Shown here: positions 1 to 64,000 of the stretch, one piece after another
Position numbering within the stretch: the stretch's first letter is position 1
How the letters are laid out: every line of letters starts with the position of its first letter
Origin: Polytrichum commune
Lineage: Eukaryota; Streptophyta; Polytrichopsida; Polytrichales; Polytrichaceae
NCBI GenBank assembly: GCA_950295325.1
Contig: OX485803.1
Coordinates: 26,341,554-26,405,553 of the forward strand
DNA: 64,000 nucleotides
Direction: 5' to 3'
The notes under the pieces: generated by a model
What the model saw: only the letters and a program-made list of their open reading frames with translations
What the model was told of the DNA's origin: nothing
The model's database searches: none
Translations under genes and position numbers: made by a program

Positions 1-761
1 ACATCACTTATGGTATTTAGTATCATGTACACTATTGGTGAACGGTCTAAACTAGATGCTTGGAGGTCTAGTGTTGTCACGTCCACTGATTTTCACCATG
101 GCACTATTTGTCAGCATCGGTAACTTTTTGAAGTGCAACCTATATATGGCATGATACTTTACGTAACATATTGGAGTGTTGGAGATGATAGTTTTGCGTT
201 TTAATTTGCAAGAGGAAGATGTTGTTAAACATATTGATGTCTATTGGCATGTGTTTACAGTTTAGGGTGCAAGAGGAAGATCATATTGAGCATACTAATG
301 TCAAGTGTCATATATTTACGCTTATGTTCAACTTGTTGACAATTGCGTCACCTACACATAGACCTCATAATATTGTTGAACATACTACATTGGTTATCCC
401 ATTTAGTGTATGTTACTATTTTAGAGTTACATAGTGCTATAACTATTGAATGAGAATTTTACCAAGAAAATTCATTTATGTTCTATAATGTTTGAACAAC
501 CTATTGAACTTTTGTTGGTAAAAATTGAACTCATGAGTAAGATGTTATTGCATTGCGTAATTTCAAGTAATAACACACACTAAATGGGATATTCAGTGTA
601 ATGCCAAGATATTAGGAATCACACTAACGCCAAATGTTGTGAGGTTTCACTACAAGTCAAAGTCGTTGGCCATTAGTGTAACCTAGCATAAGCCTTATAA
701 TAGATTAAGTGATCCATTAGTGACACCATTACACATGTGACACTAAATACTATGAACGGTG
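1..761. mobile_element. Tc1/mariner-like outer element, left end cut by window
   Basis: The first ~45 bases (ATGGTATTTAGTATCATGTAC and following) match, as an inverted repeat, the segment just before 761 (GTGACACTAAATACTATGAAC). The right end is followed by TA, as in the 31737-31952 copy of the same terminal family. The interior carries a second, smaller member at 388-598, so this looks like a nested pair. No coding capacity is visible. Assignment to Tc1/mariner rests on the TA duplication and the shared ends only. Confidence 0.45.
388..598. mobile_element. Stowaway-like MITE (TA target duplication)
   Basis: This 211-bp element has ~55-bp terminal inverted repeats. The left end starts CATTGGTTATCCCATTTAG and the right end is the complement of CACTGAATATCCCATTTAG. 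TA flanks both sides (386-387, 599-600). Further in, the arms share GAGTTAC...GCATTGC-type sequence with copies at 3505-3722 and 31737-31952. It is non-coding and sits inside the larger element that ends at 761. Confidence 0.6.
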
Positions 762-763
762 TA

Positions 764-1224
764 GAATATTTTGGGGTCTTTGATGTCACTTTCAAAATCA
801 TATCAACTTTAGTTTCAAAAAGAGAAATTCAAGCTACAGAATGGCTTGATCTTTTTCTATCTTCACAACAAAATGAATTTACCTAGACATTATGAAGCTC
901 TAATCATGCTTGAAGGCTTAGGATTTGTGAGGGTCATGTAAGGGGCTCCAATAAAAACCTACCTCATGTAGGTGTGTGGTTGATTCATCCCAACTTAATC
1001 TCAATAGATTAATTCACCATATTGACTCTTAAATGGGCTCAATAACCGTGATGTAATCTAGTGCCAAAAACCCAATTGAGATGAATTAACAACAAAATTG
1101 AGAGGGGCAAGTCTTTATGGTAGCCCCCTCTCTCTCTCCCCCCCCCCCCCCCCCAAGAAAAAGAAAAAATGATAACATAACATAACGATGGTCTAGGCTA
1201 CCAATTTAGTTTGAGTGTGTTTGA
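764..1224. other. No gene seen; poly-C microsatellite
   Basis: AT-rich intergenic sequence with no reading frame worth naming. It contains a CT-rich run that turns into a pure C run of about 16 bases near 1139-1154, followed by an A-rich tract. Nothing else recognisable. Confidence 0.5.
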
Positions 1225-1711
1225 GGGCCACATACCAAGAGCTGTGACCGTGAAATCCTAAGGGCCTTTGAAAATCACCCAAAGGCCATATTGTGGGAAA
1301 TAGATTTCCACTTTTGCAATTGATAGCCCCTCAAGCTTATTGTTAAGTGAAAGTGAACCATGTTGAGGAACCGCAAAACATGTTTGGGTCTTGGTCCCCA
1401 TGATAACAATAGAATATTTATAAAAGCCAATGGAAATTTAATTCAATGTCACACCCCTCAGTAAATTACGTTACACCCACCTCTTTTCGATGGGCATGAC
1501 GCAATATATGATACACCTTGAAACATTATCGACTTGTTGTCATGTAGGGACGCCATGTAGATTTCTCATGGACTCGAATTTCTTTGGTCACTTGGGCCTT
1601 CAAGCTAGACTAATGAAAAGTAAACTTTTACCGTTTCTGGCTTCTCGACCAGTCATATAATTTATATATCATAGGCCAAGGGTCCTCAAGCTCCTAGTGT
1701 AAAAGTGGCCC
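1225..1711. mobile_element. Diverged PIF/Harbinger-type MITE
   Basis: The left end (GGGCCACATACCAAGAGC, then a GGGCCTTTGAAAATCACCCAAAGGCC palindromic block) resembles the left end of the large Harbinger element at 53767. The right end (GTAAAAGTGGCCC) is followed by TAA, which also serves as the left duplication of the next element at 1715. The left TAA has decayed. Non-coding. Confidence 0.4.
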
Positions 1712-1714
1712 TAA

Positions 1715-2213
1715 GGGCCTCTTCAAACACGCGACTGAGACCCCTTGACCATTACACTTCAAGCACTCTCATTGGTGGAAAAGGCAAAGCCGGTCCAAGT
1801 TCGCTTCATACTAGCTTGAGGGACCAACATAGTTTGTGAATGCAAGATGGATGTAAAGTCTACATGGACTCCTACGTGGCATCAAATAGATCATGCTTCA
1901 TGGTCAAATGAATTATTTTCAAAAACCACCTCTTGAAGGTAGGCCTAACAGAAAACTAGGAGACCATGACACTCCAAATGCTCGCAACCGTTGATTTATT
2001 CTATTTTATCATGTGTGAAGACGGACATGAATAGGAATTCATTAAAATAGCATTTAGTTGAAGGCCCGGTCACATATGGCTTCACACTATGCTTGAGGAT
2101 CTGTGACGACACTACATGATTTGGGAGGTCTCTTGGGACGGCCTTTGGACTCTCTTTTTTTGGGCTCTCACAATCTCATGGTCACGGCTCTTGGCTCGTG
2201 TGTGACGTGGCCC
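1715..2213. mobile_element. PIF/Harbinger MITE (TAA target duplication)
   Basis: A 499-bp element flanked by TAA on both sides (1712-1714, 2214-2216). The ends are imperfect inverted repeats, GGGCCTCTTCAAACACGCG on the left and CTCGTGTGTGACGTGGCCC on the right. The body is an inverted match to 17210-17710. Harbinger transposons duplicate a TTA/TAA triplet, and the large relative at 53767-56064 carries a Harbinger transposase, which together support the family call. Confidence 0.65.
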
Positions 2214-2216
2214 TAA

Positions 2217-2785
2217 GTAGACGAAGGGCCAATGAGGGGGAGCGGCCAAAAGTCTTGCAAAAGACGTGGGGTCTTCCCAATTTGGGGGTGGCAAATCCCC
2301 TCTTTTGCCGGACCAAATATTCACCTTGTCCGAAGAAACTTGGATAAGGCCAAGAACTTGTGACATCAGGCGTAACATGTTCCTTGAGTAAACGGAAACC
2401 CAAAAAACAAAAAAAAATAGTTTTAAACCATCTTAATAAGTCAAGACCGTCGATCGGAGCTTTTGGTCGATATTTTGGGTACGATTTATCCTTATTTTTG
2501 GACTTGGAAATCGGATCGGAATTTGGGAGTCACATTCTTGATGTGAGCTTATGAACGGCCTGCACGAGTTTGCCTATCTGGACACCTAAGTTAGTTCATC
2601 CTACTATAGTTGATGAAGTCCGGTCCATAGCATATTTGTATAATATTGTTCCTCACAAGAATCTCAATGAAATGAAACCGAATTTAAAGTCCGGGGAAGC
2701 CAAAAAAGGCTAATGGGACTAAAATTACATCAGGTTGGCTGCAAACCAACTAATTCTCTAGAGTGGCAGTGTGCGGTAGTCACCG
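2217..2785. other. Intergenic, nothing recognised
   Basis: Short overlapping frames on both strands without family resemblance. No repeat shared with the rest of the window was noticed. Confidence 0.4.
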
Positions 2786-2793
2786 TTAGATAG

Positions 2794-3294
2794 CACGGGT
2801 AGATCACTCTAAGGCATTTTTGTGCACCACGTGCGGCTGAGGGTTTTTTGTTTGTTTTGGGGCTATTTACCTTCAAGGGTTGAATTAAAGCCTCCCTTTA
2901 ATTACTTAGATTTCAAAAATGGCCCATTTGTTTGCACCCTTCCATTACTTATATTGTCCAAGTCACTGCAATTTTTTGTACTCTATATTCCTTTTAAGTA
3001 ATTTTGGACAGACGGAAATCCCAATTATCATCCATCCCTGTGAGTCCTAAACCCATTTACATACCATACTAAACATGCCTTCTAGGATCCTTATCTTCAG
3101 CCCCTATATTAATTTTACAAAAAAATAATGGCCCACATTTTATGTCCATCTACCTTACTTATAATGGGATTGTCTACATTTAATGGCCCCTTCATTATTT
3201 GGAATACCTTTATAATTTTTATTTCAAATGATTTTAATCCTCTCTATATTATGCCGCACATCGTTTTTTAAATGCACTAAGTGATCTACCCGTG
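2794..3294. mobile_element. hAT-type MITE with exact 8-bp target duplication
   Basis: A 501-bp element with terminal inverted repeats CACGGGTAGATCACT / AGTGATCTACCCGTG, flanked by the perfect 8-bp duplication TTAGATAG (2786-2793 and 3295-3302). An 8-bp duplication is the hAT superfamily signature. Subterminal CACGTGCGGC and GCCGCACATCG blocks extend the inverted repeat. The body matches 16207-16757 in inverted orientation. No transposase is encoded. Confidence 0.75.
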
Positions 3295-3504
3295 TTAGAT
3301 AGAGGTTGATGTCAACTTGATGGTCTAATTGAAACAAAGACTTGAGGCTCCTCGGAATTACGTTCTCAAATAGCGACGGAAACTTACCTCTAGTGGGGTT
3401 ATGTAGGGGACTTTCTAACACAAAATGTGCCTCAATCTCACTTTCGAATACTTTAATTTTGAGTTTCTTTGATAAAAGAAACCTCTGTAAATATTCCTTC
3501 ACTA

Positions 3505-3722
3505 CACTAGTTATCCCAGTTAGTGCGTGTTACTATTTGGAGCTACGCATTGCAATAACATCGTACTCAAGAGTTCAATTTCTACTAATGAAAACTCAGT
3601 AGGTTGTTCAAACATTACAAAACTTAAATGACTTTGCTTGGTGAAATATTACGTTCTCATTTAATAGTTGTAGCATTGCTTAACTCCAAATAGTAACCCT
3701 CACTAAATTGGGTTAATCATTG
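3505..3722. mobile_element. Stowaway-like MITE (TA target duplication)
   Basis: A 218-bp copy of the family at 388-598. It has ~55-bp inverted arms and TA on both sides (3503-3504, 3723-3724). Inside the arms lie TTATCCCAGTTAGTG and its complement, and GGAGCTACGCATTGC with its complement. Non-coding. Confidence 0.6.
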
Positions 3723-3724
3723 TA

Positions 3725-4403
3725 GTTAATTGCTACAAACTTTACATTATAGAAAAGTGATCGGTTGTGTTTATCTCTTGAAGAATTTATAGGATTTTTT
3801 TTATCAAATCATCCTTGTGGATTGAATATTATAGTAATGAAGGCACTCACGTTTTGTTCTTACAACATTCGAGAACGCTTTGACAATAAAGATCGGGCCT
3901 TCAAAATCCAATGACGAAATGGTCCAAGGGGTGCCGAATGTAACATTTGGCCCATGTTGCTAGGCTCGATGGTCGTTTTTTTGCCTTCAAAACCTCAACA
4001 TGTGATAATAATAATAATAATAATAATAAAGAATGAAGAAAAAGGATTTATTTTTGTTATTGGTATCACAAAGAACATGCCAGGGATTGAATCCATGGTA
4101 ATAGATGAAACCTTTTACCTAATTTTGGATGAACTCTGTAAGCTAGGGTTGGTCGGGATTCAAGAGTAAGAAACGGACAGGCACACAGGCAAGGGCTTCT
4201 TCCGGTTAGTACACCACTTTCTATGGAGTCTTTGGTATGAAGTTAAGTTCCGTAACGGACATTTTTTATAGTTGTAGATCAAGGACCTTCATCCAAATTT
4301 CATCCATGCAAATCTCCAACATAGTACACACAATTAACCCTTGAAATGAAAAGATGTTTCATACTATATAAATGAGAGAGCTCATTTGATGGCGATGAGT
4401 GTC
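3725..4403. other. Intergenic with (AAT)n microsatellite
   Basis: No gene seen. A trinucleotide AAT tract of about nine units lies near 4002-4028. The remainder is unclassified AT-rich sequence. Confidence 0.4.
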
Positions 4404-4640
4404 CGGGGAGATTTTTAGGCATAATCGGTCAAGCTCCTAGTGTTTCCAAGTCTGACTAGTGACGTGTTTTATCTTTTGGTTTTGGTTTATTAAATTTGGG
4501 TATATTCCATAGATTCTTTTAAAATGATGGGTAATATTCTTGAAGTTTTGAACTTCAACTAGTTGTTTCTCAAACTCAACCGGTTCATCTGTAACTAGCA
4601 GCCAATTCTTCCCATTCATTAATGGTGACGAACAAGAGAA
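4404..4640. repeat. Dispersed repeat R1, copy 1
   Basis: Begins GTGTCCGGGGAGATTT and ends near CTTCCCATTCATT. A direct, longer copy lies at 32893-33290 and an inverted one at about 15420-15625. Conserved islands include CTAGTGTTTCCAAGTC and GAACTTCAAC(C/T)(A/G)GTT. The class is unknown. The 70-aa frame on the minus strand resembles no family I know. Confidence 0.5.
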
Positions 4641-4965
4641 AGTTATCAATAGTGAATTTTGGATTCATCCATATGGTTGGAATAAGGATTGTTGTCCTTC
4701 ATCTGCGCATATCACTATGAAAGATTTTATAATAAATAAATAACAACCAATTTTTTTAGATAAATAATAATCATTTGATCTTTGATATGATTCAATAAAT
4801 TTATGAGTTTCGTCACTTGGTGGGAAAAGTAAAAAAACATTATAATCACTACACTGAATATTGCATCAAGTGTCAAACGGTATGTTATGTCATTGTGCTA
4901 GCTTTCTAATGACTTTTCTAGTGAATAAGTTTACAAGTACAATCATCCCAATTTACCTTCCTTTT

Positions 4966-5420
4966 TATTGAGGGGGGGGGGGTACAAACTGAAGATTCAA
5001 TTGTAAAAAGGAACAAAAAAAACAACCACCTTAGGAGAACTAGCGCAACCCGAGGGGGAAATCAAGGAATAATGCTCATATGGGGCCTAATCTTCCACGT
5101 GACCACTAAGTTGCTTTAAGTCACAATTAGACCATTGACCCCCAAATTGAATTGAATTTGTTAAGGATGTCTTGGTAAGCACAGTCCGGGGCCTTTTCCA
5201 AGTCCAAGAGAGTGTATTGCCACTCAATCCTACTATAATCTTGCAAGGTGTCCCAAAATGACTTGATGTGTTTTCTCAATGGGCCATTGCAAAGCATTAA
5301 AACCATATTGTTCCGCTGGCACCAAATAATTCACGGAAGACCACTCCTGAAGAAAAACCTTTTCAATGCCATCCAACTTACTTTTAGTTCGTCCAAATGT
5401 CAATTATTGAAACAATGTTT
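4966..5420 (-). mobile_element. L1-type LINE 3' fragment
   Basis: Read on the minus strand, this encodes the C-terminal end of a plant L1 ORF2. The zf-RVT tail carries FRSGLPWIIWCQRN, then SRIEWQYTLLDLEKAPD and NKFNSIWGS. These align with the plus-strand LINE at 19394-20760 (NSLPWIIWRQWND, KRIEWKHMLKDLEKAPN). The shared 3' UTR (ATGAGCATTATT, CTCGGGTTGCG) follows and ends near a C-rich run. The fragment is strongly 5'-truncated, as LINE copies usually are, and has no intact frame. Confidence 0.65.
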
Positions 5421-5534
5421 GGTATATTTTGCATCCTAACAATTTTGTATTGAAATTGTTGTGGATAATTAAAATTTGGTTGAAGAATCACTAAGTAAAT
5501 GACAGTAATTGCAACATTGGAACTCCATAATCCC

Positions 5535-5665
5535 CAAAAAGTCTTACAAGGAATAACTAATAATGTTAGGTTTACATTTAGTGTGGTTGACACTACACGG
5601 GTGGTTTTCAATTGGTATTGGGCAAGACAAAGAGAATTGGTGACACCAAGTACAAATATTTAGTG
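5535..5665. repeat. Short dispersed repeat, inverted mate at 59490-59620
   Basis: About 130 bp sharing blocks such as AGGAATAACTAATAATGTTAGG, TTAGTGTGGTTGACACTACACG and GAATTGGTGACACC with the complement of 59490-59620. It contains CACTA-like words but no clear terminal repeats or target duplication, so the class is not assigned. Confidence 0.4.
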
Positions 5666-7719
5666 TACCCATGTTGCTTTTCTCAAATAACAAGTTTTGT
5701 AACTAAAGTTGAAGAGTTTTAACCACTTCAAGGTCCATAAGAAAGAGTTGTTAATACAAAGTTGAGATATTGTAGAACTTCTACTGTTTCATAGTGCATG
5801 GAAAAAAAACTTCAAAGACAAAATAAGTTGGCCTTGAGAATTAACATATGTTAAAACCGCTTGCACCGACTTTTTGGCTTCTTAAGAATCGAGGGTTAGC
5901 ATGGCAATCTTGATGGATTGACCTTCCCAAGTGGTAGAAAATATCAAATGTGTGTTTATCATCTTCAATCAATGGTATAAGAGTATTTGCCTTTAGTGAC
6001 TTTCCAACGATTTAGGACAAAGAAAGAGGGCATTGCATGTGAGATGGGACTTTTTATAAGTGGAGGCAATGGAGAGAATGACAATCTCCTAGTGGTTGTA
6101 AGTCCATTGACCATATCAACCACTTGAAGATGAACTTGAGTTCCAAAATCTAGCTAAAGTTGATGCACCAAGGAGGGAAATGGACGCATCAATGGTTTAA
6201 TCCTCACAACACTTAGGTGCTTGATAAATAGAAGATGATTATGTGCACACATGTCAACAAACAACCTTGTTTGTTTCAAAATGCAAATAGGACTTTCAAA
6301 GATTTTTCATTCATGTGAATCCTATTGAACGAAAGATCCTTGAAAGACCTATAGTTGCATTCTAAAGTCTTGTATTGGGTGTATTAACCACGAGACAAGC
6401 AACCCATATGATTGTAACATCAACAATGCACCATGGGGGACTTGCCTTTTGTTTTGCATACACATGCCTTAATGTTGTAGTATTATGGGGGACAATTACG
6501 TTATATTCTAACAATTCTTGAGACTTTGAGTTGTACATAATTGTGATCTAGCCACTTTATTCTCACACCACTTGATTCCTTATAGATCTTGAGGCCCTTG
6601 TTTTCTTAGCATGCTACTAAAAAAGACGAGTCTAACCCCAACTACAAATTTGTGCAAACACATCACACCAACAAAGTGGAGAGCCTAAGTTGCACTCAAA
6701 CCAAAAGCAAACTACACAAACATGGTCATGACAGTCAAATTAGTAAAGACTCCACTCTAAAACGTAGACTTTGTATTCACAAAGTGTCGGAAAACACAAG
6801 CCACTCTCATAGAATGTAGTAAGGCACATAAAATTTCCAACATACAACGATTCATTTAGAGTCTTTTAAGTATCTTCATGAGAGTATCTATATATACTAG
6901 CAAGCTAGAAGTGCATAATATTCACCTCCCCTTGGTAAAATTTGCACCATAGCCTCCCATATCTCAATTCTTTTGTGCATTTTAATGGATGCATAAACAT
7001 TTGAAATATAAGGATCACCCTTAGGGAGGTTTGAAAGTTTAAACTACTGAACCCTATTGCCACACATACCACCCTCTTCACTAATATGCTTTGTAATGGA
7101 TGGTCTAATCAATGTACAAAACCCTTCATTTTTTGCACTCAAAACTCCTTCTATATTGGTTATTGCATCCAATAGAGTTTATGTGATATCCTAAGTTGTA
7201 AAAGCTCTTTTCAAGGCCAATTTAAAGTAGCGTCCTTATGTTTTGATCTTTTGCAAGTGTAAGACCTATGAAGTAATGCTCCAATTTTATTAGTTTTTTC
7301 AAGTCGTAGTTTGTGTTCTTAAATAAATAAAAATCAACATTTGGCTTAAAGTCTCTAAGGTATTTTCCTATACATAAACATGAGAGTCTATCATTTAACC
7401 CTCTCACACTGTGTGGTAAGAAGTGAAAATTCACAAAATTTTGACATTGATATTGGTATAAAATGATGCATGGATCTTTGTAGCTTTACTTCCCATCTTC
7501 ATATGGGAATTTTTTGTCTTTTTATTCCATGTTTACAATGTCATAAAAAATGACAGATTCCTCTTTCCTTTGCTTTTGAATTTGCCGATATTAAGAGTTT
7601 GTCCATTGGAATTGGGGTTTCCATCACTTGTTCCTTCCTAGCCTGTTTTCCAATATGAAATTATCTTCTATCCCTATCTCCTTGTCCTCTTATGCTAGGT
7701 TATTTTTCGCCTATGATAA
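5666..7719. other. Intergenic, no gene recognised
   Basis: About 2 kb of AT-rich sequence without a convincing coding frame, RNA gene or clear repeat. Confidence 0.4.
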
Positions 7720-7727
7720 GGTGGGTC

Positions 7728-8072
7728 CTCAGGGGGGGGGGGGTAGTCATTGGTTGGAGTAGCAATATACGTGCGAACAAATGATAGGGTATTTTTAAAA
7801 CATGAGGGCAAAAAATTATAAATGGACTTAAGAGTAATATAGGGTATCAAAAATGGCATTGGACATCTTTAAAGTATTATAGGGTATGGAATAATAGGTA
7901 ATTTGGAATTATAAGTAATGCAAGCCATTTTTCTATTAACCCAAAGTAGAAATTTGCATAATGATAGCATGTGAAAAAAAGAAGAGAATTGAAAGTAATA
8001 CCCCCCTATAAAATAGTGGTTGTTCGCACCTATATCCTTAACTTTTTAACACACTGCCCCCCCCCCCTTGAG
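7728..8072. mobile_element. hAT-type MITE with poly-G/poly-C ends, copy 1
   Basis: A 345-bp element flanked by a perfect 8-bp duplication GGTGGGTC (7720-7727 and 8073-8080). The ends are CTCA followed by 12 G, and 11 C followed by TTGAG, so the terminal inverted repeat is CTCA(A)G(n). Its whole body is an inverted match to 8567-8910. The 8-bp duplication points to hAT. No transposase is encoded. Small reading frames running out of the right end are chance. Confidence 0.75.
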
Positions 8073-8080
8073 GGTGGGTC

Positions 8081-8558
8081 AACTACCTTGGTGGTAGGAT
8101 ATGTTGTGTCGCATGTACCATGTTTGCCAACATTTTTTCTTCGGGTTTTTGCAGGGCTTTTCCTTTACCTCACCTCTTTACTCTCTGCCACATGTCTGTT
8201 GTGAACCCATTGGCAAGTTCGATTGTCTTGAGTTATTCGGCATTTTTTCTACCTTTTGCAATATTGTTGCATCATCGTCTTTTTGACGGATCCTAGCTTG
8301 TGAGCATTTGGTGGATATTCACGTTACTCTCATGGTGGGGATAGCAATTCGCTCCATTTTCATTTTCAACTAAATTTCTCTTTATCTTAGTCCATCACTT
8401 CTTTTGCCAACGTTCATGTAGCCTTTGGATTCTTGAAATAAATGTCCTTCTCTCTCACATGCACCATTTGTTAGTTAAGTTTTGTAGTATGTGCCACCAC
8501 TCAAACATTTGTAGATGGAAGATTATTGGGTTGTGTCTCATTTATCTTTTTTTGACTC
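8081..8558. other. Spacer between two inverted hAT MITEs
   Basis: About 480 bp of unclassified sequence separating the two poly-G-ended elements. Short plus-strand frames here show no family resemblance. Confidence 0.35.
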
Positions 8559-8566
8559 CCTGAATC

Positions 8567-8910
8567 CTCGGGGGGGGGGGGGGCAGTGTGTTATAAAGTT
8601 AAGGATATAGGTGCGAGCAACCACTATTTTATAGGGGGTATTACTTTCAATTCTCTTCTTTTTTCACATGCTATCATTATGTAAATTTCTACTTCGGGTT
8701 AATAGAAAAATGGCTTGCATTACTTATAATTCCAAATTACCTGTTATTCCATAGCCTATAGTACTTTAAACATGTCCAGTGCCATTTTTGATACCCTATA
8801 TTACTCTTAAGTCCATTTATAAAATTTTGCCCCCATGTTTTTAAAATATCCTATCATTTGTTCGCACGTATATTGCTACTCCAACCAATGACTACCCCCC
8901 CCCCCCCGAG
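8567..8910. mobile_element. hAT-type MITE with poly-G/poly-C ends, copy 2 (inverted)
   Basis: A 344-bp element flanked by a perfect 8-bp duplication CCTGAATC (8559-8566 and 8911-8918). It begins CTC followed by a G run of about 14, and ends with a C run of about 13 followed by GAG. It lies in opposite orientation to 7728-8072 and differs at scattered positions. The distinct target duplication shows an independent insertion, not one large foldback element. Confidence 0.75.
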
Positions 8911-9359
8911 CCTGAATCTTCTCTTTGGTCACTCATTACTACAAGTTTGATGGGGGTAATGATTACTTCCCGGTTCATTGGTAGAATGGGTGGTATGGGC
9001 ATCAACATGGGTGTCAATCCCCTTGTTGATATGGTTGTGAGTTGCAAAGACATTGACGTGAACGGTTGTCGCTATTGACACTAATCTTAGGTTGGGCTAG
9101 CTTTGAGTTGTGGCTCCTTCAAGCATGTTCGTTGCTATTCCAAATGTTGGCCTTATGCTATTCTAGTTGTGGGTTGTAGAGATAGTGGAGTTGGTAATTG
9201 CTACTCGTGTGGCGTCATCTAGTTATGCATGAGCCCCTTCAATCTATACATGGGTGGCAATGATTTCTACATAGTGTGGTAACCTTTGTCCATGGATGTC
9301 TTTAAGCCTTAGTCCACTTTATTGGTAAGTGGTGGTGTGCTTGAAGTGAGCACCTAGTT

Positions 9360-11561
9360 CCTCTACCATGTTGGTGCCTTTACTCCCTCTTCTATTTTTG
9401 TCCTTATAATACTTATTGAGAGCTTTCTTTTCCAGTAAGGGTTGTGTTCAAAATGATGTTGTCTTCTCTTATACAACTTGGAAGAATGTTGTACATCGAT
9501 ATGTTGTTTTCTCTTATACACTTTGTTGCCTTCATAATATCCAAGAAACAAACATTTAATACCATTTGCATAAAGCGTATCTTTATTCTCATCGGACACT
9601 ATAGCAAAAGTAATGCATCCAAACACATGCATATGTATAATCCAAGGCCTCCACCCGCTTCATACTTCTTCGGATGTAATTGAAGGCAAGGCCCTTGTTG
9701 GATATCGATTACGTATGTAAATTGCATTCACTACCGCTTTTGCCCAAAATAACTTGTTGAGTTTCTAACCACAAAGCATGCTCCTCGCCATCTGTACAAT
9801 AGTGCAATATGCGTACTTTGCCACTCCGTTTTGTTGAAGCCTATATGAGTTGGATATTTGCTTCATAATATCATGTGAACTCCTTTGAAATGAATTTATC
9901 ACTGTTGTCAGACCGAAACACCTTGATTTTATGTTCCGATTGCATTTTCACAAGTGCCTTGAATTCCTTGAACTTCTCCAAACACTTGCCTTTCATCTTC
10001 AACATGTACACCCACATTTGTTTTTGAAAATCGTCAATAAAGGTGACGAAACACCTTGCACCACCCATAAATATGATCCTCATGGGGTCATATTTGTCCT
10101 AATGCACAATTTCCAAAGGGCTTAGTTGTTTACCTCCACTTGTCATTAAAAAACGATGTCATAAGTTGTTTACCTTTAATGTATGTTTCACAAACTAATG
10201 TAGACGGGGGACGAGAAATTTTACCAAGATTCATGTCACTCATCATGCTTTGAAGTGTATGAACAATTTCCACAATCAAATACCCAAGCCAATGATGTCA
10301 AAGCTTAGGTGCATCGTATTTGTTGATGATTGTACCAAGTTGGCCTCATCCACTCTATGCACCTTGATACAATTTACTTGGTACAAATTGCCTTCACGTA
10401 GCACTATTGCACCAACTTCGTTATCAAAAGCTCTCGCAATGCAATCGTTTAGATTGAAGTGCACATTCAAACCGCTTGACAAAAATTTGCTCACCGAGAG
10501 CAAATTTGCTTGCAAACTGGGCACATGGAAGGCATCTTTGATACAAATCCTTTTGATTTTGCCTCTTATTAGTGCTTTAACAACAATGAATCCAAGTTTG
10601 TTTGCTTCTTCGACACTATCATCACCCAAATGGACATTGCGTGGAGCAATTATCTCGTACATGTCAAAATGCCGCCCTATGAGAAATCATTTGCGTCATT
10701 GTTTCTAAATCCATGATCCACTTACACATGACCTTCAAATGTGTTTCAAGTTGCATAGCAAAAGCATAGTCATTATCATCCTTCGCATTGTTCATATTCT
10801 TCCTATCTTTGTTCTTTATCTTGTAATAAAAATATATAATGTAATTGGGTTTGCTGCAATAGAAGTTAGTCTTGGTGTCTTTGCGTGAAGGTGGATTGTC
10901 CTATTTGTCTCGACGCAACATCATTACAAGATCATTACTTTATAATTCACTCTCCTTTTTGGACATCACATGCATCAAACGTACCGTCACGTATTCCATA
11001 ATTAACTCTTTCATCAGCATGGTTTCCAAGGTGGTGATCAAATGTTTGTATGAGGATGGCAAACTCTCAAACAAAGTCATAACAACGTCTTTATTTATTT
11101 TTAGGATACCTCTAAGCAAGAAAACTAATCAACAAGGTCATTGACCTAATTGATGTGGTCTAACAAGGCATTACCTTCTTGCATCTTATAAATGAAGAAT
11201 TTGTGGCGAACAAAGAGAATATTTGACAAATTCATCGTTTCATGGATGTTGCAAAGGATTTTCCATGCTTCTGTTGGTCTTTTTTACCTCCTAATGTATG
11301 CAAGTTGATTATCCACCAAGTTAAGTGCAATGATGAACATCGCCTTCTTGGCATGCCTTTCGTATTCTTTCTTCACCTTGGGATTAACATTGGGAGGTGG
11401 AACTTCCTCATATCATTCATGATGCCCGAAAGGTCCACGTAAGCCAATCCCATCTCCAATTTGAATTTCCAAAGATTGAATTTCTCTTCATTCAACTTGT
11501 CAATGACTCTAGCACCCTCACCATCAAGTGATGTCATCTTACACTCAAAGCTTAAGGACAT
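9360..11561 (-). mobile_element. Ty1/Copia LTR retrotransposon fossil (broken)
   Basis: Read right to left on the minus strand, parts of a Copia polyprotein appear in family order. A gag start lies near 11561 (LNEEKFNLWKFKLEMGL). Protease/pre-integrase sequence lies near 10660-10280 (HVPSLQANLLSVSKFL), and integrase core near 10083-9871 (FVTFIDDFQKQMWVYML). The region after the integrase lies near 9632-9363 (HVFGCITFAIV, IKCLFLGYYEG). The reverse transcriptase/RNase H half and clear LTRs are not seen. It is clearly broken at several points and probably old. Confidence 0.7.
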
Positions 11562-13027
11562 AATCTTATTAATTCACATCAACTCTTTATAGTTGTTTGT
11601 GGGGAAAATTTGTTGTGTGAGCAAGTTCTTCACAACCTACTTGGTTACTCTTAGAGCTTTTCGTTCTTTTGCCATTTGAATGATGAGCTTACCTTCAAGC
11701 TCTTTTAAGGCATGATGCATCTCCCATGTTGCTAAGGTGTGGCGTTCAACTTCGTCCAATGGATTTGAGCCTCTTAAGTTGGTTTTCTCCCCCATTGCTC
11801 AACTCCATAGGTATGTGTCTACGCCCCTCCTCTTTCCAAATCGTGTTTAGTTTTTCCTGCTCAAACAATCGATGTTTGGAATCTCTCAATTAAAATGAAG
11901 TTTAGGTCAGATCAGCCTTGAGGCGTTCCACATTGTTTTTCTTGGCTTTTATATAGAGCTTTCCACTCTTGCACTTAAGTGGTAAGAGAAATGATCTCTT
12001 AAAACTCCTTTATCCTCAATTTTGTAACATGCTCACCCAATGCGTATTTTTCTCGAGCCCATGATTCTTCTTTTCTGATCCCTTTGGGATCTTTGTCTCA
12101 GTGTGAGCCCTCTCTAGTTGTTCCTCCAGTGAAGCAACCTGCTCTTGTAACGCAAAAGTGGCCTCAACATAGGTGGTGCTAAGGATTTTGGAATTATGTA
12201 ATTACTACTCCAATTGTTTTAGCTAGTTGGCTTGGGATGTCAAACATGCCGGCTTGAGATTCTCTTCACCATCCTCCTCATTGGGCCCACCTAATCCAAG
12301 ACGCACAATTGCTTCTCTCTGTTTTTTGAGGAATTCTATCCCCATCCTTTGTGCCACTTTTGGTGGTGTCTTCTGAATAAAGGATGCTAGTAGTGTTGAA
12401 GGTGGAGTATTATATTGTTCGTAGTCATAGAAATGTTATGCTAGAAGGAATAAGGTTGTAATAAATCTACAAGGCCGGTTTGTAGTGAGAGAAGAGTTAT
12501 CTCATATTATTTGTATGAACCAAGTTGAAAATGAACAATTATGAGCAAGGCAAGGGGTGGAGGACACCGCCTCACTCCAAACATTGTTCATATGCCTTTA
12601 TGTATGTGTATATGCTTATGCAATCTGATCTCTAGTCTTATTCACTTCCAATAAGTAGATTTGCTAATCTCATGTGGACTTGGTTGATTTGATTCATTAA
12701 CATGGAAATTGAATTCGGTGGTTGCCATAATTTCTCCGTTTTGATGACCGCATATTTGTCCCAGTCAATGGAATTACTTGGGCGGAGGAAGGGGCACTTC
12801 CCTTCTCTATGCTCCTTTCCGTTGACCCGTGCCTAACATTCATGATTGTCTACAACAATACAACCGTTGTGGAGGTTTTCGTCAACTACATACTCCACCG
12901 CTCCTCATCATGCTCCCCAACGCCTTCGATAATCCGTGTAATGCTAGGTTACGGTATGGACTACGTGATGGTCTCCAATCCCCACATTGATCATTGGGAG
13001 GATTATTCTCTTGTTGTTGCCAAACTT
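11562..13027. other. No gene recognised; possible retroelement flank
   Basis: The part next to the Copia gag remnant may belong to that element, but nothing in it can be assigned. The remainder, including a 76-aa plus-strand frame at 12809-13039, matches no family I know. Confidence 0.3.
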
Positions 13028-13850
13028 AGGGTGGCTTAAATCCAAGGCCTTGTTTAGATCTCATGGGAATTATGAGGTTAAGTTGTTTAATATTGGTGGG
13101 TGCCAACACAATTGAATGGACAACTCTTAATCCTTGCATAGGTTTAAGTGAAAGTGATCCAAAACTAAACATTATCTTAAAATTTGTGGAAAAATCATGA
13201 ACATCTTAAAAAGATATTGATTTACAAAGCCAAGCAATATTTGTTGATAAAAACAATTCGAAAAATATCTACATATTTTAGAGAATGGTGCAAGTGATGT
13301 GCAAGTAGGTGATAGTGAACAAGAAATTGTCTAAAATTTATTTAGGACACGATCGAATTACATTTATTTGATTTTTTTTACAATTGCGTTTGATGATGCT
13401 CTCATGGTTATAATGAATTCAAGGAATATGAGAAAATTAAAGTTTAAGGTATTCAAGGTCGTGATGTTAACGTCCAACATCATATTTAGCCTTTTCTTTC
13501 GGGATTACTTTTAATGATAAATTTGAAAATATCATCTTGATATTCTAAATCTGCATACTCAACACTACAATAGTGAACACCATGAAAAAAAATTCAATTT
13601 AAAAAACATTTTACTACAACTTCTAGGCATATTACCCAAAAATAACTACAATTTTAGTATACCATTGCACTTCTTTGGTCCACTTTACCATGCATGGTCT
13701 TCAGTATAGTACTCGAATGGATGACCTTCTTGGTACTTGATTTTTGGAGCACCCTATCAGCAATGGTCCACCCAATCATAATGGTGACATCTGCATGAGG
13801 TGGATATTTCAACCAATCTAGGGGCTTGCTTTTGGGGAGATAGGTGTGGG
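13028..13850. repeat. Interrupted copy of the retroposon seen in ICE1 intron 3
   Basis: The start (AGGGTGGCTTAAATCCAAGG) and the part after about 13650 (CACCCTATCAGC, CACCCAATCATA, CTAGGGGCTTGC) match the 299-bp element at 48960-49258. About 540 bp between them is extra. Part of that extra sequence (about 13120-13310) is an inverted match to 27380-27590, so a second repeat has been inserted. Confidence 0.45.
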
Positions 13851-13879
13851 TTGATTTATCCACGCTTGTTCAAGGTGCT

Positions 13880-14430
13880 CACCTCTAAAAGGATGTACGT
13901 GGAAGTCTTTGGGGACCCTCTAAGTCTTGTGATGTTTGTTTTGGCGATTACAACTAAATTGAGTGTTTCGTGGTTAGGTGTGGCTTTGAGAAGGGACACC
14001 AAAATGACTTGTGTCAATTAAAAGAGAGTGCACTACATGCTCGATATGTATTAACCACCCTAACCTCAAGAGTCAACATAATTGTGTGTGTCTCTTGGGG
14101 GGGGGGGAACATGTTAGACTATTAATGTGCTTGAGAATCTGAGCTTGAGATTTATTATGAACCATCAGAAAAGAAGAGACATGTGATTAAAAAGGATTGG
14201 ACTATGGGTTCAAAACATATAAACTAATCCAAATACAACATTCAACACGAGTTAACTCCTATACGATCATTGAAGATAAAAATAGATTCTCCACTTTGAT
14301 AATGAAGAAGACATTTGTACGAACTTCAATTTGTATGTGAAAAATGACTACACTACTACACATTTGGTTTTAGTTTGCAGAACATCTTGTATTAGTCTTG
14401 TGTTTAATATCCTAGAAGGAGTAAGCGGAA
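13880..14430. repeat. Degenerate fragments of dispersed repeat R2
   Basis: Words such as GTGTGGCTTTGAGAAGGGACACCAAAATGACTTGTG, AAGGATTGGACTATG and TTAGTGTTTAATATC-like sequence recall the R2 family copies at 28165-28430 and 25005-25945. Arrangement is disrupted. A run of G lies near 14098-14108. Confidence 0.3.
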
Positions 14431-14483
14431 AGCTAAAGTTCCCATTCTAGGCACACACTTACCTTAACACCTCTCGAAACCAA

Positions 14484-15170
14484 CTACGAATAAAGTGGGT
14501 GGTCGTAACACATTTCCCAGTCAATTTTGAGTGACCTATCCCTTACGTTGAGATCATATAAGAGTGTTATATTCCATCCACTTTGCATGGCCTTGGGGAC
14601 AAAGGTGTGCAACCGTTGGATCCGTTTGCTTGGGAGGCAATGCTTTATAGGACCACCGTACCTTGCCCCTCCACCGAATCTTATTTGTTGTGAGATGTTA
14701 CGAACTTGCAAGGTGTCCCACCTCCGGTTCGTTTGGGACATGGTGAGGAGAAGAGGAGATTCAATTCGACCTTTACCATGCACCGATGATGTATTCCAAC
14801 ATTCTATCGAGGTGTGTGGGCCTTATGTGGACACCAAAATCACACGTGTTAATAAACAATTGGACCATGTGTTTAGAATGTACGAATCGATGGTACTGGC
14901 TGCGGGAGCAAGAGGCACAACACATATCCCATCTATGAATAACCTGGAAACAACGTTCACACTACCTATCATGAAAATCAAAAGCACGTTTAAACAAATT
15001 AACATAATTGCCACACAATATGCACACTCCATATTAGTCCACAAACGAAGGCTAGAATATAGACAATCTGTTAATGATCTCCAAGACCCTTCATAAATGA
15101 ACCAACCTACCCAATGCAAATTCCCCCCCCCCCCACTAACTACCCCCAAACAAGGCTCATACATAATCAC
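14484..15170. other. Unrecognised overlapping reading frames
   Basis: A 189-aa plus-strand frame (14527-15096) overlaps two minus-strand frames (99 and 115 aa). I recognise none of them. Having open frames on both strands over the same stretch suggests a composition effect or an old unclassified element rather than a host gene. A run of about 14 C follows at 15123-15135. Confidence 0.2.
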
Positions 15171-15419
15171 ATACTACCGAAATTTAATGTTGGTTACTAA
15201 ATATAGTGTCTACGTCCTGAAAAGGGCGAAGTAGTTTTACATCTAACGCCAATGCCGTAAGGCATGGCCTAGGATGTTCTACGAACAAACACTTTATTCA
15301 CTCCGGCCTTACCAAAGACCGGAGTTCTTCTTCTTACGAATCGATTTGTCAACACAGTTGGGAGGCTTTATGTGATCATTTAATAAGAAAGATGATTTCG
15401 TTTTGAGTTTTTGAACGAC

Positions 15420-15625
15420 GAGGGGACAATGAACGGGGAGAACTGACATGGTAATTGGTTATATTTGAGAAATAACTAGTTCAGATTCAAGATTTTAGAA
15501 AAGTTGCCGATCCATGTAGAGGAGTTTAGAGAATATTCTCTAATTCGATAAATCAAATTGAAAGATGTCAACTTCTAACTGGTTGGTCTTCGAAGACTAG
15601 GAGCTTGACCGATTATGCCTTGGAT
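15420..15625. repeat. Dispersed repeat R1, inverted copy
   Basis: Complementary to parts of 4404-4640, including AATGAACGGGGAGAACTG and CTAGGAGCTTGACCGATTATGCC. It is heavily diverged. No gene is seen around it. Confidence 0.35.
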
Positions 15626-15798
15626 ATTGATTTGAAATGACAATTTGTGTTATGCACGATTTTTAATTGGAGGAAAAAATTCATGATGTGGAAGTGCTCA
15701 CAATAGGGCCACAAACCTTATGCAACTAGGATGCTCAATTGGGCTCTACATGACACATGCATCTCAAATTTGGTGGTTAGTATATTGTGTAGATAGTG

Positions 15799-16206
15799 CA
15801 CGGGTAGATCACTCCATTGTCAAGTTGAACACCACGTGCGACCAAAAAAAAATTTCTTTTGGTAAGTTGCACCATCAAAATGGGTCAAAATTTTATCAAA
15901 ATTTGTTCATGAGTAGATATACACAGTACCTATGACAAAGTTAAAAGTGGTAACTAAATTTGATGATTTGTTTTTTTCATAAAACATACCATTTCTAACT
16001 AGAATGACACAGAATTGAACTAAAAAAATTACTAAAAAAAATAAAGATGACTGAAATTTTCAAAAAGGTATACAAAAGATACTATCAATGGTTATGTTTA
16101 TGTAGAAAAAATATCATAAATTTCAAAATTATATATGGCATGTAATATAGGGGTAGCAAACTTTGGCCGCACATGGTGTTAACTTGACAATGAAGTGACC
16201 TCCCCG
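15799..16206. mobile_element. hAT-type MITE, CACGGGTAGATC family, divergent member
   Basis: The left end CACGGGTAGATCACTCCATT, followed by GTCAAGTTGAACACCACG, is mirrored at the right by CATGGTGTTAACTTGACAAT and AAGTGACCTCCCCG. The inverted arms are therefore about 45 bp. It directly abuts the next member at 16207. No clean 8-bp duplication is visible. Its interior is unrelated to the 2794-3294 copy. Confidence 0.5.
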
Positions 16207-16757
16207 CACGGGTAGATCACTAAGTGCATTTTAAAAACAACGTGCGGCATAATATAGAGAGGATTAAAATCATTTGAAATAAAAATTATAAAGGAATTCC
16301 AAATAATGAAGGGGCCATTAAATGTAGACAATCCCATTATAAGTAAGTTAGATGGACATAAAACGTGGGCCATTATTTTTTTGTAAAATTAATATAGGGG
16401 CTGAAGATAAGGATCCTAGAAGGTATGTTTAGTATGGTATGTAAATGGGTTTAGGATTCACGGGGATGGATGATAATTGATATTTTTGTCTGTCCAAAAA
16501 TGGATGAAAAGGGAACGCACCGTCGTTGGGGTCGTCTTCCCCACGCCCGTTTATTACTTAAAAGGAATATAGAGTACAAAAAATTGCAGTGACTTGGATA
16601 ATATAAGTAATGGAAGGGTGCAAACAAATGGGCCATTTTTGAAATTTAAGTAATTATAGGGAGGCTTTAATTCAACCCTTGAAGGTAAATAGCCCCAAAA
16701 CAAAAAAAACCCAGCCGCACATGGTGCACAAAAATGCCTTAGAGTGATCTACCCATG
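16207..16757. mobile_element. hAT-type MITE, CACGGGTAGATC family, inverted copy of 2794-3294
   Basis: A 551-bp element starting CACGGGTAGATCACTAAGTG and ending GAGTGATCTACCCATG, matching 2794-3294 in inverted orientation along its length. It carries an extra ~50 bp near 16500-16552 (GGGAACGCACCGTCG and following) that the other copy lacks. No target duplication is visible, probably because its left side abuts another element. Confidence 0.65.
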
Positions 16758-17209
16758 CAAGTATCATTGTGCAAGAGCGGCATCAGATTGTATCCTTGTG
16801 CGTATCTAAACAAGGACACAACATTATTCAATTCTTTGGCTGCGTTCTGTGAGACTAGGTATTGGGCAAGCATAACTCTTCTTTAATTTTGGGACTCTTC
16901 ATTTATGGGGAGCACTCATGTTGTAATCCGTAGATTTCTGACAAGCAACTATAGTCTATCAAAAACTTCTTAATCGCAACCTCTTTCTTTTGAAAGAAAG
17001 CCATCATCTAGCTACTTAGTAATGGAACGGATATCCCATCTTTGCAATAGCTGAATTTTCTAAGTAAATAAGAAGCCATTAAGAGGGCGGTCTCTAACCC
17101 ATACCTTAATATGCATTCCATATACATGTGCTTAATGTCCTTGTGTGGAGGCCGCCAAGGGTTTGGCATCAATCTCGACCACAAAACATGAAGTTGCGGC
17201 TGTAAGTAA

Positions 17210-17710
17210 GGGTCACTTCACACACGAGCCAAGAGCTATGACCACGAAATTGTGAGAGCCCAAACGAAAGTCTCCAAATTCCATCCCAGGACACCTCCAA
17301 AATCATGTAGTGTGGTCACAGATCCTCAAGTGTAGTGTGAAGTCATATGTGACCGGACCCCCAACCAAATGCTATATCAATAAATTTTTAATCATGCAGA
17401 TCCTCACACATGATAAAATAGAATAACGCAACGGTTGAGAACGTTTGGAGTGCCATGACCTCCCAGTTTTGTGTTAAGCCTACCTCCAAGAGACGGTTTT
17501 TAAAAATAATCCAAGTGACCATAAAACATGGTCCATTTGATGCCATGTAAGAATCCATATAGACTTTACATCCATCTTGCATTCACATACTCCGTTGATC
17601 CCTCAAGCGCAGTGTGAAGCAAACTTGGACCGGCTCTGCCTTTCCCACACCAATGAGAGTGCTTAAAGTGTAATGGTCACGGACTCTCAGTCTCGTGTGT
17701 GAAGTGGCCC
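17210..17710. mobile_element. PIF/Harbinger MITE (TAA target duplication)
   Basis: A 501-bp element with TAA on both sides (17207-17209, 17711-17713) and terminal inverted repeats GGGTCACTTCACACACGAG / CTCGTGTGTGAAGTGGCCC. It is an inverted match to 1715-2213. A 64-aa minus-strand frame inside it is also partly visible in the other copy but is not a known protein. Confidence 0.7.
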
Positions 17711-18149
17711 TAAGGTAGATAGATAGAAACTCCAACCCCTTTCAAGCAAGGGGCCGGCGTGAATAAAGTGTCCGTTCGTAATGCCAACCCTAAGGTAGTA
17801 CTAATTGAAAGCAAAGAGGGTGAGGTGACTTAAAGGGGAAAAAAATAAGTTAATATTTGGCTGCTTACTTACTTATAAGTCCACGAGGAGATTGTGGTGA
17901 CCATACGTTAACAAAAGTGTCCGCCCTCAGACTCCCCTCAATTGTCGTGTCAAAAGCTGTCTATTTCAAGTTTGTTGGTGTCATGTGGGCGTAGAAGGAA
18001 ACACATCACGGAACATTACCCACTTATATATTGCCACGTTCTCCAAATTCACTTCACGGAACTATCAAAGCGCTAGCAAAGGCTCAATCACATGGAGTTT
18101 GAGTTTAATACTCGTTCCCTTGTCAACTCTTTGGTTTTGGTTGTTGAGC

Positions 18150-18625
18150 TACAAGCCTAAATAGTGTGGCTACAAATGAAACCCCACGTTGTTGAGAGGA
18201 GGGTGCGTTAAGCTTGTGATTGTTAGTTAGGAATAGGCATGTGGCCCTATGATTGTGGGCCCTTCCAAGTTCGCGCATAACAATTTGGTCTATTGGGTTG
18301 GACGTCGAATTGTGAATCACACGTATTGGCTGTCTAAGTTTTGAAATGGAAGTTGAGATGCAAAAGATGACAAGTCTACGGAATGTGGCTTTAAAGCACC
18401 CACGCGTTGAGGGGGCGGTGTATTAAATCCGTGATCATTAAGTTAGCAATAGTCAACAATAGGCACGTGGTCCTATTGTGGGCACTTCCAAGTTCACATA
18501 CAAATTTGTCCGTTGGATCGGATCTGGAGTTGTATCAAACAGTTAGCAATTGTGAATCACACATACTCCCTTTTTAAGTTTCATAACCATAACTGAGATG
18601 CCAAAAGCTATAAGCAACCAAAGTG
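18150..18625. repeat. Diverged tandem duplication, unit about 240 bp
   Basis: Two successive units share GTG(A)TT(A)...TAGGCA(C/T)GTGG, TTGTGGGC.CTTCCAAGTTC, AATTGTGAATCACAC and GAGATGC(A/C)AAAAG in the same order (about 18150-18385 and 18395-18625). Non-coding. The rest of 17714-19390 shows nothing recognisable. Confidence 0.45.
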
Positions 18626-19393
18626 AAGATTTTTTTTTTCAATAATCACATAGTCCAATCTCATCGTAATTTATGTGTGGTGTCATTTAACCTCCATTCT
18701 TGATTAGAAATATGACCATACTTCACTCAAACATAAATGTCCAACCAAGGAAAATGACCGTGTTATGCCCACATACATTAGGTGACCCATGTTGAACACT
18801 AAAAGCATAGGTTCAAGTGAAACTACATTGTTTGTCTACTTGTTGTAGGCTACACTAATTCCCGATTACCATATGTAAGTGGCCCACTAAATTTTTATTA
18901 TAATTTGAAGTGGCCTACTATAATTTTCACTGTGAAAATTAATGTGGGCTTTCCGTTTGCATGTTTGGATGAAAATTCAAGGCAAGGCAAGTACTATATA
19001 ATTAGTTTGGGGCCACACTAAATTCCAACCCACATGAATCTCCCACCCACACTAATTAAACAAAACAATGTAGACTTTTTGGAAGTCTAGATTATATCAA
19101 TGGTGCCATTCTCAATTGCAATGCATCGTTGTTCTTGCAGCCAAAAGATGATCTAATATTTACTAACTAGATTTGGATAGGCAAATGTATTTGTGGATTT
19201 AGGTGCTTTGATACTATTTTCATATTGCATTGATAGCCCCAACCATACATGATGAGTTCTATACTAAATCTTTAACTACATATAGACAGAGATACTCCAA
19301 GCATGCAAAAAATCTTGTAGTATCATTTGGTGCTCCATTTTTGTAGAGAAATCTAGTTTAGTACTTGAGCTCATAACCCAATCGTGGAAGGTA

Positions 19394-20760
19394 ATGGCGA
19401 AAACGGTCTCATACCTTTCTCCGACAACTCCCAAAGATATCTTGCAACTCACTCTTTGGTGGAGGAAGGAATACCAAGGACTTCACTGTGGTATTATCAT
19501 GAGTAGGGCATACACCTTGAACTTGAATGGTTTAAGGTATTTTATGGATATTTGGGACCCAAGGAGCTATGATTTCATGAACTAGAAGGATGCTAAAGAT
19601 AAATTCTCCCTAGAAGAAGTTTACAACGACTTTTGGCTTAAACTTACAAAATTCTATGGACCTTTCCGAGAAAGGATGCTCAGCCAACAAAATGCTCAGC
19701 TCACCTCACAAGAATGGGTTGGTCTTTATAGGAAAACATGGGATACACTACCTGAATGGGTTGTTTGCGGTGTTTATCTCAAGGAATTTAGCCCTGGACC
19801 TATTTGGTTTAGTGCTGAATTTGTGGGCACCTTTCCCACATCTATAGTGGGATCGCAATATTTCACCCTCATCGAGATTAAACCTAACACTAAGAATGCA
19901 TCACCACCAACGGCTTTCGGTGGTTGGATGATACGCATAAGGGTTGATAAGCTCACCAGAGGTAGTAGCAAAACTTAGTTCAATTTGTTGTTCAGGATAC
20001 TCGATCAACTTTTTTTTTTTGACCCCGTTCATTGGTGGGGGCCAAAGGTTACCCCCTTCTTTGCTTACTCGGCTAAATAAGGGAGGAAATGGATCACTAA
20101 GCAAATAGGCTTCAAGAAATCAATCTCGCACAAGTGGCGGAACAAAATTCCCCCCTCCACCTCCCCCAGGTGAAATACAATATGGCACAAAGCTAAGGCA
20201 CAAAAAGAGGCAGCATTCCTCTAGTCGGTGATCCATAAGGCAGTGGCAGTTAACAAGTGTCGCGATAAAATATGAGTGGAGATTGACCAAAGTTGCTCCC
20301 ATTGTGGCCCTCAGTCGGTGGAATCGGTGGACCACAAGTTCTACAGTTGACCTCTTGCTCAACAAGTGTGGAGATACGCTTCCAACATCAATTGGCAACT
20401 CTTTGCCAGAAAAATGAATCTTGACCTGCGCAAGTCCTTTTCCATGTTGCAATATCTTTTTGATCAACCTTTGTGCAAAACACTTAAACGGTTTGGTTGC
20501 ATCTGGTTCTTCTTAAGAAACAGTCTTCCGTGGATCATCTAGCGGCAGTGGAATGATCTTATCTTTAATAAATTGCAATGGCCCATTGAGAAAACACATC
20601 AAATCATTTGGGATGCCTTGCATGATTACAAGAGGATTGAATGGAAACATATGCTCAAGGACTTGGAAAAAGCCCCAAATGTGGCCTACCATGACATTCT
20701 TAACAAATTTGATTTAACTTATGGGATCAAAGGTCTTATTGTGACTTGAAGCAACTTAAT
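19394..20760 (+). mobile_element. L1-type LINE, 3' part of ORF2 (decayed)
   Basis: The encoded fragments match the C-terminal region of plant L1 ORF2. WWRKEYQGLHCG, then LNLNGLRYFMDIWDPRS and DAKDKFSLEEVYNDFW, are the stretch after the reverse transcriptase. Later come the zf-RVT zinc-finger tail (CSHCGPQSVESV, PLAQQVWRYA) and SLPWIIWRQWND with KRIEWKHMLKDLEKAPN. The frame changes several times and stops interrupt it, so it is dead. The same 3' UTR words occur at the minus-strand fragment 4966-5420. The reverse transcriptase domain itself is missing. Confidence 0.7.
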
Positions 20761-21139
20761 CGATATTTGGAAGGATAGGCCTCATATGAGCATTATTTCT
20801 TGATTTCCACTCGGGTTGCGTTGTTTCGGCCAGGTAGGTTGTATTTTGGGTTCTTTCTGCAGTTGAATTTTCAATTTGTGCCAAGGAATTTTTGTTTAGC
20901 AATACACCGTCATTTCATTTTAGAATAGACTTTTTAAGGTTGTTCTACTATACATTCTTGAACCCTTAACAAGTTCACATATCATAGAGCATTTCTTGCT
21001 TCGACTTTGAATAAATACTCTTGTGTTTCTCCCATATGGCAACCTTCCATTGGTTGAGACCCACCCACATCCCACATGGAAATTACAGCCTGCCATCCAA
21101 AAATAGTGAACTATGAATGTAGTCTTCTAGCTGGTGTTA
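20761..21139. other. LINE 3' UTR and unclassified sequence
   Basis: The start of this stretch (ATGAGCATTATTTCTTGATT, CTCGGGTTGCG) is the LINE 3' UTR shared with 4966-5060. The remainder is unrecognised. Confidence 0.35.
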
Positions 21140-21500
21140 CTCAATTACTTTCTTATTTGGACTCTATATTTGATTGCTAAGGTTTGGTGAGAATCAAAGA
21201 GTAAACATCATAAAAACACATGTTCAAAGAGATTGAACAACATCTTCAAATTAGATTAAGTAGTTTACGCTCAATAGTGAACATAATGGGGAGGACTTAT
21301 GTATTCGCTTATGAAATCAACCAACATACACTTATAATAACCATAACTAAATCAGGGAGGTTGTATATTCAATTCAAGTTTTGCTTATGCCTCATTATAG
21401 ATTTGCTAATGCAACACAAGTTTGGTTGTTAAATCTAACCGAAAGGAGTCGGGGTACGTGGAAAACAAACTAAATAACACCCACATCCCTTAGTTTTGTA
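21140..21500. repeat. Dispersed repeat R2, + copy
   Basis: R2 is an unclassified ~350-400-bp repeat. It runs from TTGGACACCTA.ATTTGATTGG through ACATAATGGGGAGGACTTAT and CAATTCAAGTTTTGC to GCTAATGCAACACAAGTTT and AACAAACTAAATAACACCCA. Other copies lie at 25005, 25580, 36060 and 41010 (+) and at 36610, 37525 and 40065 (inverted). No open frame is shared between copies. Confidence 0.6.
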
Positions 21501-22899
21501 ATGGAATAGAGGGAGAGATGGAGGTGATGATTCATATCTCCTTGCCAAGTACTAACAGAAGAACTAAGTTCCTTACATGTGGTCATCGGTTAGTTTGGGT
21601 CTAGATTTGGGTCAAGGTTACAATTAAGTGCAAATGTATATACTTTATTTAAGGTAGGCAGAACAAAAACCAACACATGCACTTAGAAAGAAATTATGTA
21701 AGGTAGATGAGGTTAATTTGGTTAGCTTCCTTAATCGGACATCTAATTTTTACTCCTCATTGGTGGTACAATTGCTCTAATTTGGTGGGTATGTGATACA
21801 TGGCGATTTAGCCGCCTTCTTGATGATGTTTGGGTTAATCATCTTCCCAAAAGTCAAACTACACTTACCAACCTTTGTAATCAGGAGCACTATCCACCGA
21901 GATATAACACGCTTGATTTTTGTGCGTGCAATGACAAATTAGGAGGCGGCATGTGGTTGTGAGGTGTCAACCAACTTGTATTTGTGGTTGTTCTATGATG
22001 AAAATCAATTCGGCAACATTTTATCTTACATGTGACCACTTTAGAGACATAACACAACCAATCTTGACATTGAACTTGGTTTTAATTAGCAAATGACCCA
22101 TGTAGAATCTACTAATGATGTCAACCACTTACACAACTTTAAATGATAAAAGAGATCCCCCCTATAACATCAAATTAGGAAGTAGAATTTTTTTAATTTC
22201 GGAGCCTAGATCAACACCTTCCTCAACTTCAATTTCAACGATTTCAAATTCTTTGCACCTGATTCGCAATTGCTAACCTGCTCAAGCTTCTAATGCTCAT
22301 ATCCACCAGTGGATGATTCCACATAGCTAGAGGTGGCCACATTAGCCTCATCTATCTTATCATTGTTATACATTCTTGGGTCGATCACTTAGAAAAGCTA
22401 GAAAACCACATGCAATCAAACATAGGACACCTTTTGTTCTTTTGAGAAAATTGTTTAAATAATTTTAGGAAGAACAAACCCATAATAAAATATAAGAGTC
22501 ACGTGTATAAAAAAAAACATGTCCATAGTTATTGCTCATAGTTTTAAAATTTTAAAAATAACAAAGGGTAAGAAAAAAAAAAAAAGGGAAACCACACCCA
22601 CATTTGACAGTTGGTTCCTTGTATAAAGGTATAGACATATGAAACTAGTTAATTTTCATCCACTATCATGGATGATTTCATAAGACATGTTTCTCCCTCC
22701 TCATCCCTAGGGTTTGTGCCTCTATGTTTTTGTGGTCTCTACGTTTGTGTGGTCTATCATTCTCTTTCCCATTGTGCTATGCGTTTTTGCGGTGACTTTG
22801 ATTGGGGCTTTTAAGAGTGAGGAATTTGTAACAAACATACCTCTCAATAAATTTAGTGCACATCTTTTTTCTTCTAATTAACTACACGGTACTGTAAAC
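21501..22899. other. Intergenic, nothing recognised
   Basis: Mixed AT-rich sequence. Short frames only, with no family match or obvious repeat. Confidence 0.35.
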
Positions 22900-24550
22900 T
22901 CAATTTTTGGGCTATCGCCTAGCTGGAAAGATGAAACTACTAAATTAGTGACAACTAGCGACAATAGTCACTTAGGGGCAAATTGCCAGTGTGAATAGAG
23001 GGCAATAGCCGTTCCGCAGACGGTTGCAACCGTCTTCGTCTCCCCCGCTGATAAAGAGGAGGCCGGCCATTGTCGAAGTAGGCTATTTTCAATTGTAATA
23101 TCAAACGTAGTCTCAAAGTAGAAGCAATAGGCTTATAAAAACATTCGAGCACTGAGTGATTGAGGCCAAGCGATTAGCAATAGGCAATGCCGAGCGAGAG
23201 GCTGGCAGAGTTAAAGATAGAATCGAGAGCCGAGTGATTCGGACTCTCAGACTCGGAATGTTGGCAGTATGAGTGAACTGTTTGTGAAGTGCAATTGTCT
23301 TTGAAGTGGAAGTTGTTTGTCATGTGGTTGTTAATCATGAATAAAGGAAATGTCTTGTATGATTTCTGGCAATAGCCGTGAGCGTTGAAATAGACGTATC
23401 ATCCGCCAAGAGGGTGAGGAAGAAAGAAGCAATGTCTTTGTAATAACAATGGTCGAAGTCTGAATATGGCCATAAGCAAGAGCGAGACTTCTCTCAGTCT
23501 GATGTATAAATTAAAGACTATTTGCCATGAAGAAGAGCAAGGGCAAAGGCTGTGAGGATGATCAAGTGGGTTGGCAAATAGGCAACGATTGACAGAGGCT
23601 GAAAATATTTGTAATGTCATAGAGAACAGGCCTTGGGCAATAGGCTGTGTCGAGAGAAGTCAGACAGTTGGAAAGAACTTAGAGAAGGAAAGTCGCCGAG
23701 GTTAGGGCCATCGCCTGCAAGGAGAGAGAGCCCAAGCATTTGAGAAGGGCTATCCCTTGTGACCTTTGGCTATCGCCTACATGTAATCATAGAGGCAATG
23801 AACGAGAGGGAAAAAGGAAACGTCATAGAGAGTGATGAGAGAGCAAGAGTTGTGAGAGAAGGACAAGTTAGGCCATAGGTTTACAAGTGTCGCTACTGAA
23901 AGAGAGTTGCAGAGAGAAATAAATAAATAAATACAGTGAGGCAATGGTGACAGAATATAGCCTGGAAGCAACTGCGAGACATTACCTGGCTGGTATAAGG
24001 CTAATAGAAGTGCAGAGGTTGGAGATACTTAGTAGCAAGCTATAACCGGGAAAAGACATTACCATCTCAAGAAAGAGAAGTTGTCTACTTAGTTGTAAGA
24101 CATTACCAAAGGCAAATATTTTTGAACTTAAAATGTATTTAGGCTTTAATCAAGGAATATCGCCTAAATTGTTGATGCTTTGATTATATATGATCTTGTG
24201 GATGGTTGTGGTGACAAGTTGCCAGATAAGTTGAAGTTGAAGATGATGATTACAGTTCTGAGAAGATTGGCCGAACAACTGTAAGTCGAACTAAAATGAA
24301 TTAAATTGAAATTATTGCAAAGCTTAATGTTTGAGATGCAAAGACGGTGTTGTTACAAAAAGACATTACCCCGGACTATGTCCTGACGAATTGCCCATGA
24401 CAACTTGCCAAGCTTTTGAGCTTCACGACTGAAATAAGTCAAGACATAGAGTGATAGAAACTTACCTAAAGATAGGACGGAATCACTCACGACGGAAAAA
24501 GCACAAAGGAACCATAGGAGTGGGGAATAAGTGGAATTAAGAAGAATGAA
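22900..24550. other. Purine-rich stretch full of short recurring words
   Basis: This ~1.6-kb stretch differs from its surroundings. The plus strand is rich in A and G, and short words recur at irregular spacing. CAATAGGC/CAATAGCC or the reverse sense CTATCGCC occurs about ten times (for example near 22912, 23002, 23126, 23182, 23368, 23638, 23708, 23768, 24160). AGACATTACC occurs at about 23978, 24054, 24105 and 24361. No coding frame is convincing. It could be the leader or LTR part of a retroelement or a non-coding transcript. Confidence 0.35.
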
Positions 24551-25004
24551 GGAAGAAAGACCCTAAGTTGTTATTGTGATCCTTAATCCAATGTGACATT
24601 AACCCTTATAGACACTATCTCAGTCTTCCTGGAGACTTAGTTCCCTAGGTTTGTTATTTTGAGTCATAGCAAAAACCTAACTCCAGGTACCATTGAATTC
24701 ATTTTTATTTGATAACTGTAGGGGTTTAAAAAATACTTCCGTGCACCAAACAACCCCCATTTAATTACCCTCTGAATACAAGTATATACATGAAAACATG
24801 ATAAGTGACCAACTCTAGCATACATTTGAATGCAAGGTTGTGCTACACATGTTGGTTTGGAATATTTATACCAAATGCAATTCAAATATTACAATAGAAA
24901 TAAAAGTCATAAGCTAAAGTTGTAGTGGTCATGCAAGAGTTTCAACAAGTGGGAGACATGTATAAGATATGCATGTGAAATTCGGTTTATTTTTTTCTCA
25001 ATTG

Positions 25005-25340
25005 GACACCTATATTTGAATGGTGAGGGGTTAGGTTTGAACCTCACCACATACACTATAAAGACACATGTTTAAAGAGATTAGCCTATTGTCTTCAAAT
25101 TGTGTGAAGTAAAATACACTCAACAATCAACACAATTGGAAAGGAAGGGGGGGTGAATCTTATTTACTTAAGAAATCAAGAAACATGTACTTCCAATAAC
25201 TATAACTAAAACGACATAGGTCCAATTTTTGTTGATGTTTTATTATAGGTTTGTTAATACAACACTAATTTCAAGATATATATATCTAATCAATAGAATA
25301 TGGAGAACAACTTCTAATCAAATAACACCCACATCCACTT
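25005..25340. repeat. Dispersed repeat R2, + copy
   Basis: Carries the R2 landmarks ATTGGACACCTATATTTGAA, GACACATGTTTAAAGAGATT, ATAACTATAACTAAAACG, GTTAATACAACACTAATTTC and AATAACACCCACATCC. It is followed, ~240 bp later, by a second direct copy. Confidence 0.55.
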
Positions 25341-25579
25341 AGGGTAGACGTGCTTGATTTGGTCATTTGAGTGGTACGTGGTTAATAGGTGTGGCTCCAA
25401 GAATGGTTATCAAAAAGACACATGTTTCATAACCTAGGTTAAATAGACTAATTGGACAAAAAACTCCATTTAAGACCCATCTATGGACAATCCTAAAACC
25501 ATGGAGGGCACTAATAGATTTGCTTCTTGCGGGATGCCCAATCCCTCATAAGGTATGTGGGTGTTCTTCTGTTACTTAA

Positions 25580-25945
25580 ATTCTTATTTGGACACCTAAA
25601 TTTGATTGGTGTGTGGTTAGGTTAGGATCATAGAACAAAAACCATAAAACACGCGTCTAAAAGAGACTGGATAATGTCTTCAAACTTCATTAACTACTCC
25701 ACACTCACCATATAAGCTTAGTGACCACAATCGTAAAAACTTATGTATTCAATGAAGAATTCAACAGAACATGCACTTCCGATAACCATATCTAAATCAA
25801 GAGAGGTCCAATTTCCAATGCGATTTTTGTTGATGCTTTATCATATATTTGCTAATGCAACACAAGTTTCATCGTGTAGATCTAATTAATAGAAGTTGGC
25901 CAACATGGAAAACAAACCAAATAACACCCGTGTACCTTAAACTTA
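25580..25945. repeat. Dispersed repeat R2, + copy
   Basis: Carries TTATTTGGACACCTAAATTT, GATTGGTGTGTGGTTAGG, CACACTCACCATATAAGC, CATGCACTTCCGATAACC and GCAACACAAGTTTCATCG. A 113-aa frame that begins in its 3' end and runs on to 26190 has no recognisable homology. Confidence 0.55.
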
Positions 25946-26679
25946 CACAACATGACAGATTGGAGAATGGATTGAATTTGCCAAATATTGCAAGAGTCGA
26001 CCAAAGAGAACACACAGACCACGTAACTTACACTTTGAACCTGTCCATCTCGCATAGATTTGAAGACTTTAAGACTTGTAAGCAACTTACCTATCACAAA
26101 GTTGTTAAAACGTCGTTCTTCATTGTCAATTTCACCTCCCATTTTTCAATCTATTTTTGGATTGAAAAGTCTCTTTTTGGAGTATCATAGTTCAGACTCA
26201 GACCAAATTGACGTCGATGATGTTGCATAACTTAGGATACATCCCAATTAAAAAACGTTATCGGAGGTTGACATCGCTAACAAGTAAATCATTCAAAATT
26301 TAATCCCATATTGGTGTTGGATGTTTGTAATCAACTTAGTGATGGATCATTTTGTAACTAGAATTATGTTTATAGATTGATTGGTATGCTCATGGACAAG
26401 AATCGAAGGTTAAGGATGAAATGCTCTATGCATGGATAAAATAGCACAAAAGAGTTGTTAGAAGTGCTCCCAATTGGATGAATGACTAGTCGGCGGTAAT
26501 GAACATGGAGATGGGATTGAGATTCTAAGTGGTTTTTGAGATTGGGAGGGATGTTACAAAGACTAACTTGTGCACTCAAGGACTCTTCTAGTGAACTTCC
26601 ACCTACAATGTGTGGGCCTTATGTGGTCACTCTTTTTTAACTGGGTATCTATATTTGAATGGCATACAAGAAGGCTCAC
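25946..26679. other. Intergenic, nothing recognised
   Basis: Short frames on both strands, none recognised. Confidence 0.35.
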
Positions 26680-26842
26680 AACATTATTCACATCCACATC
26701 AGTGTTCTGTGGGACTAACAGTATTCCACAAAATATTCCTAGATATTCCCACATTGAGATTGAACATAGGAATATCCTAGAATATTCTATGGAATAATGT
26801 CAGTCCCACGTGACATTGTTATGGATATGAATAATGTTATGC
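26680..26842. mobile_element. Palindromic MITE, ~163 bp
   Basis: The left arm ACATTATTCACATCC.. GTGTTCTGTGGGACTAACAG and the right arm CAGTCCCACGTGACATTG.. ATGAATAATGTTATGC pair over ~60 bp. Paired AATATTCC/GGAATATT words near the centre let the whole element fold into one hairpin. A right-half copy lies at about 39880-40026 and a left-half copy at about 58912-58990. The superfamily is not determined. Confidence 0.55.
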
Positions 26843-27379
26843 TTGTTGTCAAGAACAAGAGATATTCGTTATGGTGAGATTGAATTGCAGTTGCATATCA
26901 ACCTTGATCTTAAAACTTAAAATGAAATTCTTCGCGACTTGCAATTACTAGCATATGAGATGATTCCCAATCCAATTCAATGACCAATGGGAGCAAGCAC
27001 AATCAAGTATATGGAAAATGGCTCTAGTATATTAAAACCATATATATTTTTGGTCAAATGCCTAAAATAGTAGCAAAGTGTTGTTTAAATTGAAAAAAAT
27101 CATGGTGCCCTCTATTGTTGTGTTAGGTACTCAAATATAGAATACCAAGATGAGATCTTCAAGGCTTATCATTAACAATACTGCTCAAAAGGTAATGGCT
27201 AAATCAAGTTTGAGATGTAGATTTTATGACCTTAAATATTTTGAAGTTGGATTTTTTCTTTCTTCTCATATACCTTGAATCCATTACAAACTTCAGGGCA
27301 TCATTACAAGAAAAAATCTATAAAGACATCAATTTAATGTAATTTATCATGATCAAAGCAAATTCTAGACAATTACGTA
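26843..27379. other. Intergenic, nothing recognised
   Basis: AT-rich. No gene or clear repeat. Confidence 0.35.
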
Positions 27380-27600
27380 TTTAATATTACTACTTGCACA
27401 CTACTTACACCGTCTTCTAAAATATGTAGACTTTTCTTGAAAAGCATTTTGGCAACACAAATTGCTTGGCTTTGTAGATCAATGTGTTTTTCAAATGTTT
27501 ATGCTTTTTTCCTTCTCAAAATTCAAAGTTAGTATATAGTTTCGAATCACTTTCGCTTAAAACCTATGCAGGGTAATGGAGTTGTGTACTTGACCATCCT
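27380..27600. repeat. Repeat, inverted mate at about 13120-13310
   Basis: Complementary to the interior of the 13028-13850 region. Shared blocks include CTTGCACACTACTT.., AAAATATGTAGA, TTGCTTGGCTTTGTA and AATCACTTTCGCTTAAAACC. The class is unknown. Confidence 0.4.
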
Positions 27601-28164
27601 TGCACCTCGATGTCATGTTTGGAATTGCCCACAATAGGGCCACATACATATGTTATAAATATTCTTGCACAATACCCAACGTAGACACGCCTTAATTGAT
27701 TACTATTCTCTCTACACGCACTGCTTGTAGGATTTGAAACACACAGCTAGTGCAAGAGAAATAACAAATCCAAATTGTGCCCGTAGTGATTTGCCTCATA
27801 ATTTATGAGATCATATGAATATCTAAATCATTATCAAAGTTATAGACTATCATGCTTATTAAGTGGTCACATACATCCCCCCCCCCCCCAATCATGTTGA
27901 CTATTGAACCCAAAATAATTAGAATATTAAGAGCACGTCATCACATCCTTTTTAAACACATGTCTTTTAAACGCCAATTCTTCGATCAACACCTAACCCT
28001 ATGCCACTCACATGGGACTCATATACATGTGTCCATATTATTGTTGTGTTTGATTTAGGCACCTCTACCTCATGTAGACCCAATGACTTTGAAACAACAT
28101 GATTTATTCTCAAACTTGACATAAGGGAGTTACTTTCCTTAATTTGGACATGCCTAATTTAGTT
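27601..28164. other. Intergenic with poly-C run
   Basis: A run of about 13 C lies at 27878-27890. No gene seen. Confidence 0.35.
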
Positions 28165-28430
28165 AACTTTTTCTTAATCAGACACCTATATTGAAAAGGT
28201 ATGTGATTAGGTGTGACTCCGGGGATGGACACCAAAATGACAAGTCTTTAAATATGATTGGACTACGTGTTCAATATACAAAAACCATTTTAGACTCAAC
28301 AGTCAACATAAACCGTGGAGATTTATATGATCATTTAATGAGCACGAGAATCTTCAATTGGATAACGAATAAGATATTCATATGAACTCCAAAAATTATG
28401 ACTACAGCCTCAATTTAGATTTGCTAACCA
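28165..28430. repeat. R2-related repeat with (T7C)n tract downstream
   Basis: Contains AATCAGACACCTATATTG, GTGATTAGGTGTGACTCC, GACACCAAAATGACA, TTGGACTACGTGTTC and ACTCAACAGTCAACAT in R2 order, more diverged than the other copies. A T-rich tandem with period about 8 (TTTTTTTC) follows at about 28531-28570. Confidence 0.4.
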
Positions 28431-28570
28431 TCTCATGCTAATTGCGTGTTTCATATCATGGGAGAGGTGGGCTAGTAACCAACTAAGACCCATCTACCTT
28501 TACCGGACCCTAAATCTACTAGCTAATGTAAATTTTCTTTTTTTCTTTTTTTCTTTTTTTCTTTTTTTCT

Positions 28571-29859
28571 TCTGTGGGACAAGAAAATGTAATTCCTTCA
28601 CATCACTGACAACTTGCATGTTAGTACTTGTTGATGGGAAGCCCAACATCGTTTCAAGGCCACTTGGTTGACTAATTACTAAGCCCGTGTCCATTGTATC
28701 TCTAAATCTGACACTTGCACAAGTATTGTGGCTATGGCTTGAGATTGACAAGTCTCGTCCTAAGGACTTCACGTACATTGGAAAAGAGAGGGTCACAAAA
28801 TATCTGAGTGATTTTATTGCATGGTTCTGACACCGAATATGACATTATCTTGGTATTCTTTGAGAAGATTAAAATTGAAATTGAATGTTTACACAATATC
28901 ATGAGGTCTTGATTCGACAAGATTTCGGTGTTTTGCAAAATGACCTCCAAGTTACATCTCCAAAGATAGGTCATCTTATGACTTTCATCAGTTTTCAAGG
29001 AGGCTTGAATTGGTGTTGGTTTGGTATATAGGTGAATGTATAAGTATCATTAATGAACACTAATAACGGCATCAAATACCCTACTCGTGTGTATCGAAAG
29101 TGTGATACCAATCAACTATGAATATTTGGTGGGTATCCCACGGTGAGAGAATGTTTGTATACCTGAGTTATTGTTTATGTTGAAAATGTTCCAAATCATG
29201 TTGATATAGAGCGATTTTAACCACTTGTGGTGGATTTTGAATGATGTATAGATCTAGACGGCATAAAAAATAAACATACCGCCAAATACTCATACCTTAC
29301 TAATATCAAAGTGTGTGATCATGTTTTTATACAACGATAATTTAGTCAATGTAACTTTTCTTGACCCATGCCATTTTTATCCCAGATTATCATACATTCA
29401 AAGGGGGTTTGAAACTAAGATTATGAGATCATTGTGTTTGACATGACCATGAAATACATAGTATTGATAAATATAAATACAATGGTAAACCAAGAATATA
29501 AATATTTCAAATGTTCATCATTTTATATTTGAATGTTAATATTTCATTAACATATAACCCACCTTATATTCAACACGCACATTAAATACACTAGAAACAA
29601 ATATTCTCTACCGGCACCATCTTTAAGAATGACCCTAAGGTTGGGGAGCAATCTTTTAGCCCTTTCTCTTCTTGGGGCGCATGCCAACAAGCATGAATTT
29701 TTATATGAAAACTCTCCATGTTGAGGCCAGTTGAATCCACTACCACCAAAAAATCTCATGATAGAAACTTGTAAAGGAAAACCATTGAAAAAGAATTCAA
29801 CAATCAAAACTTGAAAATTTTAACAATCAAAAAGTTCAAGTTCTCGAGTTGGGGTCCAT
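28571..29859. other. Intergenic, nothing recognised
   Basis: Several short minus-strand frames (28500-28998, 29547-29807) show no family resemblance. No repeat identified. Confidence 0.35.
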
Positions 29860-29860
29860 G

Positions 29861-30025
29861 ATGACCCTAAACTACTGGGTGATAGTGGAGAGGTACCCAT
29901 TTCCAAATGGAGTGATGGTTCGAATCCCGTTGTGAAATCTTCTCTCTACTGGATGAAAAAAACTAGGTAGGTAGGTAGGTAGGCAGCCAAAATCCCACCC
30001 ACTGCAAGGTAGGCAATAGATCTCA
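29861..30025 (+). mobile_element. SINE-like element with tRNA-type B box
   Basis: Contains a canonical B-box word GGTTCGAATCC at about 29914-29924. An A-box-like TAGTGGAGAGG lies ~35 bp upstream, in the spacing of a tRNA-derived pol III promoter. A (TAGG)n tract follows. An inverted copy lies at 31160-31330. The head folds loosely like a tRNA but is not a functional tRNA gene, since the acceptor ends do not pair. Confidence 0.45.
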
Positions 30026-31159
30026 CCCTGCATCAAGAGAATTCTTGAGCAAGATAGGGCCAACGGGCTCAATTTCACATCAGATTGCATGACGTTGGTT
30101 TTTTTATTTCTCAAGTTGGAGCATGCCTTATTTATTTTTTCAATTATAAATGAAACGACGGCAAGCATCATGGATAGAAATACTAGATCTTGAATTGCAA
30201 GATATCACACTACATCCATGTGAAGTTTTGATTCCAAAAGTTGAAGTTCATATGCATGTTCTTGTCTAAGGAGGATCAAACAAGTGTCAACCGCACTTTG
30301 GAACACCTATCCCCTTCAAATCAAAGTATATCTTGTGTAACTCTCACCTATCTATTCCTTAAATATATAAAAAAATCTCTATGCCAAGTGGGGTCTTGGA
30401 TGGTGACACGAGGTGGCAATTTAGATCACTTTCCCTAGAAGAGCAAGCCCCTTGAGCCTATTTGTAACATTAAAGGTTGACATGTAAGGTAGCTAACCCA
30501 TTCCAAACCAACACCCCGTTTTCGCAACCTAGGCCAACTTATTTAGTTGCAACATAATACCAATCTTTGGTCACTGAATCATGGTCAAAATCCAACTTAG
30601 CCAATTGTCTTCGGCTAAGTCAAAAAAATTATTAAAATTACAAGCATATTCAAGTGCCACAATTATTGATTATGGGAATCAAGTGTTCTCGGTTTTGTAA
30701 CCAATTCGCAGTTGGGTATAGGGTAGCCTATATCACAAGTATAGGTCGAAGAGAATACCCCCTTCAAAAAATCATAGGAATTCGGTTATTGTGAAAAACA
30801 TTTTGAAAAAAATATGTACTACTTCTTACTTTTATTTACCTACATGGGGGAATTTTTCTATGACCACACCTAAATTGCAAATATGCTACATTGCTTAATT
30901 GGTCAAGAATGGGTTGACTATCTTATATGTCCAAGGTTCTTTCTTGTCATGTTGAATCCTATTTCCACCTCCTTAATACCATTGTCCTTTTCAATGTTGA
31001 CTCATGGCGTCAATATAATTCAATATTTTCAATTACGACGCATGATGTCATACAATTTAAGAATTAAAGTTCATCAATTGTACAACGTAAGTGACAACAT
31101 GTCAATGCTTTGTTTTAGTCGATGTGAAATTGTTCGTTGAATAAATAAATAAATGACCA
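30026..31159. other. Sequence between two inverted SINE-like copies
   Basis: About 1.1 kb without a recognised gene. It may be the interior of one larger element whose ends are the two SINE-like repeats, but no internal feature decides this. Confidence 0.3.
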
Positions 31160-31330
31160 ATGTTTTTATTACCTACCGTGTGGCAGGTGGGCTTTTGGCT
31201 TCCTACCTACTTACCTACCTAGTTTGTCTAGTCAAGTAGAGAGAAGATTTCACAACGGGAATCGAATTGCCAATCACTCCATTCGGAAATGGGTACCTCT
31301 CCACTATCGCCCAATAGTTTAGGCTCATCT
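31160..31330 (-). mobile_element. SINE-like element, inverted copy
   Basis: The complement of 29861-30025. It contains (CCTA)n, then GATTTCACAACGGG, a decayed B box, CATTCGGAAATGGGTACC and CACTATCGCCCAATAG. The B box reads GGCAATTCGATTCC on the minus strand, one small insertion away from the other copy. Confidence 0.45.
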
Positions 31331-31734
31331 TGGACATTGTTCATTGATATTTACAATGTTTCATTTATATTGAATACTAAATTTGTGGTGGGAGCATGAA
31401 AATTCAACCTTGGAAACTTTGATTTGTTCATCCCAAGTGGTACCAACAAATTGTATTATGGTAAAATACCATATAATGCTTCAACCCAATGAACTAAAAG
31501 TGCATTGAATAGTCCTATTAGTGTAGTTGAGAAATTAGTGTTGAATCAATTAATGTGGACCACTTTGATTGTCTAATTACGGTGGAAATTACATGGGTTT
31601 AAGACTCGGGGTTTTCCCTTTAGTCCTCCTTAAGACTTCCTATCTACACTCTATATAAAATCAAATAGTCACCTTAGCATTTAAAAAAAATTGTTCACAT
31701 CGACTTGTTAGAAAATAAGCAATGTGCTCTAGAC
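31331..31734. other. Intergenic, nothing recognised
   Basis: No gene, repeat or RNA recognised. Confidence 0.35.
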
Positions 31735-31736
31735 TA

Positions 31737-31952
31737 CTCCGTCTCTGGTATTTAGTGTCACTTACTATTTGGAGTTACACAATGCTGTAACATTTTACTA
31801 TGGATCTCATTGTTACCAACAAAGGTCAAATAGATTGTTTGGACACTATATAACATTAAGCTCGTTATGTGGTAGAAATCTACATCAATAATAAAACGTT
31901 ATAGCAATGCGTAACTCCAAATAGTAAGTAACACTAAATACCATAAATGGTG
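31737..31952. mobile_element. Stowaway-like MITE (TA target duplication)
   Basis: A 216-bp element with inverted arms of ~60 bp. TGGTATTTAGTGT.. ACTATTTGGAGTTAC on the left is the complement of GTAACTCCAAATAGT.. ACACTAAATACCA on the right. TA flanks both sides (31735-31736, 31953-31954). Same family as 388-598 and 3505-3722. Confidence 0.6.
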
Positions 31953-32150
31953 TAGTTTGAACTAGAGATTTGACATGGGTTTGAGAGTATGTGGCCCAAA
32001 ATGATAGGACTACACTATTTAGTGTGCTTATGAGCATTAAGTGACTCCTCTTGTTTTCACCATCCGGAGCAATTTTCTTCACCACCATTACTCGTGGATT
32101 GGGAGAAAGACAAGTAATGGGCAATTTGAAAAGAAAAGACCTTGCAGTCC

Positions 32151-32523
32151 TACATCGCCCTAGGCTAGATCACATCTTCATTCGGATGGGCCCCGCCCCG
32201 CCCATGCCACCTTCATTGCCCAGTCTTCCTACCCGCACCTGCATGGGAAGTCTTCCTCCTCGTTGAGAACCAATGTGACAATACCCGGTCAAAGTTACAA
32301 ATATTTGAGTTGACATCACTTTCATTATTCCCCAGTAAATTGATGGAGTTCCTTCACATGCCAAAGAAGCTTAATCGTTTAAGTGACCGGGTATTGTCAC
32401 ATTGGTTCCCAACAGGAAAGGATTCCCACGCAGGTGCGGGCAGGAAGACCGGGCAGTGAAGGAGGCGTGGGAGGGGTGGGGCCCAGCCGAAGGAAGATGT
32501 GATCTAGCACTGGGCGCCTACAT
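32151..32523. mobile_element. GC-rich foldback element, ~140-bp arms
   Basis: The left arm (32151-32291) and right arm (32384-32523) are near complements, for example CTAGATCACATCTTC, GGGCCCC, CCGCACCTGC, AACCAATGTGACAATACCCGG and their complements. A ~92-bp AT-rich loop separates them. The arms are far more GC-rich than the surroundings. No clear target duplication or coding frame. Open frames on each arm are mirror artefacts of the palindrome. Confidence 0.55.
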
Positions 32524-32892
32524 GATCCACGTACATCATAAGGAGGCACATACAAATATGAGATTATTATAAATACATATATAGTATGGAAAGAGGGATG
32601 ATACTATTAATGGGGCGCTTCAGACAAGGTGAATATTGGGGCCCTGCAAATGAGGGGATATGCTCACTCTCTATTTGGACGCCCACACCTACACTACTAC
32701 ACTTTTGGCATCCGCCATGATTGGCCCTACTTCTATTCCTCCCTATTTGATTGGTCTATGTGTTCTATCTCGTTTCCAACTCACTAGGCTCCACATCCTT
32801 TTATTTATAGCATTCGCAAAGCCATCCTCTTCGTAGCTGATGTGGGCGAAGCATAATTCATGGCTCCTCCTCATCAATGCCACTTGCGTAAG

Positions 32893-33290
32893 TGTCCGGG
32901 GAAATTTGTGGGCATAGTCGGTCGGTCACAATCCTAGTGTTTCCAAGTCCAACCGGTTACGTGTTGTGATCTTTCTTTTGGTTTCTTCTTCGTTAACTTG
33001 CGGCATATTCCATAGATGCTTCTACAATGGTTGCTAGCTTTTTGAAGTCTTGAACTTCAACCGGTTATTTCTCAATCTCAGTAGTTGCTCACACATGCCA
33101 CTTATGGCACCATCCATTGGCATCTCCAGTTGTAACAATCTCAAAAATGGTGAGTCAACATCCATTTCTCTCAACATAATCCCCAACAGTTTGATGATTG
33201 GGAACCGGACAAAAACAACGGTGTGATCGGGGCATCAACCGGTTCATCTGTACTTTGCAGCTGGGTTCTCCCCATTCATTGCTCTTATGA
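32893..33290. repeat. Dispersed repeat R1, longer direct copy
   Basis: Starts GTGTCCGGGGAAATTTG and ends GTTCTCCCCATTCATT, parallel to 4404-4640. It has ~150 extra bp in the middle (about 33087-33230, including CACACATGCCACTTATGG) that the shorter copy lacks. Confidence 0.5.
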
Positions 33291-33303
33291 ACACCCTACA
33301 CTA

Positions 33304-33398
33304 TTAGAAATGTGACAGTTTCACGACACAAAGTGACCAGAATGACATAAGCTTGACTTGGTTGGGCCCGAGTCGTTATGAAACTACCACATTTCTAG
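33304..33398. repeat. Short imperfect palindrome, possible mini-MITE
   Basis: AGAAATGTGACAGTTTCACG near 33306 pairs with CGTTATGAAACTACCACATTTCT ending near 33396, leaving a ~44-bp loop. TAG/CTAG words flank both sides. It is too small and too unlike other copies in the window for a family call. Confidence 0.4.
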
Positions 33399-33489
33399 TC
33401 TAGCTAGGCTCCATGTGAGATCCACCACCGCGGACCTTAAAGAGTAGGACCCGCCTATTTGAAATCTTGTTGCCGAGGACCGGGAGGAA

Positions 33490-34102
33490 ATGGAATGGCT
33501 GCATGAGGGCACCATGATTGTGGAGCAAACTACTAAGTTAAAAGGTGGTCACGAAACGGTGTCCAAGTACAAGCGCCTCCCCACGCCACGTGATGTCATT
33601 GAGAATATGCAAAGTTTTGGCATGGTATGGGGCTTGCATAATAGCTTATTAGTTAAACCATCATTTCACACCGCCCTCTCTATTATGAGCTCGCAAGCTC
33701 TCGAGTTGCGCCATGCGATAGGTCCACGTCGGGGTGGACTCCATGCCACTTTAGTACATGATACCTCGCTAGCAATCATAAACGATGATGGCTTTTGAAT
33801 TCCTTCCCTTAGCTTGAATGAAGTTGCTTTATCCCTTTATTGAACCCATCATATATATTAGCCCCTACTTGGCTTATGATTCGGTGGTAATCCGAGAGAG
33901 ACAAAAAGTGGTGCCGCATGCGAAGTCTCTCCCTACATTCTTCATTTCTCGCCGGTTGCCGAAAAAAGACTTTGTGCAAGCGTGGAAGGTGCGTGCGGTA
34001 GTTTGCTTTAAACTAGTTGCGGCGAATCATGCCTTGAGAATCATCCATTCCTTTTGGACGGCCCAAAACGTGGAAGGATGTCCAAAGAATTTAGTTGCAT
34101 GA
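33490..34102 (+). other. Two unrecognised consecutive plus-strand frames
   Basis: Frames of 102 aa (33490-33798) and 94 aa (33818-34102) follow each other 20 bp apart on the same strand, with ordinary amino-acid usage (GLHATLVHDTSLAIIND; QAWKVRAVVCFKLVAANHAL). I do not recognise either. They could be the remains of one exon of an old transposon-borne or host gene. Position in a transposon-rich region makes a mobile origin more likely. Confidence 0.25.
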
Positions 34103-34980
34103 TGTGATCTAAATACGGGAAGCTCTTGCCTTTTGCATCACTTCTCATCCAACACTTTCTTTTTCTCTTTCTTCTTCCTCTAGAGCCTTTGTTTGCTTTC
34201 AACATTTTTGTTCCGAGCATATTCTTTTGTGATCAAATGGACAATTGAACACCTATTTGTGTTTCTTTACATGTTACATATAAGGTGTTTATGATAATCT
34301 TGGTATCGACAATATGCAAGTGCAAGGGAGAAGTCCTATCGAATATGTGGCTCTCTTAAGTGTGTGTACACAACTATCTTTCTTTTTTAAAGCATTTAAG
34401 AGTTGTGATGAGTCATGACTCTTCTACTCGGGAATCATTTTCCCTACTCATTACAGACAACTATCCACACGTCGGTTCAAGTTCACCTCCAATTGTCGTT
34501 CCTTCTCCATGGTCCACATGGTTAAGCAAACCAACTACCAATAAGAAATTGACCTCCTCAATCCGCTTCTACCAAAGACCATGAAATAGTTAGACAAAAG
34601 TGTTGAATCGAGATAAATTAATTACAAACGTACAGTTGGGGGCATGTGTTGTAATAAGGATGGATGAGAGGTATGCTCAAGCCTCATATGTACCGATTCT
34701 CTCTACCCATAAGGCTTCAATTATGTAATCCGAAAGCTTATTTATTTCTTTATTTATTTTCTCTATCACGGGAATTAATTTCAAAGACTTTGAATTTAGT
34801 GCTAGTCCATGTGTAAAATATGACCCCTAGAAGTTCATGGTTAAGATATCTCATCCATGCTTCACTACACTCATCTATAGTCTTTGATGTTGATTCCAAC
34901 ATTGTATTTACCAAAAAATCCAACCCCCTTAGGCTACACACTATTTTAGGATGTTTACGTTGGATAGTTAGTGAGGAGGT

Positions 34981-35049
34981 ACACTTACACATCTCCATGG
35001 CCCAAGTGATTTGGGTCACATTACTTGGCCATGGAGATGAATAAGTGTG
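34981..35049. other. Near-perfect hairpin, 30-bp arms
   Basis: ACACTTACACATCTCCATGG CCCAAGTGAT pairs with ATTACTTGGCCATGGAGATG AATAAGTGT across a loop of about 10 bases. Only a few mismatches lie in ~30 bp of stem. The size is like a small MITE end or a miRNA-type foldback. No other copy was noticed. Confidence 0.4.
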
Positions 35050-36059
35050 TAGAGTTACGGGTTTATGGGTTAGGGTTACCCCCTAGGCTAAGACATGCAC
35101 GAGGCAACACGTTCCTCGACTTTCACGCCCCATTTTTCTTGTCTCTAGATCGTTTTTCTTCTTCACAACACGTAGGATAATTCTTGGACATGTTGACTTG
35201 GTTTCATTGATTATTTTCTAAGATTAAGTTTTTCCTTAGTTTTTTGCCAGGAGGCAAATGAGAAAGGTTAGGGCCATCAAGTATTGGGTTCCAAACCCTG
35301 CAACTTCATATTTTTGGCTAAGTTAGGAAGAGTTTAGTAACTAGAGGGGTGCGACTAGCCCACTTTGGTTGTCACATAAAGTCTTGTAACCAAGATGTTG
35401 TTATGAAAGGTTGTAAGCAAAAGCTATAAGTTGGGACAAGAGGGTTGTAGTTTATAACCAAAGGTTGCAAGCAATCGCAAAGTTGTGATAAGGAACTTGT
35501 AACTTGAGGTTGTAACATGCTACATGCACTTGCACACACAAGAGGAGTCGATTACCCCTCCTCTTGTCGACTTGTTCGAGCCATATACATGTTCACAACA
35601 CCTTACCATTGGGGAGGGCAAAAACATTGATTCATGTGTTTAGTCAAGGGATACTATTTTGAGCTAAGTCAGCACCTACATTAGGTAAGAAACCATGAAT
35701 TGATATGTTTGGATTAATTTAGTGTGAATTAGTATCAAATCTTTAGGGACATGGATACAAAAATAAATTGAGAGATAGGTACCAAAGAAGGTGTTCTATT
35801 TCATCTAATACTAGTGCTATAATGTAGTGGGACTCTTCAAGTGAGTGACATGTGACATAATTTGAAGAGAAATATGTTTGAATTCTTATTGGTATAACCA
35901 CTACCAACATATGAGTCCTTGGCAATCATCATGTGTCACTTAAAAAAAAGTTAAAAAAGAAAGAAAAGCGGAAATTTTTCAGTGTCATAAGTCAATTACC
36001 GAGGAGTCATATGCTTGTAGTGAACTCTATGGTAAGAAATATATAAGGTAGATGGGTCT
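35050..36059. other. Intergenic, nothing recognised
   Basis: Around 35390-35520 GGTTGTAA-like words recur loosely. No gene. Confidence 0.35.
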
Positions 36060-36310
36060 TAATCGGACCCCTGTCACCACCGAATCACTTTTCAGACCCA
36101 TCAAAGAGCAAACATCATAAACTGAGGAACCAACAAACATGCAATTCTTACAACCATTACTAAATCAGGAGAGGCCTAATTTTCAATCCGATTTTTGCAG
36201 ATGTTTCATCGTAGATATGCTAATGCAAACACAACTTTTGTTGTGTAAATCTAATAGGTAGAAGTTGGAGAACATGAAAGATGAACCAAACAACACCCTT
36301 ATACCTTAGG
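36060..36310. repeat. Dispersed repeat R2, + copy
   Basis: The 3' part of R2: ACATGCAATTCTTACAACC, GGAGAGGCCTAATTTTC, GATTTTTGCAGATGTTTC, GTAGATATGCTAATGC and AACAACACCCTTATACC. Confidence 0.5.
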
Positions 36311-36609
36311 TGTTGAATGAAATGACGTTGAAATGGCAACCTGCTGCAAAGCGTTATTTGCGGTTTCCATCAATGCTTTAGAGGCCTGACAACGGCATTC
36401 GAATCAAACCTGGTCGTGCATGAGCTGAATTTCAACTTTATATCACCTCATTGCCAGAGGTAACCAGCCATATGGGCTACTACACTCATTGAGGCCTCTA
36501 GATGTTCTCTTATAGTGACCTCTGTTGTACTTGGGACTTTGAAGGTTTACGGGAGTTATTCGGTTAGTTTTTCTTGTTCCCCATCATCTACTCCACCAAA
36601 CTTCATGTC

Positions 36610-36880
36610 TTTGGAATTTATGTTTGCATTTTGCAGATCATCTACGATGAAACATGAATGAAAATCAGATTAAAAGTCGGATTACCCCTAACTCAGTTAT
36701 GGTAATCAAAAATACGTGGTTGTCGGTGAATGAATAAGTTCTACTTCTTTTGTGTTGATTATTGGGTGTAGAGTAGTAATAAAATCTGAAGGCGTAGTCT
36801 AATTTCTTTTTAAGATATGTTTTATGGTGTTCGTTGTTGGATCCACACCTAACCACACATCATTCAAATGTAAGAGTTCG
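36610..36880. repeat. Dispersed repeat R2, inverted copy
   Basis: Complement of R2: CTACGATGAAACATG, CCCTAACTCAGTTATGG, TTGATTATTGGGTGTAGAG, ATCCACACCTAACCACAC. Together with the + copy at 36060 it forms an inverted pair with ~300 bp between. Confidence 0.5.
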
Positions 36881-37524
36881 GTTGAAACGAATAACATGCG
36901 CATATATGTACGTAAACTCATCCATTGGGAATGTGGAAACGTGATGAACCATTCTATAATATGACACCCTCTAATTTAAGACTTTGACTATGGATTTGAC
37001 ATTGGGGATCTCAAATTAGTTCAATGCAACCCGGATGGAAATAATCGGCCCTCAACATACAAGGGGCTCATGTTAAGTAAATCTCTCTAGCCCTAGCATA
37101 TGATTTGGCCACTCACCTCTTTCTTCAACACTCAATTTATGTTTTGATCAAAATTGTCACATGCACCGCACCAAAATAAGATAGCAGCAGGTTAGCAATA
37201 ATAATAATAATAATAATCCACATAACTACATATCAACCCTAAAATATGTTATGGCCGGCTATGTAGATTGAGATCACTACTCAAACTATTAAACACATTA
37301 TGTTTCAGCATCTGAGGTGGCATCAGGAATTGGGGAAGATAAAGACTTCACTAAAGGATGTCCCTAGCCCTTCTCCACCCTAAATCTAGGCCATTGATCT
37401 TCGGGTTCGGAAGGCAAAAGGAAGAGACGCCAATTGCAAATTGACTATATATCTATGGCCCCACTTGGGGACTTGGGCCTCTTTGGCCCTCAAGAGTTAC
37501 TTAGTCCTAAGGATAGCTCAACCT
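36881..37524. other. Intergenic with (AAT)n tract
   Basis: An AAT/ATA microsatellite of about seven units lies near 37196-37217. No gene recognised. Confidence 0.35.
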
Positions 37525-37600
37525 TATATAAGGTATGTGGGTGTTATTTGGTTTGTTTTTCATGTTCTCCAACTTTCTACCAATCAAATTTACACAACAA
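37525..37600. repeat. Dispersed repeat R2, inverted end fragment
   Basis: AAGGTATGTGGGTGTTATTTGG, TTTTTCATGTTCTCCAACTT and ACAACAAAGCTCGTG are complementary to the right end of R2. Confidence 0.4.
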
Positions 37601-38749
37601 AGCTCGTGTTACATTGTGACATGTATTTATTTGTTTTTTTTTTGCTATCTTTAATGTCAAATAGACTCTACTATCGGTAATATTAGAGGACTCCACCCTG
37701 GGAGATTTATTAGTTCTACAAGGAAAAAGGGAGTTACAAATTGGTTGGGATTTTGGTGTCACACGATGTTCCCACCTCATACGCAATGATCATTAGTTAA
37801 GAGCACTTAAATCACCCTAAAGGCATGGAGGAAGAGCCACGGGGGGTGCACTCATTGTTAGAACCGGGAACCACGTGTGTTCATGAGCTTGAAATTGATA
37901 CCCTTGATACACAAGATTTTCCCTTTCTTAAAATCATATACGTACAATATGTAGCTAGGAAATCCCCTTGAATGCATACACAAGTGAGAAATAGACAAAT
38001 CTCATAGATCCCAATCATATGTATGTGCTGGAAAGATCATATGGACAATATGCCTAAAATACTCTTAGCATGACATGTTTATATATCATTAAAGAAATCA
38101 TTGCACACTCGTTCATTCATTGGATGTAATTCAAACAAATTTGTTTCCACAATATAAGTCATTGTAGCCAATGCAAGGATGGTTTCCACTCTACCATCAA
38201 ATGATTTGTAACATCGTATGTCCACATTGACCCATCCTTATTTTGATACCGGCATAACCTTCTTTCCATATTGGAAAGTTGGTTCTAGAGGTCGATTAGT
38301 TGTCAATAGTCAATCCACATGTTGCCAATTTGCAGCACATCCTATAGACCTTCTCAAATACCAACTCTTGGTGGTCAATGTTTTAGCCGACTAGCTTTTT
38401 TTTTTTAATCCATCTTTTCTTCACTCCTTCAACTATTGTTTGACATACTAACAATACCCCACAATCACATCTCAACTTCAATAGGTTATCATTATCCCCA
38501 ACTCTAGATAGTTGAACTCTAGGTTTGATATACAACATACCATACTCAATTCTAGTGAACATACTCTTGGACAGTGTGGGATTACCATTGAACTCACATA
38601 TTGGTTGGAACATTTATTTGGACCTCTTGTAGATTATCCACTTCATTATAATTGACTATGGACCTAAAGGTAGAAATACAACTAGGAGCGTATGAATAAC
38701 ACACCTAGTATATTTACAAAGGATAGAATAAATAATACCCATTCCTTAT
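37601..38749. other. Intergenic, nothing recognised
   Basis: Short frames only. No recognisable domain or repeat. Confidence 0.35.
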
Positions 38750-40075
38750 GTAAATTTTGTAACCCCTTAGGCATAATTAATGCCCCTTTTGTACACCCAC
38801 GTGGGTCCATACTTTTAACAATAAGTGCACCCCCTGAGGGGTTAACCGGTTAACTATATGCTCGAGGACAAGTTGAGGGGAGCTTCAACTCTTAGTTCCT
38901 ACAAGTATATAAGGCTCAAAGTTGGGTGGACCATGCCTCTTGTATCCTCTATATTTTTGAGGGACGTTACATTGGTATCAGAGCTCCAAGCTCTTGTACC
39001 TTGGTGTTTTGGGTGTTGTTACTTTCCGTCGCATAACATTTGCGTTTCAAGTTGGGGAGGCAATTCATGTTATTTTATGAAGAAAGGGAATGAGTTTGTT
39101 GATGTTTGAAGTATAAGCAGTGGAGTTTTGCTTTTATTCTGTTTTAAAAGAGGCAAGAGGAGCGTTTAAGAAAAACGCCCTAATTTCTCGCGACATGTGC
39201 TGTAATTTCTTGTGGAGGGTGCAAGAGGAATAACACGACATGCATGCGAAGAGCAACATGTAGAAAGGTGACCAAGAGCTTGCCCGTAAATATTTTTAAG
39301 AAGGGGTGGGCTAGTAAAAAAAATTGAAGCATGCTTGGAGTGCATGATGTACATTCACACATGGGGCTAGTTGACATTTGGTGCACATTGACACCCGGTG
39401 CAATACCCGGGTGGACCACATACCCGGATACCGGGTTGATACCCGGTTCATGGAAAGTATCCGGGTTGATATTTGGCCATGCCTCCATACCCCGCTCCAA
39501 GATTGATACTCGTGCTACCGTGATACCCAACCAACTTAATGATACACGCGCCATAGTGATACCATGTTTTGGTTGTCCTTGGGTGCTTACCGCACAAGCA
39601 TGTCATATTCATGTTTCACTTGTTCTATTGGTCATTTATTTGGAACAAATATTTATGCACGATTATTGAACGTGGCACTAACAACTAAGAGTACTTCTAG
39701 CAGGAGTCTTGATGCTGTTGCAGAATTTTGGTGATTGGATGAGCGTGTCATCTGCATATTTTGGTTTTTTGCTATTGTTTTTCAAGGTTTTTAGGAGATT
39801 CGAATGCGTCCCTTTGAGTTGTTTTTATATTCCTTGAATATATCAAGATTTGTTAAGCTTTTGAATCAAGTCCTAGGGCTCTTTGGTATTAGTGTATTGT
39901 TTCCATACTTGGGGTATTCTCACATGGAAGACATTTCTTGTATTCTCATACTAAATGTGAAGAATATTCCATGGAATATTGTCAGTCCCACATAACACTG
40001 TTATGAATTTGAATAATGTTATGCTGGGCGGAACATGCCTCTTATTTCCTCTTTATTTTTGACAAACACTACATG
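38750..40075 (+). mobile_element. Possible small LTR-retroelement fossil with initiator-Met primer site
   Basis: TGGTATCAGAGC at about 38971 is the classical plant primer-binding site complementary to the initiator methionine tRNA. The sequence before it looks like the end of an LTR, with TATATAAGG at about 38917 and a ~50-bp stretch GACCATGCCTCTTGTATCC running to ACGTTACA. A similar stretch (GAACATGCCTCTTATTTCC) ends near 40072, which may be the end of the second LTR. The ~1 kb between has no gag/pol, so this would be a small non-autonomous element. Broken and old. Confidence 0.4.
39880..40026. mobile_element. Palindromic MITE, right-half copy
   Basis: GAATATTCCATGGAATATTG, CAGTCCCACATAACACTG and GAATAATGTTATGC match the right arm of 26680-26842. 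The left half is diverged. Confidence 0.4.
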
Positions 40076-40345
40076 CATTAGCAAATCTACAATGAAACAT
40101 CTGCAGAAATTGGATTGAAAATCGGACCTCCCTTGATTTAGTTATGGTTATCGGAAGTGCATGTTTGTTGATTTCTTAACTAGATACAGAGGTCCTCCCA
40201 GTTGTCTTCACTGTTCATTGTAGAAAAATTAATATTATTTGAAGATGTGGTCCAATGTCTTTTCAGCATGTGTCTTTATGATATTTGCTCCTTTGATCCT
40301 CACCAAACCACATACCAATCAAATCTAGGGGTCCAATTACCTTAG
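40065..40345. repeat. Dispersed repeat R2, inverted copy
   Basis: Complement of R2: GCATTAGCAAATCTAC, GAAACATCTGCAGAAATTGG, TTTAGTTATGGTTATCGG, AGATGTGGTCCAATGTC, CCACATACCAATCAAATC. Confidence 0.55.
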
Positions 40346-41009
40346 GACCTCTAACTAAAGACCTCTCATTTATGAAAATTTACATGAATGAGTGACCCTT
40401 GCTTTGCATTCCAAAATGAAGTCCATGCTTTCATTTTGATAGTTATAGGTTTGGTGTTGGTGTCATCATTGTCCAACTCCAAGATTTCATGGGATTTGAA
40501 GTTGCTTGATGTCGATTGCTAAGCATGATTGTTAACCATGCTTAGGTGTTTTGTTACCCTTCTTCAGCTTGTTTTGTTGCATTGCGTCACTGTACCATAA
40601 AGACTCAATTGCCTCTCTCTCTATTTTGGGGGCCTAGTGGCCTTGTATGTTCATAACATAAATTATGAATCAGTCACAAACTTACAGGGGGTCAAGTTTT
40701 TACGTTGGATGAAAGAGAGATACGTTCATATGTGATTGAAGAGATATTAAGCATATATGAGTCTTCCTCTCATTCCTTCAACATAAAAGCTTTGAAATAA
40801 AATGGAGTCCGGGAGTTACCTTCTTAGTTGGTTCAACACCTAAATTGGCTTAGAAAACCCTGAATCAGTCTACACGAAGTCACCGAAGATGATACGGCAA
40901 CAAACTAATAGGGAGTCACGTTCTATGTTGGATGGATGAGAGGTACACTTGTGTGTGACAATTCCCTCTCTCAGTATGCGCAATACACTAGATGGGTCTT
41001 AAGTGGCTT
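40346..41009. other. Intergenic, nothing recognised
   Basis: No gene or clear repeat. A weak repetition of ATGAGAGATACG/ATGAGAGGTACAC occurs near 40715 and 40938. Confidence 0.3.
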
Positions 41010-41375
41010 GTATTCTTAATTGAACCCCTACATTTGATTGGCATGTGGTTCCGTGAGGATCGAAGAGCAAACAACATAAGTACACATAAAATTAGAAGAG
41101 GTTGGACTACGTCTTCAAATATGAATAACTACTCTACATTCAATAATGAACACAATTGGGATGACCTATCTATCAAGTTTTGAAATCAACAAGCATGCAC
41201 TTCGATAACCATGACTAAATAAGGAGAAGTCCAATTTTCAATCTGATTTTTGCAGATATTTCATCATAGATTTGGTAATGCAACACGGATTTTATTTTGT
41301 TGCGTTGATCTACTACTTGGTAGAAGTTGGGAGAACATGAAAAATGGACCAAATACTACCCACATACCTTAAAGC
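41010..41375. repeat. Dispersed repeat R2, + copy
   Basis: A nearly full-length R2 copy from TTGAACCCCTACATTTGATT to AAATACTACCCACATACC, containing GATTTTTGCAGATATTTCAT and GTAATGCAACACGGATTTT. It is the last transposon-type repeat before the genic segment. Confidence 0.55.
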
Positions 41376-41479
41376 TTAATTCCCTCTCTCATTTACACGA
41401 GGGTGATTTGGGCGGGCGGGCAAGCATGAGAATTTTGCTTTAAGATAATATAGTGGATGTGGCGGCGTGCGCTGAGGTG

Positions 41480-43741
41480 GCAGCGAGGGGGGGGATCTAG
41501 GTGGCGGAGGCGGGGGCCACGTAGGTAGCGTGCTGAGTCTCCTCACGGCCCTAGCAGGAGCGCCGCTTTCTCTCTAAATCTCTTCCCCACCACCACCACC
41601 ACCACCATCTTCACATGCTCTCGTGAACTTCTCATAAGCTTACATTCAATCCTAACTTACCCTCCCTCCCCCGCTTGCTCCTCACCACAGACACAAACAC
41701 AATCACAAACACAACAAACACAACAAAACATCTGAAGCACAAGATCATCAACAGCTCGAAGCGCCGCCCAAGCACCAGAATAAGCAGAAGCACAAGGAGC
41801 AGATTCTGAAGCAGAAGAAGGACCAGAAGCTGTTGTTGTTGTGGTGGTGGAGGCGAAGAAGAAGGACAAGAAGAGGAGGAGGAGGAGGAGGAGGAAGAAG
41901 AAGAAGCCATTATTAGTGAGACTGCATTTGAGAGATCGAAAGTGGGAGCTCGGGAATCAATAGGATTGAGTTGCATGTGTAGTGGGCGGTGTGGTGGCTG
42001 TGGGATTGGGGGTGATTGTGGGTGTGGATGGGTGTGGGTGGGAGTGGGCTAGATTGCTAGGTAGGGCGTTAAGGTGCTCTCTCTCCTGAGGTTGTCAAGG
42101 CTTCAAAGTTTGTGCTAGTGGGGGGTGGGGGGTGGGAAGTAGTGCGAGAGACGTTGAGTTGAAGTGGGGGGAGATTGAGGGGAGATTACTAGACTGGGGA
42201 TAAGTAGTTAGTTGTAACTAGATACACACTGGAGGGCTGCAGGCATGGGTGAAGAAGAAAAGTGTGTTGGATTATAAGTGTCAAGTAGTGGTTTCGAGTG
42301 CACTACTATATTCATCGTTACCGCAACTGTGAAGCTTTGGAGCCCCGTTTTGAGATCATTCTCCGTGGCCCTTACACCTGTCTCCGAAAGAAGCTCCGGA
42401 AGAAAGAAGAAGATCCGAAGAAGGTTGTGATGATGACTCGCCTTGCCTAATTTCTTCTTCATATCCATTGTCTAAACTTGACGAGAAGGAGTGTCTGTCT
42501 GTAGCCAGCCTCCGGTGATCACAACTAACTATTTCTCCACAATGCTGTTGTAACTGCTACTATCTTGAAGAGTCTTATCTTTAGTGGGGAACTTTTGTCC
42601 CACTTCTGTCGAGAACACAGTTATACAAGTTGATGTAGAGACTGCAATCAACTGCTCCAGGACCTTCATCGTTATATTTTTTTGTTGCTCACCGATCTGG
42701 TGAGCTCCCGGGAGCTATCCCAGATGTCATGTAGCTCCTCATACGTATAGGTGCACTGAATTGCTCAACCTTGCACACTTCCTTCAATCTAGCGAAGTTT
42801 TAACCGGTCGACTCAAAAAGACCTGCCTGCACCTACTGAGTACTACATCTCTAGTATTGTGTTCCTGTATCATTTAAAGTTTAAGATTGAAGACGAAACC
42901 TCCACAAGAAATGCAGGCCTGGCACCTCCTGATGATTCCTTACAAGGATCAGATCAGAGCTTTGGGTGCTTACAACTTCTACTAGCTCAAGGTGTTTGCA
43001 TATGTATGACTGCAGGTGACCGCTTATTTTTCAGTAGCCCTTCCCTACAAAGTGGTTCTTCATTCAACAGATGACCCATGGATACTTTGTGTCCTCCATC
43101 ACTTGGCGGATAGAGTTAGAATCGGTGGCAAGGATCAGCACAGCTAGCCCCAAGTCAGAACTATAAGCAATGTTTTATAATAAAGTTCTTGCTGGACGAG
43201 CTCAATTAAGATTTTGAAGCTGGAGCCCTAACTTGGACTTTGAAATGATCGGTTCTAACTATTTTTCCCACTTCAACTTGCATGCAGACGGCGGTTGCTT
43301 CGAGTCTTGGACGTTAATCCGGATTCTTCTTCTCCTCCTCGAGGAATTTATCATCATCATCATCGATCGATCGAGCAGTGAATTTACAACATCATCTGCT
43401 GGCTCACACTCTTCTGTCAAAGTAACATTAAGTGGTGAACCTGCATCAGCCAGATTACCTTTGAGCTTCTCCCAAGGTCGGTATCTGGCCGTTCAGGCAC
43501 CTTCTTCAACAAGTTCAACAAATTTATTTCTGACCCAAACTTCCGGTAAGTCATTGACATTCCTGCACAAATACAGCAAAATTCTGGTTTTTCCTGTTTT
43601 CTTTCTCTCTCCAACTCCCCATCATGTTGTTGTTTCCATGCTAAGCTGGTTGAAGAGCGCCACCACTTTCTTATTATTCTCCAAGTTTCCAACGCTTTTT
43701 CCACATTTCACACAACTTAATTATGACACCTTTTCAGATGG
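41480..43741 (+). promoter_or_regulatory. Putative promoter and 5' leader exon region of the ICE1-like gene
   Basis: Composition changes here from AT-rich repeats to GC-rich sequence with CT-rich and (CCA)n tracts at 41568-41610, as at plant transcription starts. A strong 5' splice site (AGATGG|GTAAGTA) ends the stretch at 43741. A matching acceptor (TTCTTCTCAG) at 47787 leads into the ATG exon, giving a ~4.05-kb leader intron. Plus-strand frames here (170 aa, 43233-43745) are low-complexity and unlike any protein. A further leader intron inside this stretch is possible. All of this is inferred and has no transcript evidence. Confidence 0.35.
41985..42180 (+). other. G-rich tract in putative leader
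   Basis: GGG/GGGG runs recur every few bases (GGGCGGTGTGGTGGCTGTGGG, GGGGGTGATTGTGGG, GGGTGGGAG, later GGGGGGTGGGGGGTGGG). They are all on the plus strand, so in an RNA made from this gene they would be G-quadruplex candidates. Confidence 0.4.
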
Positions 43742-46700
43742 GTAAGTACATCCGCGTCTTTGCATTTGCATTAAGCCAGTTCTTGAGTTGAGAAAACTCA
43801 AGAACAAAAGTGTGTACATGCTGAAGGTCAAAATGTTGTTGTGCATCAATCGTGTGTTCTATGTTTTGATGAACTTCTCCATGTCAGCTATAAATACTAC
43901 AAAGTGTCCTTTCCTGTTAAGACTCGCCACAGTCCTGAGTAACTTTTGTGCCATGTGACGGAAATATTTATGTACACATTATTCTGCATTTTCTTTTATT
44001 TAATTTTCAAAAAATTGGTATTGTGCACCTTTAGGTACTGTTGATGACAGGATTAAATGTCTTGTTGTCAATGGTGCCTTGAGGAGTCGTTACGTTCGAT
44101 CTCACATGTAACTTTGAAACCTGGATGTTGCTTGTTTTGGCCGCCATTGGTGGCGGCTGGTCACAAGCTGCTCTTATTAATTAGGGACCCCTTTAGGACA
44201 TGACAGTGACGAATCCTTTGTCCAATCAGGCCACATTAATGGCCGTTGTGGCAAATTACTTAAGTAGAGGAGCCTGCTGGGCCCTGGAGAATGCAGTGCT
44301 TATCCTATTGTAGTGAGTGTTTGATTGGTACTTTCCGAAAGTACAGTGTACCACTACCGAGACGACTGATGACTGTCTGTGGTGATTGCTGGAATTTCTA
44401 ATTAATTGCTTCAAATATACGTCCACATGATAATCCCAGTTTGTACTACTACTTAAGGAACAGTACTTATGGTCATGGGTATCTTAGTGTAACTGATAGC
44501 TTTGATTTTGGAATCAGCATCCTTCTCCTTAATTTTCTCTTTAATAACACTTGATTATGAAGCCACAGCTTTGAAGCTCGATCTCTTTTCCTTGACAGCC
44601 AGAGAGATCGACTTACCTCAAAATCACAAACATTCAGTTATAATACCTGACTTACTCTTGTATCTTAGTGGAGAAAGTTCTCTCAATGGTTAAGTTGCTC
44701 GCTCTGTAGCTAGGAACTGTAAATAATGTATTTCATATGGCTGGCATGCCTTGAGAGCAATTTTGGAAGGGCTCCAAAATATCCTCAAATGTTTTGCACC
44801 AGTACAGTGCTTTTTTTCACACTAATAACTGGCACTCAAATACGAGCATGTTTCAGTTACAATGATGACTATTCCCAGTACATGCACTCAGCCCCTAAGT
44901 AGTGTACTTACTATGCCTCGCTAGAAGCTCTAGTAGCCTTCGACAATTGAAACTAATATATTAGTGGCCGACCAATGACCATGTGTTTCTGGTGCCCTGT
45001 CTCTTAGCCCGCACACTTGCTGGACTGCATTTCAATGTTTATAACTGTTAAAAACATTTATCCTTCAGTGAGAGTGACTGTACATAAATGGGTGTCTAGG
45101 AGTCTCCTCCTGCAGTAGTTCACGAACGGTTTGTTCAGAGACGTTTTGACCTCATTTTTAAGTACGCACTTTGTCCAGTCACACTTTCGTACAAATCCCT
45201 CTGCATGCCTGTAGGTGCAAACACAGAGTACTTGGCTGGGTAAATCAGGTAGCTAGCTATTGCTGTGAGATAGCTTCAAGGCCTCTTGGTGTAGTACTAC
45301 AGTAACCGGTAACTAATTAGTACATAATTCAGATCGTTATTTTCATATTTAGGTGTAACTGAGGTTAATAGTCAATTAAGAACCGACCTGCTGTATCTAA
45401 TGACAAAACACATATGCACCATGGTCCATCAGAAGCATGATATATTATACTTGACTTAATTACTGTTAAGAATTTGAGAGCATATTTAAGTTAGCTGCTG
45501 TATGTAAGGAATATTCACACTGTTTGGTACTTGTTCTACCCTGCCAGAGATGATGATGTGTCCTTTTCGTATTAGTATACATGTCACAATCCCACCTCAA
45601 CCTGCTGATATAGTGCTACTCTCCTGATTAAGCTCATTTGTCACCTAATTTTCTCTAGGTACTCCATCTACTAAAGATCATTTTCGGTGTCTGGCCTGAT
45701 GATGACACACACCCGGTACAGACAGAGCCACTGAGACGTTGCTAACATTTAGCCAGGTTTGGGGGGGCCACACCTTGTAAAGAGGTGGCCTGGTAAGTAA
45801 GTTAGTAGTACTATTTAGCTTACTACACCCAATTTTGTGAACCTTTAAAAAATATCCAGAAACCCCAAAAATAGTCTAGCAATAATCATGTCTTATATGA
45901 TCCCAACAAGTGCTTGAGCTGCGAGGTTAACTGGTGAGTGCACAGTACCATGTACATACTTTATTTTAAAAAGTGAAGCTTTGCGTCTTGTTTGGGGTTT
46001 CCTTCGTGCTCATTCTGATACTTCAAAACCTCTTGTGCGATCATGAGTGTTGCCGCACAGATGTTACGCTGATGTAATGAAAGATGTGGCACACATTTAG
46101 GTGCCTAGCTGTGGGGGGTGGTTGTTGTTGTCGTCCTGGATCATCATTGAGCTGTTTCACCAAGTGTTGAACATTGCTTCCTTGGGTAAGGGTATAATAT
46201 AGGTAGCTATCTGTTTCCCATGGGTTACTTGGCTCCAAGGAGATAGATTTTCGCCACAACAACATCGTTGCTCGATGATGCTCACCTTCTTTCATTCCAT
46301 GAGTCCTAAAGCTCTCAAGTGGAAGAAACTTACACTGTTGTTGGTGTTGCTAATAAATATCATCATCATCATCATCATCATCATAGTCTCACTTCAGAAA
46401 TGTTGGAGTTTCTGGAGTTTTTTTTAGATGAGATAGATCTTTGATCATCTGTCTGCAAGTCCCATGCCAATGTGTAGGTAGCCATCCCTTTTGGCTCAAG
46501 CTTTTAAGGTCGCAATGTCACGACTACATTATCAGCCCTACAACACTCCGCTTGTTTACTACATCATGGAGTACCCTTTTTGTAGGATACCTATGTTCCT
46601 GTCGATCTTACATCCTCATCCCTAAAGCTTGCTCTGACGGTGATACTGCACGAGATTACCTAAGGTCTTATACTCTTCTGATTTCATTATCTGTCTGTCT

Positions 46701-47787
46701 GTAAGTTTGATTCACATGCTGTTTTAGTTCCTGCTGAGAAGGTAGTACATTCCGTAAAACATCAAAAGTTTTCGTGCAATGGCTCCTGCTTAATCCAGAG
46801 ATTATATCATGTCTTTACTATCTCGGGAGATTTTCAGATGGAATGGGGGAGGGACCTGTGGAGGTACATTCAGTGGAATACCACAGGCCCTGGACTCTTC
46901 AATATTTAGTACAATATTTATGGTTCTCACGGGAAACATAAAAAATAGAAGGGTTCTAGTTAGATGACTCACTTGTTGTCTTCCTTCTGTTGGGCGTTGT
47001 TGATGAGTATTATAACAAGGACAACAACCACATTTGTTGTTGTTGTAGTAGTAGTGGTAGTGTTGGACGTAGTTAAAGCAGGCTCACGGGTCCGGTGTCA
47101 AAACCGTGAATGAATTCTTTATGGTCATGTCACTCTCTCCCTTTCTCTTTTGAATCTTCCTGCATTGGCGTGCATAAAGATCTTTAAAGCTTTTACACCT
47201 TCCAATGGCATTTAAAAGTCATATGGAATGAAAAGAATATATGATAAATGCTGATACATGCATTTTGGAGAGGATTTCTCTCTCTTAAGCTCTTGTAGTA
47301 GTTTGCCAATATATATTCCTTTACTGCCACATTCGCTGGAGACGGTAACCATAAGTGAAGTAGTACATTGTAAGCCTGTCTCTCGAGTCTGACAATATCT
47401 TTGCAATTTTCCATGACAGGAAACTCTTCATTGAACTAAGCTTCAACAACATCAGATCAAGTAGTGGATCGACGGTGCAGGCGCACCAATTCCCCTTTTT
47501 CTGCAAGCTGGGCTAGCTCCCAGGTAAAGTGTTACCCGGAAGCTGCCACAGATTTTTAGACAAGACTCTGCACTCAGATTACTGAATGATTGATTTATCT
47601 GCACTCGACAGTCCGAATAGTTTTGAGATTTGTGTATGGGTTCAACAGAGCGATCCATTATGGAAATGGAAACAAGAATGTTTTAAGATTGGAATCTTTA
47701 TAATGTATGGGCCCACTGATGAAGAAATTAATAGGCCATGTTTGGTAATCCCACATCCTCACAAGTTGTGATGATCATTCTTCTCAG
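43742..47787 (+). other. Putative ~4-kb intron in the 5' leader of the ICE1-like gene
   Basis: Bounded by GTAAGTA at 43742 and CAG at 47787. No transposon family from the left part of the window was recognised in it. It has an (ATC)n tract at about 46355-46383 and a (TTG)n-like tract near 47030-47045. No independent gene is recognisable. Confidence 0.35.
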
Positions 47788-47806
47788 AGCTCAACAACGT
47801 AAGATA

Positions 47807-50800
47807 ATGGCTTCACGGTCTAACTCCGAGATTTGGATGAGCGCTGCTGCTTCTGACATCAGGTGAGTGAAACATATCCTATGGTGAACTCTACTCTAAC
47901 CTACCCTTTTCGAAGAAGAGTTGCCTCATGAGTTTCCATAACATGCATATATACAATGGCAGCATCAGATAATTTCCGCTTCTTACATCTTACGTTCAAG
48001 TTTGACCTCCTGACATCACATGTGGATCCACAGCATGCCCTCCACTGCTCTTCTGGATCTCGAGGAGGAGTCATCGTGGAAGGCACCCACGTCTACCCAA
48101 AACACCTCAAACTGCGATATTCCAAAGGTCGGCAACCTGATTGACGTTGTTGCTATAAAAGTTTCTTCTTGTTTGACAAGAGATCATACAAAATGAAATC
48201 ATCAGGAGAATTTGATTCAGAGGATTTTTTAATAATTTTGTATTTATATATGAATTTGGTCATCATGTGCTGATGATGGTGCAGGGACAGGATCATCACA
48301 ACATAGAAGAGGAGTGGTACATGGCAGCCTCCCATGAGACATCCCTCATGGAGCTGTCCTACCCTTCCCCTTACGGCACAGCACCAGACACCCCTCGCTC
48401 CAGCTTCAATGTTAACATGCTTGACTCACCTCTCAGCTTCGACAACACCAACACCCTCCTCACCAACTTCCGCACCGCCCCCGCCCTGGGCATGGGCATG
48501 GAGAGCAATCGCATTCTGGATGAACTTGCAGGCAACAATGCAGGTGGCCAAGGCCTCCTCTCCAGCATTTCTTCAGGTAAATTTTTAATGCAGTGCAATG
48601 CAATTCCATTCCTTTCCACTTCTACATGTCATCAAGTTCAATGGTGATGTTTCATACCATACATTCCCTGTAAAAGCATCCAACTCAAGAAGATTTTGTG
48701 CTTGATTAGGTCACGCAGGTCATTTCTGCAGGTTATTTTGGCACTGCAATGCAGTGCACTTCCATTCAAGTTCTGCATGTCATCAAGAATGTTGATGATG
48801 TTGGATACCATAATATCCCCTGTAAATGCATCCAACTTGAGAAAAATTTGTGGTTTGTCAGGTCTATGTCATTTCTTCAGGTCATTTTGCAATGCATTTC
48901 CGTTCAATTTCTGCATGTCACCAACAATGTTGATGGCACATACATCCCCTGTTAATGCAAGGGTGGCTTACACCCGAGGCCTTAACCTGGATCCCATGGG
49001 AACAACGAGGTTAACCTTTCTAAGGCCGGAATAGCACTCGATGGGTAACCTTCCTAGCACTTGATTTCCGGTGCACCCTATCACCCAATCATAGTGGGGT
49101 ATCCAGGTGAACCGGATGTTTCCGGCCAATGCCAACTATGTGGGAACCTAGGGGCTTGCCCTTGGTGGAGAAAGAAGCCAGTAGTCTTGGGCCCCTCTAA
49201 TGCACGTTCTGGGATTACATATAGGCTTAGACAAACTTGAAGCAACACCTTTTTTTTTCCCCTGCAAATTGCATCTAACTCAAGCAGAATTTGGGGTTTA
49301 TTAGGTGTCATTTCTTCAGGTCATATTGCAATTCCATTTCTACATGTCAAGAATGTTGATGTTGCATACCATGCATTGCCTGTGCATGTCATTAACTGAA
49401 GAAGAATTTGTGGTCTGTTAACTAGGTGCAGGTGGGCATCAGGGTTATGGATCCACGGCTGGCCGAAGCTCATCCCTGGAAGTTTCCATGGACGCCTTCA
49501 GCGCAGGCTTACCCTCGAATTTCAACAGCAGGGTGATGAGCCCAGCTGCAGGGAACCTAACCACCGGTCGGCGATCCAATTTTATGCCCTTAGGAGCACC
49601 ACCGTCATTTTCAGATACATTTGCAACTCCAACATTAACCCGGGGTGATGCAGGCAACAACAAAGATCGGTCCAGGAATGACAACAACATCAACAACATC
49701 AACAACAGCATGGTTCCTTACCGGGTGACCAACAAACGCACGGAGAATTCTCTTCAGGGATCACAGACTCTTTTTCAGAAACGTGCAGCATCTCGGCACA
49801 CATCTAGTGTGTCAAGAGGAGGAGGAACAAAATCTCCCCCGAGGGTTATCACATCTGGGGCAACCAATAATGCATCCATGGAGATTCCTGGAGGCAACAA
49901 CAACAGCAACAATGTGATCAGCCCCAATGTCCAGAGCCTCAACTTGCAGACACCTGCTGGGGTTAAACAGCAGCATCATCATCAACATGGGGAAAACAAC
50001 TCTGGGTCGGATGACCCCATTGAAATGGGCCTGGATGGGGAGGACGATGATGGAAAAGATGATGATGATCTGGACGAGAGCGGTGATGGATCCGGTGGAC
50101 CGTATGAGGTTGAGGAGGGCGCTGGGAATGGGATGGAGAATCCTAAAGGGAAGGGAAAGAAGGGATTACCTGCGAAGAACCTCATGGCTGAGCGCAGGCG
50201 CCGCAAGAAACTCAATGACCGTTTGTACATGCTTCGCTCTGTCGTCCCCAAGATCACCAAGGTATGGAAAAAAATGCTCCGAGATGACATAGAATCTTGC
50301 GTGTTTGCTTGCACCATTGGACCTGTCAAGGTATGCAAAAATGCTCGACATGACATTGAATCTTGTGTATCTGCACCATTGGATCTGTCCACGTATGCAA
50401 AAATGGTCGACACGACAGATATTGAATCTTTTGTGTTTGCACCATTCAATTTGTCGAGGTGTGCAAAAATGCTCCACATGACATTGAATCTTGTGTGTAT
50501 GCACCATTGAATCTCATGTCAATTATGCAAAACAAGGTCGACATGACTTTAAATCTTGAGTGTGGTTGCATCATTGAATCTGTCGAGGTATGCAAATTTT
50601 CTCGACATGACGTTAAATCTTGTGGGTGTTTGAATTTTGCATCATTGGATCTGTCGAGGTATACAAAAATGCTCAACATAATCTTGTGTGTTTGCACCAT
50701 TAAATAAACTGTCAAAGGGCTGTTATACCGTGCGCCGTGCAAGGTGCGGGTATGTAAAAATGCTCGACATGACAGACATTGAATCTTGTGTGTTTTCTTG

Positions 50801-52461
50801 CACCATTGGGATCTGTCAAGGTTTATGTACAACCTCGCAACTGTTTTCTTCGATAGAGTGTATATTTACGGTTTTGGATTTATCAGTGCATTAACCCCCA
50901 AAAATTGTGGCAGATGGACCGGGCATCCATTTTGGGCGATGCAATTGAGTACCTGAAGGAGCTGTTACAGCGCATCGCTGACATTCATAATGAGCTTGAA
51001 GTCGCAAAGGTGGAGCATCGGTCACTGCCATCCAGCCCCTCTGGTGCCCTCACTCCAGGAACCACCCAAGTCTACCCGACGGTGAAGGAGGAGTGCCCCG
51101 TTCTGCCGAATCCCGAATCTCAGCCCCCTCGGGTAAGTTAAACATGTACTCAGATTCTGAGTTACATCTGAGCAGATTATGTAACAGACAATGAAATGCC
51201 AGTGTTTGCTGAAGAGAACAAAATGATCACCAATTTCGTCATAGCTAAATCTGAAAAGATTGATGGGAAATAGTTACATTCTGAGAATGCATACGTGAGT
51301 GACGAAGTAAAGTGGTGATGAATTCGTTTCACCAGAGAAAATATTCCTTGCAATCTAAGACTGATGCAGTACAGGCAAAGTGCTTGCATCCCGGGCTCGC
51401 CTTAACTCACCTAGTTGCTAAACATATAACCAAATTTTGGGTGGCATCTGAAAAGATTATGTAATTAACTAACTGCTGAATGATGATGATCCAATTCCAT
51501 TCACTGGATGCAAGTACTGAAGTTTGATGATCAATCTGCAGGTTGAAGTGAGGAAAAGAGAAGGGCAAGCTCTCAATATTCACATGTTTTGTGCCCGCCG
51601 ACCTGGGCTCCTCCTTTCCACAGTGAGGGCCCTAGATGCCCTGGGGCTGGATGTGCAACAGGCCGTCATCAGCTGCTTCAATGGCTTTGCTCTGGACCTC
51701 TTCCGAGCCGAGGTAAGGCTTTGCATGCCCCATTCTACACTCGTGTACCTTCCCTGTAACTTCACTCCAGTAGCCTGCCTCTCACCATGATTTATAAAAC
51801 ACATCTAGACAGTGATTTACAAGGTACAGTGCTCTGCTTCAAATAGACTCCTCTCACCATCAGAACTTCGCAACTCGTGGAAGGAGATATCTAATCTGAG
51901 CGCTTTAGATTTTGAGCATAAAAGTATTGAAGAGTCAGTAGATTTTGGTGCTTCAATTTAGTACGTCTGGACTGCCTGGCTCTCACCATTTACAAAACAC
52001 ATCTTTATAATGATTTACAAGTTGTGTTCTTCTTGGTAAAAATCCACTTACCATCAAAACTTCACAATTTGTGGAAGGAGACATCTAACCTGAGCACTTC
52101 AGATTTTGGGCATGAAAGTATAGAAGAGTCGTTAAATTTTGGTGCTTGAATCTAGTACATATGGATTGTTTTATGGATTGCCTGGCTCACATTGTGATTT
52201 ACAAGGTGTGTTCTTCTGGTAAAGAATCCACTCACCATCAAAACTTACAAGTTGTGGAAGAAATGTCTAAACTGAGCACGAAAGTACAAGAAGATTCAGC
52301 AAGTTTTGGTGCTTGAATTTAGTACTTACAGATCGTGTTGGGTATGTGGGAAGCAGCAAGCGAAAGACATGGAGGTTGGACCTGAGGAAATCAAGGCTGT
52401 TCTGCTACTCACAGCAGGATGCAGCAACGTCGGAGGAATGCACCCCAGCTTAATGCACTAA
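47807..52461 (+). CDS. ICE1: ICE1/SCREAM-type bHLH transcription factor (7 coding exons)
   Basis: The product is a nuclear bHLH factor of the ICE1/SCRM group, which in Arabidopsis partners SPCH/MUTE/FAMA in stomatal development and activates cold-response CBF genes. Coding exons are 47807-47862, 48034-48127, 48285-48576, 49432-50261, 50914-51132, 51542-51712 and 52354-52461. All join in frame, giving about 589 aa. The last acceptor could shift by 3 nt. Visible features are LFQKRAAS (aa ~261-268, the KRAAM motif), an acidic stretch (~341-377), and the basic region and first helix [19 protein letters not shown] (~394-424). The second helix [20 protein letters not shown] follows (425-453), then an ACT-like C-terminus (498-589, [31 protein letters not shown]). 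The intron splitting ..KITK from MDRAS is at the family's usual place. Two N-terminal introns are unusual. Seed-plant ICE1 is ~494 aa. The first two exons rest on frame and splice sites alone. Confidence 0.9.
48577..49431 (+). repeat. ICE1 intron 3: four ~150-bp tandem units, each with a copy of the donor region
   Basis: The exon end plus donor CATTTCTTCAG|GTAAAT at 48576/48577 is echoed at about 48731 (CATTTCTGCAG|GTTAT), 48880 (CATTTCTTCAG|GTCAT) and 49319 (CATTTCTTCAG|GTCAT). After each come TGCAATGCA-like sequence, TTCTGCATGTCA(T/C)CAA.AATGTTGATG, CCCTGTAAATGCATCCAAC and a GAAGAATTTGTGG-like block. Spacings are 155 and 149 bp, then 439 bp where a 299-bp element has been inserted. Confidence 0.75.
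48960..49258 (+). mobile_element. SINE-like retroposon inserted in ICE1 intron 3
   Basis: A 299-bp insertion inside a tandem unit. It begins AGGGTGGCTTACACCC and ends in a run of nine T. The target words CCCCTGTTAATGCA (before) and CCCCTGCAAATTGCA (after) look like a ~14-bp duplication, because other units have this word only once. It is related to the interrupted copy at 13028-13850. A terminal T run and a variable-length duplication fit a SINE-type retroposon, but pol III boxes are not clear. Confidence 0.45.
50262..50820 (+). repeat. ICE1 intron 4: eight degenerate ~62-90-bp units, each starting with a donor-like site
   Basis: Units start at about 50262, 50331, 50393, 50459, 50523, 50588, 50659 and 50750. 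Each reads approximately GTATGCAAAAATGCTCGACA, TGACATTGAATCTTGTGTG, TTTGCACCATTGGATCTGTC, then GAG. The first unit begins exactly at the exon border (ACCAAG|GTATGG), and later units keep CAAG|GTATGC- or GAG|GTATGC-type sequence. The intron interrupts the bHLH domain between the first helix/loop and the second helix. Reading frames stay open through several units on both strands because of the repetition. These are not separate genes. Confidence 0.8.
51713..52353 (+). repeat. ICE1 intron 6: three diverged ~170-200-bp tandem units
   Basis: Three units (about 51770-51965, 51966-52160, 52161-52330) share CTCACCAT.ATTTA.AAAACACATCT, GATTTACAAG, CCACT.ACCATCAAAACTT, GTGGAAGGAGA.ATCTAA, TGAGCAC.., and TTTTGGTGCTTGAATTTAGTAC. 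They do not obviously include the donor site. Intron 5 (51133-51541) has a weaker trace of the same process: CATCTGAGCAGATTATGTAA near 51159 and CATCTGAAAAGATTATGTAA near 51447. Confidence 0.65.
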
Positions 52462-53763
52462 ACAGTGCACACTTGCGTTTTGAGTAGTATTGCGGATCGC
52501 AGATCTCCCCTCTTTTCTTTTGAGCAGCATTAATAATGTGGAGCGTCACTTTTTGCAAACCATTCTCTCCAAAATCCCAGGCACAGTTTGCGCATCTTGC
52601 TTGCAATTTTGGATGCACGGGCGACCTTTTTGGAGCAGGTGCCCTAGTTTCAGTCGGGTAGCTAGCTCTTCGTCAACTACCTACAGAGTAACTTAGTTAA
52701 GTTACACGTAATTGCACCACTTTAGGCACCAAGAAGTCCCTGACTCTGAACAGTTTTGGGGTGCGAGTGTGGGCATAACATAAAGGATCAGGATAATAGG
52801 GTCAGTCAATAAGGAATAGTCAAGTACTACACAGCCTTTGGAAATCATTGAAGGCAGACTTCGTGTATGGATTGTGAAAATGTCATGTATCAAATTATCG
52901 TGGTTAAATGTGTATGTCCATTATAGCTATTCGAATCATGGGAGCTAGTATATTGGAGTCAGGCAAGGTAGGGGGGTTGTGCTACTACCTTGCTATAGGC
53001 ACAAGAGTATCGATGTATTAAGATACACTATGTTGCTCTTACCGCAGCAGCTTTTCTATTTAAATCTAACTTGCTACATCGTTGGGCGGCGTAGACTACT
53101 TTCTTTTTATATACATGTTTCCTTAACCCCTATACGCTCAAGCCTTCACATTCCATTTTGGGCATCTCCAGCACCAGTGCTGAATTTTTTTAATATGTAG
53201 GAATATAGAGTATGTTTTTTTCAAATCCAACCGTATGGATGTTAACTAGACTATCGCATATTCTTTCTCAGAAATTTTGAATTCAATCGGACCACATTTT
53301 CTAGGTCATATTAATATATGAACAAGGCTTTCATCCGGGGGGCAACTAAAGATAACTCTAAAAAAATTCGTTTCATAATCATTTTGATCTTGCCACAAAT
53401 TTTAGAGAGTTGACAACTTTGTCATAATATGTTATGTGAATGACAAATGAGCTACTTTGAAAAAATTGGTTTTGTTTTAGCAAATTTAGATGAAGTCCAT
53501 CGGACCATCACCCTTAAAGTTGGAGGGGGCTACGTGAGGTCGTTTTGGGAGATTTCCCTTTTTTTCATGAAGCAAGCAACATGTGCACTAAGTATTTTCC
53601 AAATTCATATGATCAAGTTGTGCACAATTGTCACCTTGTCCTAAAGAATAAATAAAAATCCCTACTCAATTTGGGCATCATATGTGAAAGATGTTGGCTC
53701 TTAAATTTGGCCCCTATATGTGACAACACATGGAACCGCCACCCAAAACAAGCAATGCCAACC
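52462..53763. other. ICE1 3' UTR and downstream intergenic sequence
   Basis: The 3' UTR starts here. Its end cannot be fixed by sequence alone. Downstream frames (52979-53200, 53447-53644) are not recognisable, and AT-richness rises again before the Harbinger element. Confidence 0.35.
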
Positions 53764-54361
53764 TAAGGGCACTTCACACACGAGCCAAGGGCCATGACCA
53801 TGGAATGGTGAGGGCCTTTGACTATCATCCAAAGGCCGTACCATGGGTGTTGGGCTACCCATTTTATGTGGGGACAGGTCCTTAAACATAGTGTGAAGAA
53901 ATAATGGACCATGTTGAGGTACCGTTGCATATTTTATTAGTGGGAAAAGAGGGGCAACCCTACCTCACTAGCTACATATCTTCATTCTCTTTTTTTTCAC
54001 TCTTTTTTTGAGTTTTACATCCGTGAGGAAGGAAAAGAGAGCACAATGGATCATTTTGAGAGAAGAGGGAAGATTCTTCTTGCATTGGCTTTATATTGGT
54101 GTTTGCACATGATTGTGCAACATGTGCTTGATATGTAAGCATGGGCATTCCACAGAGAATGGGAAAATGCCCTAATTTTGAGCATTTGCATTGATGGTAT
54201 GAATATGAGCGATCATAGTGTGTGAACATTTGAGAGAAATGTAGGGTTCATCGATAGATTATTATTGGGTTCTTTCACAGAAAAAAATGTTCAAATAAAG
54301 AATTTGTGTATGTCACAATACATTCATGTCATAACAAAGGTTTGGAACAAGAAATATTTCT

Positions 54362-54830
54362 TGTAAAGGTATATGGGATAGTTGAAAATACAATTTCAGA
54401 AACATTCAAATTCTTTGTAGATTGGTAATAATTCATTTGCAAGAGATTTTTGTGCAATTTCCAAATCCAACTCAATTTAGGGTTCTAGCCCAAGAATTAG
54501 AGGTCCTTCAAGGAATTCCTTACATTATAAGAGTATTCAATGGATCTCACATTCCAATTTTTGCACTTATAACTGGAGGAAAGAATTATTATTGTAAAAA
54601 ATCATTTCATTCGGCTTTATTGCAAGGTATAGTAGATACAAAATGTAAATTCTGGAATTATGAATTTGAATGGACAGAAAGTATGCACGATTGGACATAG
54701 TTTCAATTAACAAAAGTTGAAAGAAATTATATTAAAGGTAATTTTTTACCTTATAAGTTGATTGGAGATTGTGCATATCTAGTGTGGCCATGGATTTACA
54801 ACCCATTCAAAGGGTATACATAAAGTTTGG
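54362..54830 (+). pseudogene. PIF/Harbinger DDE transposase remnant
   Basis: The translation follows the DDE_Tnp_4 / HARBI1-like nuclease: VYGIVENTISETFKFFVDW, then IHLQEIFVQFPNPTQF, LQGIPYIIRVFNGSHIPIF, YYCKKSFHSALLQGIVDTK, FEWTESMHDWT, then FLPYKLIGDCAYLVWPW. The GSHIPI block normally reads DGTHIPI or DGSHIPI, and here the catalytic Asp is Asn. The GDxAY Asp is kept. Stops occur before IIHLQ and after MHDWT, and the C-terminal part with the last acidic residue is gone. It cannot encode active transposase. Confidence 0.75.
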
Positions 54831-54929
54831 AGGGTTATGAAGCAAATTGGAATTTCATTCAAAGTTCTACTTGTATGTATGTAGAACATGTCAAATATCA
54901 TATGTCAAAATCTTTATTAACTTGAGGGA

Positions 54930-55085
54930 ATGAACATTGTGATCTACACGAGCTCTAAGGTAGCCTATAACCAAGAGATCTCGAGTTCAATTCTCGGTCT
55001 CAACGAAAGACCTAAGTCTTCAATGGGATAAAAGGGACAAGAGGCAAAGGCCAATGTCTTTAAAAAGGCCCAATTGGTCTAATCT
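54930..55085 (+). mobile_element. SINE-like tRNA-derived insertion
   Basis: GAGTTCAATTCTCGG at about 54991 is a good tRNA T-arm/B-box look-alike, and CTCTAAGGTAGCC ~40 bp upstream sits where an A box would. A non-tRNA body follows (CAACGAAAGACCTAAGTC, AAGGGACAAGAGGCAAAGG). It lies between the two decayed genes of the Harbinger element. No clear poly-A tail or target duplication is seen. Confidence 0.4.
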
Positions 55086-55229
55086 ATATCTGATTTTTCG
55101 TATTTTTATTCAATTAATTATTTGCAAATGAACATCAATGAATCTAATGCACTAATTCTTTTTTTTTTCTTGCAAAAATTTTAAATTTTTCTTTCATCTC
55201 ATCGTGAATGGCTATGAGAGTTTTGATCT

Positions 55230-55620
55230 CATAACCTCATCATTTAATAGGGACCTCTTCTTCACCTTCCGAAACTCCCAACTCCACTTCATCTACTTTT
55301 TTTTATTATCTGTATTTCTTATGATTTTGAAGCTACTACCCTACCTTTTTTTTTGCCGATATCATCTTCTTTCCTAATATTATCTTGTGCCTCCCCTCTC
55401 ATGCTCATACCTCTACTACCCTCCACATTTTGCGACATTTGAATTTAAATCACTTTTTCATCTTCATCATTGAACAATTGAAAATTATTGAAATTCTTAT
55501 TTCCTAATGAGGGTCCATACAATCGGAATTGTGGTTGACTCCATAACATCCAAGGAGAATTTTGGCTTCATTGTTGGGTTTTGGAACCCCTCCCATCTTG
55601 CAAGAATTCTACCATTGAAG
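55230..55620 (-). pseudogene. Decayed second ORF of the Harbinger element
   Basis: On the minus strand the translation reads PWMLWSQPQFRLYGPSLGN KNFNNFQLFNDEDEKVI, then MSQNVEGSRGMSMRGEAQDN after a stop. This polar N-terminal style and its position beside a Harbinger transposase fit the accessory DNA-binding (Myb/SANT-like) ORF these elements carry. The trihelix part itself is not visible. The call rests mainly on context. Confidence 0.4.
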
Positions 55621-56067
55621 GAAAAAAAATTGCCAAAAAAATTCAATAAAAAAAATTGTTTAATTTAATCACACATATAACAAACTCCAAGAAATTCAAC
55701 TTCTAGGCATTTGGGAGGAACAACCATATGCCTCTTATTAACTAATCTACCCTAAAAAAAATTAATGTTAAAAAAAATATTAAAATAACTCTAGCAGCCA
55801 TTGACATATGTTTCACTGCCATGGTCTGCCGGAATTTGCGTCAAGCCTACCTCTTAGAGGTGGGCCTAACGCAAATTCCGGAAGATCATGCACCCTTATT
55901 CACAACCTACCATGTAGACTTTTCATCCACGAACTTGTCTTTGGACCTTTAGGCCTTCACCTCCTAATGTGAAGTGAACTTGGATGATCTCTGCATTTTT
56001 CGACTGATGAGAGCTCTTACATTGCCATGGTCATGGGCCTTCAACCTTGTGTGCGAAGTGGCCCTAA

Positions 56068-57600
56068 CAAAAAAATCCTACATGCTTGGAGTTTTAATAA
56101 CATGTAAAAACCAATGAGATTTTTATATGTTATTTTGGCTCACATTGTAGTGGGCACCAGCCTACACCAATATGTACTTTTTCATCCACGTAGATTGCCA
56201 CCTAGTAGGTTGCAAACCTTAGTAGAATATTAGGTGGCAACCCATTTATGGGTTGCTTAAGCATTCAATGGTTAATGATAAGTTAGATAACTCTTGTAGC
56301 CTAAATATGAGGTAGTTTCTCAGTTTGAGCATATTGATTTTTTGAAGTTGCCGGGGTATTTTATGTCACCTCAACAAAACCGACAAGGTCCACCTATTCA
56401 ATATATGTAACAACCCAACCATCTGCAATAACTTAATAATACTTGAGAACAATTTGACACAATCTAGTAGCTTGCCTAAAAAACAAGGGCTCTTTCTAGC
56501 CTACTATGACACTCAAGGCTTCACACACATGAATTTTGAACATTGAGGGGGCAACCCTCAAAGAACACATCCCAACTTGGCTTTACACATGCTATTGAAC
56601 CACCAATGTTTGTACCTAACATGTCTCAAACCAAGCATCCTCCTTGCAAGATTACACCTCCCCACCTTAACCATCACACCAACAATCAAGAACACTAAGG
56701 TACTAAGGCCTTAATGCATCACTTTAAGAAAAAAAATTGTTATTTTAGGAAGGCTAAGTAGCTTGGAATTTTTTAATTAAAAAAATCCATAGATTAGCAA
56801 ATCTATACAAAGTCTATAATTTTTTATTTAAAAAACGAATATTCATACACATCCTAGAGAATTTCTCAAAGTCATCTTAAGGAAAGAGCCTTTTACTTCA
56901 ACTAGGAAGGTCTATTGATGTTAGATTACTAAGTGAGAATCACCACAAAATTAACCTTATTGCATGTGAGGATCTTATGAAGGTGTTGTCCCCCTTTTGT
57001 GGATCACTTCTTACACCACCTTGTTGAGTGGATAGATCCCCAATTAGCCATTGTGATTGACCAAAGTTGGTGTTTTTAATAGTGTTCTTGCATCCTTCCT
57101 ACACCGCTATTATGAATGGCCAAAGTGGTGCTACTTTATACTTAATGTTATAGATGATTAATTGATTTTAACAATGACTTACTCGATGGCTTTGTTGTAC
57201 TCACTTGTTGACAACTTAAGGATTTAAAATAGGTGTCACCAAAAGAAAGGTGACACTTTAAGGCCTCAATACCTTAATGACATTCTATCCATCGTATCCA
57301 CATTATGCCATGACAAAGGCCCTGATGATGCAATACAAGCCAACAAAAACCAAACACCAAACACAAATTGATACCTTGTAAGATGAAGATTGGCTCTTCC
57401 ACCTAACCATAATCAGAGCCAACGTCTAAGGAGGTACAAGGGAGGTATTCACAATGTTTCCAATGAAACCCTCCATAACCAACACCACATCGTCCATAGC
57501 CGCCCATGCATGCATAGAACGAATACACATCATAACCCTTTGGTATCTCACCATGATCATGCTCAACAACCGCCAGAGCAAGAACAACCAAACTCTCTCC
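56068..57600. other. Intergenic, nothing recognised
   Basis: AT-rich, with no gene. Frames at 57390-57755 on both strands run through a simple-sequence tract and are artefacts. Confidence 0.35.
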
Positions 57601-57647
57601 CCCCCCCCAAAAGAAAAAGAAAAAGAAAAAGAAAAAGAAAAAAAGAC
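57601..57647. repeat. Poly-C followed by (AAAAAG)n microsatellite
   Basis: About nine C followed by about six AAAAAG-type units. The 80-120-aa frames overlapping it are products of the repeat. Confidence 0.7.
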
Positions 57648-57941
57648 CACCACATACACACACACCTTATTCATGTTCATGGGGGTCCGACCCTCACTTA
57701 TAGGGGTTCATGGGGTTGGGTGAGGATGACCTTAGATATATTTAAGAATGCCTAAAAATGAATACCACACTAGTTTTGAACACATTTTGAATGAATGAAC
57801 CCAAACAATTGAGTTTAAATAAATAATTTGAGCACATTGTACTTGTCATAGAATACATTCCAATGAATTCCAATGCACATAAATAATATGGCATGACCAC
57901 TAGGAGTGCAATCAGAGCACATGAGATGATCAATAGACTTT

Positions 57942-58148
57942 ATTGAAGGGGATCATGTACTTAAACATATGGGGACACATGTGAAGGTGACAAGGTTGAA
58001 AAGCCCATGACCAACATGCAATCAAAACAGAGGAGGTCATTGGTGGTATGTATTGAAGGGGACCATAATGTCTATGTACTTAATGTATGGGGACACGTGT
58101 GAAGGTGGTGCATTTTGAAAGGCCATGAACTAGCACATTCAAAACAAA
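57942..58148. repeat. Two-unit tandem duplication, ~110 bp
   Basis: ATTGAAGGGGATCATGTACT.. TATGGGGACACATGTGAAGG (57940s-58010) recurs as ATTGAAGGGGACCATAATG.. TATGGGGACACGTGTGAAGG (58052-58115). Each is followed by a GAAA.GCCATGA block. Non-coding. Confidence 0.6.
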
Positions 58149-58911
58149 ACACTCAAAACAAATAACCATTCCTAAGGAGATTTTCAACACAACACCACAC
58201 CCAAATTATCTTCAACATACAAATGGAATTTATGTCATTTCTTTTTATGAGAAGGGCCTCCAACCTCAACAAAGTGTTGAGCATGATCACGGCAATATCC
58301 TCTATCCAAGGTAGAATAGTTTGGCTCGTGAAGACATACGACAAATCTTGTTTTTTGAACAAGCTCAATACCACAATGCATGCAATAGATTGCTATAGAC
58401 CCTTTTATAGCCTTTATCAAAACTATAAATAAAGAAGATAGCCAAACATTTATCACCTTCTATATGAATATGATAAGATAATACAAAAAATAAGTCATTG
58501 TGGCGCATTTCAAATACAATTTACTGTGACTTATTTTTGCCACTCAAGCGTATGACATCTACCAACTTAGGCCTCAAATTCCCTTTTGTAGATCTTAGAG
58601 TTTTCCAAAAAAGAAAAGAAATTCATAGCAATCTTATTTTATTTGTTTATTTTGAATACTGGGTTTTGTACCCTTAACTAGGTGTGGTATCTCAACTCAT
58701 GGCATGACTCAATAAGTTCTCAAGTTTCATGACATATATAATAAGCCAACTTCCATAATAATTTGAATTGTTTTTGTGTAAGTTGCAGTTGTAAGTATCT
58801 AGGCAAGATTTAGAAACATAACACACAATTGTTGATGTTATTTATATTGGACATAAATACATTGAAAAATACCCCTCCTTTTAACATCAATATATTACTA
58901 CATTGTTCCAA
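58149..58911. other. Intergenic, nothing recognised
   Basis: Short frames on both strands. No family or repeat recognised. Confidence 0.35.
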
Positions 58912-58990
58912 GCATAACATAATTCAGATCCATAATAATGTTTTGTGGGACTAACAATATTCCATGTAATATTCCCGGATATTCCCCACA
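58912..58990. mobile_element. Palindromic MITE, left-half copy
   Basis: GCATAACATAATTCAGATCC, GTTTTGTGGGACTAACAATA, ATTCCATGTAATATTCCCGG and ATTCCCCAC match the left arm of 26680-26842. The right arm is absent. Confidence 0.45.
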
Positions 58991-59489
58991 GTGTGCACGA
59001 TCAACCTTAATTTATCATCTCACTTCTTACATTAGTGTTTTTTTCCACTCCTTACACTAAGCTTCAAAATGTCCAAGATTCATTTCAAAATAGTATTTGT
59101 ATTTACAAGTGGATTTCCGTTCACAACAACTACCAATTTGGAGTGCAACAAAAACATACCCCTCCCAAGTTGGTTGTTGATTGATTTCAATGGGTTCGAC
59201 TATAGTTTCTAACCCCAAACTAGGAGTTGGGCTAAATATGGATTGTTAAGGTATACATTGTTTCTATGTGTTTTCACTCTCATTATGGTTGGTGTCACAA
59301 AACTTTACACTTGACATATAGTGTTATATTTATAATCAAATCTAACAATATGCAAGTCTATAGGAGTTTATGTGGCATGAACCACTCAACCATGAACTCT
59401 TGAAAGGAGACTTGAGAGCAATATTATGAAATTCAAATGAATAATCTTTTGCTCCCCTCCTCTCCACTTCTATAGCTCCCCCTACGCCT

Positions 59490-59620
59490 TAGAAAACCAC
59501 ACTAAATGTTATATTAAATGTCACCAATTCTAATTATCTTGCTTAATACTAAACCGCTCGTGTAGTGTCACCAACACTAAGTGTAAACCCTAACATTATT
59601 TATCATTCCTTGTAAAAAAA
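59490..59620. repeat. Inverted mate of the repeat at 5535-5665
   Basis: Shares TGTCACCAATTCT.. TCTTGC, CGTGTAGTGTCA.CCA.ACTAA, TGTAAACC(C)TAACATTATT and TTCCTTGTAA with the complement of 5535-5665. Non-coding. Confidence 0.4.
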
Positions 59621-60586
59621 TTGGGTGTTATACATATACAATTCTGCAATTACTATCACTTACTAAGTGGATTTTCATTCAAATATTAATCATCCATGAC
59701 AATATTTCTATATAAAAAACTTTTGGATGCATAATATACCAAACTTAGTTTCAATAATTGGCACAAATTTCATCTAACTTTCAATCATCCATGACAATAC
59801 TTGTAAAGTTATTCACAAGAAGTGTTAGTACAAAAGGTACCACAACGACATACATACATATGATGCTAAATATAATATTTATTATGGAGTTCTTTGTATC
59901 TTAGTTTAGTTCCAATTTCACATTTGAAGCTTGCACATTACATGTGCATTATCTCAAGAGTAGAGTTCTTAGTGTAGGCTCTTCATGGACTTTCCTTCAT
60001 ACTCAAGATTAGATCCAAGCTTGAAGATTGGTTTCTCAATCTAGGAGGGATACAATCTAAATTGCATAACATCAACCTCCTTAATGTCACTCCTCTTAAA
60101 CCCCAAAATGCTAGGGAAAGGATATTCTCATTTTAAATTTCACTCCTTGTTGTCACATTTCCCTTCCTTATATCATGGATGTTATCATTTAAAAAAACCA
60201 ATAGAGAATTCAAACCACACACTCACATGCATCACATTGTCATCATTGTAATTATTGTCATTATTATAATGTTGATGATTTTGTGTTATTCCATAATGTC
60301 ACATGCTACACGAATTCTCTTTTATCACGCATCCATGTTAACACTACATAACTCCTTAATATCATGTGCACTTTGGTTGCCACAAGTATGATATTATAAA
60401 GTTTAAAGTGTAATTTCTTGAGTGAAGACAATCGAGATTTGACAAGAAAATGATGACACTTTAGTGCCACTTCATTTGTCTATAGCTTGGACCCTAGTGT
60501 AAACTCCTTGGGTCCAAAATTTGGCACTCAACCAATAGGATCGCTCGATTTTGGAGTTTCTTTGGTCTTCGACACGAGTGTATACG
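59621..60586. other. Intergenic, nothing recognised
   Basis: A 70-aa frame at 60179-60391 contains an ATT/ATC-rich tract and is not a known protein. Nothing else recognised. Confidence 0.35.
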
Positions 60587-60746
60587 CACCCTTAAGTTAA
60601 TGCAATCCTCACTACACCCACCCTTAAGTTAGTGCAACCCTCACTAAACCCACCCTTAAGTTAGTGCAACCCTCACTACACTCACCCTTAAGTTAGTGCA
60701 ACCCTCACTAAAACCACCCTTAAGTTAGTGCAACCCTCACTAAACT
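60587..60746. repeat. 5 x 32-bp tandem repeat upstream of SMG1
   Basis: Five contiguous units start at 60587, 60619, 60651, 60683 and 60715. Consensus CACCCTTAAGTTAGTGCAAC then CCTCACTAAACC, with only a few substitutions between units. It ends ~90 bp before the TATA-like site and ~290 bp before the SMG1 start codon, so it is in the promoter. Confidence 0.9.
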
Positions 60747-60835
60747 CTTCCCAAATAGTATCCGTGACATCAAACACACACCGTAAACAGTGCAAGAGCA
60801 GCAACGCAAGAACACCAAAACAGGACTCTTGTCGC

Positions 60836-60842
60836 TATAAAG
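60836..60842 (+). promoter_or_regulatory. TATA-like box for SMG1
   Basis: TATAAAG preceded by a GC-flanked context (GTCGC). It lies ~200 bp before the start codon and would place transcription start near 60868, just ahead of the upstream ORF. Confidence 0.35.
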
Positions 60843-60896
60843 CCTCAAAATCAAGCCATCGCAGATTCCCGAAGATTCTCGTATTCCCAAACCCTA

Positions 60897-61022
60897 ATGC
60901 GCATTTCGGGAACCGGAAGTTGGTTCGAGATCGATCGGAAAGGGTTTGCAGCATCGGTAGGGTGCACAGAGAGAGGGAGGGACACAGAACAGATGGAGAA
61001 GATTGCCATGGCTGATGCATGA
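60897..61022 (+). other. Upstream ORF in the SMG1 leader (41 codons)
   Basis: ATG at 60897 opens a 41-codon frame ending in TGA at 61020-61022. It also contains an in-frame ATG at 60993 that alone gives a nine-codon peptide (MEKIAMADA). The stop lies 16 nt before the main ATG at 61039. It is not a conserved protein. Its interest is regulatory. Whether the longer version is used depends on the transcription start. Confidence 0.45.
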
Positions 61023-61038
61023 GGTGTAATTGAGCGCC

Positions 61039-64000
61039 ATGGCGTTGTTGCAGCAACAGCAACAGCAGCAAGCTGCGTGGCTGAAGTTGTTGGATTCAGC
61101 TGTGGCATCAGCATCCACGTCACCCGGAGATGAACCAACACGGTCATCCGCTGCCGCTGCCGAGTCCATGCACGGCCTTAGCGGTGCCCTGGCCGGACTC
61201 CGGGAATTTCTTGCCTCAGGCAAGCTCAAACCTCACATTCTCAATTCTCAATTCTCCTCTCCTCTGTGCTTGATCGAATAAATTTCTGTTCATATCCTCT
61301 CCACCATCGTACAATATATTGGTAACTCCATGAATTTATGCGCAAGAGGCACAGTCTTCAGGGGCAGCAATCAAGTGAATTATCAATTTGAGTTTGATGC
61401 TTATTCACTATTAGGAAGGGGTGTACAGTAAAATATCATTTCCAGCTGGTTAATTCTAAGGAGCATGATAACCTAAGAAAAATGCTGCACTCTGTTTGAT
61501 TTAAGGCAGTGCCATTCAGAGGAAAATCTTGCCTCAGGCAAAAGTACACCTCAAATTCTCAGCTTTCCTCTCCTCTTTGCTTGATTGAAGAAATTCTTGT
61601 TCATGACCTTACTGTCATAATACTTTGTACTATGTATTGGTAACTCCATGAATTTATGTGCAAGTTTCTCGGTCTCCAGGGGCTGCAATTAAGTATTTAT
61701 CATCAATTTCTTTTCCTATGGATCTAGGGGTCCAGTTTGATGCTTATTGACTACCAGGGAGGATTATACAGTGCATCATGTCTAGCTGTTTCAAGGTCTA
61801 CAATCAGGAGAAAGCTGTTTAAACCTAAGGAGCTTGATAACCTAAGGAATATGCTGCTCTCTTCTTGATTAAAGGAAATGCCATTCAGAGCCTTGTGTTC
61901 ATGGTCTTTTGTAGCATGTTATAATGAATACAAAAATAGAAAAGAGAATTTGATAGATTTATGCACTTGATTCGCAGTGTCCAAGATAAATTTCATGAGG
62001 ATATGAGCTAGTATTTGAGAACACAGGTGCCGAAATCAATTAAATTCTCCTCCTTACGGATCCGAGGGTTTGTTTGATGCTGATCAACTGTGAGTGAGAG
62101 GTTTTCCAGTAATTCATCAGCTCCATCTGTTTTAAGTGTTACAAAGGGTGCAGCAGAAAGCTCTTAAACCTAGGTGTAAGAAATGTGAAATCTTCTTGGC
62201 TACTTCTACTGGCAAGTATGGTGATGTATTGTTCCTCATGTGGATACTGCTCTGTGTAGGTGATGGCACAGCTGCAGAACCATTTGTTCAACACATTCTT
62301 GAAACGTGCCGAGTGCTTCTTGAAAACGAGATGCCTCTTTTGGAGCCATTGCTTGGTGTCCTTGCAGTTTGTGGGAGTCAATTCAGTCATTGCCTTGAGC
62401 CATACTTTGTTGACATAGTGGACCTACTTCTCGGTTGGGCACTTGACCCTGAACATCCTGAGGGTGACCGCAGGCTCATCGTTGAGAGCTTCCTTAAGTT
62501 TCAACCAATGTGGGCAAGGAATCCTCAATTTCCCTTGACTCTGATGACTAATTTTCTTGGCGACATGGAGAAGATAGCACAAGATCACACGTCTCCTACG
62601 TTGCAGCAGCTCCATCGGCTGCTTGCACTTGCATCATGCTTTGTGGCAGTCATGCAAGCTACAGCTTTAGGCCTGGAAGATGCTTCATCCAAGCCATTTT
62701 CCTCATCAACCACTCAACCATCGCTTGCTGATTCTTCTCTGGCATCTGAAACTGAGCAGCATATAGATAGAATGGATTACATGGTTGGTTCTGCCAAGGG
62801 GATGTTACCTCGTGTGATCACATGCTTCAAAACTTTAGTTCAGAAGTTTCAGAATTTCAGATGGCTGAATGAGGCATTAAGGTGTTTGCAACTCTTTGCC
62901 GAAGTTTTGAAGGAGAGTTTTGCCGAGTTCTACATTCCTGTTCTCAATATCCTGTTTCAGGGCTTGGGGATTGATGTGGAGAGACAGGTTTGGAAGGAGG
63001 TCGCCTCTGTGGGTCTTACTTTGGCACCAGCACCAGCTGCATTGAACATGCAACAGGTTTGATTCGTTTTCAAACCTACAGTTCACAAACTGATTATATT
63101 AGGAGTATGGCTTCCATCACTTGATTTTCTGTCATACTCTTACTAGTCTTATGATGTGAGCAACACATCATAGCTGGAATGGTTTGTTAGGCATTTTGTG
63201 TGCGTTGATATGATGGGACCGGTGCAGCTGTATTTCACAGGTTCAAGTCATCTTGCAAGTCAATATGAGGATGATCACATGCCAAAGACATAAACTTCCT
63301 GTTAAGGCAGTTTCTAAGCTTGTAGGGTGCTCATCTCCTTTTCCGATTTTACGCCTGCATCCAAGTCGCACTGTGAGAGGTAGACAAAAGTCCTCCAATA
63401 TGAATCTATGGCCTGCAAGTTTCTTTTCTTGTTGTGCTATTATGAAATGCCTGATTCTGCGTATTTTGATTAATCTTGGACCACAATTGACATCAGCTTG
63501 TTACTTGCAGGTGCAGTTGCTGCCACTTTTATGCTTCTGCTACAGCATGGCTCAGATGAAGTTGCCACCGAAGCAAGAAGAAATTTAATGGAGGAGCTAG
63601 AGAGCTTTAAGGAAAGGAAATTTGGAACCTTTCAGGACAGGGCATGGTCTCAGAAGGACAGCAGGATAGAACCTGAACTTGATGTCAGAAGTATCTCAGA
63701 GCAAGGTGTGGCTGAACGTGAAGTCAATGCACTATTTAGATTCAATTTGATGGTACTACTTTGTAGTTCTTTTCTTACAGGGACCGGTGCTTTGGTGGCT
63801 CCATCAGTGCTGCAGAGGAACGAGTTGTCTTTTACTGACAAGAGGGTAAACTCCTTGATACCAAGGTCGATTGAGCTCAAGCGCCTTATCTTGGAGAAGC
63901 TCAATCCTTTTCAGGACCCATTGCAGTGGGATCCTAATCTGCAATTGGTTTTGTGGCAAGCCCTGCTTTTGAATTGCACTATTGGCAGCTTTGTTGATTT
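61039..64000 (+). CDS. SMG1: SMG1, PI3K-like protein kinase of nonsense-mediated decay (5' part; continues past window)
   Basis: SMG1 phosphorylates UPF1 in nonsense-mediated mRNA decay. Exons in the window are 61039-61219, 62260-63056, 63241-63379, 63511-63705 and 63781 onward. All join in frame and give the first ~510 residues. The family is shown by N-terminal HEAT-type segments matching plant SMG1: GLREFLASG|DGTAAEPFVQ, HFVDIVDLLLGWAL-like FVDIVDLLLGWALDPEHPEG, LRLHPSRTVR|GAVAATFMLLLQHG, EARRNLMEELESFK and LILEKLNPFQDPLQW. The start is a glutamine-rich MALLQQQQQQQAAW. The kinase and FATC domains of this >3000-aa protein lie beyond the window. The first intron begins with GC (TCAG|GCAAGC), the frame leaving no GT alternative. 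An upstream ORF precedes the start. Arabidopsis lacks SMG1, while most other plants have it. Confidence 0.88.
61220..62259 (+). repeat. SMG1 intron 1 (GC-AG): three tandem ~320-bp units, second one repeating the donor
   Basis: The exon end and donor TTGCCTCAG|GCAAGCTC at 61219/61220 recur 318 bp later as TTGCCTCAG|GCAAAAGT (about 61529-61545), followed by the same order of blocks. These are CACCTCA.ATTCTCA, CTCCTCT.TGCTTGAT, TTGGTAACTCCATGAATTTATG, CCAGGGGC.GCAAT, TTTGATGCTTATT and ATGCCATTCAGAG. A third unit (about 61892-62170) lacks the donor word but keeps AATTTATGCAC.., TTTGATGCTGATCAACT and CTCTTAAACCTAGG. Intron 1040 bp. Confidence 0.75.

Follow-up and report, generated by a model that had tools for sequence, protein, structure and literature searches.

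Tandem arrays across splice donors in long introns of Polytrichum commune

ICE1, SMG1 and their intronic arrays

A stretch of 64,000 nucleotides of the Polytrichum commune genome (GenBank assembly GCA_950295325.1, contig OX485803.1, positions 26,341,554 to 26,405,553 of the forward strand), hereafter the window, carries two genes with tandem arrays in their introns (Table 1). The genes had been named ICE1 and SMG1 in an earlier sequence-only reading, and both names were borne out, the first by a Pfam HLH domain together with a plant bHLH ACT-like domain, the second by weak PDB matches to SMG1, to which the spliced N-terminus aligns from residue 57 on. The N-terminal 326 residues of SMG1 gave no match in Pfam. 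Exon/intron borders in both genes were set by frame continuity of the flanking exons. The numbers of ICE1 introns 3-6 follow the sequence-only reading, and ICE1 was checked only from the exon at ~48276 onward.

Table 1. Introns and tandem arrays of ICE1 and SMG1 in the window (positions in the window; the vertical bar marks the splice junction)
Feature	Position	Strand	Description
ICE1 intron 3	48577..49431	+	855 nt; donor CAG|GTAAAT, acceptor GTGCAG|GTGGG; from flanking-exon frame and gene finder
Intron 3 first tandem unit	48566..48720	+	last 11 nt of exon, donor and intron head; from self-alignment
Intron 3 further units	48721..48959	+	from self-alignment
Intron 3 dispersed SINE-like insertion	48960..49257	+	interrupts the array, not a tandem unit; end 49257 placed by eye
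Intron 3 last unit	49258..49418	+	copy of exon tail and donor at +744, CTTCAG|GTCATA (by eye)
ICE1 intron 4	50262..50913	+	652 nt; donor AAG|GTATGG; splits the bHLH domain between KITK and MDRA
Intron 4 tandem array	50262..50820	+	eight units of 57-71 nt; array opens with the donor G at 50262
ICE1 intron 5	51133..51541	+	409 nt; single 46-nt repeat pair from +7, weak (E 2e-7)
ICE1 intron 6	51713..52356	+	acceptor placed manually, to within 3 nt
Intron 6 tandem array	51773-52339	+	units of ~200 nt; ends ~16 nt before the acceptor
SMG1 intron 1	61220..62259	+	1040 nt; GC donor CAG|GCAAGC; from frame
SMG1 intron 1 tandem array	61203..61890	+	two units of ~318 nt

In ICE1 intron 3, segment 48566-48830 aligns with 48721-48959 at an offset of 155 (73% identity, E 1e-38), and the repeat starts 11 nt within the exon, which ends at 48576. 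Besides the copy in the last unit, the exon tail and donor recur at +156 (CTGCAG|GTTATT) and, as placed by eye, at +305 (CTTCAG|GTCATT), and the array stops 13 nt short of the acceptor. The insertion that interrupts this array (48960-49250) returned at least 44 genome matches on many contigs, with the best 40 of 1468 candidates scored. By eye the element is SINE-like: its 3' end carries a run of T, and a similar short sequence occurs at each end.

The later units of the ICE1 intron 4 array start at 50331, 50393, 50459, 50523, 50588, 50659 and 50750, with a gap before the last, and give self-alignment offsets of 129, 195, 261, 326 and others; the alignment extends just 2-3 nt into the exon. Beyond the true donor, the open frame of the preceding exon (49422-50510) continues for over 80 codons and reaches the fourth repeat unit, and the gene finder described below extended the exon beyond the true donor into the array, a warning that gene finders will over-extend such exons. 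An ICE1-like bHLH paralogue (L009, at G000:C1 ~63.93 Mb) seems by eye to hold a GC-donor intron (AAAG|GCAAGG) at the same bHLH position; telomere-like TTTAGGG repeats in a later intron and a long inverted repeat in another were also seen by eye in this locus.

The suggestion that ICE1 introns 5 and 6 are likewise tandemly built held for intron 6, where 51773-52172 aligns with 51974-52339 (E 2e-64) from a start 61 nt inside the intron. For intron 5 it was marginal, with no repeat at E 1e-4 in the 17-kb self-comparison (47000-64000). In SMG1 intron 1, 61203-61521 aligns with 61521-61890 (67%, E 7e-40), the repeat starting 17 nt inside exon 1, which ends at 61219; the donor copy at 61538, CAG|GCAAAA, keeps the GC of the true donor. 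SMG1 has an array in one of 23 predicted introns and none in its longest intron (1214 nt), and the claim that the pattern appears in the majority of long introns in the two genes does not hold for this one.

The sequence-only reading had also proposed that the first unit starts at or spans the exon/intron border in three introns, and that later units copy the exon end and donor. The border is spanned in ICE1 intron 3 and SMG1 intron 1 (by 11 and 17 nt), and both introns carry such copies. In ICE1 intron 4 the first unit begins at the GT, and copying of the exon end was not demonstrated beyond the splice consensus.

Elsewhere in the window, positions 48000-64000 gave no match in Rfam. A look-alike of a tRNA-derived SINE, with internal-promoter-like motifs recognised by eye, lies at ~54950-55080, and a 32-nt unit occurs five times (92% match) at 60587-60745, upstream of the SMG1 start and outside introns.

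Arrays and splice sites in the intron sample

The source genome is 408 Mb, and the studied subset ~310 kb. A small splice-aware gene finder was trained on the window and 26 fetched loci (312,000 bases; ~310 kb after joining) and returned 26 genes and 224 introns, with splice profiles of the usual kind. The loci are non-random, 17 regions lying around helicase matches and 6 around kinesin matches (from searches giving 103, 147 and 20 matches), and the gene models are predictions from the sequence of this one genome. Repeats were sought in 223 introns, the borders of three being corrected by hand afterwards; the border of ICE1 intron 4 stood one base off in the exon-only, junction-score and 26-gene self-comparison tests described below.

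Repeats at E<1e-3 were found in 19 of the 223 introns, in 18 of the 105 introns of at least 300 nt and in 15 of the 55 introns of at least 600 nt. Length-matched intergenic segments contained repeats in 19 of 300 cases at the lower length limit and in 12 of 151 at the higher, which gives Fisher P values of 0.0025 and 0.0007, respectively. With the array introns of ICE1 and SMG1 left out, the comparison becomes 13/100 versus 19/300 (P 0.053) and, for at least 600 nt, 11/51 versus 12/151 (P 0.019), and introns then exceed intergenic DNA in arrays by a weak margin. The tandem arrays are genuine, yet only a minority of long introns has them. They do not amount to the general mode of intron lengthening that had been suggested, given the count of 15 in 55 and the dispersed insertion that ICE1 intron 3 also contains.

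Intronic minisatellites and tandem repeats are built of head-to-tail diverged units inside introns, and the arrays found here likewise have at least two diverged copies head to tail. Unlike in such minisatellites, the first unit can start in coding sequence and copy the donor, and acceptors are uncrossed in the sample. Array introns numbered 18 at E<1e-4, the difference from 19 being a weak match in L027. The 17 accepted arrays leave out one of these 18, the first predicted intron of a DHQ-SDH gene (joined contig, minus strand, donor 88686), in which the array reaches the exon but the exon looks spurious. This array near 88686 (in the joined window plus L016-L018, minus strand; offsets ~145 and 312 nt) lies just upstream of DHQ-SDH, possibly in a 5' UTR intron of that gene.

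The same anatomy recurs in introns that the sequence-only reading had not seen, namely in four of 218 examined introns, the five repeat introns of ICE1 and SMG1 being set aside. A DDX21-like helicase has its donor copied together with 64 nt of exon, the border lying within GRARTGQ|GKT, and in DHQ-SDH, 38 nt of exon are copied into the intron (86% over 44 nt). The two junctions are fixed by unbroken alignment to the solved homologues 6l5m and 2gpt, respectively. Two paralogous kinesins (L040 and L041) have 46 and 13 nt of exon copied, with borders set by prediction.

When each of the 26 predicted genes was compared with itself (offsets up to 3000, E<1e-4), matches of mixed exon and intron content took one arrangement only: all run from an exon tail through the donor into the intron and are copied into the same intron. 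No copy running from an intron through the acceptor into an exon was found in this comparison, and the single exon-exon pair was in L033. The donor-copy segments lie wholly within the same predicted intron, as judged by gene prediction only. Among the 17 arrays, the donor is crossed in six and the acceptor in none, where random placement expects 1.8-4.8 each. The six donor-crossing arrays lie in six introns, each in a different gene; a further array, that of ICE1 intron 4, starts exactly at the donor.

In an exon-only test, exonic sequence of up to 45 nt was searched in the adjoining intron, with neighbouring introns as controls. At z>5, four of 217 exon tails and none of 218 exon heads were recovered, against 0/199 and 1/192 in the controls; at z>3, the counts were six tails and one head, with three and four in the controls. 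The four tails belong to L040, DHQ-SDH, the doubtful first DHQ-SDH exon and SMG1, two of the four being both sound and outside the genes of the sequence-only reading. The helicase reached a z of 3.7.

Junction-through scores for ICE1 intron 3, ICE1 intron 4 and SMG1 intron 1 were 35, 35 and 33, respectively, and draws from random introns (40 for each) gave means of 0.8-3.6 and maxima of 11-15. Over 216 donors, scores of 30-57 were obtained for seven cases (ICE1 introns 3 and 4, SMG1, L040, L041, L029 and the doubtful DHQ exon), the next listed score being 18, and over 217 acceptors no score exceeded 17 among the 14 listed. At z>5 the counts were 13/216 donors and 3/217 acceptors; several of these z values are inflated by a null spread near zero, and total scores were used instead. 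The DHQ-SDH donor at 87716 fails the junction-through rule, its match stopping at the donor.

The probability of six donor crossings in 17 arrays under random placement is 0.0007-0.04 at an exon margin of 10-30 nt and 0.18-0.35 at 60-100 nt. For no acceptor crossing in 17 it is 0.003-0.056 over the same margins, in an order opposite to that of the donor values. The 12 arrays outside ICE1 and SMG1 comprise four donor crossings (P 0.005-0.39) and no acceptor crossing (P 0.02-0.15). By arithmetic, a two-sided sign test on four versus none gives 0.125, and on five versus none, with the doubtful DHQ intron included, 0.0625. The donor crossings thus exceed random expectation at the 10-30 nt margins and not at 60-100 nt.

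Nine of the 17 arrays start in the interval from 64 nt upstream of the donor, within the exon, to intron +10; the other eight start 50-636 nt into the intron. A duplication mode aimed at donors, which the sequence-only reading implied and which could act for instance through breaks or hybrids forming at the 5' splice site, would explain the first group, the excess at narrow margins and the array of ICE1 intron 4 that begins at the GT. It is nonetheless improbable, since the second group starts well within introns, the exonic starts are spread over 2-64 nt upstream and indicate no fixed site, and the excess is gone at margins of 60-100 nt. The pattern of random-placement probabilities for the two kinds of crossing is suggestive of donors being tolerated and acceptors avoided, rather than of donors being targeted.

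Chance in a small sample, acting on ordinary local tandem repeats unrelated to splicing, is a somewhat doubtful explanation of the donor/acceptor pattern. It fits the donor crossings, which lie within random expectation at the 60-100 nt margins, the P of 0.02-0.15 for zero acceptor crossings in the 12 arrays outside ICE1 and SMG1, and the presence of such arrays in intergenic DNA as well (19 of 300 segments). The lack of any acceptor crossing, both in the 17 arrays and in the 26-gene self-comparison, argues against it, as does the asymmetry of tails and heads in the exon-only test.

Origin and fate of the duplicated segments

Long introns are often ascribed to transposons, and some long introns here contain locally copied sequence, including coding sequence and splice donors. 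Genome searches with the units of ICE1 introns 3, 4 and 6 and SMG1 intron 1 matched their own locus only, at a limited sensitivity: the ICE1 intron 3 query missed even the adjacent copies and returned its own place only. Occurrence at many unrelated loci, as expected of a transposon, was found for the 48960-49250 insertion and not for these four units, whose transposon origin is unsupported, with own-locus matches only in a search that missed even neighbouring copies. At that sensitivity, the proposal that this growth is distinct from transposon-driven growth is supported for the four units; in ICE1 intron 3 a dispersed insertion is present too. That insertion is what speaks for transposons or satellites having come to abut donors by accident. 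Such an origin of the arrays is extremely improbable in view of the own-locus matches of the four units searched and of the copies in DHQ-SDH, a kinesin and a helicase, which contain 38-64 nt of their own coding sequence.

The two kinesins L040 and L041 have seven corresponding introns, paired by place in the protein. One of these measures 172 nt without repeats in one gene and 645 nt in the other, where it has an array of 122-nt period (positions 50-616). The array can account for the difference in length, and it probably represents growth rather than loss. At E 0.01, no sequence is common to the two genes in six of the seven corresponding introns; in the other one, 27 nt match on opposite strands (E 0.003). 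The donor-spanning arrays of L040 and L041 show no homology to each other at E 0.01.

The best reading of these data, to which we give even weight for and against, is random local tandem duplication filtered by splicing. Short gene segments (~60-350 nt) would occasionally be duplicated head to tail at random positions, and a splicing filter would determine which duplications persist. Duplication of a segment confined to an intron, or of one reaching from an exon end through the donor into the intron, would leave the first donor in use and the mRNA unchanged; a donor-side event would give a longer intron carrying a decoy exon end and donor. Where the segment crosses an acceptor, the upstream acceptor copy would be transcribed first and would tend to be used, and the duplication would be lost because this copy puts extra sequence into the mRNA. 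We infer that the plant uses the first donor and that the array is the derived state. The asymmetry would be made by selection against acceptor-side duplications, and it would presumably extend genome-wide. A broader reading, held only tentatively, is that the side crossed decides the fate of a duplication, with donor-side duplications lengthening introns silently, decoy exon ends and donors being left behind in rows, and acceptor-side ones being purged or giving new introns.

Intron gain by tandem duplication has already been published, and the account in PMC4974935 includes a potato RdRp case in which the duplicated segment crosses the acceptor side, taking in the end of the intron and the start of the exon, and gives rise to a new intron; an 83-bp tandem duplication within an intron is also mentioned there. 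The arrays described here resemble this process in that an exon/intron border is crossed and splice signals are inherited from the parent intron. They are unlike the potato example, as given there, in that the donor side is crossed and an existing intron becomes longer, with no new intron predicted. Also related are the [D] stwintrons of Lipomyces, for which PMC7138796 proposes donor duplications of 4-7 nt that lead to nested introns. A donor duplicated within an existing intron is found in both systems. Unlike in the stwintrons as described there, the units here are ~60-350 nt, often in several copies, and are known as sequence only.

In human cells, the upstream 5' splice site is tethered to RNA polymerase II (PMC8316553). 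Such tethering, a mechanism of splicing and not of intron growth, offers a reason why the first-transcribed donor might stay in use, and by analogy it is a possible cause of the asymmetry. Donor-side lengthening matches neither tandem-duplication intron gain nor stwintrons exactly, and no recognised description of it was found in the open-access literature searched; it is a new combination of known ingredients.

If the asymmetry holds, it would link the evolution of intron length to the sequence of splice-site recognition, in a form that can be counted in any annotated genome. Genome-wide, it would constitute a fossil record of the splice site that the cell picks first. If the broader reading is true, the donor/acceptor ratio of junction-crossing repeats would be a sequence-only readout of splicing in which the first-transcribed site wins, and donor-side arrays would form a pool of alternative donors and ratchet points, as in ICE1 introns 3 and 4.

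Decoy donors

The decoy donors were partly listed by eye, and 17 were scored, the ICE1 intron 4 unit without GT being unlisted. GT or GC is retained in 17 of 18 copies, this unit being the exception. Donor scores of the 17 decoys range over 0.6-7.0, versus 3.3-7.5 for true donors. Of the 16 decoys evaluated, 15 would shift the frame or introduce a stop if used. The remaining one, at +70 in ICE1 intron 4, scores 7.0 versus 6.9 for the true donor, and its use would lengthen the bHLH domain between KITK and MDRA by 69 nt, or 23 open codons. In ICE1 intron 3, all three copies score well both as acceptor (6.7-7.9, the true median being 6.3) and as donor (4.2-6.3). Acceptor scores are mediocre or poor for the copies in SMG1, the helicase, DHQ-SDH and the kinesins.

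These scores bear on whether the copied junctions are retained for function, as recursive (ratchet) splice points or as alternative donors. The dual scores in ICE1 intron 3 and the strong in-frame decoy of ICE1 intron 4 would suit such a role. It is nevertheless distinctly improbable, more so than a mode aimed at donors: acceptor scores above 5 combined with donor scores above 4 are not unusual among intronic AG|GT sites (39 of 337), good acceptor scores are missing from the copies in the other genes, almost all decoys would give a stop or a frameshift, and GT has been lost in one ICE1 intron 4 unit. All eight aligned copies retain the donor dinucleotide, versus 61% retention over all dinucleotides (P ~0.02 by arithmetic), in an exploratory count that excludes ICE1 intron 4 and takes two alignments each from L040 and L041; this retention, which also favours function, may be read as a weak hint of it.
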